Source: Serendipita indica DSM 11827 (lineage: Eukaryota > Basidiomycota > Agaricomycetes > Sebacinales > Serendipitaceae). Taken from it: a stretch of 64,000 nucleotides of DNA. The notes under the pieces are model-generated. The model ran no database searches, was not told where the DNA came from, and was given only the letters and a program-made list of their open reading frames with translations. The DNA lies in contig CAJVGD010000046.1 in the NCBI GenBank assembly GCA_910890315.1, forward strand, positions 744,001 to 808,000, read 5' to 3'. The translations under genes and the position numbers were made by a program. Positions within the stretch are counted from its first letter, which is position 1, and every line of letters starts with the position of its first letter. Below are positions 1-64,000 of this stretch, piece after piece.

Positions 1-574
1 ACCACCAAGACTATGGGCTACGAAGAGAATCGGCCGCTGAAGGGGAATTGAGCCGCATACCCGATGAAGAAACCAAACTTACTCGAGGAGCACCATTGCG
101 TTCTCTTGAGAGCTCCTGAATGAACTTTTCGGCATGTCTGTATATCGTATTCGTTGAGACGCATTCCCGGCTGCGAGTATCCGCATCATATCCATATGTG
201 AGCACTCGTGCCTTGGGTAAATCGAGTGGTAAGAGGTCACGAAGCCACAAAATCCTATTCCTATCCGTCCGTGCCGTCCATGTCTTCTCTCTGTGACCGT
301 CCAAGCCATGGATGGCGACGATGCTGGTACCAATAGTCAGTGCGGCGAGCACATGTGACACAAAGATGGCCTACTCGACGTCGGGATCCGACCCAGCTGC
401 AAGTTCCAGGAATCCATGATCATCTTTTTTCGACTTTGGGTGCGGGCTCGAGCCTCGGCTGTGTTCTGCCATGCCGCTGGAACGACTCGAGTCGGGGGCG
501 TCAATTTGGGACGCTTTGGAGGAGCGAAACCCGCTCTTGATGCGTGATAAGAAATCTGATTTGTGCTTGCTCAT
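1..574 (-). CDS. Alpha/beta-hydrolase (SesB/DUF676-like), 5' part of a gene leaving the window
   Basis: Three exons join cleanly on the minus strand: 574-375, 323-83 and 36-1, with introns of 51 and 46 nt (GTAGGC..CCAG and GTAAGT..TTCAG). The product reads DIVAIHGLDGH early, then LWLRDLLP, and after the second splice RPILFVAHSLGG, the nucleophile elbow GxSxG of a serine hydrolase with Ser in HSLGG. The arrangement is typical of the fungal SesB-like hydrolases. In filamentous fungi these stand alone or form the N-terminal effector domain of NACHT/NB-ARC NLR-type receptors. The first ~60 residues before the hydrolase are basic and Ser-rich. I chose the ATG at 574 because a Met with a good context begins that exon; an upstream exon is possible. 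The 3' part lies beyond position 1, so I cannot tell whether an NLR follows. Confidence 0.7.
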
Positions 575-728
575 TGGTGGTTGGGAGTAAGTACTTGGCC
601 AAACAGCCTGGCGTCTTTCGTCAACCCGCAAGGCAGTGAATGGGCTTGATTCATCTTTGATAAGCACGCTCGTCGATCGACCATTGTGGAGCTATCTAAT
701 GAAAACAATCTCGTACAAAAGTGTATGT

Positions 729-1016
729 CTATTTCACAATTAGTCGAGGCTCACGCGTCAGTGAGTCCAAGAAACCCACATTCGGAGCTGTTGCGAGTAA
801 GAAGTCTATTGGCATCATCGTGTCATCATATCCGAGCAGACTCATGTTCTCGTATGCCATTGTCTCATCCTTGGTAACAAGTTTAGCATTGTAGTCTAGC
901 AGTCCTGAAAGTTGGTGTGGTCGAACACCAATGAGGTGCTCCTTTATGAAGGCGGGGAGTATACACTTGATATACATACCACATTCCTGAACAGTAGTAC
1001 TATTCAAAGACTGCAT
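729..1016 (-). other. Unassigned open segment, possible exon
   Basis: The 575-1264 interval has no recognisable gene. On the minus strand 1016-729 is open for 95 codons and ends in a proper stop. It contains fairly ordinary protein-like sequence (for example PHQLSGLLDYN and YENMSLLGYDD) but no start ATG with a good context and no family I recognise. It could be the last exon of a small or decayed gene, or chance. Confidence 0.2.
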
Positions 1017-1264
1017 GAGATTACGCCACCGTAGTTATTAAGGCGTAGTTCCAAGTTTCGACCTAGACCACTGCTTACTTTTGGGACACTTTCATCTGAG
1101 GATGCGCCCAGCTAAAGGCTTGGATAATAGAGGCCATCATAATTGCTCAACAGGACTATCCTTTGTGTCCAATACGCGGCTGCGGCACGTCTGACCTTGC
1201 CTTTGGCACTTGGGACGAATTATCGGAGACTCTATTCCGGTACAGCAATGAGTAGTCTAGTGTG

Positions 1265-1450
1265 CTGCGTTATGCAAACTCTATCTTGAGCTTAGTGGTA
1301 CAACTTGCCTGAAGCTCGACATCCCCGTCGCGGAAATAATATACATGGTGCTGTCTCAGGGCTCCGGATTGATACTCAGCATCTTTCATTCTCGAGATTG
1401 TGATGGCGCAGGTGTCTGGATGGATAAGGGAGGCTACAAGTGGTTGTCGT
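1265..1450 (-). pseudogene. Fragment of a second BTB/POZ gene
   Basis: A minus-strand open stretch encodes a short peptide including HHVYYFRDGDVELQ. This matches the opening strand of Agaricomycete BTB domains and lines up with HPRFYFQTGDLVFQ in the intact BTB gene just upstream. In that gene an intron follows the Gln codon. Here the Gln codon (ending at 1309) is followed by GCAAGT, which could be a GC donor, but the next bases run to a stop and no BTB core follows. I read it as the remnant of a tandem duplicate. The family signature is short, so chance similarity is possible. Confidence 0.35.
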
Positions 1451-1537
1451 CAGGCTCCCTCTAACGTCGGTTCAAGCGGGATGTACAAAAAGGCAACTAC
1501 AACATCTAGTTACCAGCTTTATTGCATATCAATGATA

Positions 1538-2257
1538 CTACGACCAGCGCATCTCCCGCCTCGTTCGAGCAAAGTAAACATGCTCCGTCCTCGTAACGTC
1601 GTAGAAAGCCTCAAAGCCAATCTTCTCCGCTTCTTCAAATGACAACATCTGATCTCTCTGTGCAAGGGATTGGAGAGCGATATTGTAAAGCTCGTCCGAC
1701 CCAACGTGCTGCGCCACAATCATGAGCTCGACCATGTCCAGAGGAGGACAAGCCTCTTGTAAGCCTTTCATTGCCTCGATCTCAATAGCCGCCATCAAAT
1801 ACTTGTGAGCGACGCGGAGAATGCTGGCCCATTCGACCGCTGTGAACCGTGGCTGCTGAAACACATTCCTGTAATCATCAGTCTTTCGGTTTAGAATGCC
1901 GTCGAGGGCGTACTGTGGGTAGAAGAGTGACAAAATGCATTCCCATCCGCGCAAAGAGTCGTCCTTCAATACAAATGCAGGCGAGTCGTCTTCCCCATCT
2001 CCAGACCTTTCAATCAAGTGCGAAGCGGAGAACATATCCTGAAGAACCGGTGAATGTTCCATGAGGAAGTGACGGTGCACTTTGAAGATTGCATTCTCGA
2101 CCTGCAACTTTTAGCATATCGCACACCAGAAATAAGCCTAGATCACCTGAAACACGAGGTCTCCGGTCTGAAAGTAAAATCGAGGGTGTGAAGTCGGTTT
2201 GTTGACTTCGCTGCCTGGTGCCTCGGTAGCTGTCGGCTTACTCGTAGACGTAGACAT
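1538..2257 (-). CDS. BTB/POZ domain protein
   Basis: Two exons, 2257-2147 and 2101-1538, with a 45-nt intron (GTGATC..TTGCAG), encode 224 residues. The start is the only ATG giving the BTB N-terminus. The protein runs HPRFYFQTGDLVFQ, then after the splice VENAIFKVHRHFL, the first strand and helix of a BTB fold. A proline- and Phe-rich middle and the usual Agaricomycete C-terminal tail follow (EWASILRVAHKYLM, then LAQRDQMLSFEEAEKIG). Fungal BTB proteins of this length usually mediate dimerisation or serve as adaptors; no Kelch, MATH or zinc-finger partner domain is seen, so the specific role is unknown. A BTB fragment lies just downstream at 1265-1450. Confidence 0.85.
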
Positions 2258-2498
2258 GGTCTGACATGAGTGGGAGAGCGGGGCCGACTTAGGCGAGGCA
2301 CTCATGCGGAGACTGACATGGCGTTCTCGTATGCAGGATGCCGCAAGGTTAACCCTATCATGTTTTCACTGCCTCTCTTCACACAACACTGCAAGTAAGG
2401 GATTGTTCGTTGGTGTACAATTACCCGAGACGCGACTGGTCTAGAAATATACAGGATGAGCGGGATACGCTCTTTTAGGGATGTCGTACTCGGTGAAT

Positions 2499-5400
2499 TT
2501 ACACCCTCTTCCCAATAAACTCGCGCCAAGACTTGACCTCTGAAGGTATTCTTCCTTCAGAGTACTTGCGAAGCCCACCTTGGGGGATCTTGCGCTCCAA
2601 ACTCTCCACGAAGAGTTGGGCGGTTCGGGGGTTGTTGAGAAGTGGGAGACCAAAGTCGACGGCGTTTCTATCCAAAGAAAGTGAGTCAGAGTAACGAGAA
2701 ACATAACCTGTACGAACCGGCGAGCGACATAGTCTTCATCAGTCGCGTCCTTAGCTCGGCTTCGGGCGAGATTGATGACCGTCTGAATCTCATACTCGTC
2801 AAACACCTCTCGGAGCTTGCGCTTGTCGCGAAGGGGGAAGAAAATCTTCTTGACGCCGACGTAGGGAAGACCGTTCAAAAAGTCTTCGACTTCGGTCGAC
2901 GAGCAATAGAGCTTGAAGCCCATATCAATCAAGCTCTTTGCAATCGTCTTCATCTCTGGCTTGGTAATATCGCCACCGATGAGAACGCCGGAGCCCTTTG
3001 AGGGGAGCTTGAAACCAGTCGTGCTTTGCAGAGCGGCCCAATATGCCTCATGAACATCCCGACCAAAGCTGGCAACCTCACCAGTACTAGCCATTTCTAT
3101 GAGCGGTCAGCAAGAAGGCAAGATTGTCTGTTGGCAACATACCAACGCCGAGGAAAGGATCTGCTCCTCCCAGACGAGTCCATGAGAACTGTGCAACCTT
3201 GATAGAGGTGTAATCCCTCGGTTGTGCCATAAGATCTACTGGCTCAGGTACATTGACACCGGTGATGGCAGCCGCAGCAGTATCGATAAAGTTGTGGCCA
3301 AGGACCTTGGAGACGAAGGGGAAGCTACGAGAAGCGCGGAGGTTGCACTCGATGACCTTAAGTTCTGGTCCAGCACTACCTTCAGCAGGCTTCTTGATGA
3401 TCTGCATGTTAAAGGGACCAGAGATCTCGAGAGCCTTGGCGACCTTTTGGGCAATCTCCTTGAGTCGGGCCATGTCGGATTCATCCAAGCTGAATGGTGG
3501 AAGGACAAGCGTGGCGTCTCCTGAGTGCACACCAGCATTCTCGACATGCTCCGAGACAGCATGAACGAGGAGTTCGCCCTTGTAGGCGACACCATCAACG
3601 TCAATCTCTTGGGCATTGTCAATAAACTTGGTGATAACAACCGGGTGCTTGGGCGAAACGGACGCGGCCGCAGAGAGCTTGTACTCGAGATCTGATTCTT
3701 CCCAAACGACGTTCATGGCGGCACCGGAAAGGACGTAGGAAGGACGAAGGAGAACGGGATAACTAGATAGAAAGTCAGGCGGAGCAGCAGCAAAATTCAG
3801 ATATACACTGACCCAACTCGGTTCGCAAATGCCTTGGCTTCGTCAACGGTAGCGACTTCAGCCCAGTCTGGCTGATCGACACCAACACTGTCCAGAATGG
3901 CAGAAAACTTGTGACGATCCTCGGCTCGGTCAATTTGCTCTGGATCCGTACCAAGGACGTTGACACCAGTTTGCTTGAGGCGGAGCGCAATGTTTTGCGG
4001 TAGCTGACCACCCACGCTGACAATGACACCCTCAGCCTGCTCGAGCTCGTAGATGTCCATGACACGCTCCCAGCCCAGCTCTTCAAAGTAGAGACGGTCA
4101 GCCTCGTCAAAGTCGGTTGACACCGTTTCTGGATTGTAGTTGACCATAACCGTCTTCTTGCCCATATCTCGGAGTTGTCGAGCACATGTAACAGCGCACC
4201 AGTCGAACTCGACAGAGGATCCGATACGGTAAACACCGCTGCCGAGAACCATCGTACCCTGATCGTTAAAGTCGAGGTCGTGCTCGCTCGCGTTGTAGGT
4301 AGTGTAAAGATAGTTTGTGGTCGCAGGATATTCAGCGGCAAGCGTGTCGATTCGCTTGACAAACGGCGTGATTCCAAGTGATTTACGATGGGCGCGCACT
4401 GCGTCCTCCGAGTCCTTGATCAAATCCGCAATCTGGATATCGGAAAAGCCCATTTGCTTGGCGCGACGCATCAACGTTTCGTCGATGGCAGCGACAGAAC
4501 CAGCATCTCGAATGGCATGGTGTGTTTGCACGATGTTGTCAATTTTATGAAGGAACCACTGCGCACCGATTAGACATGTCATCTTAGAAACTATGCAACA
4601 TACCTTGTCAATTTTGGTAAGGTCATGAATCTTGTCGACGGTGTAACCTTTGTTGTACATAGCGTAGGCAATGGCGAACAACCTCGTGTCCGTCGGCCGA
4701 GTCAAGGCACGATCCAAGTCTTCTGGGGTGACGTAGGCTTCAAAGCCAGTATATCGAGGGTCTACCTGTCGAATGGCTTTTTGCAAGCTCTCTTCAAATG
4801 TTCGACCAATAGCCATGACTTCTCCAACCGACTTCATGGCGGAGCCAACCTCTCGGTTGACCTGGCCAGAGAACTTTGCAAGATCCCATTTGGGAATCTT
4901 GGTGACGATGTAGTCTAGTGATGGCTCGAAGCACGCCGTGGTGCTTTTCGTGACTGCATTGGGGAGCTCGGGAAGAGTGTGTCCAAGAGCAATCTTGGCA
5001 GCAGTGTACGCCAGAGGATAACCGGTCGCCTTTGAAGCGAGGGCACTAGAACGGGAGAGACGAGCGTTGACTTCGATGACCCTGTACTCTTTCGAGGTCG
5101 GATTCAGAGCGTATTGGATGTTGCATTCTCCGACAACTCCGAGATGACGAATGACCTTGAGCGCAGCTGTTCGAAGCATATGGTACTCGTCATCGGGAAG
5201 CGTCTGAGACGGGGCGACGACGATGGAGTCACCAGTGTGTGTGCCCAGAGGGTCAAAGTTTTCCATGTTACAGCAAATAATGGTGTTCTGCACGCCGATA
5301 AGCAAAATGATGATTGTCGGAATGTAAGAAGACTCACATCGGCACCGTCTCGGACGACTTCGTATTCGAGCTCTTTCCAGCCCTTCATACTGCGCTCGAT

Positions 5401-6279
5401 AAGAACCTGAGGACTCAAGCTCAAGCTCTTTGCAGACAGATCACGGAGTTCGTCGGGGTCGTTGGCAAAGCCACTGCCCAGGCCACCGAGGGTAAAGGCC
5501 GATCGTAAAATGACCGGATAGCCGATTTCCTCTGCAGCCTTGAGGGCATCATTGACAGAGGTGACTGCAGTCGACACAGCGACGGGAATATCAATTTCTA
5601 TGAGCGGAACAACAATCAGCGGACTGCTTGTCCAACAGGGATACGAGTGATGCCTACCATTCAGGGCCTGCACGAACAGATCTCTGTCTTCGCTAACTTC
5701 GAGCGTGCGAATCGGTGTCCCCAAGACTTGAATACCGAGCCGTTCAAGCACGCCCATCCTGTCGAGCTCGATTCCGACATTGAGGGCACTTTGCCCACCA
5801 AACGTGAGCAGAACACCATCGGGGCGTTCTTTTTCGAGGACGTAGGCGACATAGTCAACTGTGATGGGTAGAAAATAAACCTCAGAGGCGAGCTGATGCG
5901 ACGTCTGCCATGTCGCAATGTTGGGGTTGATAAGGACCGCGTCGACACCTTCCTCGCGGAGCGCCTTGAGCGCCTGAGAGCCTGAATAGTCGAACTCTCC
6001 CGCTTGTCCGATGGAGAGACCGCCCGAGCCGACGAGAACGACTTTGCGGACGTCTGGCCTCTTGAGTTTTGGGAGCACGCGCGCCGAAATCTTGCGGGCG
6101 AGTGCAGAAGGTGAGCTGAGGACGTGTTCGTCTGGTTCAGGTGTATAGTCGCCTACTGCAGCCTGCGCAACGGCAAAGGCAGGGCGCGAGGTGCATATCG
6201 TCGCCACTCGCTGCAGGTTAAATGCGCGACGGGGGACGCGTCCTGGACAGACTTTTAGGAGTGGACGAACAAAAGACAT
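2499..6279 (-). CDS. CPA2: Carbamoyl-phosphate synthase, arginine-specific, large chain (probably mitochondrial)
   Basis: Seven exons (6279-5658, 5597-5338, 5287-4604, 4558-3813, 3762-3143, 3096-2718, 2667-2499) give 1159 residues, the usual size for the family. The first ~35 residues are Arg-rich without acids ([18 protein letters not shown]), a likely mitochondrial leader. The core has two ATP-grasp halves: [20 protein letters not shown] opens the first, and [22 protein letters not shown] belongs to the second. The end carries the MGS-like regulatory domain and closes [15 protein letters not shown]. No glutaminase or aspartate transcarbamylase domain is fused, so this is the arginine-pathway enzyme that works with a separate small subunit to make carbamoyl phosphate for ornithine transcarbamylase. 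The last intron uses a weak GTTCGT donor; it is needed to keep the conserved ARR-NAVDFG join. Confidence 0.95.
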
Positions 6280-6533
6280 GTCCTAGAGCAGCAGAGAGAC
6301 TGCAACGGCTGCACTGGACGGCGAGAAAAAAATGTGGTAGAGTCCAATGTCGAAACGCTCGGCCGTCGTCGGACAAGAACTGGCGAGCGGCTCTGATGAC
6401 TCGGATTCACACGAGAATACTTTAAAAAAGATGTAGAGAGTCTTCACACTAGTATATATCATCTTGAGCACATGAACACTAGACCATTTTGAATAACAAT
6501 GCACACATATCATCAAGCACGGCACGCGAGACC

Positions 6534-8467
6534 TCATCGCGCTGCAATAACCTCTGGATTCGAGTCTTGAGCACCCGCACCAGTCGCTGGCGCGCCATCC
6601 CCCTTGTCGGCCCCGCCTGGTCCACTTGCACTAGCCTGTGGCGTCCCTGACTGTTCTTTTGGTACAAACTCGGCAGCAGACGTGTTGAACCGCATTGTCC
6701 GATTGGCGTGCGCCTTCTCCGGGGCTGGACCCGATAGACCTTTAAACGACGCCGGATTCACGCGTCCAGGCGGGTGGCTGAACATGCAATCCGCACGAGT
6801 ACAGTGAATCCCAAATTTGCAAGGGATCGCAGATTTAGAGGCAGCGGTTCCAGCCGGGTGAGAATATGGGCAGCCAGGTCGCGTGCAGTTGACACCAAAC
6901 TTGCAAGGAACTGTGTTGATAAACGACGCTGCCGGAGCAGCTGAAACTGCCTGAGGTCGCGCGTGAGGCATCGGTCCGCTCATATCTAGAAAAAAGACAA
7001 GGTAAGCCACGCCTCAAAAAGGAAAGAAAAAGTACATACTCGTCCCAGCACTTGGATGACTAAGTGTACAATCCTTGTTTTGACATTTTCTGCCGGCCGG
7101 GCACGCCTCTGTGGAGAGTACGATACCCGACTCGGCCGTCGCAGCAGCCGATGGATGTGACCATCTGCAGAGTGCATTGGTGCAGTTGACGCCAAATTTG
7201 CAGAGAGTAGGGGAGATGGGTCGGTCAAAGAGGTCAGGAGGGAGATTCGATGCATTTGCGTTGACCGGTTGCGGAGCCTGGATGGGGCCTGCTCCGGGAG
7301 GTCCTTGCTGTTGGTTGTTGGGACCACGATTCATTTGTCGATTACGTTGGTCGGGAGCTCCGTTAAATGGGGGTCCGCCAGGCCCCATTCCGGGCATCCC
7401 AGGAATACCCGGTAGCGGCATCTGCATACCATTGGCCATGGTGTGGAGTAGGCCCTGCAGAAGAGCGTTTTGTTGCACCAACATCTCGGTCATGGCAAAG
7501 TTTGGATTCATCCCCGCCATTTCCGGATTGAAAGGACCCATAGGTGGCATAGGGCCTCCTGGAGGGAATCGTGGTCCAGGACCCATATTGTTCTGTGGCT
7601 GCTCCCGACTAAAACCACCCAGTCGATCCTTTAGACTTCGCTCATTGTTGGGCGGTCCGTCTCTCATGGCGCGAGGTCGCGAAGGGACGTCGGTTCTTCG
7701 TGGCATCTTGTTCGGGCTACCGGAAGGAGGTGATTGGGACCGAGTTCTCTTTTGCGCTCCAGACATGGCTTGATTGTACAATCGAGGCGGCGGACCATTT
7801 CGACGGCCATCTCGTTCCCGTTGGTCGTTGGCGAGAGTTGGGATCGATTGAAGCGGCTGTGCAGACTCTGAAGGTGTAGACTGAGCTTCCTCCACTGGTG
7901 CTGCTGATCCTGGGCTCTCCTTGCTCGCTTCGACAAACAACCAGTCGACAAAAGCGGGGTCCCAGGTGTCTGGCCCAATGACTAGGGAATATAAGCGAGA
8001 TTTTGGCAAGATTATGAAGATACCTACAATCTGAAAGTTCCTTGTCGACCTGTTCTACACACGAGGAGTTCAGTCAGCCATGCCATGTATCAATAGAACG
8101 CTCCAAGGCGGACTCCAAGCATTTCAAACAAAAGTACCGTTCCTTGGAGGTCGCTCAAGGGAATTGATGGAATTTTCTGCTCACCAGGAGATTTCTTGTT
8201 GATCAACATGATGAGAACATATTCTGCCATGACTCTGTCTGGAGATACGGTAAGTACATGTCAATGCCACAAGCAGGAGGGATATATTCACCGTCTCCGA
8301 CTGTGAATCCGCGTGCGACAAGTTCATTGTGGATGGCAGTCTACAGAAATCCTGTGTCAGCGGACGGGCGACGCGTTTTCTGAGCGAGTGGAGCCTACCT
8401 GAAGTGCTTCAGCCTTTGGAGTTCCTATTTGTAGGTCTGGGAGTTTAGCCTGCTTTGCCGTAGCCAT
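6534..8467 (-). CDS. NAB2: Nab2/ZC3H14-type poly(A) RNA-binding zinc-finger protein
   Basis: Six exons (8467-8399, 8340-8292, 8238-8138, 8054-8024, 7981-7040, 6985-6534) give about 547 residues. The C-terminal part holds four CCCH fingers of the Nab2 spacing C-x5-C-x4-C-x3-H: CKFGVNCTNALCRWSH, CPAGRKCQNKDCTLSH, CKFGVNCTRPGCPYSH and CKFGIHCTRADCMFSH. The N-terminus (IHNELVARGF, then AEYVLIMLINKK) fits the helical Nab2 N-terminal fold that contacts the nuclear pore. The middle is rich in Pro, Gly, Met, Arg and Gln, as in the RGG/Q linker. Nab2 binds poly(A) tails, limits their length and escorts mRNA out of the nucleus. The third to fifth exon joins are less certain because the frame allows alternatives near 8024-8055. 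It is divergent from the Rab5 gene with 112 bp between the start codons. Confidence 0.85.
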
Positions 8468-8579
8468 CGTGTGGGTGTGATGGAGGGAGCCAAGTGTCAC
8501 TCAACGCCGTTTTGTCCAAACTTGTCTCCCTTCTCTTTCGACTGCGACTGGAAAGCGCTAGCCAAAAAATATACATAAA

Positions 8580-9535
8580 ATGGCTGATACATCAGACGCA
8601 ACTCAGAAGCCTATTCAAGTCAAGCTGGTTTTACTAGGTTCGTCCATCGTGGCCCCTTGTGCTAGTCAACGCTTGCTGCAAGTCTCCTAAATCGACAAAG
8701 ACGCTAACTATGCTCGATAGGTGAAGCTGCAGTCGGAAAGTCTTCTGTGGTCATGCGATTCGTCAGTGTTTTCAGCATATTCGGCGCCGTGGCTCCGTAG
8801 TCTGACCACGCTTGACGTATGTAGGTCAACAACGAATTTCAGGCCAACAAAGAACCCACAATTGGAGCAGCATTCCTTACGCAAAAGTGTCGACTCGAGG
8901 ACCGCGTGCTTCGGTACGAGATTTGGGATACTGCGGGCCAAGAGCGGTTCCACAGTCTTGCACCCATGTATTATCGAAATGCACAAGCCGCAGTCGTCGT
9001 CTATGACATAACCAAGGCGGCATCGTTGGAGAAGGCAAAGTCCTGGGTCAAGGAGCTGCAGCGGCAGGCCAACCCCAACATCGTCATTGCACTCGCAGGC
9101 AACAAGCTCGACTTGGTTACTGGACAGGCGTCCACGCCCGGCACCTCTGCGGCAGCTTCGTCTGCAGACGACGAGGATGAGGCGGACGATGCCACTGCTA
9201 CGCCCGGTGAGACGGAAGAAGAGGCTGGTTCAGAGAGCCTTCGTCAGGTGCCCAAGGATGAAGCGATGGCATATGCGACAGAGGCAGGCCTCTTGTTCAC
9301 GGAGATAAGTGCAAAGACGGGCGAAGGAATCGTGGAACTGTTTACGGATATTGGTGCGCACTTGCAGTCTTGTATTCACTCACCATTTGCTCATTCCTCT
9401 CTAGCCAAAAAGATTCCGATAGAGCACATATTGGCCTCCCGTGGTGCAGCGGCTGGAGGTGCAGCCAACGCAAACCGTGCTCCAGCAGTCAATCTAAACG
9501 AGACATCGGACCCGAAGAATGCCTGTGCATGCTGA
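8580..9535 (+). CDS. ypt5: Rab5-family small GTPase with an acidic insertion
   Basis: Four exons (8580-8637, 8721-8761, 8825-9353, 9405-9535) give 252 residues. All GTPase motifs are visible: GEAAVGKSS (P-loop), [10 protein letters not shown] (switch I), WDTAGQERF (G3), GNKLD (G4), EISAKTG (G5). The end is CAC, a CxC geranylgeranylation signal. The effector region, and KKIPIEH after the last splice, match Rab5/Vps21/Ypt51, which controls early-endosome fusion. The oddity is about 40 residues rich in Asp, Glu, Ser, Thr and Ala between G4 (NKLD) and the helix before G5. The last intron is 51 nt, a multiple of three with no stop, so its retention would add 17 residues in frame near the C-terminus. 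Confidence 0.93.
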
Positions 9536-9906
9536 TGCGCCGACGAGCCTTTGCGTACGCACGAGAGGGTCCGTCCGACGCACATCGTCCGTACGGCCAA
9601 TGGTATACCAACACCACCAATTTATCAATCGATGATATGATGGATCCGTAGGATTTTATGTTGCTCAAAGGCCCCTGTGATCTTAATTCTGTAAATTCCC
9701 CGCTTGTTGCACCCGCTATACTGGTAGCATCTGCACATTAGACGCCCGTTGTCTTTTCCGTGTGTTCCTTGCGTGAGAACTGCTGTCCGCATATTCGGTG
9801 CGCCGGAGACAGAACGACGTCTAGATGAGGTGGCACTGCCAAGTGCTCAAGCGCGCCTCGAGGGATACCCCCTTTAAATAATTTACATCTTGGACCCGGC
9901 CTCAAC
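9536..9906. other. Intergenic: Rab5 3' side and promoter of the next gene
   Basis: No open frame of interest lies in this 371-bp stretch. An AT-rich TTTAAATAATTT box sits about 25-35 bp before the ATG at 9907 and may be the TATA or initiator region of the membrane-protein gene. Confidence 0.4.
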
Positions 9907-11176
9907 ATGGACTACAAGTCTCAGAACTCCTCCAACGCGCAACAGGCGCTCCTCAAGTCCTCCCAGCGGACCTATGGCTCGTCGTCGAATGCAAACGGCG
10001 CCGTTGCCGCGGAGAGCCGACCAGAGACACTGGTCGAGCCACCTGCCCTCCCAGAGGGACCTATGAAGGTCAAACAAGTCTTTGCAGCCATCGCCGTCTT
10101 GCTTTCCGGGGGCGCAAAGCTCGTCCACGTCTGGCTTCACATCTATCGTGAGTCGCGTTTGTTGTTGTCACGCGCGGAGGTTTGACAACGCCGATAGGAC
10201 ATGAGCCCGATACAAACTGGTTCAAGCCGGTGGACGGCATGCTTATCATCTTCTGGATCGCCGCGTATGCACTTCAACTCGATTATATCTTCATGTTGGG
10301 CCACAAGGCAACGGAGGAAGACCCAGAGGTAGGCAAACAACAATATCTACTATGCGCCTACTTACACAATCACAGGGTTATGACAGTGTCCGCAGTATCG
10401 CCAATGTAAACTTGCCAAAGTTTTTGTTCGCCCATGTTCTCCTCTGCCTGTGGCAGGTATTTTTGGTCGGTGACTATCACTTCCATTAGAACGTTAAAAT
10501 AACATGATACAGATTATTAAACTTCCGATTTGCGCGTTCATCTGCGTCACATTTACCTTCTTCACGTTTGCCTCGATGTACACTTCCGTCCACCGACTCT
10601 GGAAAGAGAAGCATAACTATGGACGCACAGCCAGCACGGGCCCCTCTTTCCTGCAGGGACCCATGTCCGCCTTCCTCGTCTTCATCACCATTATCCACAT
10701 GCCGTCGACTTTGATCATCCTCATCACGCACTACAAGCCACACGCCAATCTCGACGCTATTGAGTGGCCGCTCGCGTGGTGGATCCTCATCGTCAATGTT
10801 GCCGGCGCACACATTGCGACTCGTCGTGCAGTAGAGACCGCCCGCGCCAACGAGGCAAATTCCCAGCTCCGCGCTCAGAGGGCTTCCGCTGGTCTTTCGC
10901 GTACATATTCCCGTCGCGGTCCAAAGTCTGTTCCCGTTGATTTGGCAGCTCTCATCGCCTTGTTCTGGGGAACGCTCGCGGTCGCAGCGGGAACGGGTAC
11001 AGTCAACTGTAAGTACTACAGGGGGTTCCTTTCTTGACACTCATGTGCTTCAGACGGTCCTGTCAGTGTCTTTGGATACATTTCTGCTCTCTGGCAAGCT
11101 CTCGCTCTCTTCGGCTCCATGGGTGAGTTCCAACACTATATCTCGACGCCGCTAATGCGGCACTCTAGCCGATTAA
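9907..11176 (+). CDS. Unknown multi-pass membrane protein
   Basis: Six exons (9907-10147, 10198-10328, 10376-10456, 10513-11008, 11054-11122, 11169-11176) give 341 residues; all donors and acceptors are GT..AG and the frame is kept throughout. About 60 polar Ser/Asn/Ala-rich residues come first. Then come about six hydrophobic segments, including FAAIAVLLSGGAKLVHVWL, GMLIIFWIAAYALQLDYIF, the stretch around PICAFICVTFTFFTF, and AFLVFITIIHMPSTLIILI. A basic loop with RTYSRRGPKS lies before the last two helices. I recognise no transporter or receptor motif. The last exon is only 8 nt (Ala-Asp-stop). The opposite strand is also open over 10486-11040, but it lacks hydrophobic logic and introns, so I take the plus strand as real. 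Confidence 0.7.
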
Positions 11177-11348
11177 ACAAGACCACTCTTTCCTTCTCAA
11201 AAGGATTGGAACAACAGTTTCCCCTATGGATTTGCTCTATATGTCAGATAGTGTTACCTCTAGATTGTAGTCCCGGTAATCTTTTCACACCACATGCTTT
11301 GCAATCCCACTTTCTTTTCATTCCACAACATACTAAACAGATAAACAC

Positions 11349-14300
11349 CTACATAAATAGCCCCATGTTCTGCAACGGCTCGTTTAAGCGATGCTCGGGT
11401 GCAGGCGCAGGCGGATGATGCTGTCCTGGCTGTTGCTCGTGATCCATGGTACCTCCTTGCTGTTGCTGCTGTTGCTGCTGTTGCCGCTCGCGTTCAAGGC
11501 GCTCCAGCGCTTCTTGTCTACGCTGTTCGTAATACCGTCGAAGTATGATGAGACCACCAATGCCCATGGCCAAAAGCGCGAGCACAACCAGTTCCCAATC
11601 ATCCTCAAACTCTTCAAATTCTGCATTATCTCCCTCTCCTTCTCTTCCAGCACCACCACCGCCAGCACCGTGTCGCCGTCGGGTCATACCGTCGAAATAG
11701 TCATCACCCGGATCCTCCTCGTCGCCAATCCCAACAGCGGCATCGCGGATATTCCGCGCTCGTTGAATCGGGTCTTCGTCGTCGACATCGACAACCTTTT
11801 GTCTGTCCGTTGCCGGCTCTGCGTTGCTCGAGCGCCATAGTTTGGGCCACCACCCCTCGTTTTCTGCATCATCTCCCCAGAGGATCAAGCTCGGTTGAGT
11901 TCCACCTCGTAGAATGTACCATAACGAGCGGAGGTGCAGTTTGATCAGGGAAAGCACGATTGGGAATTGTGCAGAGTGGTTATAGTCGAGTGCCATATCG
12001 TAGTAACGCTTGGCCAGATGAAAGTCCTGGAGGAATGTCAGCTACAGTCCTCGCAAGATAGAGATAGAATACCTGAGGCGCCCCAATACCATTCTCGTAC
12101 ATCCATCCAATGTTCCACATTGCAATCGTACTATATGAATCCGCAGCTGCATGGTAATAACCCGCGGCCTTTTCGTGTCGTAGTGCAGGTGGCTCATCAA
12201 CGCCGATGCCATGATAATGCAGGTCCCCAAGCTTGACCATCGCATCCACGTCACCCTGAGCAGCAGATCGCGTCCAGTACATAATGGCGTCTTGCGCGGT
12301 ATGGTTATACTCTTTCGATAAACCCGAGCCTGAGTGGATGGTTCGTTTTTGCGACTTTGCCACTGCATTGTTTCAGTACACACTCTTTCACAGAAAGACT
12401 AGAACTCACGCTCTTCGAGGACATACGCAAGATTATTCTGCGCAACTTCTACACCCCGGTCGGCGGCAATCTGCCAACGCACAATTGCGCCTTCTCTCAA
12501 CGATGGATCCGGAGAGTTCCAATACTTTTCCGCCTCGGCGATGACGTTGTTCTTCCAGCATCCTCTCTCTGCCACTTGCTTGAAGAACGAAACAGCAGTG
12601 GTACAAGCCGGCGTGTTGTGAGGATTATTGCGCGCCATGTTTGCATGGATCGTGGCTGCATAGTAGAATGCCTCGAATTGTGACCCGTAGCGAATGGCGT
12701 TGTCGAAATAGTTCTTCGCCATGACCATGTTTCCATTCCCTATACGTGTCTTTCAGCGAAGAGCGAAGAAGAGACGTAAACATACGGTAGTAGATCTTCC
12801 CCATGTTGACCAATGCCTCTGGTAAATCCTGTGCAGCAGCACGACTGAAATAAACAATCGCCTTGTCGTTCTTCTCCTTTCCGTCCAATAACCCATCACG
12901 ATAGATGATACCCAACGCATTCAAAGACTCTTTATCACCCTCGAGTGCCCCCCGTTCGAACCACATCTTGGCAATCTTGATATCTTGTCTAATTCCCTCG
13001 CCACGAAGATGCATCCTGCCTATAAAATGCGCGGAAAGAATAGCGAAATACATATCCGTCGGATCCACGTCGGTAGCCTTGAACTGGTTGACATTTGCGG
13101 GATTGTCCCGTGGCCAGACTTTGCGCGCGACTTTGAAAAAGTAGGAGCGCGATTGCACAAAGTCCTTTTGCACAGTAGCGATGCCTTCGACACCAGCAGA
13201 AATACCTCCGGGTGTGACATACATCCCACCATGGTAGTAAATCTTTCCAAGTCGGTAAGCAGCCTCGATGTCTCCTCGGTCAGCGTGGAACTGGACGAAA
13301 TGTGAGCGAATGCAAAATGGGATAAGGGAACGTACCCTCCAGTATTCGATGACTTCATCCCACCTCTCTCCAGTCTTGAGTGCTTGGGCTGCTTTGATGA
13401 TAGGCCGGTTCGCCATGAGGCCCGTCGACGCAGTGCTGGCTCCGTAGCCAAAGACGCCGCCAGCCATATCCGTGAGCTTGAGTGGTGTAGGGGGAAGGGT
13501 TCGGCCACCAGGTGGACCAGATTGGAAATGCAGCAACGCTGCTAGACGTTAGACATAGCCAAATGAATGAGTAATCGACAAACTGACACTTTTCTGCTGC
13601 ACTCTCATACCAATCAAGCGCTTGTAGGCAATCCTCCGAGACGCCAATACCCATGAAATATCGATATCCGAGTGCCATTTCTGCATGTTGATCCCCGCCA
13701 AGCGCTGCAAAAGTATAGTAGAGCAGTGCTTGGGCTTGATCAATGGGAACGACACCCTGCAAGCCAGTCGAATGAATGAACCCCAGAACTGCTTGAGAGG
13801 TCGAGTTTCCGGTTATACTCGCATGCTTGTCAAATGCCAGCAATGCTCGAGTCGCATTTGGTGCAGCGCCTGGAGGAGGAAACTATACGACATCAGCGCT
13901 CGAGCCACGAAATTTTGGTAAAAATAGCCGACCAGGGATGACATTCCTAGTGTATACGTCGCCTCGAGGTTACCCTTCTCGCTCGCTTCCTCTAGCAATG
14001 CAAGTGCCTTTGCAGCCTGAGAAGACGCCTTTTCGCGAATATTGGGGTTGGGGCGTTTGAAATTGAAAGATTTGAAGACTCGGACAGGGAGAAACGAGAG
14101 TTCTTGCTCTATACGACCGAGTATTCTTACAGCGGTGGCGATGGGACCTTCATGGTTGGGGAATAACGAGGCGAGGAGTGATTTTGGACGATTTGTTTCC
14201 GCTGCAGCCTTTTGCAACGTTCTCGCGGATGGTAGCGAGGCAAGGAGTTCCAATGCTTTTCTGTACTGCTCGTCTGCATGGCTTTAGCGCGGTTCTTTGT

Positions 14301-14618
14301 AGTATGAAGGATAATGCATACCTCCATTTGTGGAAGAAATAGCTGGTGGTTCGGCCTAGACACAATTAGCGATGATATTGACGAAAGCTACCGGACACGT
14401 ACTTGACGTTGATCAGAGGACTGGGGTTGTTGAGGTACTGTTAGCAACTAACGATAGCTAAATAGACGAAATAGTACCTCTTCTTTGCCCGACACGTCTC
14501 CTGCGTGATGCTTATTATCGTATGCTGCCTGCACGACGGGAGTGCACGCTGCGAGCGCTACGACGGCAAATGCAAGCCATGTAGCGCGTCGCTGATGAGT
14601 CGAGTGCTTTCGCCTCAT
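11349..14618 (-). CDS. HRD3: Hrd3/SEL1L-like ERAD ubiquitin-ligase subunit (Sel1 repeats)
   Basis: The gene starts at the ATG at 14618 with a signal peptide (WLAFAVVALAACTPVVQAAY). It is spliced into many exons, including 14618-14478, an 18-nt exon 14420-14403, 14355-14322 and 14273-13933. The protein is built of Sel1-like repeats of the A-x2-LG-x2-Y-x2-G type: EMALGYRYFMGIG, AAYRLGKIYYHGG, ALGIIYRDGLLDG, ALVNMGKIYY, KLGDLHYHGIGV and MWNIGWMYENGIG. A single C-terminal membrane span (WELVVLALLAMGIGGLIIL) and a Gln/His/Pro-rich tail with a polyQ run complete the Hrd3 layout. In the ER membrane Hrd3 recruits misfolded glycoproteins to the Hrd1 ligase. The gene converges on the membrane-protein gene, with 172 bp between stop codons. 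Confidence 0.88.
14403..14420 (-). other. 18-nt microexon of HRD3
   Basis: Exon 1 ends in phase 0 at 14478 and the exon at 14355-14322 must also be entered in phase 0 to reach the conserved DEQYRKALELL frame. The only join that does so uses the CCCCAG acceptor ending at 14421 and the GTACGT donor at 14402. The exon between encodes six residues (SSDQRQ). Using the more upstream acceptor (TAACAG) would break the frame. Confidence 0.6.
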
Positions 14619-14749
14619 GGACGAAGCGAGTTGAAGTCGAGTCCAAGAAATCTAAGGCAGGTGGTGCCAAGGTGAGTAAGAAATAGGTAGTATTATTCAG
14701 AGTAGGGTTACAGCCAATAAAAAGAAAAAAAAGAAAATCCGCTGTCAGC

Positions 14750-14926
14750 TCAATGCAGTAGTGTAACGCAAAGGCCAACTTGCCAATCGAGGTGCAAGCA
14801 GAGCTCGAAAGGCGACGGCGTCAAAAATAAGATAACCATTAGTGACCGCAGTGCGGTCATTTTAGTGGTTAAACTAAAAAGAACAGATACTACACTTGAT
14901 CTAAGCCAAAAGGCCAGAGGTGGTAA
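14750..14926 (-). ncRNA. U2: U2 spliceosomal snRNA
   Basis: On the minus strand the sequence reads GGCCTTTTGGCTTAGATCA then GTGTAGTATCTGTTC, the near-invariant 5' domain of U2. GTAGTA within 14881-14895 pairs with intron branch points. A stem-loop IIa/IIb region follows (TTTAGTTTAACC, then GACCGCACTGCGGTC, a perfect hairpin). Next comes an Sm site ATTTTTGA at 14828-14821 and a last hairpin with CTTGC/GCAAG arms around 14780. The 5' end is placed at about 14926 from the family's start and the upstream TATA box; the 3' end is approximate. The gene lies just upstream of HRD3 on the same strand. Confidence 0.93.
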
Positions 14927-14951
14927 GGAACCAGTAGCTGCAGCAGGCCCT

Positions 14952-14960
14952 CCTTTTATG
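14952..14960 (-). promoter_or_regulatory. Putative TATA box of the U2 snRNA gene
   Basis: CATAAAAGG on the minus strand lies about 26-34 bp upstream of the inferred U2 5' end, the position expected of a core promoter element. No other TATA-like box is as close; a second weaker one (TGTATATTTG) lies near 15040. Confidence 0.5.
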
Positions 14961-15111
14961 TCTGGCGACGCACAGACCTTGTGGCCAAAGTCTGCAGTGG
15001 CTGTGCCCTTTGGACTCCTAGGTACAGCTCCGACTCAAATATACAGTCAGGTTTATGTTTCTGGCAGTAGTTCTGAGTAAATGCGATTGCACGACAGTAA
15101 ATACAAGTAAT

Positions 15112-15758
15112 CTATTCTTCCTCCTCGTCACCCGTGCTTTTGAGGATTGTCAGTCACGAGTAGACAATAAAGCTGAATACTCACGTAAGGTTGAAGAAGC
15201 GAAGTTCGTATGTATCTTTTGACGATGCAACGACTCTAAACTAATCGTCAGTTGCTATACACTCTCACTAGATAAACGTACCGGATAAAGTCGCGGAGGG
15301 TACTCTTCTTCAAGTACTTTTTGGTGAGATACTTGAGATATCGTTTCGACAGTGGGACTTGGGAGGTCACCGTCAATCGCTGGTCGTCTATACAGCCCGT
15401 TTAGAATCATCTATTGTCGAAATACAAGGCCAACGTACTCTTCTTAATCTCAATCTTGTCCTTGAGATTTCCCTCCTTTCCATCGACTTTGATGTGGTCG
15501 TGCAAAAACTTTTCGAATGCAGCCGTGTCAAAGATTTGGTCTGCGGCCGGGCGCGAATAGTCGATGATAAACTTGTGCTTGTAGGCAGCCTTTCCCTTGC
15601 CAGCTGGTTTCGATGTCTTTGCTGCTTTGGACTATATTATTTGGGGCAAGAGTGTCAGCATCTCGTCGTGTCGCTCGTCCCCCTCGTTCCCAGGAATTCG
15701 CAGAGACAGAGCCCGCCTACTGAGAAGGACACTCAGCAAAGCGAACTAGACGAACCAT
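15112..15758 (-). CDS. RPL22: 60S ribosomal protein eL22
   Basis: Exons spliced on the minus strand encode [20 protein letters not shown], then [70 protein letters not shown] and RFFNLTTGDEEEE with stop at 15112. This is the full L22 fold with the acidic tail. The final intron runs 15184-15137. L22 is a non-essential RNA-binding protein of the large subunit. The start is inferred: the best first exon is a bare ATG at 15758 followed at once by a GTTCGT donor, giving M-SKAAK; another 5' exon is possible. High intron density in a short gene is usual for basidiomycete ribosomal protein genes. Confidence 0.88.
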
Positions 15759-16156
15759 TGTCAACGTCTCCTTTTGATCAACCGGTCGCAATCGAAACGA
15801 ATGGGTGGCCCAAGTTTAGGTTTGTCGTTATTTGGCGGTCCAACAAACAAGCCTCTGGCCCCTTTGTCTCCGCTGGCTGTAATATAAGCAAAGATGATAC
15901 AAATCACCCTTGAATATGGGAAAATAAACTTTCAACGCGTAGAAGCCTCATTGAACGCCTCTGCGTGATCGACATCACAATGGGACGTTGCTCCGCCAAA
16001 CAGCCCTACGCTAGACTCCCTCATTCTTGGAGCCTCCACCTTGTTTATAGCTCCTCAGCCCTTGTTCGTCTTGACGGACTGTTGGCTCAGCGCCGTCGCG
16101 TATAAGAGAGGTCCGTCGCGCGATCCAATCTCGACACAGTTTGACGTATATTCTAG
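15759..16156. other. Divergent intergenic region, L22 / F-box gene
   Basis: About 400 bp between the two start codons. No open frame or repeat that I trust. CT-rich tracts around 16030-16100 resemble promoter or leader sequence of the F-box gene. Confidence 0.4.
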
Positions 16157-17338
16157 ATGGTTACTCTTCCTATAGAGATTTGGATCCAAGCCTTTCGAGC
16201 AATGGGCTCCCTCCGTCACTCGGTTGACGTCGTCTCCTCTCCGTTTGACCTCGACATAGCCCAGCGCTCAAGGGACTTTGAGACAGAGTATTTGGATATG
16301 ATCAGGTCCAAACTCTCTGCAAGTCTCGTATGCAAAACATGGAAGGAATACATGGCACCGTTTCTCTGGGAGGTTGTCTGCCTCTGGCCCGGTACCCGGT
16401 TCCACAGTATCGGCAGGCTTCTGAGCCGGGACAAAGTTGGTCACTATATACGTGTGCTACGCCTCCAAGGCTCTCAGCGTTGGACCGTTTTTGACCTTGC
16501 CAATGTCCAACGCATCCTCCAATACTGCTCACGGCTCGAGTCGTTCATCCTGCCCGAACCATGGCACGCCCCCCGGGTTGACAATCAACTTGACGCACAA
16601 CTGGCCACCACCCTTCGAGAGGCTCACATTTCCATGCTCGACGAAGCCGGCATTGCTCGAGTACTGGAGAATCAAAATCTGGCGATACTCTACGCTCACA
16701 CTCAGCATGCGCCACCGTGCTCTCAGGCACCGGACGTCCTGCTTCCAGTCCTACATACCTTGTCCATACGGCTAAGCGACATGTCTTCGCGTAAAATCCT
16801 CGCGCCCTCCCTCCAGCGATGGATACTGCACGACCTGATTGACGACGTCGAATATCAGCACCTCTTCGACTATTACTCTCCGCTCCTACGTACTTTCGAG
16901 TCGTATGGGTATTGGTCAGACTATCGGGTCATTACATCCATTCTTGAGAAAATGACCAATCTGGTCGAGTTGGTCATCCAACTCAACCCAAACGACCTCT
17001 CCGCCGTCCCTCATCAACTCCCACCACAGCTTAAACGACTAGGGTTCACTTTAGGAGACACGGGCTACCCATGGGTCCTCCGCGGAGACGAGGCGACTTT
17101 TGTCTGGTTCCGGGATCACCTCGAGGACTGGATGGCTCTAGCCATTGCAAACGCGCACATACTGCTGCTCATCCGGTTTCTTGATTGGGATGTCATCAAG
17201 CTTCCGCCCAAAAAGTTGCCTGTACGGAGAAAGTCGTACAATCGCTGGTGGTTGACATGCCTCAAGTCTGCTGCAATGAAAGGGATTGCGGTCCAAAACG
17301 AAAAAGGACAAACACTCGAAATTGAGAGTGATTGCTAG
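16157..17338 (+). CDS. F-box-like protein, single exon
   Basis: An uninterrupted 393-residue frame from the ATG at 16157 to the stop at 17336-17338. The start LPIEIWIQAF and the later SASLVCKTWKEYMAPFLWEVV are the two halves of an F-box, separated by a longer loop than usual. The rest has loosely spaced Leu-rich segments (VLRLQGSQRW, LRTFESYGYW, NLVELVIQLNP) of the degenerate LRR kind common in Agaricomycete F-box families. Such proteins bind Skp1 and present substrates to SCF ubiquitin ligases; the substrate cannot be guessed. The lack of introns contrasts with its neighbours and is typical of these expanded families. Confidence 0.7.
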   Translation: MVTLPIEIWIQAFRAMGSLRHSVDVVSSPFDLDIAQRSRDFETEYLDMIRSKLSASLVCKTWKEYMAPFLWEVVCLWPGTRFHSIGRLLSRDKVGHYIRVLRLQGSQRWTVFDLANVQRILQYCSRLESFILPEPWHAPRVDNQLDAQLATTLREAHISMLDEAGIARVLENQNLAILYAHTQHAPPCSQAPDVLLPVLHTLSIRLSDMSSRKILAPSLQRWILHDLIDDVEYQHLFDYYSPLLRTFESYGYWSDYRVITSILEKMTNLVELVIQLNPNDLSAVPHQLPPQLKRLGFTLGDTGYPWVLRGDEATFVWFRDHLEDWMALAIANAHILLLIRFLDWDVIKLPPKKLPVRRKSYNRWWLTCLKSAAMKGIAVQNEKGQTLEIESDC

Positions 17339-17476
17339 TACGTGTAGTATAACGTATTATACTACTTTGTTTCATACCCTTGCTTGCTGAGCCAGCATTT
17401 TGGCCTTCCCCATATCTTTTACCGGAGCGTGCCCTCGACGCTCGTGTCTATTTATCCGACTCATAGAGCTTGATTT

Positions 17477-19390
17477 ATGATGAACACTATAGAGGATCCC
17501 AATTTAACGCTCGTCACGCCTACGCCGCTTAGTATCACGCGCGCACCAACCGCAAACTCCTTTTCCGACATAGACGTACCCAAAAATAGATTATATACCA
17601 TATGGGATAAGGTTGGACGACCGTTTAATGGAATTATACGCGATATCCGTGCTCGTTTGCCGTTTTATACCTCGGATTGGACAGATGCGTACAATTATCG
17701 TGTAGTACCTGCCACAGCCATGATATTCTTCGCCAAGTACGTTGATTTGCTTTGATTGAGTTGGTGGAGACTGATACAGAACTGTTTAGCGTGCTCCCAG
17801 CTATTGCATTCTCCCTCGATTTGATCGAAACCACGGGACAGTACGGCGTGGCAGAGGTTTTACTAGCGTCTGCACTTGCTGCTGGACTATTTTCACTCTT
17901 CGCCGCGCAGCCTCTTTGTATCGTTGGGGTGACTGGTGCGTCGAGCAATGATAATTGCACAGTTGCTGATTACCGAGCAGGACCAATCACTGTCTTTAAC
18001 AAGACGATCTATGATATATTACAAAAGCAACATAACCCACCACCGTATCTCCATTTCGTTGGATGGGTGTACCTTTGGGCTGCCATCATGCATTGGGTAT
18101 TTGCCATCTTTAACGGCTCAAACTTTCTCCGCTACCTTACGCGATTTGCCTGCGACACTTTTGGGTTCTTTGTGGCATGGGTGAGCGGTTTAAGCTTTCA
18201 TATAATCTCAAAGTATAATTGATAATGATAGGTATACCTACAATATGGGGTGCAAATGGTTACCAGACAATTCCATGAATCCGCGACTGAATCCGCATTG
18301 GTTTCACTCATTCTGGCTTTGCTCGTGGTCGGAGTCGCACAGCTCTTCAACGTAGCCGCCAACTCGACTCTCTTCCATCGACACGTCCGAAGATTTCTTA
18401 GCGACTATGGTCTCCCTATATCCGTCATTGCCGTCTCCGCTTGCGCACAGTGGGGAAGGTTCAGATTGGCGAGCCCGACCAAGCTGCCTGTAGGACAGTC
18501 CTTTGAGCCAGCTGGTGATAGACCATGGCTCGTGCCTTTCTGGGAAATGAGCGGAAAATGGATCGGAATTGCTCTTCCATTTGGTTTTGTGAGTGCACTC
18601 CCTAAAGTTGTGTCATTTGCTTGACACCGTACAGGCACTCTTCGTCTTATTCGCGTTTGACCACCAGGTGTCAGCGCTTATTGCTCAAGGCTCCGAATTT
18701 CCTCTGAGAAAACCGCCAGGATTTCACTACGACTTTTTCTTACTAGGCATCATGACGCTCATCGCTGGGATCATCGGTGTACCGGCCCCAAATGGACTGA
18801 TTCCACAAGCTCCAATCCATACGCAATCCCTAGTTGTTCACGGTATCCGCATCAAAACCGACGAAGAGCAGGTCGACGAGAAGAATGCGGGCGAGGCCCA
18901 CATTCGTGGCCTGAACGCCGAGGAACCTATCGCAGTTGTGGAACAGCGCGTGTCAAACTTGGTCCAAGGTGCACTCAGTCTCGTCCTCCTTACGAGCCCC
19001 TTTCTCCGAGTCCTTGCACAAATCCCGCGTGGCGTTCTCGCAGGGTTATTTTGGCATATGGGTCTAGATGCCCTCGCAGAGAACGGGATTACAAAGAAAA
19101 TTCTCTTCCTCTTGCGGGACAAGACGATGCAGAATCCTCATGATCCTCTCCGCCGTGTGCGCACTTCGCGCCTTGTCGCATTTGTGCTCATCGAGCTCGT
19201 GGCATTTGGTGCGACGTTTGGAATTGTCCAGAATTCACTATCGGCTATTGGTTTTCCAATCATCATTGGACTGCTTGTGCCCCTCCGATCGCACATTTTA
19301 CCTCGCTTACCCTTCACCAGAGACGAGCTTTCTATTCTCGACCAACCAACGGCGTCTCCTTTCGTAAGCCGATCTACCCCCTCGTTTTAG
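17477..19390 (+). CDS. BOR1: Bor1/SLC4-type anion (borate/bicarbonate) transporter
   Basis: Five exons joined at introns starting near 17738, 17939, 18181, 18589 (each GT..AG, frame kept). The protein matches the HCO3-/borate transporter family: FNGIIRDIRARLPFYTSDW at the start, then LPAIAFSLDLIETTGQYGV, AAQPLCIVGVTGPITVFN (the conserved first core helix), FAFDHQVSALIAQ and GVPAPNGLIPQAPIHTQSL. Many hydrophobic spans follow the 14-helix UraA-like layout. In fungi Bor1 exports borate across the plasma membrane or sits in the vacuole. The stop at 19388-19390 is 100 bp from the Cse1 stop on the other strand, so the genes converge. Confidence 0.92.
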
Positions 19391-19490
19391 TTTTTCTGAC
19401 TCTAGTTTGAGACCATGGCATCCGTCGGCGGTAGCCCACACTAGACGATTGATTTCACAGGTTCTCCTGGCCAACTACATACACGCATGA

Positions 19491-22400
19491 TCAGAACCTA
19501 TTCCCAGCTGCCATGTAGGCCTGCACGAATTGGGCGGCAGCGGGGTTTTGGCAACGTTGGATGAGTGCCTGCCATGTCGCAGGACCCGTCCGTTGTACTG
19601 CCTGAGACAGTTGGCCCATCAGATACTGCATCGGTTCCCCGGCGTACGCGACCGGATCTGGGCGTGCTATTTCGGATGCTGCGAGTTTAGAGTACGCGAC
19701 CTGATAGCCCGTTGTCTGCTCTTCGTAATCAATAGCAGTGATTCCGGCATCTGGGTCGTCGTCTTTCTCGGATTTTGGAACCTGAGTACTGAAAAGGTCG
19801 AGTAAGGCGCCAAATGTGAGTGGCCTGTGACCGAACTGTTAGGAACTCGATGCGATGCGTGATATACGCGTACCATACGTCGCTGTCTGCCGCAGAAGCA
19901 GTCACTTGACCTGCGAATAACAACCTCACGAGCCCAATGCTGACCAGTCTTTTGTCTTGAGGCGGAATTTTCGGAATCACCGGAAGCATCAAGCCTTTGA
20001 GGACAGAAACCCAGAGGCTGCAAGATGTCAGCAAGCATCAACGAATTAGAGTGTCGACAAACTTTGCCTGGATTTGATTGATGACGGTTGGAATCGTATC
20101 TGGTGTATACCCACCGCTTTCGAGTGACGCAGTGTAGCAGACCCAATGAACCATACCCACAACAAACTTGTCAGTCCGGCTCGTTTGCGCTCGCTTCAAA
20201 AGAGTCATAACGAGATCGCCTAGGTATTGCTGCATGGTGGCACTAGTCGATCATCAGCTTGTGACCAATAGGTATAAATTCTAGATCGCGCACGCAGGAA
20301 TATTGGATACTATCCCTTCCAGAAGCTCAAACGCCCATCCATCGTGTAATTTCGATGGTATCAGCCTTTGTTGAATGATGCCAAAGACAGTCGTAATTTG
20401 TCCAGTTTGTATGAGTCGCGTGGAATCCTTGTCCAAGAAGGCCCGAACGAGGCGCACAAGGCCTGGAATACTGCCCTTTTGTTGCCACGGCGCAACTTGT
20501 AGAATTCCGGTAAGGAAGGTGTTGTAAAAGTCAGGAATGACTCCTTGGTTGAGCTCGAGTAGCTGAGCAACGATCTGGAATGCGTATGGCACAAACTCTA
20601 TCGACTGGCCGTGAGGGAGAGACAAAACAGAAGCGAGCATCTTACGATCTATATCCTCTCGGATGATGTAAGTAAGCGGCCCAAGCAAGCCTTGCTCAAA
20701 TGCAGGAAGCGATGTAGGGGAAGCAGGAACGATGAACCTGAATACCATGGATCAGTAACACCTTATCATCCTAGAGGGTGTCCCTGACCTAATAAGTGCA
20801 GACACAGTCTCGAAAGTATACTGGTTAAAGTTTGGATTGCTGGGGTTTCTGCTGACAGCGCCCAAGATGGCGATGATCCTATTCAGGAGTCGGTCATGGG
20901 TGCCGGCCAAGGAGCCTCGTGCAGCTATCACGATTCTCATGACACCTAGGGGAGTCAGAAACCGCCACTTTAGTAGCTTCACTTACATTTCATCAAATAC
21001 TCATTCTCTGCAATCTTCTCAGGAGATTTTCCCGCCTCCATTTTGGCCAGGAGAGCCTCAATTGCAGTTTGAGCGAACGAACTCACGTCTCCAGCTTCAA
21101 ACCTATCGGAGTTTAGTATGTATAAAAGCGTCCATAAGACATACAGAAGCTTGGTAGACTGGGGTTGTTTCATGAACAGAATACGCTCGATGGCGATTGC
21201 GCTGTATGTGTATACAACATAGTTTGGCGAATATAAGTGCTGCACAAGCAATGGCAGAACCGAAAGGAGTTGCTCCTTTGATAGCTAATAACCGCTGAGA
21301 GTGTTCTTCTGAAAGCAAAGAAAGGCGGCATACCCGACTTCTGAATGTATAAAGGAAGCGAATCGCGTCGACTTGAAGAACAGGATGGGCAGCGGTCGCA
21401 CTCTGGAGATCTTGGGCGATAAACTTGGAGAAAAAGTCGACGACATCTACGAGTGGGTTGACAGATGTGATTCCTTGCTGTGAATAGTCAGCATAGCCAA
21501 AGATTCAGCTGATGGTACGAAACACCTGGGTTGTCACTCCTCGCGCTGCTACTGCACTAATGAGGAAGATTGCAGAATCTTTGGACTTCCAATTCTCTCC
21601 TGGGTCTTTTGTATATTGCTTAGGGAAACTCAATTTCGGTCCTCTGGGCAGAGTATGACAAACCTGAAGACCAAGGTTCACCCACGAGGAGACAATTTCA
21701 GTGGCCTGTTGCTCGTATCCATTGTTAACCAGTGACCGTACGACATCAGCGGCTGCCTGTCTTCGAGTTGTTCCATCTCCTCCGCCACTTGACGAGAAGG
21801 ATGCCGTTCCCGCACTTGATGATGGGAGGGACAAGTCCAGGCGGATGAATTCCAGGGGATCATCTTCGAACTGCTCGACTTCGTGATCTAGAGGACCATT
21901 AGAAATCGAAACTGACGAAGGCTACGACCTGACCTCTGAGTTGCACGTTGGGTACAACGATGCCTCTGACGAGTTCTTCCAAGGCATTTCGCTCGTTATA
22001 TATGTCCTTATATTGCCCAGACCTGATGGTTGTCGACAGTAAACGCATACACTGGGCGATCAGAGGATCGTCTCCAACAGCGGTGTACGCGCCGCCTGAT
22101 ACAATTATCCAAACGGTTTGAATAAAGCTTGATATCGTCGTAGAATCCCCGAAGAGCTCGCTGTATCTCGAGGTGAACAGCTAGAGAAGTCGTCACTGTG
22201 TATCAAAGAACAGACCGTGAATATTACCTCGGCGATCTCTAGGACCGTGGTTTTAATACTGGACAAAAGACTAGGGGTTGTATCGTCGGGCTCCCCAGCC
22301 AGCTCCTTTGACTCCCATTGGAGGTATCGGGGAAACCATCCCGTTGTCGGGGCGAAGAATTCGTTGAGAGAATCCTCGAAAATCGGTGGAAGATCCTGTG

Positions 22401-23302
22401 CGGTGAGATCGTAGTATAGCTGAAGCATTCGTAGTGAAATCTGTGCTTGTACATCCAGGTCATTTGGAATCTGTTTCTCGAAGAGTGCGCCGGCAAAGAC
22501 ACGGAACACTTGAAGAAACGGATTGGCGAATCGATCCAGGACGAGGTTGATCATCGTATACAGGTTATCGCTACGAATAGCCGAGCGCCATGGACCACAA
22601 ATCGAATGCGCTGTTTCCAAGATGGCAAGTGTTTGATGGAGTTGAGTTGGCGAAAGTGAGTTGACGAGTTCCTAGGGCAGTCAGATAACGCAATACTAAG
22701 TATGTTTACTCACATCAAACAGAGTTGGCCATTGCGATGGGAAATCTGCGGCTGCGACTAGAGAAACTGACTCCGCAATCTGAGCCCGCAAGGCTTTGTC
22801 GCTAGGTCCAGAGAGCTGAATCATTGCCAGGATGAGGTTTTGTCGTAAGCGTATTTTGTCATCCTCGGGTATAGGTTGAACGTCGTCTTCCGGATCCTAA
22901 TCGAACATAGGTCAGTCCGGCGTTTGGACGGCGTCTGCGAACAAGAAACGTTGCAAGTCGCGGCAAATTATGCTAATCAGATTACTTTAAGAGTCTTGTA
23001 TATAACGTGCTCTCCGTATACTCGCGATCAAGGCACGAATATGTCCGCCACTGAAGATGATTTCACTGTCAAAGGGTACTCAGGCTCACCAGAGTCCATC
23101 GCTTCCGCGCGATATTTTTTAAGTAAACTCCAGAAGAAAGACGGATGGCTCGGTCTTGAGCATTGTCCAATGTGAGCGCGAGTAGGTCAACCGCGAATCC
23201 TGGCTGCAGCGAGGACTGTTCGAGTATTGTTTCCGCCTGTTTACGCGTTTGAGGATCCAAAGATGCTTTGAAAAGCGCAGAAAGTTCGGCAATCGCGACC
23301 AT
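19491..23302 (-). CDS. CSE1: Exportin-2 (Cse1/CAS), importin-alpha re-exporter
   Basis: Many exons on the minus strand encode an all-helical HEAT-repeat karyopherin. The importin-beta N-terminal domain is clear: LFKASLDPQTRKQAE, DRAIRLSSGVYLKNIARKRW, then DPEDDVQPIPEDDKIRLRQ. Cse1-specific stretches follow: AAADFPSQWPTLFDELV, HSICGPWRSAIRSD and LYYDLTAQDLPPIFEDSL. The C-terminal half ends AAQFVQAYMAAGNRF with stop at 19491. Cse1 with RanGTP returns importin alpha to the cytoplasm. I prefer the ATG at 23302, which sits right at the helix start. An in-frame ATG at 23380 would add 26 residues and would overlap the start codon of the divergent neighbour. Confidence 0.92.
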
Positions 23303-23378
23303 TCTTGCTACGTCTGAGAGTGTGGACGAGACAAGGAACACAGGGCGTTGTTTGTCCATTCGCATCTTGGACCCGCTC

Positions 23379-24332
23379 ATGTCTAAGAAACTTCACCTCA
23401 AAGAAACGCCTGTTGAAAGAGAGCAAAGGCTTCGAAAGGAAGAAAGGAGAGCTCGCAAGAAACAGAAACGAGGTCAGCCCGAACTTGGATTCGTCTTCGA
23501 GCACGAGTCTGAAGAACGGCACTGGAGGCTCTCTGAGCCCGAAATATATCGAACTCCAGGAGATGTTGGCGCCTCATATAACTTAGCTGGAAGCTCAGGT
23601 GACACCCCGAATTATGCCGACTATAAGAAGATCGAAAAGGAGCTCGAAGAGGCCAAGTTCAGGGCCAAATTATTCGACGCTATGGACGACGATGAGCGCC
23701 TGGACTCAATAGAGGCGCGCTTTAACGCATATCGTGTCCCAGAGCGCTGGCAGGATTCTCGACAAGCAACGGAGAACCCTAACGAGATGGATGAAGACGA
23801 ATATGCCGAGTGGATACGGAGGGGGATGTGGGAGAAAAAACACCAGCGCGAGATGGAAGAAAGGCGAAGAAAGGAACATGAGGCCGAAGAGCGCAGAGCA
23901 CGCGAGAAGGCTCAACGGCGCGAGATGAGGCGTCTAGAGGAACAAGAGCGTGCAAGGCGCCGTGAAAAGGGCCAACAAGCAATCCAAGACGCATTTGCAT
24001 CCTACCAAGCGTCCTGGGATAGATTGGCCTCAATATCCAATGATGATCGCATACTCACCTATGCCGACATACCGTGGCCCATATCACGAACAGCACCATC
24101 AGATAACGACATTACCATGGACTCAATTGCTCAATTCCTTCTCTCTGAGGCCCACTCTGTTGATAAATCGAAGCGCCGGCGTATTCGAGACGCCCTCTTC
24201 ATCTACCACCCGGATCGGTTCGAAAAGTGGATCTCTATGATCAAGGATGATGCCGATAGGGAGCACGTTCGCGAGACTGCTGGGAAAGTCGTTAGGCTCC
24301 TCAACCTCCTGGCCGACCAGTATTCCTCGTAA
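23379..24332 (+). CDS. NF-kappa-B inhibitor-like 1 (NFKBIL1/IkappaBL) homologue
   Basis: A single exon of 317 residues from the ATG at 23379. A basic, highly charged coiled coil fills the first two thirds (REQRLRKEERRARKKQKR, EERRRKEHEAEERRAREK). The C-terminus has LTYADIPWPISR and, further on, IRDALFIYHPDRFEKW, the YxDIPWP and WHPD(R/K)F signatures of the NFKBIL1 C-terminal domain. No ankyrin repeats are seen, as in other fungal members. The animal protein is linked to mRNA processing; fungal function is not established. The reading frame extends upstream to 23268 but that would run into the Cse1 coding region. Confidence 0.85.
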   Translation: MSKKLHLKETPVEREQRLRKEERRARKKQKRGQPELGFVFEHESEERHWRLSEPEIYRTPGDVGASYNLAGSSGDTPNYADYKKIEKELEEAKFRAKLFDAMDDDERLDSIEARFNAYRVPERWQDSRQATENPNEMDEDEYAEWIRRGMWEKKHQREMEERRRKEHEAEERRAREKAQRREMRRLEEQERARRREKGQQAIQDAFASYQASWDRLASISNDDRILTYADIPWPISRTAPSDNDITMDSIAQFLLSEAHSVDKSKRRRIRDALFIYHPDRFEKWISMIKDDADREHVRETAGKVVRLLNLLADQYSS

Positions 24333-24522
24333 ACAGGGCATCCTCTCACGAAAGAAAAGATTTTTGAAGAGAGTATATAAAAACGACTGTGAAGGGCGCT
24401 AGGTATGAGATATCTGGATCTTTTTTGGATTTTGGCCCTGAAATTTGGAAGAAGAGATTTGAGGAATTCGAAGTGGCTTCACGTCACCTCGACACTTCAT
24501 CCATGGTCACTGTGAGGCTAGC

Positions 24523-25446
24523 TCAAGCCTAGGGGATACTTAGTACCCAGTCTACGGCAGCGATGGATCACTCACTGATTTAGGAGGAGCGGGGCGGCTG
24601 AAAGACGGAGGAGCACCAGAGTGTGCAGGAGGCGTGCCACTTGGAGGGGGAGGAGGCACGAAGCTTCCGGATGGGTGACCGTGAGGAGGCTTCGAGCCAG
24701 ATGGCTTGGGTGGCGGAGGAGATCCACTTGGCTTCTCTTCGCGCTTGGAATGTGCTGGAGGAGTGCCCCTAGGTGGAGGAGGAGGTACAAGGCTGCCTGA
24801 AGGGTGGCCATGAGGAGGCTTTGAGCCAGACGGCTTGGGTGGTGGCGGCAAAGGTGAGCCACTCGGCTTCTCCTCACGCTTAGAATGGGCAGGAGGAGTA
24901 CCACTCGGTGGAGGCGGTGGGACGAAACTTCCAGAGGGGTGTCCATGAGGAGGCTTGATTCCGGAGGGCCTAGGTGGGCGAACGGATCCGCTAGGCTTTT
25001 CCTCGCGCTTAGAGTGGACTGGCGGCGTACCACTTGGAGGGGATGGGGGAACGAAGCTGCCAGACGGATGCTCATGAGGGGGCTTGGACTCGTGAGGAGG
25101 ATGAGGCACAAAGGATGCGCTAGGCTTCTCACGTTTCTATCCCGAGAGATGTCAGCAACTATCTTTCAATAAAGTGAAACCCAGACCTCATGAGGCGGTG
25201 GGAGTGATCCAGTGAAAGACGGCCTTGGAGGACGCGAAAACGAGCCTCCGGGTGGGGGCGGAGGGAACGACAAACTTGCAGGAGCACTGAACGTGGGGCG
25301 AGGTTCAGAAGGAACAGAACCGCTTGGGCGCTGCCTCCTTTCGATCTGCTAAAGCGTCAGAGGGTGTCAAGCAAGCTCTAAGGACGTACCGGGCTGGCGC
25401 TGGCAACAGCGAGAACGCAAAGAGTGACGAAGGTCTTCCAGTACAT
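24523..25446 (-). CDS. Secreted Pro/His-rich repeat protein with Lys-Arg sites (Kex2-processed repeat type), member 1
   Basis: Four exons: 25446-25390, 25345-25187, 25136-24576 and a 6-nt last exon 24528-24523, total 260 residues. If the last intron is not spliced, the frame stops at 24552 instead. Exon 1 is exactly the signal peptide MYWKTFVTLCVLAVASASP. The body has four ~43-residue repeats of the pattern EEKPSGS..PPHGHPSGSFVPPPPP..GTPPAHSKR. Three HSKR or VHSKR sites separate the units, and EKRE opens the first; Lys-Arg is the Kex2 signal. This matches the layout of fungal Kex2-processed repeat proteins, which release several similar peptides. I see no cysteine in the repeats and no known peptide name. 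A TATA box lies at 25511-25517. Confidence 0.75.
24590..25136 (-). repeat. Four tandem ~130-bp coding repeats
   Basis: Within exon 3 of the repeat protein, a unit of about 126-135 bp occurs four times. The second to fourth copies are the most alike. Length differences are whole codons in the proline run, so the frame is kept. Confidence 0.8.
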
Positions 25447-25510
25447 GTCTAATGTGTGCTGTCTTTCAAGGTCGAGCTTGACTGCAGTTTGGTCGAGCTG
25501 GAGTCACTGC

Positions 25511-25517
25511 CTTTATA
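25511..25517 (-). promoter_or_regulatory. TATA box of repeat-protein member 1
   Basis: TATAAAG on the minus strand, about 65 bp before the ATG at 25446, in the context GCAGCTATAAAGG. Similar boxes precede members 2 and 3 at comparable distances. Confidence 0.5.
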
Positions 25518-26834
25518 GCTGCCAGTGGGCACTCTCGGAAAGATATTTTGGCTTACGGAGCGACTTTATCCCGCGAAGTATGCATCCTGAAGCTTTGGAA
25601 GAGGAATGGCGGTCACTACGACTGGCTAGCCCGGTCCTTTACGGACTTCAAGTTTGATCTATGCGCAATGAATTCATTTCAGAAGTCTCAAGCGAAGTTC
25701 GAAGAATGAGTAATAGTCTCCCGAAGGTAATGCAACCGTGCGCTTCGTTTGGCGTTTCGACAGACCCAGTGACGATGGCGTTCTTGCAATTTTTAGAGTC
25801 CGCCTTTTTGCATTGATACTCCTCCTCCTTCTCCGCAGCCCCCGCAGCACGAATGCGATCCTGCATGCACCGGAGGAGCCTTCCACGGTGGTTCCTGGGA
25901 GTAATCGAACGAGCCGGTGGGGAAGCGCCAAAGCTGAATGAATTGCACCAGAATCCATCCGGTCAGTCATTGGTCACCAGCGCGGAGGAATATGCGGACC
26001 GCAAGCGACGTGACGGGAAATTGAATGGCCACTGAGCTAAATGTCAAAGTATGCTTCTATGGTCCGCAGCAGTCGAGATTGACCCTTGTAAGTCTTTGCG
26101 GTCCCGCTCAGTCAGTGGCAAAAAGGACGACTAGCCGAAGGACTCATCGATGTGTGAACAATTGACGTCTAAGGACAATTTTAACTAGATTGGATCTGTG
26201 CTGACAGAAAATAGGGATAACGAGGCCTGAATACGGACGGGGCCCTGCTGTGCTTTTTCGGTGCAGCCTCATTTGAACAAGCAGGGTCATTGCGAATCTT
26301 CCGAGCAGTTCCCACTGTTTGAGTTTTCATAAATAGCACATAGAGGAAGCTTCCGTAAGCCAGCGAAAAGTTGAAAGGAGTGATCCGTTATGCAGCATTA
26401 CGCCAAGTCATGGCGTGATTTGAGGCAATCATAGAATCCATATGATCAAATTCGAATACGTCTGTGCTTTACAGACCGCCATAAGTGCCTACCGCAAGCG
26501 CGTACATGAACCATGCATTACATCCAAAAAGGGCGGAATTACTGCGCTTTGCACCTAACTAAGTTACTTTGATGTGAAGGAGGAGAAAACTATATGGAAT
26601 TTGAAGCGAGTGAAGTCTTCAACACAGCTCTCCAAGTATTTCTACAGAACCACGACGAGTACCTCTCACTTCCATCCGATAGATGCGGAAAGCGAAGGGG
26701 GTTTCAAGGGACTACATTGCAGTCATGAATTTCTACTTGCTATTTGTGACACCAAATGGGTATGGGCTCTCACTCTCAAAAGAACACGGCGTGTATCACT
26801 TGTTTCTGTGGCAGATAATTTTTTCGGACTCCCA
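25518..26834. other. Intergenic between repeat-protein members 1 and 2
   Basis: About 1.3 kb with only short open frames on both strands. The longest (minus strand 25970-25674 and an overlapping frame) contain no family I recognise and no signal peptide. I see no further copy of the PSGSF repeat here. Confidence 0.4.
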
Positions 26835-27381
26835 TTAGATCGTCGTCTGTAAGCAAGGCGTAAATGGAATGACAGTCTGCGAGCAAGAATTACCTGATCA
26901 GGAGATGGAGTGGGATCGCTGCTTGAAGGCTGAGGGAACGTTGGGAAGGAGAAGCTCTCGGGGGGCTGCGGGAGCGAAAAGCTATCGGATGGTTGAGGAA
27001 ATGAAAAGCTAATGGACGGCTGAGGGGACGATGGGAATGAAAAAGTTCCGGATGGTGGTGGAAACGAAGGAAAAGAGAAGCTGCCGGACGGTTGCGGAAA
27101 CGAAGGAAAGGAAAAGCCCCTGAAGGTTGAGGGAATGGAGGGAATGAAAAGCTCCCAGATGGAAAAGAGAAACTTTCAGTGGGCCCAGGGAAGCTAAACG
27201 AGCGACTCGGGAACTGAGTTACCTGTAAGCACCAGTATCGCACGAGACTCAGCACATACTTGTCTCTTGTCCTGAATCTACCGGAAATCGATGAGTCGTC
27301 GACTGTGGGATCAGTTGTACGCACTGGAACAGCAGTGGTGGCGGCGACCGCACAGAAAGCGAGGAGGACCTTGAGCTGCAT
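26835..27381 (-). pseudogene. Secreted Ser/Phe/Pro-rich repeat protein, member 2, with a frameshift
   Basis: Exon 1 (27381-27325) encodes a 19-residue signal peptide MQLKVLLAFCAVAATTAVP and ends after Pro19 at a GTGCGT donor, as in members 1 and 3. The repeat exon carries short units of the type PSGSFSFPSFPQ. The first units are in one frame (SFSFPGPTESFSFPSGSFSFP), the later ones (from about 27117 downward) in the next frame. A one-base loss in the GGGGC run near 27117-27120 would explain it, since other copies read GGxAGC. Downstream the second frame runs cleanly into a donor at 26893 and a last exon 26846-26835 (TTI-stop). The internal exon borders between 27325 and 27200 are unsettled. 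It could be a young pseudogene, a haplotype variant or a base-call error. Confidence 0.6.
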
Positions 27382-27436
27382 GGGGACTGGCACGGGGATC
27401 CAACGAGGATGAGTTCGCAGACAGTGTGAGTGCAGT

Positions 27437-27444
27437 CTTTTATA
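27437..27444 (-). promoter_or_regulatory. TATA box of repeat-protein member 2
   Basis: TATAAAAG on the minus strand, about 56 bp before the ATG at 27381, within CACAGTATAAAAGACTGCA. Confidence 0.5.
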
Positions 27445-28261
27445 CTGTGAGCGCACTTGCTCCCGTTGCATACCATTTGGAGCCAAATATAACGTGGTCA
27501 GTACTGTCGGACACTTTGTAACCAAGTTCAGAAGTGCGGAAGTCAATACTCGGTGGCAAAGAACAGTGAGCCCGAAAGAAGCTAGAGTAATTAGAGCATG
27601 TCAACGCCTTGCAATATTGCAACAGAAAACGTTCGACTGTGGAGAGCTAAAGATCATTTTGGGATTTGAAAATAGCCTGCAACAGGGAAAGGATGCTACC
27701 CGGCTTCTCGAATTACTGAAGACGATCACACATTGTCAAGGCCGCAACCGATCCATCCCTTGGATAAAAACCAGGTTGCTAGAGTGGAAGAATGTTGATT
27801 ACGAGAGGCTCGAGAGGAAATAGGCATCCGAAGGAATGGCAACGTGAAATACTCGCTTTCATTTTGTTGCCCAACGAGGACAGGTCCAAATTATAGAAGC
27901 CGAAGAGGCCCGACCTCTATCCGAATTATCGGACCAGATCCAATAGGAATGTTGGAGTATCAGCTTACTGAGGTTTTACCTTCTGGACGCATTTGACACC
28001 GTTGTATGAGCATTGGGATACAGGACAGTCATCAAGATGTACTATTTCAAGATGGAGTAGGGTCGTCCAGCTCTTAGTCGGGACTCTTATTCTCTCTACC
28101 TACTTCGTCGATGTAAGCACCAGTCTCTACGACCATGAATGAGGGAGCCTCAGATAAGCATGCGGGACAGATTCGAGTATATTCCTACATTCCACAAGGG
28201 TATATGTCTCATGGCACGAGCTGAGGCCTGCGGAAAAGCTAAACAAGGAGTATCCTCGCAT
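27445..28261. other. Intergenic between repeat-protein members 2 and 3
   Basis: About 800 bp. A plus-strand frame at 27494-27823 (109 codons) is open but has no recognisable motif and overlaps the promoter side of member 2. I do not call it. Confidence 0.35.
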
Positions 28262-28840
28262 TTAGGCGGTCTAGAAGATTGTGAGCGGGAGGCTTGGAAT
28301 TTTAAGTAATGCTCACATGAATGGGAGGACGAGAGGTGGATCCAGATGGAGCCGGATGAGATGCACTTCCCGAGGGCGCACCTGGATGAGATACGTTACC
28401 AGGAGGAGCTGGGTGAGATACACTGCCAGAAGGATGAGGAGGCACTACTGTGCCCGAAGGATGAGGGAATGAAAAACTACCCGACGGATGAGGGAACGAA
28501 AAGGTGCCCGGAGGGAGATGCGTTCCGGAAGGATGTGGATGAGAGGCACCACCGGAAGGGTGGGGGAAAGAGAAGCTTCCCGAAGGGTGAGGGAAAGAGT
28601 GGCTTCCAGAGGGAGCCGGATGGGAGCTGGAGCTGGCTGGAGCCTATGGTCAACTTTAGTATGGCTCCAAGTATCAGAACACGTGAGTTATACCGAATGA
28701 GAAGTTCCACCAGGACGAGTAGCAGAGCTCGTGAGAATCTAGCGCATAGGTCAAGCATGTCACAGTAAAAATGGTGTGCGTACTGGACTGGAGCTGGCAA
28801 CAGCGACGAGGCAAAGAGCAAAGAGGGTGCTGAAGTGCAT
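28262..28840 (-). CDS. Secreted His/Pro/Ser/Gly-rich repeat protein, member 3
   Basis: Exons 28840-28784, 28643-28317 and 28270-28262 give 130 residues; without the last splice the frame stops at 28302. Exon 1 is the signal peptide MHFSTLFALCLVAVASSSP, closely similar to member 1. The mature part is a chain of 8-10-residue units such as HPSGSFSFP, HPSGGASHP, HPSGTHLPP, HPSGSVSHPA and APSGSASHP, with no cysteine. Unlike member 1 there are no Lys-Arg sites in the repeats. The 140-nt first intron is longer than usual, so another small exon could be hidden in it. His-Pro-rich secreted proteins can bind metals or act in the wall; here function is unknown. Confidence 0.65.
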
Positions 28841-28917
28841 CCTGGTATGTGCGTTACACGGGCGCGGAGAAAACGTCCTAGGTGAGGATGAGGATGCATC
28901 CCTCCCATCCCCACCTC

Positions 28918-28925
28918 ATTTTATA
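28918..28925 (-). promoter_or_regulatory. TATA box of repeat-protein member 3
   Basis: TATAAAAT on the minus strand, about 78 bp before the ATG at 28840, in the context GTGAGCTATAAAATGAGG. The AGCTATAAA core is shared with member 1. Confidence 0.5.
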
Positions 28926-29741
28926 GCTCACAGCTCGATAGCGTTTGCCAACTTTCGGATATTCTACATCACTCTATGAAACTTCTGTAAAGGAATTTCA
29001 ATACTTGGAATTATCTCCCACTGGTTTGGAGACGAGTCGGAGAATAAGATGAGTCTGTCGGGGAATGTGGAGACCTTCCTCCGACGTAAACGTGCTCTAG
29101 ATTTGATTCTTCCTTTCTGAAATTGCTGGAAAGAAGTAGATATGGCGCCTTCATCCCAAAATATGCTCAATGGCGGATGTCGTTGGCTGAAGAAGAGCCC
29201 TTCTGTTCCCTTGATGTGTCTAGAACGTATATGAGGCGACTGATTTGTCGCTATATTGGGATAGAGTCTTGGAATCACCGTTTGCAAGTCACCACTAAAA
29301 TCTCTTGAGGATCAAAGGATAGAGCGGATTCTATCACATCATATTGCTACTCCATGTCGCAAAGGTCGACGGTCTGAATTCCGGTATTACACACCGAGGC
29401 AGTCCGGGAACCAGTTCATAGTCAAAATCTGGAAGAAAGAAGGCACTGTGGGCTGCTGCGCAAGGGTTCTCGAAGTCTATACGCGGTGGCGCAAGACGGA
29501 AATAATTATGCCGGATGTCGCTATGGCCTCTCCAGATCCCAGGGACACGATGACAGATCGTTCAGGTATACGGGTAGCTTCTGTCTTCTTGATGAACGTT
29601 TCTTGATGAACGAATACTGACGTCTATTTTAGCGACCAATGAGGATGGGTTCAATTCCCGAAGCTATAGGATTCGAACAAGAAATAGCGTACAAGTACAC
29701 CCGAATGTCGGAGAAACGTAATAAAGAAAGAATAGCTAATG
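28926..29741. other. Intergenic, with a possible unassigned plus-strand exon pair
   Basis: Most of this stretch holds nothing I can name. On the plus strand about 29289-29575 is open without an ATG and joins in frame through a GTATAC..TTTTAG intron to 29633 onward. The translation (for example FRYYTPRQSGNQFIVKIWKK) is protein-like but unknown. A 13-nt direct repeat TTCTTGATGAACG occurs twice inside that putative intron. Confidence 0.25.
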
Positions 29742-32700
29742 TTAGAACGCCAGCCTGTCGTGACGTGTCGCAATTGGCCGTGTTTGCTTTGGAACGAGCA
29801 AATCAATCGCTCTGCCCCGCTCAGAATGTGCTCGTGATCCAGTTCGCTTTGCTTCATTCGGAACTCTGCTGTAGTCATCGGTAGAACGCCCCGGTGCACG
29901 CTGAACTGGCTGCTGATTACGTTCGCTTGGTGCAGATTTGATAATTGCGCGGTGCTGTGTAGACTCGACGGAAGAATTAGATGCTTCCAACACGCGTTGC
30001 TCCCACAGGCTCCGCTTTGCCTCGAACCGTTGCTTATGTTCTTGCTCTGTCTCCAACGAAAGGCGTAGGTCGCTCACAAAGGTGAACTCTTTCGAAGGTA
30101 GAGGCTTCGACTGAGATCGCTGCTCCAAACCCGTTTGCAGTCCAGCCAACGTGGCCAAAAGTCTGGCGGCAACCTGTCGAACGAATTAGCTTATACAATC
30201 ACACTCCTTTTGCTGAACATACTGGTGGCATCGCCCGCGTATTCTCTCGTTTATTTCGCTCCTTTTGTCGTCGAGCGAGATTACTCCATCGCTCTCGCTC
30301 CTTCTCCGCTTTTTCCTCTTCATGTCTTTGTCGTCCGAGGATGAACTTGGGAGAACGAGGTACGGTCAGCGTGCAAAAGTCGTCCTCTTGGAAGTAATCC
30401 CTCCGATGTCTGAGTCTTCCAGCATCAGGAACCTCTTGCTTAACCTCAGTGGGCTTGGGTGCCTCATGGGAGGGTATAACATGGTGCATCGAAGGGGGTT
30501 CAGGGGATGGTACCGGTCGTAGGGGCGATGGGCTTCTTTGTCGTGGTAACTGCTCGACAACTACCTCTTCCTTGGGACGACGGGGTTCCGCACTCTCAAA
30601 AATCTCTACTGGCTCGCGCCTGAGACGACTAATAGATCCGATTTCTACAGAGTTCTCGAGCACTGAGCCGAAAACGTCCTGACCCTCAATCGGTTGCGCA
30701 AGCAGTGGTGCAGGGGCCTTTCGCTCGACAACAGGCTGTCGCTGAGTCGCTTCGACTTTGAAAATCTTTGGGCGACTGGGTGGCTGTTCCACGGGAACTT
30801 CCTGTTCGTGACGTCTGGGCTTGATCTTTACATCTTGCGGTGCTTGGATGACATTAATTTGGCGCATCTTCATGGGCTCGGGTGCTTTAGATCGGTCAGC
30901 AGCAATCTTGCTCGCCTCCATGCCGACTGCGAGCCGCTTCCTCTTGAGCGAGCGCGTATCCGCTTCTCGTTTAGACGGCGAGTTGTCGAGAGCCCGCTTC
31001 TTGGAGACCACCTTGGGCGACGCCTTGACATGCATGGTCTTGGTAGGTTTGGGTTGGACGGCTGCCCGCAGAGGTCGAAAGACTTGTGGTGCAGGATCAT
31101 TATCAAGGAGCAATGCATCATTCCGCGATACACTCTTGGTAAAGATACCTGTAGTGGGTGCAGCCTCTTCACCAAGTTCTGGGGATTGAGGGTCTGTGTC
31201 CTTTCCTCCGCCATCTCCAAGTCGCTTGGGTCTTGAGAATATGTCCTCGAGAGGTTCCGGCATCCGATGAATGGATACCACTGGTCCTGCATTGGCATAC
31301 TCTAGGAGTTGTGAGCGCGCGGCTGCTTCGAAGATGATAGGTGACGGCTTGAGGATTTGCGGCTCCAGAGGTGCCGGATCGACTTTAGGTTCATCACCCT
31401 GAGGCGCCAAAATAGCTGACGACCGTTGTTTCGGGACGGATTCGAAAATGGGTGGCTCCTCGTGAGGCAAAGACAGAGATTCCACTTCGACTTCATAAGT
31501 GGTCTTCGTCTTTGGCTTTGAAACAGGCTTTCGCGAGAAAATGGGGATCCTTGGCACGGTAGGAGCTTGACGCTGCTCAGGTTGGCGTGAGGGCTGGGGC
31601 AAAGCCTCGGAGGCTTGATCGCTGGTACATCGAAACTTAAACGTTTTTAGCCTGAATAAACAGACAAAAATGTGATCAGATATACCTGGGATGAGCTTTA
31701 CGGGAATATTTCACTGCGTCGGGCCTCGTTTTGGAACTTTCACCTCTCCTCGGGATCATGGTAGATAATGCAGCCATCTTTTCTTTCTTTGATCTCTGAG
31801 TGGCTTGAGGCTTCACTACCTTCACGTCCAAAGCGTTGTTCAACCCATCAAGAACTCGGTTGGGCTGCCGAAATGTAAGGTTCATCAGACGCATTGTGAA
31901 TTTGACTGACCAGCATCTCAGTAAAGGAAGCATGAGCTGGCTTATAATCGAATGCTCCTGGAATGCTCCGGTGAAGCTCCTCATCCTCACTCTCTTCTGG
32001 AGCAGCTTGTGGAGGAACAGCCGAATTCCTTCTCGACTCTTGTCGTGTTTTCGGCTCCTCGTCTTGCGGAAGAACACGATACTGCCGTGGTCGCGAGCGA
32101 GGCGTGGCGGATGGGGTGCCGTTTTCGCGTTGCAAAGTCTTTGACGGGGTTGCAGGGGCTGGGGTCGTCGTCGTACTTGGTCGCGGGCGTGCAGGTGATG
32201 CGACGACCTTGATAGAAGAAGGTCTTGGTTTACGAATCCGAGGTGACTCTGCGGCCTGTCGTGAGGGGCCTTCGACGATTGGGGTCAACTGCTCGAAGGG
32301 CCCGGCAAACGGCGGCGTATTTGGAGAGGACACGAGTGTCTTTGAGCGAGAGAAACTGGCCTCTCGAAGATAAGGTCGGTTGGTATGTGCAGCTGATATG
32401 CGTCTCGAGCGGGGGGTGAGGTCCGCTAGTGTGAGGTCACGCTGCTTGACGATGGAAGCGCGTCTGGCAGACATTTTCAAAGCGCCATGTACTGTACTAC
32501 TCCGTCTCCGTTTGACACTCGATTGTTTACGGGCACTAGGGGGTCGTGGTGCGGGCGTCGCGAATGGATCATCAGCCATAAACTCTGCGCCGTCCTCTTC
32601 GAGCAATAGGTCTGCATTCACCCATTTCAAAGCATCGTATTTTTGCTTTCTGAATGGTGTGAGGTTGTTATTGGCCTCGACGAGCGCGTCGACGTTCCAC

Positions 32701-32819
32701 CAGGCGGCAAACGACGTCTCGGCGGTGTCCTCGCGGCGTATGGGTGTCTTGTGACGCGTCAAATGGCTTGTACGACGCGATGCTACTGATTTTCCGGGCG
32801 TTGGCGCGCTCGGAGCCAT
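29742..32819 (-). CDS. TPX2-like spindle assembly protein
   Basis: A multi-exon gene from the ATG at 32819 to the stop at 29742. The N-terminal part has SFAAWWNVDALVEANNNLTPF and long basic, Ser/Pro-rich disordered stretches with bipartite-like basic clusters (KKRALDNSPSKREADTRSLK). The C-terminal part carries two TPX2-type blocks: LTVPRSPKFILGRQRHEEE followed by a charged helix, and KEFTFVSDLRLSLETEQ followed by RFEAKRSLWEQRVLEAS. TPX2 family proteins bind microtubules and activate Aurora kinase at the spindle. Family assignment rests on these C-terminal blocks; most of the chain is low complexity. It is divergent from the SWIB gene, with 310 bp between starts. Confidence 0.6.
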
Positions 32820-33129
32820 TGCAGGAAATTGGTGCTGACTTGGCGGAGTTCAAGTTGGAAATAACTCCGACAAACATACAGGAGGCGAGTATGCCTAATT
32901 GAATGAAACCTCCTAAAATAAATAAATTTGGTGATTTCATTGATGTATACCCTGTTTGGGAGGCGTCGATCGACGAGCGTCTGTCTGGGTTGAATTGGAG
33001 TCACAGTATAGCCTTTACAAGTTTATCACCACCTTTGAAGGTCTTATTCGAGCCGCCAAAGGTGGCTACACACTTTGGCTCCGACCTCGACAAGCGAATA
33101 ATTTCAAACATTCCCCGCGCAGCCAAAAT

Positions 33130-34112
33130 ATGGCCTCTTCTCCTCTTCTTGATCGTATTACACCCCTGATTCAGACCATCCTACGCTCTCCAAACGTCGT
33201 ACCAGCGCAAGTGACAGCCAAAAATGTGCGGAAAACGCTCATAAGCGAGCACGGGATCAGCGAAGAGGAGATGAATCAGGAGAAGAAAGCCGTCAACGAA
33301 CGTATCCTCTCCATCTTTCGAGACGTCTTCCCGGACATGGCTGGCGACGAGCCCGCGCCCGCAGAGGAGGCAGCGTCGTCGACCAAAACACCCATGAAGC
33401 GGCAAACGGACCATGTCACCTCGAGTATTGCACCTAGTTCTCCGGCAGTGCCACTTGTGGATCAGTCGAAGAAGACGAAGCGGAAGCGGACGCCCGAAGA
33501 GGACAATGACGAGCAAGTTGCTCGAAAGCTCCATCAGGCTCTCAACGAGGAGAGGTCGACGCGTGGGAGCACGTCGAGTGGTAGTAGGAGAAAAAAGGCG
33601 ACTGTGACGAGTGACAAGGACAAGAAGGGCAGGGTGAAGAGCAAGGCTTATATCGACGAGGACGATGATAGCGGTAGCGCAGAGAGTGGAGACGAAAAGG
33701 CGGACAAGAAGAAGAAGATAAAGAAGAAGCAGAGCAAGAGTGCAGATGGAGAAGGAGCTGGTGCAAAGGGCGGTTTTTCGAAACCGATGATGCTCAGGTG
33801 CGATCTTCTCTCATCCCAAGGTTTGTATCTGATGCTTTCTAGTACTGAACTCGCCGAAGTGCTCGATGAGACTACACTATCACGTCCTCAGGTCGTGAAA
33901 AAGCTATGGGATTATATTAAGTATCACCAACTACAGAAACCAGAAAACAAGCGAGTCATTCGTTGCGACGAAAAACTGCAAAAGGTCTTCCGAGTACCCG
34001 AAATCGACATGTTCCAGATGAACAAGGCACTTAGCAAGTAAGCCATTATCCCGTTCACCACATTGTATTCTAATTGCACCTCTGTAGCCATCTGCGTGGT
34101 GTAGATGAATAG
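33130..34112 (+). CDS. DEK_C plus SWIB/MDM2 domain protein (Uaf30-like)
   Basis: Three exons with introns near 33799-33842 (a length that keeps the frame) and 34038-34087; the last exon gives NHLRGVDE-stop. The N-terminus is a DEK C-terminal-type helix bundle (LIQTILRSPNVVPAQVTAKNVRKTL, with EEEMNQEKKAVNERI). A Lys/Glu/Ser-rich linker with runs such as DKKKKIKKKQSK follows. The C-terminus is a SWIB domain: STELAEVLDETTLSRPQVVKKLW, YHQLQKPENKRVIRCDEKL, MFQMNKALS. Yeast relatives include Uaf30, part of the RNA polymerase I upstream factor, and Tri1. I chose the ATG at 33130 because the open stretch upstream lacks conserved sequence. Confidence 0.87.
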
Positions 34113-34313
34113 AACCAATTGTACATTATAATCTTCAATGGCCACGCATGCTATCATCTCAAAGGGATCCGGTTCTCTTTAATTGCAAAGAGAGTTTACA
34201 GGTAATTAGGGTACAGCAAGATGAATTTGGTAGCGCCTGCATACACCACCGTGGTATGGGAGGCAGAAAGATGACAAGAAACGTGGTGAGAATGTGAAAT
34301 GATGAATACAGCC

Positions 34314-35778
34314 TCAGAGTCCCTGGATTTGTGCGATCAAAAACTGTTTCTCATCTGTGAATTGTTCATCTGCCAAAATGAGTGAGCACCTATCACCCCT
34401 TTCCCGCAGCGACTCACCGTCCTTGTCATTGTGGAAATCTTTGAGAAACGCCAGTAGCTTTTCCTTGTTTCGACGGAGAATCGATTCAATCTGAGGCGGC
34501 TTCTTGGGGTTTGCTACAAACACTTTGAAGACGTGAAACGCCTCGAATTGAATATTGCGACTCTTGTCCCTCAGCATATTCATCATCATCTTGAGATTTG
34601 CCTCGCTCGCAATGTATCTAAAAAGGTATAAGGACGGTAGTTTCTTGAAGGTTGATCGTACCTGGTCATTACGGTGAAATTGGCCCGGTCGAGCAAAATC
34701 TCTCCCAACAGCTTCAAACTTTGCCGCTTGGTGACATAATTCTTGGACAAGACGAGGGCAGTGTACGACGCAAAGAACCTGTCATAATTAGAATCGAGAT
34801 AGGTGGCGACCATGGGTTTATGCCGTGTGAGCGTTTCCTGGAAATAGAGTGAGAAAAAGTGGGATGCCGAACGTGGAGCCGGACCTTGAGGTTGGCAAAC
34901 GCGTCGCACGAGACGCTAAATGTTGCATTCTCAATATAGACGTTAAATTGATAGAAGCTGGTGGCGTTGTGAGAGTGAGCAACTACAAAGAGTTGGAGAA
35001 CATACTCGTCCGAATAGAGAAGAATCTTGGCGAGCGGCTCGTGCTTGAGCATCTCTTTGAGAATCATACTCGTATTTAGAGCGATTTCCTCATTTTCGTA
35101 TCCTCTGAGAGCGGCAAAAATGACATCGGGCTTGGAGGTGATAAACTCGACGGTGGGAAATCGAGAGCCAATCTGCCGTCGCAGTAAGAGGGAGAAGATT
35201 TGAGCGACGTCCTTTCTGGATTCAAATTCGAATCTGGAAATGTGGGTGACGAGATGGTTCAAGAGGTCGGTATTGTAGGCTTCCTGGGCGAGTTGGGCGA
35301 CGAGTTCTGGCTGTGGATCTGCCAAGAAAGGGATGTGAGCATATTGTGAGAAATCCAGGGGAGGGTCTAAGCTGCATTCTGTCTGACCCGAGGTGTTCTA
35401 GCCACTGGCCAGAGTATCGGTCCCAGCGCCGTGGAAATACACGGTTTAGTCGGAAACCCCGAGTGTACGGATCTGGGCTAGTCACAGCGCTTGCGAGCTG
35501 AATGACCGCATAGCGCTGGCAGCGTCCAACCATTCCGAGATGACTGACCTCCATCGCCCACGAGGATCTGCTTTATTGATTGTAGATATTTCGTAATATC
35601 CTCACCAGCCTGTGCACGACTATCGTGTCAGTAACACACACAGAAGTCCAAGGAAAGCGGCAGAGACCCTACGACGAGTGTCGCCCCCTGGTGTTGTCGC
35701 GTCCAGTTTGACGACGGCATCGCGCAGAGCCCTGACAAGCTCTGTTGGCGTCTTTTGTTTCGTCTTGAAAAAGTTCAT
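34314..35778 (-). CDS. HYM1: Mo25/Hym1 (calcium-binding protein 39 family) scaffold
   Basis: A multi-exon gene from the ATG at 35778 ([21 protein letters not shown]) to the stop at 34314. Conserved Mo25 blocks follow in order: [126 protein letters not shown] and [19 protein letters not shown]. Mo25 is an alpha-helical scaffold. It activates germinal-centre kinases and, in fungi, belongs to the RAM/MOR polarity and cytokinesis pathway. It is divergent from CDC24, another polarity gene, with about 300 bp between the starts. Confidence 0.95.
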
Positions 35779-36075
35779 TTGGGCAGAAGCGCCGAGAATG
35801 GGATGGTGGTCGAGTCCAAGAGCCACAAGGGCGTGGGCTGGTGGTCACGACAATGTATAACCAAAATAGTAATATTAGGAAATGCAAAGACGAGCACCTG
35901 CAACAGCTCAAGTGCTGGTGCGATTGCAAGTGCGAGGAATGTAAGTGAGTGAGTAAGCTGAGGGATGCTCGATAGCATCAGAAGACGATTAGAAATGGTA
36001 TAAAGTATGTACCGAATTTCCAGGATTATTTGGCCTCCGGTGGCAGCATCTCCTGACCCCCGCCGTCTCGCCGCG

Positions 36076-39000
36076 ATGAGCACGAGCACGCGCAAAAAGA
36101 GTCTGACGACTGGGAGTGCGTCGTCTGCATCGATCAGCGTCGATACTGCGCTTCACATTGACACCCCCGTGGCCATGAACACGATGCTCAACAAGCAGGC
36201 CGCGACCTCGCTCTACCAGCAGTGTCTTGCGCTCAGAAACAGACTCCTCCGCGTCCATGACTTTGCTCCGTATCTTTCACTCATCGACAAGCACACCGAG
36301 CTCGCCAGTCTCGACGTTGTCCACCGGCTTTGGCACACACTCGCCCTCGGGACGCCCCTCTGCTTCCTCTACAATCTCCTGGACATGCCACGCACAGACC
36401 GGCTCAATGTAAACACCGACCCAGACGAAATCGACCTGTACGAGCAAGATCCCGACGCCGCCCTCAAGGCAAAGAAAAAGGCCGCGGCTTTTTTCATCAT
36501 GGGCATCCAGAAACTTAAGAATGCCGGTAAATGGACAGACGACATTGAGCTATTTACCGTGACCGAGCTCACCAATCTCGACAACAAGGACACAAACGGC
36601 TTTGTAAAGGTCGTCGCCACGACCTCGTACTTGCTCGACCAGCTCCCACAGCACGTCTGGATGGAAGATGTCGAGTCACCGCCTCCGTCCGCCCACGAGG
36701 AGGCCAGCAATCGCGATTTCAAAGAGGGTCTGGGCGACGACTCGCCTCCGACGCTCAAACCGGCCAATGCCCAAGAAATCGACCGCAACAACGTGATTAG
36801 GGAACTCATTGAGACGGAAAGGAAATACATTCAGGATCTAGAAGTCATGCATGTGCGTCCCTTGTTTAATTCGCCGGTCGAAGCGCCGCTCATCCAATTT
36901 CGCCCTTTTTCTAGAACTATGCAAAGACTCTCATGACGCAGAATATCGTCGACCACGATACCGTGCATCATCTCTTCCCCGGTCTCAACAAGCTCCTCGA
37001 CTTTCAGCGCAAGTTTTCGATCGAGCTTGAACAGCAGTATGAGCTTCCTTGGGAACAACAACGCTGGGGTCGTTGTTTCTCGCTGAATGTGAGTTATCTC
37101 CTTCTCTTCTTCCACATTCCCTCCGAGGCTATGACCAATTCGGGCCGTTACCATCCCTTTTCCTGCTGCCCGTTCTCCGCCACTTGTTCTTTTGGGTCCC
37201 TCGTCTCTTACTGGTCAATGTCTAGGAACCAAACTTTAGCGTCTACGAACCATATTGTGCAAATTATACCAATGCCGCCGAACTCGTACTCGCCGAAGAA
37301 CCACATCTCATGGTGAGTGCTTGGGATCCCTATGACGACAGACACACTGCCCCCTTGCCATGCTTTTCAATTTACTGATTTTGCCTTTTCTTGCCATATT
37401 CCTCGACTTGCCCCGATAACCTCGCAATCTGTTAACGGTCACAGCAATTGACGCATATCATCAACCCAAAATCAGAATTGCCGGCATTCTTGATTAAGCC
37501 CGTACAGCGCATTTGCAAGTACCCGCTTCTCCTCGAGCAGCTCGTGAAACGATGCCCCGCAAATCACGAGCACTATGAAGAGCTCGTCGAAGGAGCCGCG
37601 TCGTCGAAGCGCATCGCCGATCGAATCAATGAAGCCCAGCGTCGTGCAGAAAACGTGGCCACAGTCAAGCTCCTCGAGAAGCGTGTCGAGGACTGGAAGG
37701 GCCATGCTCTCAGCAACTTTGGCGAGCTCCTCCTCGACGATGTCTTCATGGTCACCAAATCTGGCGTCGATAGAGAATACCACGTGTTTCTCTTCGAAAA
37801 GATTATTCTATGCTGCAAAGATGCGACGGCTCCAAGCGCCAATAACAAGAAAGTTGGCAAAAGCAATTCTATCCTCAAGAAGCAGTCCACAGGCCCTGGA
37901 GTCCCGCCAGGCGGCTTGCTGGCTGGTGGAGCTGCTGCGGCAAAGAAAAAGACGACACCGCTTTTGCTCAAGGGGAGAATTTTCTTGAACAATGTAACAC
38001 AGGCCACGCCTACCAATCAACCTAGTTCGTACAGATTGTTGTATTCATTGACCGCCCGAAGCTCACCCGTCTTCTAGCTCCCTATTCGTTGCAAGTCTGG
38101 TGGCGTGGAGACGATGACCTCGAATTCTTTACGCTCCGTTGCCGCACCGAGGAGCAGGTAAAACAATGGGAAACCGTGATTACTCGCTTGATTCAGGAAG
38201 TGCAAGCCAAGCGAGAGGAGCGCAATCAGCGTTCGTCTCAAGGCGGTCAAGCCTATCACTCTTCCCATGGCTCTTCTGCCCACGAACGTATGCCGTCAGA
38301 GTCGACATCCTCCGTATCCACTCTCCCACCATACTCTGCGAATCCCGTGCAGAGGCGAGCGTACGGCTCCTATTCGGAGGAAAAGAGCCAGAACCATTAC
38401 GGCGCCTACAATGGAGGCTCCTACTATGGTCACCAGCCTCAGTCTGCTCCCAGCTACCACAACGGAGATGTCCGGGACGGCTTTGAACGGGACGACGACA
38501 TTGACGATTATGACAGCTCTGCCGGCGGCTACACGAACGGACGATCCACTCCGGTTGGCGCAAATGGGCGACGAGGTGCAGGGATGAGCATGCCTCCGGA
38601 ACGAGACGGGCCTGCGGGTTATGAGCGCTCCCGCGTCAAGACGGAGGACGCGTCGACGATGGCTCAGTGGCGACAACAGCATGGCGCCAACGGAATGTCT
38701 CTACCCCCTCGCCCGTCTGCGTCTCGGAACATCTCCAATGCAAGCGGTGTGTCGACGCAGAGCTTCCAAACTGAATCCAGCTTTGGCAACGGCGTCGGCA
38801 CTCGACCAAATCAACCCATGTTGCGCAACCAGCTCAGTTCAGGCCGACTTCGTGCGCAATATGAGAGCGGATATGACGACGGATCGCGGCATTCGTCGGG
38901 CAACCCGGCTAGGACGAGAGCTATTTCGAACCCGTCTGCGTCGTATGCTTATCAGCACCAGGCACAGGCCCCGCCAGTGCCTATCGCACCTCAGTGGACG

Positions 39001-39615
39001 GGTGGTTCTCAGTCGAGCGGGGGTGGTGTAGATCGCTCGCGTATCGCGTCTGGACCAAGCCGAGAGCGCCTCGCTACCAATGGGCGCAATACTAGTTCGC
39101 TGGGGATGCGTAGGCCTATCAGTGGTGGTTCGAGTGATACTGGAGAGGACTCAGAACAGTCTCCCATCGGCAATTCGCCCATGAATCAACAGGGCGGAAC
39201 GCTGCGAGGGTCTAGGAGCCAAGTGTTCAATGGACAACCGAACCACGCGGTTGGGTACGGCCGCAATGGTTACGCATCGGCTACCCCATCGTATGGCAAC
39301 AATGCCTATCCGGGCTCGAATCGTGGCCCCCAAGAGGAAAATGAACCACCGGTCAAGATTAAAGTCTATTGGCTCGACGATCTGTTTGTCATCATGGTCC
39401 CTCGAACGACGAGCTTTGACGAACTGGTTCATCGCGTCCAACGAAAGATTCGCCTGTGCGGAGGCGGGAATACCGACGGGCCGTTGCGGCTCAAGTATGA
39501 CGACGAGGATGGGGATCATATCTCTCTCTCGACTGACGAAGAGCTTCAGATGGCCTTTGATATGACGCTCAGTCGTAGTACTGGTCAAGGCCAACTGACT
39601 CTCCGAGTTCACTGA
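36076..39615 (+). CDS. CDC24: Cdc24 guanine-nucleotide exchange factor for Cdc42
   Basis: Exons are joined by introns near 36852-36914, 37089-37226, 37313-37443 and 38026-38075. The order of domains is complete. First is the Cdc24 calponin-like region (LYQQCLALRNRLLRVHDFAPY). Then comes the DH domain, with NVIRELIETERKYIQDLEVM at its start and PVQRICKYPLLLEQLVKR as its third conserved block. Next is a split PH domain (DVFMVTKSGVDREYHVFLFE to EEQVKQWETVITRLIQE). A long Ser/Gly/Asn/Tyr-rich linker precedes the C-terminal PB1 domain (IKVYWLDDLFVIMVPR, then LKYDDEDGDHISLSTDEEL, an OPCA motif). Cdc24 sets polarity by charging Cdc42 and binds Bem1 through PB1. The frame is open from 36007, but I prefer the ATG at 36076. 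Confidence 0.94.
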
Positions 39616-40213
39616 TCGTTCTCCCTATCGTTATTCTGCGGCATTGCACCCCCATTGCCCCCTTCCTCCCCATCACAGTACTATCACACAGTCAGCAGAC
39701 TCACGTCCACAACTCTTATCTGTATATCTCTCTCTTTACGAGCCCAACCCTTGGATCCGTTCGGTCGCCTTCGTCTCATTCCTCAACTGGAACTTTGTAA
39801 CACAGAGGATACTACGCTTACTAGCGTACGGTCATCAGTCTTGCTCGTTCTCTGGTGACGAGGCTTGACTGTTCGTTGTCCTGTTCGTCCTCATGTATAA
39901 TAGCCCCCATCCCAAATCGACTCTCGTCAAAAACTCGAGCCGCATGCAGAGTAATGGACGAGACGCGAGGAGACTTGTTTCTGGTCCGGAATTGCGTGCT
40001 TACCCAACACACATCACACCTACATTCTCACTTCCGTATTCTTTGGGTTTTTATGGTACTTCTCGCCTCCCCCACATGTATTCGCGAGGCCTCTCCTCGG
40101 TCATTCCTGTGGTCTTCATAGAGCTATCTCATTGAGAAAATATATCGTTTTGTAGTCCAAGGAATCGAGATTGCATTTATACAATTACATCCAGCCTAGA
40201 TCTTTGTGGTTGC
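39616..40213. other. Convergent intergenic region
   Basis: About 600 bp between the Cdc24 stop and the stop of the next minus-strand gene. Open frames here are short and CT-rich on the plus strand, fitting a 3' untranslated region of CDC24. Nothing else is seen. Confidence 0.4.
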
Positions 40214-41535
40214 TCAGGCGAGCTGGGACCCGTCAACGGACATGTCTGCAAAGTCCTCCCAAAGGTGCTGAACGGGTTGCCCTTCAGAGATTCTCTCGCC
40301 AGTAAACTCCAATTTACCAATGTCCGGTACGTCTTCCAGATTACCCTTGAGCGTATGCTTCCCATCTCTCTTCCTTTGGGTGAAACGAAGGACACCTCTC
40401 ATTGACTCCCTCGGCGGGTAGACATCGCTGGATGGATTGAATAACCCACTATGCCCGCACCACACGACTTTGCCACTCGCACCGTCCGCACGAGGCTCTA
40501 CGTCCGCTGAAGAGCGAACAACGCCATTAATGAGATGCAACTTGAACGCTCCAAAGAGTTCGTTTGCGCTGTCCATGCGCACTGTTAACTCGAGCCCGTC
40601 ATCGGGTACGTTCAGCCTTTCCGTCAGAGAAGGCGAGCTGAGAAGATAGATCCCCTCGATCCATTCAAAACCTGCGTCGTTGGAAGGTTTTGCGCGCTTC
40701 TGAGGTGCACTGGCGAGTTCGACAATCTCAGGGGAATAGGCCCGCTTTCGCGATGCGCTGCTGGATGCTGTGGCAGCAGTTGGTTTCGGAGGGAAATTGG
40801 AGCGAGGAACAGATGGGCCCTTTCCTTTCGTGGCGTCGGGGGTGATCGGTACTTCTAGTGAATGTCCACCGAGTTGAATGTGAAAAGACGCGCTGAACGA
40901 GTGGGGAGACGTAGAGGTCGGGGAATTGGCGGTTAAATTTATAGTTTGTGGGAACTTTGATGTAGTACCAGAGCTACCAGCAGCCTTCTTGGCTTGCGCC
41001 GCTTTTGCTGTGGTCACTTTTGGAGGCTGAGGCTTTCCCTCTGTCTTTGCGAAAGACTTTGGCGTTCCTGTACTTGGTCCAGCTCCCACCGATTGGGTTG
41101 GCTTTTTCTTAGTCTGTGTCTGCTCCAGGATATGATCCCGAAGCTCATTGTACTTTTGCCTCCCCTCCGCTTCAAGGTTGAGGGTGCGCTCAGGAAGCGA
41201 CATCCCGGCTGATGAGCGCAGTGCATCCTCCAAGTTGGATCTTAGGGTGGATATTGGGGTCGCTTTTGCTCTGGCGAGGCCGTAAAAGAGGTTCTGTGCA
41301 AGCCACCAGTCTTTCGATCTACATCGTTGGCAACTTGGTCAGAAACAGGGTATAAAAGGAGAAGGGATGCATGCTTGTCTCTATCGCCGATCCCATTCAC
41401 GTCTCCTGTTGGCAACAATAACTTTCTAAGCTCTGCAGGGCTGAGGCGCGCGTGACCTTCGTATAACAGGCCGTTTTCGCCATAAGTAAACTCTTCAATT
41501 GGCACTGGAGGGATCGTAAAGCTCGTCGACGCCAT
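40214..41535 (-). CDS. Unknown nuclear-looking protein with a SAP-like N-terminal motif
   Basis: The gene starts at the ATG at 41535 (MASTSFTIPPVPIEEFTYG). An intron is needed to reach SKDWWLAQNLFYGL, followed by ISTLRSNLEDAL. This looks like the two helices of a SAP-type or similar winged motif (RSKxWWxAQxxFYGL, then SxLRxxLxxAL). The middle is Ala/Ser/Pro/Lys-rich with KKPTQ and SRKRAYSPE. The C-terminal half is more ordered: FEWIEGIYLLSSPSL, LELTVRMDSANELFGAFKL, GVLRFTQRKRDGKHTLKG. I know this pattern only as an uncharacterised basidiomycete family; no catalytic motif is visible. Basic clusters suggest a nuclear location, which is inference. The donor of the first intron is uncertain (GTTATT fits the frame). 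Confidence 0.6.
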
Positions 41536-41722
41536 TCGTGCACCCCGTCCAAAGTGAGCCTGGCCAAGTTGCAGGTCAACCACTTCGAACAGAGGTCACA
41601 CAATTGCATTACCAGACAAGGCTTAGGATTAGATCTGTTCGAAAAAAAACAAGTAGTAAGGGTCTTGGCTAAGAGATACAGTGTTCGGAACATAGATCCC
41701 AATCCTACTGTCCACAAGGATT

Positions 41723-44700
41723 TCATAGCGGAGGTACAGGCGTCTTTCGTTTACCAGTTCCCTATCGTTTTATCAATACGGTCTCGGAGACTCAGCACGA
41801 GATAGATTGCTTACCTTTTTCTTTGCCCGTTTGACAACGATCGCGTCAGGTGTTTCTAATCCGCTTGGGATTTCAGCTTCCGTCAATGGGGTACCTGGAC
41901 GAGTTGCAGGTGACGATGCTACTGCCAGATGCGCTGGCGTTTCTTCGTCTCGGTCTAGTTCAAAGTGTTTATGCGCTGGGGGTGGCTGAACGTCTGACAA
42001 ACGAGATGATGGCCGTGGAGGGGTTACTGGAGGCTGATTTAGTAAATGTTGGGGATAAAAAGCTGAACCTACAGGCGGATAGAGAAGGCATCCCCTCTAA
42101 TCGCACAACTGGTATTGAGTCGACGTCGGGTGATCCTACAGACTTGGATTTAGGCGCATCTGTCAAATAATACGGGTCGTCTCGCTGTCTCGCTAACCGC
42201 TCTGCACGACGCTACGGGGTGTAAGTGACCTGTGGCTGCATATAGGGATACCTCACCTGAGCAGCTTCTTCCTCGTCCTCATTATACTCTACATATCCCT
42301 TACTCAAGCCTTCATTGACACGTTCCGCTGTCGACTCCGCTTTCTCCTTGCCCTTCTTCGACTTTTTCTTCTTCTTGCGTTCTCGCACATCTTCGTCAAG
42401 CGCACGTTTTGGTGGCGCAGTAATCCAGGAATCAAGATTAAGGCCGGCTGGTATCGGAACCTGCTTGTTCGCATTTACAGCTACTGGGCGCAGCTTGTAA
42501 GAGTTGAAGAAGCGCCGCAAAAGGAGCAAGCTTTTGGGGAAATCATTCGTCTGTGGGGTCGGATCCTCGAATCCAGTGAGGTAAGCGTCTTGCTGGGGCG
42601 TCTCAACGAAAGGCTTCGGTTGAAATGTTGACAGATCTGCATGAATGAGTGTCACAAGTTGTGCGGCATTTGCCGCCTTGGAATTGTCAGTACGTCCTCA
42701 ACCACACACACAGAGACCGACCCTCTCTTGCACCTCCATATCCGCATGGCAGCACAGAGGATTAAGCCCTGTGAGTACGGCATCAACTGTCTCCTTTGCC
42801 GACTTGAGTTGCTCATTAGACCAGCCCTCCGCAAGGTCATATGTCCAACGAGACAAGACCTTGAGAGTCGCTTGGATGTATACGGCAATAATGTCCGACG
42901 ATAGTAGCGATATCGATGGTTGTATCAGTCGTGTAAGAACAGTTCGTGGGGATATTAGTTCTCTGATGATTCCGATCAATACTCGCTAATAGAACAAGCG
43001 AGGCACATACTCGCTATATTCACCACATATCCACGCTGCTGCCCATAGCACGCCCGTGCATTTTGTGGGATCGTTGGCTCCAAGCACGATCCCATCGTCG
43101 TCGAGGAGTTTGGCCATCAACTGGACTGCATACGCTCTCGATGCTCGGACACGAACAGCTACATTGACGAGTTGATCACAAATCATGGCAGCAATGTCGA
43201 CATTGGCAATATAGATCAAATCCAGGAGTACAGACAGATACCAGTCGAAGTCTTGAACATTTTCGTACATGTTTCTTGAGCACATGTCTATGATTCTGCT
43301 GGAGATTTCTTGGCGATAGGCTGGGGTATATAGGCTTATCCCTGATGTGGACTGCCCGTCCGACTGGAGTGCCTGAGCGAGAGTTGCCTGGGCTGAAGGA
43401 GTTGATGACGTTTGATTAGCTTTGACCAAGTGAGACAGTAATTGTTGAACGAGATATTGAAGGTTATATGGAGTTACCTGTCCACTCATAAGTCACTATT
43501 TTGCGGCTAATCGTATACTCGCCATTGATGATATCAATTCCAGTGCTCTCATCCGAATACTCATATCTAGGTCATCCAAACTGCTCAAAATGACCGCCTG
43601 GTGTTCTGCCACCAACTCGGGGCGAACGGGCACAATCTTTACCATGGCCATCAAGGCTATGTATTTCACTGGTAACGCGGATCAGAGTGAAAGCAAGCAA
43701 AAGAGGATGATTCTCACGGTTTTGATCGTCATTCTCGAGGAAGGTTGATAGTTTGTTGACGCAGAGACGAGCCAGGGCTAACCCATCGCTTCCGTCGAGC
43801 ATCCCCCCGATTATGCATGTGTGAACACACTCGTACAGCAGAGAAATGGCTGCGGTGGTTTGGATGAGATCGGTGATGGGTCCTTGCAACTTCTTTGCTA
43901 GACGGGGCTCATACGGAGAAATGGCTCCAAACTGACGAGGTTTAACAGAGAGTATGCTTAAGCGACGATGCGTACCAATTTGATAACCTTTATGAGCATC
44001 CAGTTGTTCGATGAAGTTGTAAGGATATGGAATAGTGGAGGGGCCAGGCTGAGAAAATCTTGAGGATTCCGCCGAGAGAGTTCGCAGAAGAGATTGACAG
44101 TTGAAGAAACGACAGAGAAGTCGGGATCATCAAGTTTCTCTATAAGCCGTGGCAAGCAGAAAGGGAGAGTTTCTGGATGCTGTTGGATGACTTTGAACAA
44201 TGCAAGAATGACCCGCTTCCGTATATGTGCCCTTGAATGGTTTAACATTGCGTTGAGCTCCTGGGTGAGGTCTCGCGCGAGGTCGGGTGTGACGAAATGA
44301 GACAAGCCGTTGAGTGCCAATGCCACATCTGCAGGATTAGAAGAAAGATCCTATCAATAATATGAGTGACTCGTGATCCACAAATGCGATCACCTACCTT
44401 CTTGAGCAAATTGGTCGTAAGCATGAGGACGTCTGTCCGTTCAGAGAAGGACTGGGAAGCTGCAAGGTATCCTACTGTCTTTAAATGGTACTTTGTAGAA
44501 CTCATGACCTCGATAATATTGAAATCTGCCCATGATAGGTCATAACCTAGCATGTCAAGCTATGAAAGATCGCCAGACAGACGACAAGATCAGCATACTG
44601 TCAGCTCTATGAAAGATGAGTTGTCACACACGAATGTCATCTTGAGGATAGCGGCAGCTTTGAGTTCCATATCCTTGCTACGTACTTCACGCCGGATTTC

Positions 44701-44787
44701 CTCGATGGCTTGCGCAATAAACTTGGACTCGTCATTCTTGTTTGCTCTGAGACCGCGTATTAGATCTTGGAGTGTGCGCTCCCACAT
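41723..44787 (-). CDS. APL5: AP-3 complex subunit delta
   Basis: A many-exon gene on the minus strand. It opens MWERTLQDLIRGLRANKNDE and continues through adaptin helices: MLGYDLSWADFNIIEVMSS, YHLKTVGYLAASQSF, LNGLSHFVTPDLARDL, SRAHIRKRVILALFKV and NNWMLIKVIKLFGAISP. Next come LYECVHTCIIGGM and YLSVLLDLIYIANVDI. The hinge is Lys-rich (ERKKKKKSKKGKEKAE), and the end reads KRAKKKGTGKRKTPVPPL with stop at 41723. AP-3 carries cargo from Golgi/endosomes to the vacuole. A start codon further upstream at about 44894, spliced as MPS-M, is possible. Alternative or extra exons in 41.8-42.2 kb are unresolved because two frames are open there. Confidence 0.92.
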
Positions 44788-45138
44788 CTTGAGTGTAGTG
44801 GTAGGGTTCAAGTGTCGAAATAGGTGGCGGATGGTGGGTGCGCAGAATTTGCAAGGTGAACGGTGTTTCGGAAATGTTCTTACTCACTGATGGCATTTTC
44901 TCGGTGGTTTCCTCTCTTTGCTCTTGGACCCGGCCACATCCTCGACGCACTGGTACACTGGCATTACTCCACTAAGTTATTGTTACTGTGTATAAAACAA
45001 ACTTTCCGCAGTTCGCCACTGCGGTTTAGCTTATAGTACGAGTGTTTGCCACCGTCGAGGTCGCGCTCACCATGTTGACGCTCACCCAAGGCCTTTATAA
45101 TCATTCACTGCTGTTTTATTCGGTTCATTCCTCTTGTA

Positions 45139-46564
45139 ATGGCTTCGTCACTTGCGGAACTCGGCCTGCTACCAACGTACGCAGCGCAAACCCAAGAGCA
45201 ATACGTCGGTGTCGCGATGGCTTGTTTGTGTGTATGGGATCACAGTCAGTGTCCGGATCTGTAATTACATTCGATCTTCTGACCTGTGACTAGTCATCTC
45301 ATTCGACGAAGAAGTAAGCACCGTTTCGACCTGTATCGTACCTGACAACGGATATCAGGTGAGACTCGTATGGAAGTCGTCTGGGTGGAACTTGGTCAAA
45401 GTCTTGTTCCTTGTCATTCGGTATGGCACGACCGTTGGATATCCACTGGGCCTCTACAGTGCGTAGTTGAAGAGAGATATATCCACCATCTGACCAAATT
45501 TAGACGTCTTTGAGCGTGCAGACACACCTCACGTATGTCGGCTCCTTGAAGTGAGCATTGTTGACTATCCCCAGATCTGTCAAGCCTTTCGTGTTATCAC
45601 GGCATTGTTCCTCACTCTGGGACACCTCGTCCAAGCGATACTGTCCTTGCGCGTTTGGGCACTATACAACCGTCATCGAGGAGTTGGTGTATTGCTGTTC
45701 GCCAACTTTCTCGCCGTCCTTAGCATCTCGCTCGCGCTTACTATCAAGTATCTCGTGCGTCAGTTTCAAAGTAATGAATGAATTGACTGACGCACATACA
45801 GTCGCAAAGCCCTTCTACTCCGCCGGTGGTAGCCGAAGGCTCACCCCAGCTCGTTGGATGTTTGTTGCGAGAGGTTCCAGGTTACTTTGGCACTCTGGTG
45901 GCTGCACTGGTATCCGAGGTGTGTAGCAAGTCCGGGAGGAGCGTCCCCTGATCGAGGGCAGACCATCGTAGTATTGATGACCATCTGGAAAGTACTTCGG
46001 CACATGCGTCGAGAGCGCCGAGTACCAATTTTTGGTCACCTCCTTTCGTCGTATGCAACGGTATCTTCTCTGGTTCTGAGCTCATATCCTTGTAGAGGTG
46101 TAACATACTACGTTGCAATGCTGGGTAAGAACCCCGCATTTCCACGAGTATCTTGATCATGCCCTTCAGTTGTTCTCATGCTGAATATCTTGACCAAGCC
46201 CTTTCCCGTGCTACTCATTCCGATCATGTCCTCGAGGTGGGAGTTTCATTCATTACAGAGCGCCCCTTCTAATGTTATTTAGTTCACTTGCAGTCCTACA
46301 GTCCGTCGCATGCTGTCGCATTGTTCTCAGTTTGTTGCGACAGGGCAAAAGTTGAACAAGTGCGCCCCCCTACCAGCACAGGAAGAGTCTGTCCTCATCG
46401 ACGGCTTTCTCACCATCCCGACTGGTCTGTACACAAAGGAGATGATGTTAGATTGGGATTATGGTCTCCCACCATTGGAGATGGCAGATAGTACCTACGA
46501 AGACGCGTTTAGTATGCTATCCATGACGGCCATCGAAACGCGTTCGGTGATAGCACAGGTGTGA
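45139..46564 (+). CDS. DUF6533-type seven-helix membrane protein
   Basis: The ATG at 45139 gives MASSLAELGLLPTY, then EQYVGVAMACLCVWDH. This joins through a GTCAGT..CTAG intron to IISFDEE, and through the next intron to VRLVWKSSGWNLVKVLFLVIRYGTTVGYPL. This YVGVA..VWDHIITFDEEV..IW pattern is the DUF6533 signature of Agaricomycete integral membrane proteins. Further helices are FRVITALFLTLGHLVQAILSL and GVLLFANFLAVLSISLALTI. A later stretch (TIVVLMTIWKVLRHMRRERR) and an acidic cytoplasmic tail (DWDYGLPPLEMADSTYED) end at 46564. The exons between 45.8 and 46.3 kb are hard to join and several frames compete, so the gene may be partly decayed. Function of the family is unknown. Confidence 0.65.
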
Positions 46565-49500
46565 CTTTTGGATGCACCAGATTCTGCTTGATTGGAATTC
46601 TCTCGTCGTCTTTTTATTTTTGTCGTCCCTTTTCATTCTCTTCTTCCCCTGCCAAAGGGTTCATGTATTCGTCGGTACTCTTGTACAAGACATACATGAT
46701 GCATGACTAACATTTGGAATCAAACCATCTGTTTTATAGTCGTTTGATTACTGGGTGGTGTCTGCAACGCCGAATGGTATTCCGTCCAGCCGGATTAGAC
46801 ACTGCGTTATACTCACCAGTGTGACAGTTTACGATAATTTGTAGCATTTTCCCATATATTTGAACGCATTTTGCTTATGGTTGACAGATTGATTTCCAGC
46901 CACTGAAATTTCACTTCTCGACTGTATGGGGGCGACTCTAAATATACAAGAGCGTACAGGCTTATCCAAGTTGGATCATACATCAAAAAAACAACTGATA
47001 GGGGATAGCCCGAGGGCCAAGGGAACCGTTGCTGAGTGCACAGACGTTAGCTTCCCTCTGCTTCCCTGGCCGTCCGAGACGGATGACTCGCTTATCATTC
47101 GTCATTGAATGCGAGGTTTTCATTCAACTATTCCATTGTTGAGGGTGTTCGGTCTCCCCCATTGGGTGGTCACTTAAGGGAGAGGCTTCTGGACCCGCAA
47201 GAGGCGGTCAAGAGCAGCATTACAGATTCAAAGATATCACAAGCTAGTATAAGCGCGTCAAGCTTCCCGTGATCCTAACCCTTCACAAGGAGAATCTCGT
47301 AAGAATGCACCCAACTGCATTCAGTTTAGGGAGCGTCTAATCTATTTCGTACATCCCTGGCATCTCGGTGATAGCGATATATGATCATAACCGAAGACAA
47401 CGGACCGTTGATGATGATGCGAGCGGGAACTGCCCTCGGTCACCGCATTTCTTGGGACCGCGCAGACGCCCAATCATTCATATCAAGAATGAATATTTGA
47501 ATGTATGTCAGCCAATTTTAAGTCTGGTTGTGCCAGAATACCGATGGCGAGCGCTGGACTGATGCATCTTATCATGACTTTACACGTCTGCATTGCCAAC
47601 CGCATCGAATAACATATTGAACACGGATTCGTAAGTTCTCGAGTCAGTGATATATCTGACGAGGCTCTGTCCTGCGCAGTCATCGTTGTGTATTGCACCA
47701 GATACAACAAGAGTCGGTCAGAATGTGATTTAATAGGCGATAAAGAAAATTTTGATGATGATTCTTTATATTTTTTCGTCAGTGCTGGCACATGTACGTG
47801 TTCGAGAGTCAACTGCAAGAGCCAGACCTGACTCTACTTTCGGTCGTCGCCGCATGCCCTAGGCCCTCGGCTAGGCGCATGTTAATCGTTCATGAACTAC
47901 GTGTAAACCTTCTACTGGGAACAGGATCTTGATCATGATCCGCGCGGATATAGTTCAGGCGATGACTCCGACACCCCCACTTCCGAAGAAATTCAGCGAG
48001 CTGCGCCGCGTGATCCCCAAATCATCGTCGTATTATTATAAATAACATTTATTATTATATAATATAAGAATTTCTAATCCAGAAGATGGCTTTTGTCTTG
48101 GAATAGGGTGGCAACAGGGGCCGAGCAGCCGTACAGCATGCTTTGGTCACGGTGTAATCCATTGTGCCGGAAAGAAGCTCGTAAGTTGCTCCTGAATACG
48201 CTCTTGAATCTGTCTTTTTCTGGCTCTATCCCTGGTGATCTCGCCGGGACCGGACCCAATGTTCACCCCTCCCATGTTCAGTCTCTATACCCTTGCGTTC
48301 TCAATAGATTCATGTACGCGTGTAGACAATGCGCCGAAATAGAATGGCAATTGGCAGGTCCCACAGGGGATTCTCGGCCTGTACGGGAATGTCCGTCGTA
48401 GCCAATGCCACTCAAGTCTCCTTGGCCGCTGAACAATGTGCGCAAAGGACGAGAACAACGTGCCCCTTGCTTCGTTGCATTGCCGCCTCTTTGACCCAAG
48501 TACGTACCAAGCTACTTCGCGACGGCGCACGCCGCTCGCCGCTGCATGCTTTGGGTTGGCGCGATCCAGGTTTGGCGTGTGACAATGACTAGTCGCTGTT
48601 CAGGTTGGCGCCGATATGGATGTCTTTGACAACGAGGGAGCAACAGGTGAACCTCCGAGGAGATGGACTTGCATTGGTAAAGATCACAAAGAGAGTTTAC
48701 TCTTATCTTGTCACCCAATAGTGCAGTCGAGGCCGAGACTAGAGACAAACGTATGAATCTAGAGTGTGCCACGAGTCCACTCTCGCCTAAAGTTATGTCC
48801 AAGTCGTCAAATAGACTACATCCATCTAGCCACTCAAACAGGCGACACCCATCCCATCCTCCATCGTAACCTCGTATGTCCGCAGCCGCCCATTGCGGTC
48901 AGCCAAGATGTCAAGCGAAACACGTACCTGTCCACGTTCTCTTCACGGTATTCGTACTATCTGTTATTAGACGTGTGCCATTTCAGAGGGCGGACAAAGG
49001 CGCCGAACTGGGTAGACGCGCGCCCCTCTTGCTTCCCGTTCACGTCACGGAAGATGGAGATCTCCGCGCCAGTTATCGGGATTAGTGAATGACTGAAGCG
49101 TCCTGGGTACGTGATAGGCGCTCTGTATGAATGCCAAACACGAAAACCAACACGAACATGAATGACCAGTACTTCAGTAGTAACGAGGGAATAGCTGGCG
49201 AGTTATGAATGGCTCAGACGATGGTAAAGTGCTTGAATTGCTGGCGATCCAGCATTACAACGGTACTTTGTACGCGCGTTCGCGCATGAGGATGACGATC
49301 CCACCGGGCTGGACGCGTGCCCGTTTTTCTGAACAGATTTAGGTGTACTTGTACTTGAATCGTCCAAAGTGCTGGGATTCTTGTATTCATGGCGTCAGAC
49401 ATTACTCGACATACGCCCATCTTTCAAACGGCTCACAGTGAACCGAATGACTGCATGACGACAACTCTGAATCCTCAATGGGACATTCGGTACGTCTTGT

Positions 49501-52500
49501 TCTGACGAGATCTATCTCTGTGAGGCGACCGGCCAAATGTCTTGAATACCATTCTCTGTGACGGTGATATCGCAGGCGTCTGGCGTGAGCGCTTCGTCTT
49601 GGCCGGGAAAAGCTCAAGGCGGTCAGTCGCCAACCCAGGGCGGTGTGCGAGGTCGAATGCTCTCAGCGCCCACTATATACGAATGCGAATATCATGAGGA
49701 ATTCACGGGGGTTTCGCGCAGATTTGTGCAACCAGTGTTATCGATACAGTGGAGCCCCTAAATACGTGAGTGGAGTCTTCCAGAGTCAGTGGCCAATCGT
49801 GGTAATTAAGCGGTAATGATCAGAAAAGAATTAGATATATTATTTTGGTGGTTTACCAAAGGGACGGTCAGCAAATGAAACCGCCTGAAGGAATGCCCTC
49901 TCTCGGCTCGTCCCCTGGCCGTCTAGCTGCCAAGTCCATGTCGACATGTGGGAACTCCATCCTCGAGATCTGTCTTCGCGTACGTTAAATGCCCTCGGAA
50001 GCGACAACCGTGAGGGATCGACAAGCGTACTGTACGTGTAGGCTGGGACCATGGCCCGACGGACGCGGCTGCTAAGAATTCTGCCTCGCAGCCAAGTTTC
50101 AAAGCCACTGCATGTTCCGGAAATGTACATATCAAATGTAGACGCCTTCTGCTGTCCAAGAGCGACACAATTGACAGCGAGCTAGGGAACTAGAGCGCGG
50201 TCAGGATCGATGGCCGTGGCACTCTCTCCGTCCGCTTCCATGCAGTTAACCCATGGTTCATTGTAGTTTGCACTGCTGCTCCTCCGAACACTGGCTGACT
50301 AACGGCCGAGGAGCGTCGGATCCGGGCGATCTGCAAAGTGCACGCCGGTCGTCGCAGCCATATTCCGGACATCCCACAACACGTCATATTATGCGTTTTT
50401 TCCTTCGTAAACATTTTATTTTCAGGTTTTAATAATTATCCGGGAATTTCTCGTGGGATGCCGAAACGGGGAGGCGAGGTGGGACACACTTCAAGCCTAA
50501 TCCGTGCAAATTCGCAAGTTGTCCCCATAGGTGGTAACACCAAATACAATCTAATCTCCACAATCGGCGAACGCATCCGATTGTGGGACGACCTCTGACC
50601 AACACCTGTGCGTGTCGGGCGGACACTGTCGACGAAAAAAAAAGACGGCGAGCACGGCAGATAGGGCTGTATATGATGAGGCTGAGTATTCTAGTTAGAA
50701 AGCCGACGGTGGGATGACGAGGGATCGTGGACGGGATTGGTGTACAAACCTCGCGCGTGCAGACTCGCCTGCACGTTGTCGCCCCCACTACCGGACTATC
50801 TAGTCTCGGCGGCGATGTCGCCGTTCCCTCTTTTTCATCGCAACTTGATTCTTATTTATCCCATGAGCAGATTTTTTTTTCTGTAGAACGTGCGTGTGTG
50901 TACAATAGTCTTTTTAGGAACATGAGCGACAAGCGGCGCTATCATGGGTGCACCCCGCCAAGGGAAGGATTAAACGACGAGAAGGACCACAAACAAGTCA
51001 CGATACGCATTGTTCACTTCATTCTATTGTCCTGGTGGGGCTGGTCGTTATAACACCGACGCGGCGCGCAAGCCAACCGACAGCAGCGAGCTTCCAAGGA
51101 ATCATTCGACAAATTGACATGCTGTCAGGGAGCTTTCACTATCGTAGTATGTAATGCAGTGCAATCTTGTCGTCCACGCATACGGCAGAGGATCGACGAC
51201 GAGTGTGCATGTTCGCCTCTCTTCACTCTGCCAGACTCTAGTACATGTTGAATTTGGAGTTTGGCTCATTGACTTTTGTCACGATGTAACGTGCTGTCCA
51301 CGCTGTAATCCGAGCTCGCTCCAATGTCGAGCCAACGACTCGTGAGTACAACGAGTCGGACCGATCGCCGACAGACATCTGGAAGCTTGGATGATCAGGA
51401 CAAAAGTGCTGTGTAGGACAAGCAAGACAACCTGCACATAATGCTGGCGACGATTCAGCGCACAATTAATGCATGATCCGTCTCTACTCTGGGCGCGGCA
51501 GGCGGCATCAAAGAAGCGCAAAGAATTCGAATGCCGACGACGGGACACGATGATTCTCAGACACCTACGTAGATGTCAAAGAGTGTCAGAAGTGTATATA
51601 GATGCACTAAATAAGTACGCGAAGCAGCCTTGCGGAACGGAGGATGAAAGGAGGTTCCCACGCCAATCCGCCTCTGCCACTTGTGCCATTCCTATCTCAA
51701 GGAAAGCGATTGGTCCATGTAAAACGGCGGACGGAGGTCTCCGCTACCCAGGAAACGGGCGACACGGAGACCAGGTCTGAACGGGGAGACTAATAGAGGG
51801 TCTAAGAGAGAATCATAAGAGATACCGTAATGATGTAGCCTAGTCTTTATGTGATTGGTCTCGATATGAATGGCCATCTATGGGTTGCGAGGGGTGAGAA
51901 GATGCCCACGACGACAGCTGTCCAGCATCCGAGTCGGGCGCGAGAGAAGAGAGAAAGCGAAGAGATCGATCAATAGGTGGGCGTAATGATCTTTCCTCTT
52001 CTGATCGTTTGCTTCCCATCCCAAACTCTCTTGCGATGTTCGAATATGAGGGAAAACTATGTGCATGCGAAGAAATTCAGAGGGTTCTATATGAGTTGTG
52101 TATATACCTGTGGGATCGTCTAAGATATCGTATGCGTCACTGCAATCTCAGAGGATGCCGATTCAGATCCCTTTTGTTTGTGGCTGGCGTAGGAGGGCTC
52201 GAGGTACAGGAACCAGCGAAATAGCAACAAGCATCTTTCCGAGTTTTCCACTCTTGTGCCGTCTCTGTACGAAAGGCGCCGTTTGCTCGATGAAGCCGTC
52301 TGAGGGCGTATGCTACCCACTGAATAGGAAGCCACGGGAAACATCACTTGCGTACCCTACATTAGGAATCCTAACAGTGTGTCGGTCTGCTGTGGCGCCA
52401 TCGCTGGTTCAAAAGGAGGCAGCATACTGTCGAAACTGAATTCGTGAGATGGTAGACGCTGAGTGCAGCTCGTGGGCTGTGACACCGTTCATCTCGACCG

Positions 52501-53708
52501 TGGTGCATATCTTTATGAAAAATCGCGCTTCGATGGCTTACTAGCTGGGTAAAGCGGGGGCGGTAACATTGTGAGGATGTGCATGCGAATTGACCGGTGC
52601 AAACGAATACTAGACATATTTGTTTGATGGAAAGATACCATTTAGCTAATGGAAGAGCGGAGACAGCTGGAGACGACACGGGGTAACCGAGGTCGAGGAT
52701 ACGCTAGGGGCGCAAGTCGCCGATTGGTTTTTATCAGAACGTAAGCCAAGGTTAACATGGCGTGTAGTGCACGAGGACCCAAAGTAGGGACCAAGAGCAG
52801 TCTCGCCCGAGTCGAGATTGGATCGGAGGGCCGCTCCAAGAGAGAAGGCCAGAGAGAGAAAAAAAGATTCAGGCAACTGACAAACGGTCCAGAAAAAGCG
52901 AGTGGTGGAGACTGGAGTTGCGCGCGCGTATGGACTTGTCGAGACATATGCCGACAGTGTGACATTGGATGGCGGCTGGTACCAGCCTAGCGTCTTACGA
53001 CGAGTGTATCGGGCACGACAAGCGCGAGGCCCATTCAACCCCTGCAGGGCATTTGGTCAGAGAGTCTTTCACTGCAGAGCATTATGTCGTGGGGGGTTTT
53101 TTCTTCTTGTAGGTCTTGATGGTTTGCCAATCTCGCGGGCAAAGTGCTTGGATGACGGGTTTGGCGCGGGTGGGGAGACGGCAGAGTCACCCGGGCCAAC
53201 ATGAGCGGCGGAAAGCGGGCAAGCTCCAGGATGACAAAGAGACATTATAGCATCTAAAAATTCGTGAACAAGATGTACCGAATGATCCTTTGGCTGTTGT
53301 GCGGCGTTGGTGAGTTTTGGAGAATATTCGAGACATTTGTGAGATAAGTTGAATAAGTGGCCATAAGGTCGTTCCGGAGTTAGATAAGTGTCCCAGTCAG
53401 TCAAGGAACAGCCCCAATCCAGTAGCCGAAGTTTGAATTAGAAGCAGGTGACTGAATTACTCTGTCCTAGTATATACTGGCTGGGATCCAGCACGGGGCT
53501 TTGCGCCCAACTATCATCTCCCCCCCCGTCACTTTCATCGTCGAGCGAGACCTTCAAGACCGGTTCTGCAGACCGCCAGTCTCGTCTCTCTACTCTTTTT
53601 CTCATCTCTTTGGCTCTGCCAGAATTTAGAACATTATTTGTCCCCCAACCCCCTCACGTCTCACGATCACCACCTGACTCCGGTCACCCCCCGTTCCCCC
53701 TCTTGACC
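46565..53708. other. About 7 kb gene-poor region
   Basis: No gene with clean exons is visible on either strand. Open frames are short and overlap in several frames. Scattered minus-strand segments look mildly coding (48.9-49.1 kb, 49.3-49.6 kb, 49.9-50.2 kb, 53.1-53.4 kb) but do not connect. An AT-rich patch lies at about 48033-48075. No terminal repeats, target-site duplications, integrase, reverse transcriptase or transposase motif was noticed. The part before 53709 includes CT-rich promoter sequence of the cyclin gene with a TATATACT box near 53471. Confidence 0.45.
53069..53445 (-). pseudogene. Possible remnant of a protein-kinase-like gene
   Basis: On the minus strand an open stretch begins FKLRLLDWGCSLTDWD, continues YLTPERPYGHLFNLSHKC and later VHLVHEFLDAIM. 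LLDWG resembles the strand and DFG-like turn of fungal FunK1-type kinases, and the later part resembles their C-lobe helices. No upstream exon with a kinase N-lobe is visible: the region that would hold it is the cyclin promoter. I treat it as a truncated relic. The likeness is short, so it may be chance. Confidence 0.25.
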
Positions 53709-54821
53709 ATGGCCTCTACCTCGCTCTACCAGCCCCCGATAAGTAGCGTCGCTGCTGCCAACATCTTTGGCCCCCCTCAGCGCTCAAATTCGCCTGCTGT
53801 GGGTGGCCGCCGCAAGGTTGCTGCCTCTGCTGCTGCTGTCCCTGCAAAGCCAGCGCCCGTCGTTGTTGCGCCTACGGTACGCACACGGTGACATGAGATA
53901 GGTACTTTAAAATGCTCACTCTCGCCTTTTCCGGTTTTTTGTCGATTTTTGGGATGCGTCCAATCAGGTCAAAGCAACCGGCGACCTCTTCTACGGTTAT
54001 GAAGATCTCTCCAAGATGTGCGGACGCTTCATTGGAGCTCTCTTTTCATGCCCCAATGTTCCTATGTTTGCTGGTGCCTCGATGTCGGGTACCAGCAATG
54101 GATCGTGCCCGCCGCTCGCGCACTTTATCGCATATGCGATCCATCGCACCCGATTACCCGAGGTGGTTGTCTTTACTGCACTCTTCCTCCTTGCAAGATT
54201 AAAGGAGCGATTCCCCGCAGCCCGTGGCTCGAGTGGCCACAGACTCTTCATCTCGGCGTTTATGATCGCCTCCAAGGTCATTTGCGATGACACTTACTCC
54301 AACAAGTCGTGGTGCATCGTAGGCCAGAACCTCTATACCCTCAAAGAGGTCAACCAGATGGAGCGCGAAATGTGCTCGTATCTCGAGTGGATCCTCCACG
54401 TCGAAGCCGCAGAGCTCGAGGCGTTTACCCAGCGCGTCAAAAAGGAGTACGGACCCGAGTGCGGACCTGTTCCTCCAGCATGGGTCTCGTCTCCTGTTGC
54501 TGCAACCGCCCCTGCGACCTCTGTCGCTGCCCCGCTGGCCTCGCCAGTCGAGTCGACCGCCCGCTCCCAGGCAGTCGCTCCAAGCCAATCCTACCCATCT
54601 CCTCGCTCCTCTCCACCAACTCCTTCGCATTCGAATACCGCCTCCCCGCTACCTCTGACGAATGCCTCACCCCGCCATCCGGCGATGATCAAGCGGCCAT
54701 TGCCGTTCCATCCGTCGGACCGGCAGACAGTGCCCTCAAGGCGAAACAAATCTCATCCTCGACTGCACATCCGCAGATTGCAGATCCGTCGTTTGCGTTT
54801 GCCAGTCGCACCGTCTGGTAG
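53709..54821 (+). CDS. Pcl/Pho80-type cyclin
   Basis: Exon 1 is 53709-53876 (MASTSLYQPPISSVAAANIFG); the intron 53877-53967 leads to exon 2. The cyclin box is clear: YGYEDLSKMCGRFIGALF, LAHFIAYAIHRTRL, VVVFTALFLLARLKERFP, HRLFISAFMIASKVICDDTYSNKSW and LNQ-like MEREMCSYLEWILHVEAAELEAF. Such cyclins partner Pho85-type kinases. The tail is Ser/Pro/Ala-rich. The frame used by the cyclin box runs on to a stop at 54892-54894. However, from about 54655 codon quality is far better in the next frame, which ends ADPSFAFASRTVW at 54821. A small indel between about 54590 and 54655 is likely, so I give the end as 54821 with doubt. Confidence 0.85.
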
Positions 54822-54894
54822 GCCTGCTTCCGCATGCCGCGGAAGCCGCCGTGAGCCTCTCCTCGTCTCCCCTCGGGGGGCGAGTCAGAGGTAG

Positions 54895-57236
54895 TGATAC
54901 AGCCTTGCGCCGGCAACAGTCGTCGTTGCCCACACAACGCCTCGTCGCGGGGAATACAAGTACACCGGACCTGGCCGCGCACTTCTGTCAGTGGATTTTG
55001 CCCTCTGCTAGAGAAAGAGGGCCTGCGATGAGAGTGCGGCGCTCTGCGCCCTCTCATTTGTTGCTCTCCACTCGCAGGGCTTTCGATCCGTTGACTCGAG
55101 CGCGGTTCACCCGTGTTCTACCCTCGCCCTGACGCCAGCAACTCGTCCACCTTTCGCCAACGTCTAGCTGTATCCTATCATCTATCGCGGTCTTGTTTCA
55201 TCTTGTCGCCTTCATCGTCGTGCAACCTCGCGCATATCTCTCGTCCTCGCATCTTCTTCAGTACACGCTTTCAACCTGACGCACGCACGAAATTCTCTTT
55301 CGGATCATACGGACACTTATGCTCCCTCCCTACCGCTCTTCATAATTTCTACAATCGTCTTTTTTATATCAGTACCCGCACATCAAAAGAACATCCCCGC
55401 ACCGTCCCTCTCCCTCTTCAGCGCACTCTACTTTTGTCGACACTGGTCACGACCCTCTACGCTGCTGTTTGCCACGTTAAACCCGCATCCCTCTCAGCTT
55501 TCGACAACAGCCGCCATCGACCAGCGTCTCCGCGCCATTCTGCATCCGAGTTTGATCACTCATGCTCAAAACTCGACCAGCGACACCTGCGTACCCTTTT
55601 TGGATCTCAACCTATCATTATCCATTTGTTGTCACATTATCCATTCGCCCTACGCAGGGAGTTCATCGACTGGTTCGATTTTTTGGCACGATTGGACGCG
55701 CTCTGATCTTGTGCCTTGTTTCGCGTTCAATGAGGGGGTTCAACGGGTTGAACCTCGTCTTGACGTGATAGTGGTGCAAACCGTGATCACGCACGTTACT
55801 CTATGCACTTTGGTGCACAAAGTAGGCCCCTCGACAAATTGCTTTGCATTTCAACCGGACCCACTTGTATCTATCAAACTCTAGCGACACCCCACGACAC
55901 GCCACCGACCCGTCAAAATCACCACCGACGCTTCGACACTTTTATCGACATCGTAGGACAATCTGTGCGCGCCTTGCAACCTTGAAATTGACTTATTGGG
56001 AATGTTCAACCACTCTGCGACGATACGTCGCTCTCCGTTTTGCCAATCTCAAGTATTTGGCTGCACGCATGGGCGTTGCCTCGAGCCAGCTCGCCAAATT
56101 TTTTTTGACCGTCAACAAACATACTACACCACGCTCTTTACCTCGTGCATCTTCATCTCATACTCTATCGGGTACCCTCATACAAATTCATACGGCTTGC
56201 GACTCTTCTATGATGTCTTCTTTCTGTCCATGGTTTTACACGGTGACCGACCCCGGTTGCGCTTCGTGGTTTTCGCACTTCTTGTACCGATTAGCTAGTA
56301 GAACTCAATGAACTCGATTTGAACTTAAAACGCGTGCGTGTTAGTGATAAGTCGGAGAGGGCAGTAAGCTACTTTGGGCGATTGGTCTTGTTTTACGGGT
56401 GGGTATCTTAACGTGATTGAGATATCGTTACGTTCTTTTTCTCACGGTGGGGTGTATGCAGAAGAGGTGGGCCACTTACGTCCTTGTGTTGGGCGTATCT
56501 TTAGACTGCGTGGATAACAATGATTGCCGGTAACGATCAGTGGAGACCAGTTCACGTCGAGTTTGGCGTGGACTCGAGTCCAGGCGGGTCTATTGCGGTT
56601 AGCAGATCGAGCCAAAGCGTCGCGAGCGGGCTGTATGATTTGGACAAGTGTACGGAATATTCGACAGACGTATCGCGTATTCGACAAACGTAGAACATAT
56701 TCGACAACGTAAAGCTTCAATTGCATACGTTTGGAGAACAGAGCCATTCTAGAGGTCGACATTCATCCACTACGCATATCCACGCCACAGCCAATTCATC
56801 GAGTGGCGGAGTAAGGAACGAGAATGCCACAAAGGTACCGCCGGAGCATGGATTATGCGTGTTAATCATTAATATTCTCCCTTTATCGATGGCAGGCATC
56901 GCATCCCCTGTGAGTGGAATGAGGCGGGTGAATTGAACACCCTCAAGCCATAGACTGGCAGGACATGTCCCCCGCCTCAGTGGATCCCTTTCCTTCTAAT
57001 GGTCAGCTCATAGATCTCGTCAGATGTATGTCCTTCTGGTTCCTGCCAGTGCCAAAAGCTACTCGGCATCTCAGTGTCGCGTTGGGAACTCGCAAGGAAT
57101 GCGACTGGTATTAATTAAATATTTCGATGTAATGACCGTGGGATCTACTATACAGGCTCACCATGCAAGTTGCTCGCGCCTTTGGACGTGACCAGGGCGG
57201 TCATTTTACACCCAGGCAAGGCATTACCTACGCAAG
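54895..57236. other. Long pyrimidine-rich stretch, no gene called
   Basis: From about 55.1 to 56.3 kb the plus strand is strongly C+T-rich and so keeps long frames open (up to ~197 codons) rich in Ser, Leu, Pro, His, Phe and Arg. They have no family signature, no introns and no starts in good context. It may be a long 3' untranslated region of the cyclin gene or a non-coding transcript. From 56.4 to 57.2 kb nothing is seen apart from a short tandem repeat at 56659-56711. Confidence 0.4.
56659..56711. repeat. Three-copy 20-bp tandem repeat
   Basis: ATTCGACAGACGTA, ATTCGACAAACGTA and ATTCGACAACGTA start at 56659, 56679 and 56699, an exact 20-bp period with variable spacers between the 13-14-bp cores. 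Confidence 0.75.
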
Positions 57237-59583
57237 ATGGAATTATCCGGAGATCAAAGTCTTTCATTTTTAAATCAGCGACGAATCGACCTACTCGAAC
57301 AGCTAGGTGCTGCCTACGACAATTCTGACCTTGCCGCCGTATGGCCAAAGGTATTCAATGAGTATAATAGTGTAATCGAAGCGATCAACAAAACACTGCA
57401 ACTATGGCCCCTTGCAAAACTAGACGACTTGCCAGACGAAATACTCCTTGATATCTTCCGACTGGTCGCACTGACCGGACCATGTATATGGAAGGAGCGT
57501 ATATACATGGTTTTGGCGTTTGTTTGTACCCGATGGCGTGACTTGGTATTCGGGACATCGTCTCTGTGGACAGTCATCCACATCGACGACAATGTCCCAG
57601 ATCTCCGGGCAACCGTGACTCTGTTTCTCAAGCTATCCGGAGGCTTACCATTATCCCTTTCATACGAAAGACCAATGAAGAGCACTCACCCCGTTTTGTC
57701 TCTCATTCTGCCCCATACTCATAGATTCACGTCCTTGGAGGTGAGACTAATGGGTCGTCGTCTCTTTTCCATAGCGGACGACAAGCCTTCCGATCGTAAT
57801 CTTACAAGACTTGATCGGCTCCTCCGAGTCACCGCATTCTCGTCTGTCACATCATTCTCAGTTACAAACGGGGTTTCGCCGCTTACAAGCCAGACCTTAC
57901 AGTCTATAGTGAAATCTGGTGATACTATCGGAGCTAACTGTGTCATCCGAGCGTTGGAGGCAGCTGATGATAGCCCGACACATGTCGACTTCTCGGTGAA
58001 GCGAATGCAGGAGCTCTATCGCACCTTGCATTCCATAGAGTCCATATCGTCTATAACTTCGGTGGTCGTTGATTCATTAACCCTGTCACCAAACCTATCA
58101 TCAAACCAACTCTTGGACGCCACGCACACCCAACTATTACATTGGAAGTCCCTTACATGCCGAGTTCTTATTCCACAGACACTCCTATCCAACCTGATAG
58201 ATCGTTCGGCATCAACCCTAACGTATTTGAACGTTGTTCTCGACACTTCACAATTTGTGGCCATCTCCTTGGCATTATTGGAGCTTTCTTCGCTTCGCTC
58301 ACTTATAATAGACATACCCGAACAGGTACCTTATCCCTTCCGAAAGTACCCGACTGTGCTCCCTGATCTCAAAGTTTCAAAACTCAGGGTCCTCAAGATA
58401 AACCATCGCTTGCTTGCCGACGTTGGCTTGTGGGCTTATATCATCTCACTCCTGAGTCTAGTCCCACATGTCCAAAAGCTCTGCATACCACCGGTCGCAC
58501 ATAACGCTGAGTACCAGCTAACTAAACTCAACGACGAACTGTTCGACAGGATATGCGCGATGAAGTCGCTGAACTGTCTCAAATTGGATGGTAACCTTGA
58601 ATTGGTGGATAAAGGCGACTCAATGCTATATGCTTTGCCTGTCGTCGAGGATCTTGCTGTTCGGAGCACCCTCCACACGTTCAGAATGCTCAAACTCGAA
58701 ACGATGCTGCGCTTAAAGTTTGATTGGGAATCATCCATCAGATATGCAAACACCTTTGAACTCTACGGGCATCGACTGCGGGTGCTGGAACTGTCGAGGG
58801 TAACACGTCGGGAGGCTGATAAGATTTACATTCGCTTGATGCTACCCAATCTTCGAAGATTGGTAACCAACGATTCAGCGCTTCTTGCCGGTATTTGCTA
58901 CAAGCTAGCTGTTGAGCCACAGCATTTGCCCGCTCTAGAGGAACTAGAAATCGGAAATGAGGTCTTCCCAGAGTGGGACTTATTCTTCGTCATGCTGGAG
59001 AAACGAATCGTAGAGCACAAACGAAGAGGTTCTAGCGTTCGTATGTTGGAGAAACTCATCTTCCATACCAGTCTTTCATCATCTTTACGCTGGGCACTCA
59101 CGGGGCGCCTCAAAGGCCTCTATACACATAGATCATCGAACACAGAGATTTGTCCTGCAGCGAATTACAAACTTCGCTTAGATGACAGAATGTAAGATGA
59201 AGCATCTCACTTACTCTCAGTTCTGACTCGCTTCTAGACCAGGATGTGAACGATGCCTTCGAATTCTCATATCTTGCGATGCTCCGGTCTCTAGGGTTGG
59301 GGACGAGAGCGCAGGACTAGATATAATAGAGATAGACGAGGCTATTACAGCTGACGTCCTCGAAGCCTGGCCCACTCGTCGCACTTATTCTCAGGGGAGT
59401 GGGAGGAGGTACTCGCAATGTAGGTCTACCATGGGAATGCAGTTGGTCGAAATATCTCGTTACGACGACACGCCGGAACTTGAAGACGATGACGACGGGG
59501 GGTCCTCTCGAGTCATCTTCGATATTCTAGGGCACAGGGCATCGGAGAATACAAGAGCACAGAGAGGCAGCCAGACAGTCTGA
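57237..59583 (+). CDS. Large F-box protein
   Basis: Exon 1 (57237-59191) and exon 2 (59238-59583), joined by a 46-nt GTAAGA..TTCTAG intron, give 766 residues. Residues ~60-110 hold the F-box: LDDLPDEILLDIFRLVAL, then VLAFVCTRWRDLVFGTSSLW. This is preceded by the helical leader found in many Agaricomycete F-box proteins (LNQRRIDLLEQLGAAYDN, YNSVIEAINKTLQLWPLAK). The rest has irregular Leu-rich segments. Exon 2 adds PGCERCLRILISCDAP and an acidic tail (DDTPELEDDDDGG). It probably binds Skp1 in an SCF ligase. If the intron is not removed, the frame stops at 59195 after 652 residues. Confidence 0.8.
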
Positions 59584-60303
59584 CGGGCGGCCACAATTGA
59601 ATTTCGTTGCCAGCATCTGCGCGCCATTTGAGTCTCGTCCGCCTTACGGAGACTATCCATCAGACCGCTTTCATAGGTCATCCATTCAAATTACGTGGGC
59701 GTGTCCAAACCTTGACCACACTCCCGCCTTGCGTGGGAGACAAGCGCCGCAATTGTCGACAAACGGAGGCCTATCACCGTCACCATCTCCGCGGCATTTC
59801 CATTTCTACTCGCGCCTTGAGATATGACGGAGGCCAGCAAGAGAGTGGAAGAAATACGGGACAAACCATATACAAGCAATGCACGCAATACATATATTAT
59901 TACCCTGGCAGTGGCCATCTATTCAAAGTATACATTTGCTTCAATACTCAAGAGACGCCCACTGGAACCTGTCAGACCGTATTGAGGCTTCCCGAAGAGG
60001 CGCCCTGACTTCCCCTTGACTTCGCCATTGACCGAATATCATTATTTATTTATTTCTCGATTTCCTATACGTTGAGTCAACTGAGCGACTGACAAGGCGT
60101 CCCCGTTGAGCCTGAGCATTCGAGATGAATGATGGCAGACGCGATCAGAAATGATGCCACTGTTCTCAACCCCGTCCTGCAGGCGGACAGTGTGAGTGAC
60201 GTGCCCTTACATGGAATCAGTGGGTCTTTGGCTACATGAAGCCCGAGGACAACTGCAGGGATTGGGGCAGTCTCTAGCTAAAAGACGTCAATATCACGAC
60301 AAA
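59584..60303. other. Intergenic, F-box gene to GNAT gene (convergent)
   Basis: Only short overlapping open frames on the plus strand (59597-60008) with no recognisable content. Consistent with 3' untranslated sequence of the two convergent genes. Confidence 0.4.
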
Positions 60304-61303
60304 TCAGACAAAGCTCTTGAATATGATGTGTGCGTCGACGTAGTACTCTTCGTCCATGCCGTCCGATTCTCGCTTCCGAACCCGCTTTCCTGCGCCCGGT
60401 ACAAGACCGATACGAGTGAAGCCTAGTTTGTCCCAGATCTTGATACTTGCAGGATTGTCTGCGTAGACGAGGTTGAAGACGGAGCCGCGATAGCCGAGAA
60501 GAGGCGCATAGTGCAGGAAGGATTCCCCTAGTGCGTAGCCCAAGCCTCGTCCGCGTACAGACGCAAGTGTAACGAATCCAGCATTGCATATCTATGCGGT
60601 ATGTTATACTATTATATGCCAAATACCACTGTGTGGACGTACGTGGGATGAGTGGCCGGGATAGTTTGGCTTAATCTATCAGCTGGTTAGTGATCCTCCA
60701 TAGCATTCGAATTTATGGATCGCTTACATAGTAAAAACCAGCCACAGCGTCTTTCCATTCTCTGTTACCCCTCGCCTGTTCGATTGTATCTCTGGGCACG
60801 TTTATTTCAACGAGTCCAACACCCACAAAGACGTCTCTCGCAAAGAAATATGCTTTAAACTCTTCTTCTGTCATCCCCGCTTCTTGTGGATACGTCCTCG
60901 CGATATCGCGCTCCAACTCGGCTGCAAATTCTGCATACAAGACTGCGAGGAGCTCTTTTGGGGTACTTGCAAGAGTCAAATGATAGACAGAGATGTGCGT
61001 CCAGCTAGCCGATGGAGTATTTAATGTCGAAGGTGTGGCCTGTGTGCTCTGTCGCGGACGAAGCGCATATACAGTCAAAGGAAGAGGTTCCTTGTTCTCA
61101 GCAACCGGTTTGAGTGCGCCATATGCTGACATCAGAAGCAAAGTAACAGAAGGTGCGTCGAAGAACGGTCCAAACTAATCTTGGCTCATGAACCTGACAA
61201 AGATCCTACCAACATGCTTTGGAGAGAGATATTTACTTTGTATATCAGAATGAACGTTCGTGGACGCTCTCCACCAATTTGGACAGCTTGGACCCTGACC
61301 ATC
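60304..61303 (-). CDS. GNAT-family N-acetyltransferase
   Basis: Exons: 61303-61238 (MVRVQAVQIGGERPRTFILIYK), then from 61175 FGPFFDAPSVTLLLMSAYGALKP to DAVAGFYY. A short exon IKPNYPGHSSH and the last exon ICNAGFVTLASVRGRGLGYAL to IIFKSFV follow, with stop at 60304. RGRGLGYA is the acetyl-CoA pyrophosphate-binding motif A (R-x-x-G-x-G/A). NLVYADNPASIKIWDKLGFTRIG is motif B with the Asn-Pro-Ala and the Tyr/Leu-Gly-Phe turn. The family acetylates small molecules or protein N-termini; the substrate is unknown. The start at 61303 is the first ATG after a stop in frame; an extra 5' exon in 61440-61700 cannot be excluded because that stretch is open on both strands. Confidence 0.78.
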
Positions 61304-61861
61304 CCAGCGAAAGATTTTGGCTCGACACTAGACTTGCATTGTAGTAAACAAACTACTGCACATGATCAAGTCCGAGGAGCTCGATCCGCTTTCTCGTCTT
61401 CGCCGGATGTTGTTCAGCCTCTGCTGGCACGCTAGTCAACAGCGGGTTCAAAGTGTAAAATCACTTTGCAGGTATCCAAGCGGCACCAATGGCGCTCCAT
61501 GAATCACCGTACGCTCTCAATGCCATCGCCGACCATGGAGCAGCCGTATGGTCCGTTTCTAAGAAAAGCTCTCTCCCGCCAGCTTCCGTGTCGACATTTC
61601 GATTCCTCAAACGGGTGCTGGCTTCTCCGGATGTAAACGCCGTGCCAGCGTTAGGACCGCCGTTGCCATTTGCCGCAGGCCGTCGAACGTTTGGTCACCA
61701 GAGGTATGTTTGTCGCGTTATATAAAGCCCATTGTCCTGTTTCTTACTTGTTTCCCCAGATCCTCGTCTCTTCTCATTTTCGTACTCATCGAGTCCCTCC
61801 GAGTGTTACTCCATCCATCGTTAGATCAGCCTCATTCTTTACGACATACACCCTCTTGATC
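61304..61861. other. Divergent intergenic region, GNAT / RNase T2
   Basis: Frames are open on both strands over 61440-61725 and read as mirror images of each other, so neither is convincing. CT-rich sequence just before 61862 (around 61740-61830) fits the RNase promoter or leader. Confidence 0.35.
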
Positions 61862-63116
61862 ATGCCCGCTTTCCAAACCGTTGTGCTCCTCCTTGGTGTT
61901 ACCGGAGCCAGCATCCTTCAGGCCAACGCTCACCAGCCCTTCATGCCCGTGGCTCTACGACCAATCCAACTGCTCCAAACACTGCGCAGTGCGCCTCTGA
62001 AGCAGATATTCTTAGCTGCTCAGACAAGGTATGCCCTCTGCCTGCCCTGTGTGACAAACTGATAACCTAACCCTTCTAGACTGTCACCAATACCTGTTGC
62101 AGCCCGACTCCTGGTGGACTCATTCTGCAAACGCAGGTATGTATTCTTAGCCTCCGTTCTCTCGAGAGTTGACCTCTCGCTAGTTTTGGGATACGTACAC
62201 TGGCCTCGAGTCCCAAGGGAAGCTTCTTCCCAAGGGTAACTGGACTATCCATGGGCTCTGGCCGGATAATTGCGACGGTAAGCCACTCGCTGAGCAGTGG
62301 ACGGTGTACAGCGCTCACTATCCAAACAGGAAGCTGGGAATCTTATTGTGACTTTGAGAGGCAGTATGACGAGGATCCAAGGTCATTAAAGCTACGAAAT
62401 GAAGACGGACATTACTCACTCTTTGATTAGTCCCAAACAGGTCCGTGGAAAGACCGTTCCGCCTTACTCTGGCCCCGGCGTAGACACCTTTATTACGGAC
62501 GTGAGCAACTCCTTTTTCCCTTGGAGGGTCACTAACAATCGTCAAGTTTGGGCGCAATGACCTCCTGAGGTTCATGAAGAAATTCTGGGTTTCAAAAGGC
62601 AGCTCTGATGCGAGCTTCTGGGCCCATGAGTGTGAGTCTTGCTTCTCTGGGAAAGAACGCCTCGTCTGAGTACTCTCAGTCTCCAAGCACGGCACCTGCT
62701 TCTCGACCTTTGACACGAAATGCTACGACAACTACAAGCCACACGAGGATGTCATCAACTTTTTTGACACTGTCTCGCAGGCTTACCTCAAAGTATGTAC
62801 TCGCATGGATACTTCTAGCCGTCTAACCCTTGCTCAGTATCCAACTTACAAATGGCTTGAAGCTGCAAACATTGTACCATCCAACTCGACGACTTACACG
62901 CTCAAGGATATGGAAAGCGCACTCGAATCGGCCAGTGGCGCGCTTCCTTACCTCGGATGTCGTGGAAATGTGCTCTCCGAGGTCTGGTACTACTCGCACG
63001 CCAAGGGCATGGTCCAGGATCTCCAGCTAACTCCGGTCAAATCCACAACTAAATCAAAGTGCCCCGCAACTGGAATCCGGTATCCCCAACGCTCGAGTGG
63101 ATCCGAGCAAGCTTAG
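61862..63116 (+). CDS. Secreted RNase T2
   Basis: A many-exon gene. The signal peptide begins MPAFQTVVLLLGVTG. Cys-rich N-terminal blocks follow (AQCASEADILSCSDK, TVTNTCCSPTPGGLILQTQ), then FWDTYTGLESQGK. Both catalytic segments are present: CAS I TIHGLWPDNCDG and CAS II FSKHGTCFSTF, each with its essential His. Later come YPTYKWLEAANIVPS, PYLGCRGNVLSEVWYYSHAKG and a short Lys/Ser-rich tail, stop at 63114-63116. T2 enzymes cleave RNA non-specifically outside the cell or in the vacuole. One oddity: the frame of the signal peptide and that of the first mature stretch (NPTAPNTAQC) differ by one step between about 61885 and 61950, so either a ~41-nt intron is removed or a base is in error. Confidence 0.9.
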
Positions 63117-63205
63117 ATGATCGCGCATCATGTATCTTCAAATGCGAATAGATTTGTGACGAGACTAAACTGGGCTGGATAGATAAACGATATGAGATGT
63201 GGTGT

Positions 63206-64000
63206 TTAGAATGCCACCTCGATGCTCCAGTCGTTGACAATTTTGACCGCAGGATCGCGGATCCGCAGAATGGTTGCTGTTCCTTCGCTACTGCTCTTTG
63301 CAGCTGCCCCCTCTGTAAATTCCCATTCAATCTCCGCTCCACCCACAGACACCTTGGTCGGCCTCGACTTGAGTCCGTAGACAAGCACATTCTCGACTCT
63401 AACACCCTGGATCGCGTCTCTGAACGCATTAGGTGCCTGAGATCCAAAAGGTACAACATCCACGCCGTCGACCACGTTCTTGCCTCCCTGGAGTGCCGCC
63501 ATATCTTCACTGGTGATCTTGAGGGGACCTTTGGCAACCTTGGACGCAGTAAACTTGCGCCATACGAGATGACCCTTTTCGTATTCGTACGAGTTTCCAT
63601 CATCAAGGTACAGCTCTCCTTCTGCTTGCTCGGAAGCGTCGAGTGCAATTCGAAGTGTGAACGGGTCGCGTGCCATCAGTGCAGACGAGCGACGCGGGCG
63701 CTCACGCGTTGGGATGATGGATCCACCTCGGATGAGAAGTGGAACCTGATACAGCGTAGCAGGAACAGTCACGTTGGTTCCGGAGCGCTTCCCTCGGTAG
63801 ATCTTGGCCGTGAAGTAGTTATAATATGGCTTCGAAACGTCAGTCTATATATTCTCGCTAGGCATTATAGGCATACCTGCGCCTCTGCAAGATATATTTG
63901 GGTCTCTGCGATTCCTGGTGCGGTCACGGGCTTGACAAGTAGACCAGAGGAGCCGATATAGTATTGCTCGTCCAAGGAGAAGCCTTTTGGATCGTGCGGG
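63206..64000 (-). CDS. ROT2: Glucosidase II alpha subunit (GH31), 3' end
   Basis: The C-terminal part of a GH31 alpha-glucosidase that enters from beyond the window. It reads DPKGFSLDEQYYIGSSGLLVKPV, TAPGIAETQIYLAEAQ and, after a short intron, PYYNYFTAKIYRGKR. It continues VTVPATLYQVPLLIRGGSI, IPTRERPRRSSALMARDPF and GELYLDDGNSYEYEKG to the stop at 63206. The LLIRGGSIIPTRER block with MARDPFTL is typical of the ER enzyme that trims the two inner glucoses of N-glycans in the calnexin cycle. The catalytic Asp region lies outside. The intron is either 32 nt (63876-63845) or 47 nt, depending on which AG is used. Confidence 0.9.

What the first reader, a model, noticed from the sequence alone, without database searches (positions are those of the whole stretch)
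24523..28840. Tandem cluster of three secreted repeat proteins with one shared gene plan
Three same-strand genes in 4.3 kb each begin with a 57-nt exon encoding a 19-residue signal peptide ending in Pro. Each has a phase-0 intron directly after that Pro codon, repeats built on PSG(S/T)x and Pro, a plausible tiny last exon (6, 12 and 9 nt) and a TATA box 56-78 bp before the ATG. The mature repeats differ greatly (43-residue units with HGHPSGSFVPP; PSGSFSFP; HPSGSFSFP). So the secretion and promoter module is kept while the peptide part diverges quickly, which looks like a young, fast-changing secreted-peptide family.
Basis: partly seen in the sequence, partly recalled or inferred. Interest (0 to 1): 0.75.

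Follow-up and report, generated by a model that had tools for sequence, protein, structure and literature searches.

The report
Root-fungus cluster of secreted peptide precursors
Three neighbouring genes of a plant-root fungus share one start module; one of them is an unusually well-conserved precursor that the fungus probably cuts into four secreted peptides of about 40 residues, a known kind of gene whose function in such fungi is mostly unknown.

Summary
The genome fits the root endophyte Serendipita indica. Three minus-strand genes A, B and C share a 57-nt signal-peptide exon with a phase-0 donor and fit a four-exon plan. (1) Gene A is a Kex2-processed repeat protein (KEP): KR sits at every unit boundary and published screening criteria are met; two kexin-type loci exist. 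(2) Gene B's PSGSF repeats lie in two frames; 0 of 75 open splice models keep the 5' ones. 'Young, fast-changing' fails for the array of A: codon differences at identical residues (124 of 204) equal random reassignment (126.8 +/- 5.6), yet units keep 71-95% amino-acid identity. The array is old and under purifying selection. The 'kept promoter' is only a TATA box. My searches found no further copies, but they were insensitive. Best explanation: a tandem family in which A releases four ~40-residue Pro/Ser/Gly/His peptides, and B and C are related secreted low-complexity proteins. New member of a known kind.

The parts
25390..25446 (-). Gene A exon 1: 57 nt, signal peptide MYWKTFVTLCVLAVASASP, phase-0 donor GTACGT
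   Evidence: only three such exons pass the window scan
25187..25345 (-). Gene A exon 2: begins IERRQRPSGS (RR = possible Kex2 site after a short propeptide) and a degenerate N-terminal unit, 38-48% identical to the four units
   Evidence: the donor of the following intron is weak (GTCTGG; GTTTCA six bases on is an alternative in phase, read)
24576..25136 (-). Gene A exon 3: KR-bounded array of four units (42, 43, 45 residues, then 41 plus a 15-residue tail that includes the last exon's Ala)
   Evidence: saturated synonymous sites, conserved protein
24523..24528 (-). Gene A putative 6-nt last exon (Ala-stop)
   Evidence: unproven, reading through also ends after 7 residues
25512..25517 (-). 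TATAAA, 71 nt before the ATG of gene A
27325..27381 (-). Gene B exon 1: 57 nt, MQLKVLLAFCAVAATTAVP, phase-0 donor GTGCGT
27260..27277 (-). Gene B proposed exon 2: IQDKRQ (KR = possible Kex2 site), parallel to IERRQR of gene A
   Evidence: inferred from splice signals
26894..27213 (-). Gene B repeat exon: PSGSFSFP-type repeats in two reading frames, changing near 27117-27120 (G4 run)
26835..26846 (-). Gene B putative 12-nt last exon (TTI-stop), in phase with the 3' frame only
27439..27444 (-). TATAAA, 63 nt before the ATG of gene B
28784..28840 (-). Gene C exon 1: 57 nt, MHFSTLFALCLVAVASSSP, phase-0 donor GTACGC
28694..28738 (-). Gene C proposed exon 2: ILTSSATRPGGTSHS, no dibasic site
   Evidence: inferred from splice signals
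28317..28643 (-). Gene C exon 3: HPSGSFSFP-type repeats, no dibasic site
28262..28270 (-). Gene C putative 9-nt last exon (TA-stop)
   Evidence: unproven, reading through also ends after 4 residues
28920..28925 (-). TATAAA, 85 nt before the ATG of gene C

Best explanation
A tandem family of three secreted repeat-protein genes in Serendipita indica or a very close relative. Shown by sequence: a shared 57-nt leader exon and the possibility of one four-exon plan; KR at each unit boundary in gene A; old and constrained repeats in A. Inferred: gene A is a Kex2-processed repeat protein. Signal peptidase removes the leader; the Golgi kexin cuts after RR/KR; Kex1 trims the basic ends; four peptides of roughly 40-43 residues, rich in Pro, Ser, Gly and His and probably unfolded or polyproline-like, are exported (the fourth carries a 15-residue C-terminal tail). 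B (if functional) and C share the leader and the PSG chemistry but lack repeat-bounding KR sites, so they would be exported as whole disordered PSGSF-type proteins of the hyphal surface or matrix. The likeliest role is at the hyphal surface or hypha-root interface rather than mating. That role is the least supported step.
For: Gene A: four KR plus one RR (shuffle mean 0.87 KR, 43 of 5,000 shuffles reach 4). All 6 pairs among the four units pass the 70%-identity KEP criterion. Purifying selection with synonymous saturation. Two loci with P_proprotein and S8 domains; the one compared with solved structures, L054, matches yeast Kexin at E 1.6e-83. Shared exon 1. KEPs are common in Basidiomycota, mean 5.30 per strain (PMC7329392, abstract as shown), and KEP-derived peptides were detected in four agaricomycetes (PMC9769878, abstract). 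Organism.
Against: No transcript or peptide data. B and C have no repeat-bounding dibasic sites, so the family as a whole is not a KEP family. The mature parts do not link A to B or C in sequence searches: A's repeat exon found only itself at E 0.01, C's only itself, and B's 3' half found C only at E 0.0106; kinship rests on exon 1 and the gene plan. B changes frame in this assembly. Intron 2 of A has a weak donor. No relatives from other species could be searched. The surface role is inference from composition (P+G 43% in A, 34% in C, 28% in the 3' frame of B); the single-sequence model of exon 3 of A had mean pLDDT 57 and says little.
Confidence: 0.68

Rival explanations
1. All three are uncut, intrinsically disordered surface or matrix proteins (polyproline-like, self-assembling), analogous to the AGP-like proteins of arbuscular mycorrhizal fungi; the KR pairs of gene A are merely part of its repeat.
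For: P+G content 28-43%; B and C lack repeat-bounding dibasic sites; PMC8786786 passages say Rhizophagus AGLs can form polyproline II helices and that peptides from their repeats self-assemble in vitro.
Against: KR lies at each unit boundary of A and is kept while synonymous sites are saturated; kexin-type loci are present.
Confidence: 0.2
2. The peptides of gene A act on the host root as mimics of plant secreted peptides or of hydroxyproline-rich wall proteins.
For: Root endophyte with many secreted effector candidates (PMC3192844; PMC3708536). The stretch KPSGSKPPHGH in units 3 and 4 loosely recalls plant CLE motifs (recalled, not tested).
Against: The resemblance is short and low-complexity; the stretch is internal to the unit and not at a processed end (units end GTPPAHS or GTPPVHS before KR). 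No expression data.
Confidence: 0.07
3. A cyclised, modified KEP product of the dikaritin/ustiloxin type.
For: Same precursor architecture: signal peptide and KR-separated units.
Against: No UstYa (PF11807) match in this genome (its 14 controls were silent too, so absence is not proven). Units are about 40 residues. PMC7329392 finds DUF3328 neighbours for 103 of 1680 (6.1%) basidiomycete KEPs.
Confidence: 0.03
4. Decaying or spurious repeat ORFs rather than working genes.
For: Gene B changes frame inside its repeats; low-complexity sequence.
Against: Third-position-dominated divergence in all three arrays (for B only the 3' frame was tested) and strong purifying selection in A; leader and splice signals in all three.
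Confidence: 0.05

Closest known systems
Kex2-processed repeat proteins (KEPs; Le Marquer 2019, Umemura 2020, Vogt 2022)
   Same: Leader, at least three similar units separated by KR, kexin-type loci present, under 800 residues (gene A)
   Different: Units of 42-45 residues are longer than the 9-24 residue class that PMC6339444 reports as the most abundant in Dikarya other than yeast-like Basidiomycota; sits beside two leader-sharing genes without repeat-bounding Kex2 sites
Rep1 repellent protein of Ustilago maydis
   Same: Kex2-cut precursor with peptides of 35-53 residues (PMC4617103, passages)
   Different: Rep1 peptides are amphipathic and form amyloid-like fibrils; gene A units are Pro/Ser/Gly/His-rich and unlikely to form amyloid (inference); no sequence comparison was made
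AGP-like (AGL) proteins of arbuscular mycorrhizal fungi
   Same: P/G-rich disordered tandem repeats in root symbionts; GpRIC proteins discussed in the same paper carry KR (PMC8786786, passages)
   Different: Different repeats and a different phylum; likely convergent (inference)
DELD (RSIDELD) effector family of S. indica
   Same: Same genome; secreted family with a conserved leader exon and a mostly fixed donor position
   Different: Donor-like site at nt 71, phase 2, in 9 of 13 leaders found, not nt 57, phase 0; RSIDELD end, absent here

Membership tests
KEP (gene A) | N-terminal signal peptide | tested here: met
   Hydrophobic 19-residue leader that passes my crude filter; SignalP was not run
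KEP (gene A) | At least two dibasic sites and one unit similar (70% or more) to at least two others, under 800 residues | tested here: met
   5 sites; 6 of 6 pairs of the four units at 70-91% identity; 260 residues. Criteria from PMC9769878
KEP (gene A) | Kex2-type protease in the genome | tested here: met
   Two loci with P_proprotein and S8 domains; L054 best PDB match Kexin
KEP (gene A) | Peptides released in vivo | not testable with these tools
   Needs peptidomics
KEP (genes B and C) | KR/RR between repeats | tested here: not met
   C has none; B's 5' half has one before the repeats, its 3' half none
Dikaritin (ustiloxin-type) | UstYa/DUF3328 modifying enzymes | tested here: inconclusive
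   No match in the genome, but the 14 control genomes were silent too
DELD effectors | C-terminal RSIDELD | tested here: not met
   Predicted C-termini KSA, TTI, HTA; none of the 18 RSIDELD sites lies on contig C44
Rep1-type repellents | Amphipathic, amyloid-forming units | not tested
   Judged unlikely from composition only

The most novel reading that the evidence does not exclude
Gene A is an old, strictly conserved peptide-messenger precursor of a mutualistic root endophyte. Its four ~40-residue peptides are released by kexin and act at the root interface, possibly on plant receptors, while leader-sharing neighbours that have no cutting sites between repeats became whole matrix proteins. 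One leader module would then serve both a peptide-messenger line and a structural line.
Probability: 0.1. Interest if true: 0.72.

Novelty: new member of a known kind. Interest (0 to 1): 0.42.

Why it matters
KEP functions are mostly unknown: the abstract of PMC9769878 says so, and reports no detectable phenotype for kep knockouts in Coprinopsis cinerea. A KEP whose unit peptide is conserved against saturated synonymous change is a good candidate for a specific function, and a root mutualist offers a testable setting. One might expect such an array to be young or kept alike by recombination; here neither holds. Rafiqi et al. 2013 (PMC3708536; part 1 of 3 read, passages) count 110 repeat-rich small secreted proteins without Pfam domains in this fungus and report no evidence for clustering (in their sense, which leans on MCL tribes); this is a physical cluster of three.

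Tried and rejected
Paralogues elsewhere in the genome: protein searches with the bodies of A, C and both halves of B found only places inside the cluster. They are insensitive: A's search did not find B or C, and C's did not find A or B. A 73-base query from C's leader exon matched only itself and did not recover A's leader. A diverged fourth member could therefore have been missed. The motif pattern P-[ST]-G-[ST]-F..P gave 29 sites against 22 for its control, so most single sites are chance. 8 lie in the cluster; of the other 21 I read 10 (L034 gave no readable frame, L027 shows a PSG-rich linker in a longer frame), and none showed an array like those here; 11 were not read. One lead, L020 (AHPTGSFVPP), showed no signal-peptide exon that I recognised in the three frames of that strand.

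Active codon diversification between the units of A: rejected; 124 of 204 against 126.8 +/- 5.6 is plain saturation. Arrays C (136 of 210 against 146.5 +/- 4.7) and B 3' (36 of 59 against 44.0 +/- 2.2) keep some common DNA ancestry, so the saturation claim is for A alone.

A 54-nt cryptic intron that might reconcile the frames of B: rejected, its length is a multiple of three. Of 75 one- or two-intron models that keep an open frame to the last exon, 0 keep the 5' PSGSF repeat and 54 keep the 3' repeats; 9 have donors of the form GT[AG]NG, and these end in GAAAG or GGGAG without a branch-like site before the last acceptor. Three-intron models with restricted donors gave 6 more, all skipping most of the array. 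So B either has a frame break (or an assembly error), or its 5' repeats are intronic; I prefer the former.

Structure prediction of exon 3 of A was uninformative. Literature searches for the motifs PSGSF/HPSGS (81 papers, 20 listed, no listed title relevant), 'Serendipita indica' with Kex2, 'Serendipita' with KEX2-processed repeat, repeat and proline-rich secreted proteins (312 papers, 20 listed) and repeat-containing small secreted proteins showed no description of these genes in the listings and passages seen; supplements could not be read, so the genes may be listed there.
Full report
Where it is. The window lies in a 24.7-Mb genome of 55 contigs. A pattern for RSIDELD-stop, the signature of a secreted family described from Piriformospora (now Serendipita) indica, gives 18 exact sites and 0 for the reversed control. 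Zuccaro et al. 2011 (PMC3192844, passages) give 24.98 Mb, 50.68% GC, 25 proteins with this motif and 4 truncated ORFs. The source is therefore most likely S. indica or a very close relative (Sebacinales).

Anatomy. On the minus strand, A (25446-24523), B (27381-26835) and C (28840-28262) each open with 57 nt coding for 19 residues that end in Pro, followed by a phase-0 donor. My models have four exons each: 57/159/561/6 nt for A, 57/18/320/12 for B and 57/45/327/9 for C, with introns of 44-50 nt. As modelled, all three introns of A and C and the first two of B are phase 0; B's repeat exon changes frame inside. The second exons of A and B start with a parallel stretch, IERRQRPSGS and IQDKRQ|FPSRS, that is, a short propeptide with a dibasic site. 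C has ILTSSATRPGG there and no dibasic site. The introns and tiny last exons rest on splice signals only; intron 2 of A has a weak donor.

Common descent. Exon 1 of A and C is identical at 42 of 57 bases, and no codon-order shuffle out of 20,000 reaches the observed value; B-C (33/57, p 0.0003) and A-B (30/57, p 0.0032) are weaker. Signal peptides have position-specific composition, so these p values are somewhat optimistic. Only these three sites in the window pass the leader filter, which was set after seeing them. The DELD family of the same genome has its own leader exon: of 18 loci, 13 gave a leader by my pattern; 9 of these 13 have a donor-like site at nt 71, phase 2; 2 have one only at nt 94; 2 show none; 6 of 13 have a TATA-like site, at 100-120 nt. 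So the 57-nt phase-0 plan is not simply the genome's default. The 200-bp upstream regions of A, B and C show no similarity above shuffles. The mature parts do not find each other in genome searches, apart from B's 3' half finding C at E 0.0106, so kinship rests on exon 1 and the gene plan.

Gene A is a KEP by architecture. With the leader taken as residues 1-17, cutting at dibasic sites gives fragments of 6, 51, 42, 43, 45 and 56 residues. All 6 pairs among the last four reach 70-91% identity, and the 51-residue piece is a degenerate unit at 38-48%. This meets the screening criteria in PMC9769878 (section read) and the architecture described in PMC6339444 (passages); their own pipelines were not run. 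Two loci on contig C1 carry proprotein-convertase P and S8 domains; the S8 frame of L054 matches yeast Kexin at E 1.6e-83. C has no dibasic site. The 5' half of B has one, before its repeats, and the 3' half has none. Pfam has no match for A or C.

Age and selection. Between the four units of A, pS is 0.66-0.88 and pN 0.02-0.19; units 3 and 4 differ by 22 synonymous and 2 non-synonymous changes over 41 codons. At 204 aligned identical residues over all unit pairs, 124 codons differ; random reassignment of the same codons gives 126.8 +/- 5.6. Codon choice thus keeps no trace of the units' common origin, while the protein keeps 71-95% identity. The array is old, not homogenised, and held by purifying selection on the peptide. 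The arrays of C and of B's 3' frame also differ most at third codon positions (94/105/217 and 8/16/50 differences at positions 1/2/3) but keep some DNA ancestry. Exon 1 of A and C shares 8 of 10 codons at identical residues (B-C 5 of 7, A-B 2 of 6; Met counted). For A-C this is fewer differences than the repeat units show, which suggests the leader was shared more recently than the units of A diverged, for example by gene conversion or exon exchange; the numbers are too small to prove it.

Gene B. The repeat exon is 320 nt. Repeats run from the 5' frame (FPSRSFSFPGPTESFSFPSGSFSFPPFPQPSG) into another frame (GFSFPSFPQPSGSFSFPSFPPPSG...), the change lying near a G4 run, 27117-27120. Of 75 one- or two-intron models that stay open to the last exon, 0 keep the 5' PSGSF repeat; the 9 with ordinary donors use acceptors GAAAG or GGGAG. 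Either the assembly has a homopolymer error, or this allele is broken, or the 5' repeats are intronic; reads and cDNA would decide.

Mechanism. Shown: leader, repeats, dibasic sites, kexin-type loci, selection. Inferred: kexin and Kex1 processing of A into four peptides of about 40-43 residues (plus a tail on the last), and export of C, and of B if functional, as whole disordered proteins. The role at the hyphal surface or root interface is inferred from composition and lifestyle. The closest working analogues are Rep1 (peptide size and processing; PMC4617103, passages) and the AGP-like proteins of mycorrhizal fungi (P/G-rich repeats that form polyproline II helices and self-assemble in vitro; PMC8786786, passages).

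Novelty. KEPs are a known class: 7878 were detected in 1345 of 1461 fungal strains (PMC7329392, abstract as shown). I saw no paper describing these three genes (searches), but supplementary tables could not be read. The notable parts are the saturated-synonymous but conserved array, and a KEP beside leader-sharing genes that have no cutting sites between their repeats.

Noticed in passing
L053 and L054 (contig C1, about 970,800 and 951,700): Two closely similar kexin-type protease loci about 19 kb apart on opposite strands; each has S8 and P_proprotein domains in ORF pieces. Duplicate or assembly copy not resolved.
   Followed up: partly
27117-27120: Change of frame inside the PSGSF repeats of gene B near a G4 run.
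   Followed up: yes
23253-24332: Plus-strand open frame of 359 residues ending about 190 bp from gene A, charged, with an HPD-containing stretch near its end; no Pfam match at E 0.01.
   Followed up: no
L002 and L003 (contig C5): Two RSIDELD-ending loci about 1.5 kb apart whose terminal open frame is only 17 residues (HGSKIGIHVPRSIDELD / HGSRIGIHVPRSIDELD); in the other 16 loci it is about 50 or more.
   Followed up: no
25390-25446 and 28784-28840: Exon 1 of A and C keeps the same codon at 8 of 10 identical residues although the units of A are synonymously saturated: possible later exchange of the leader exon.
   Followed up: partly
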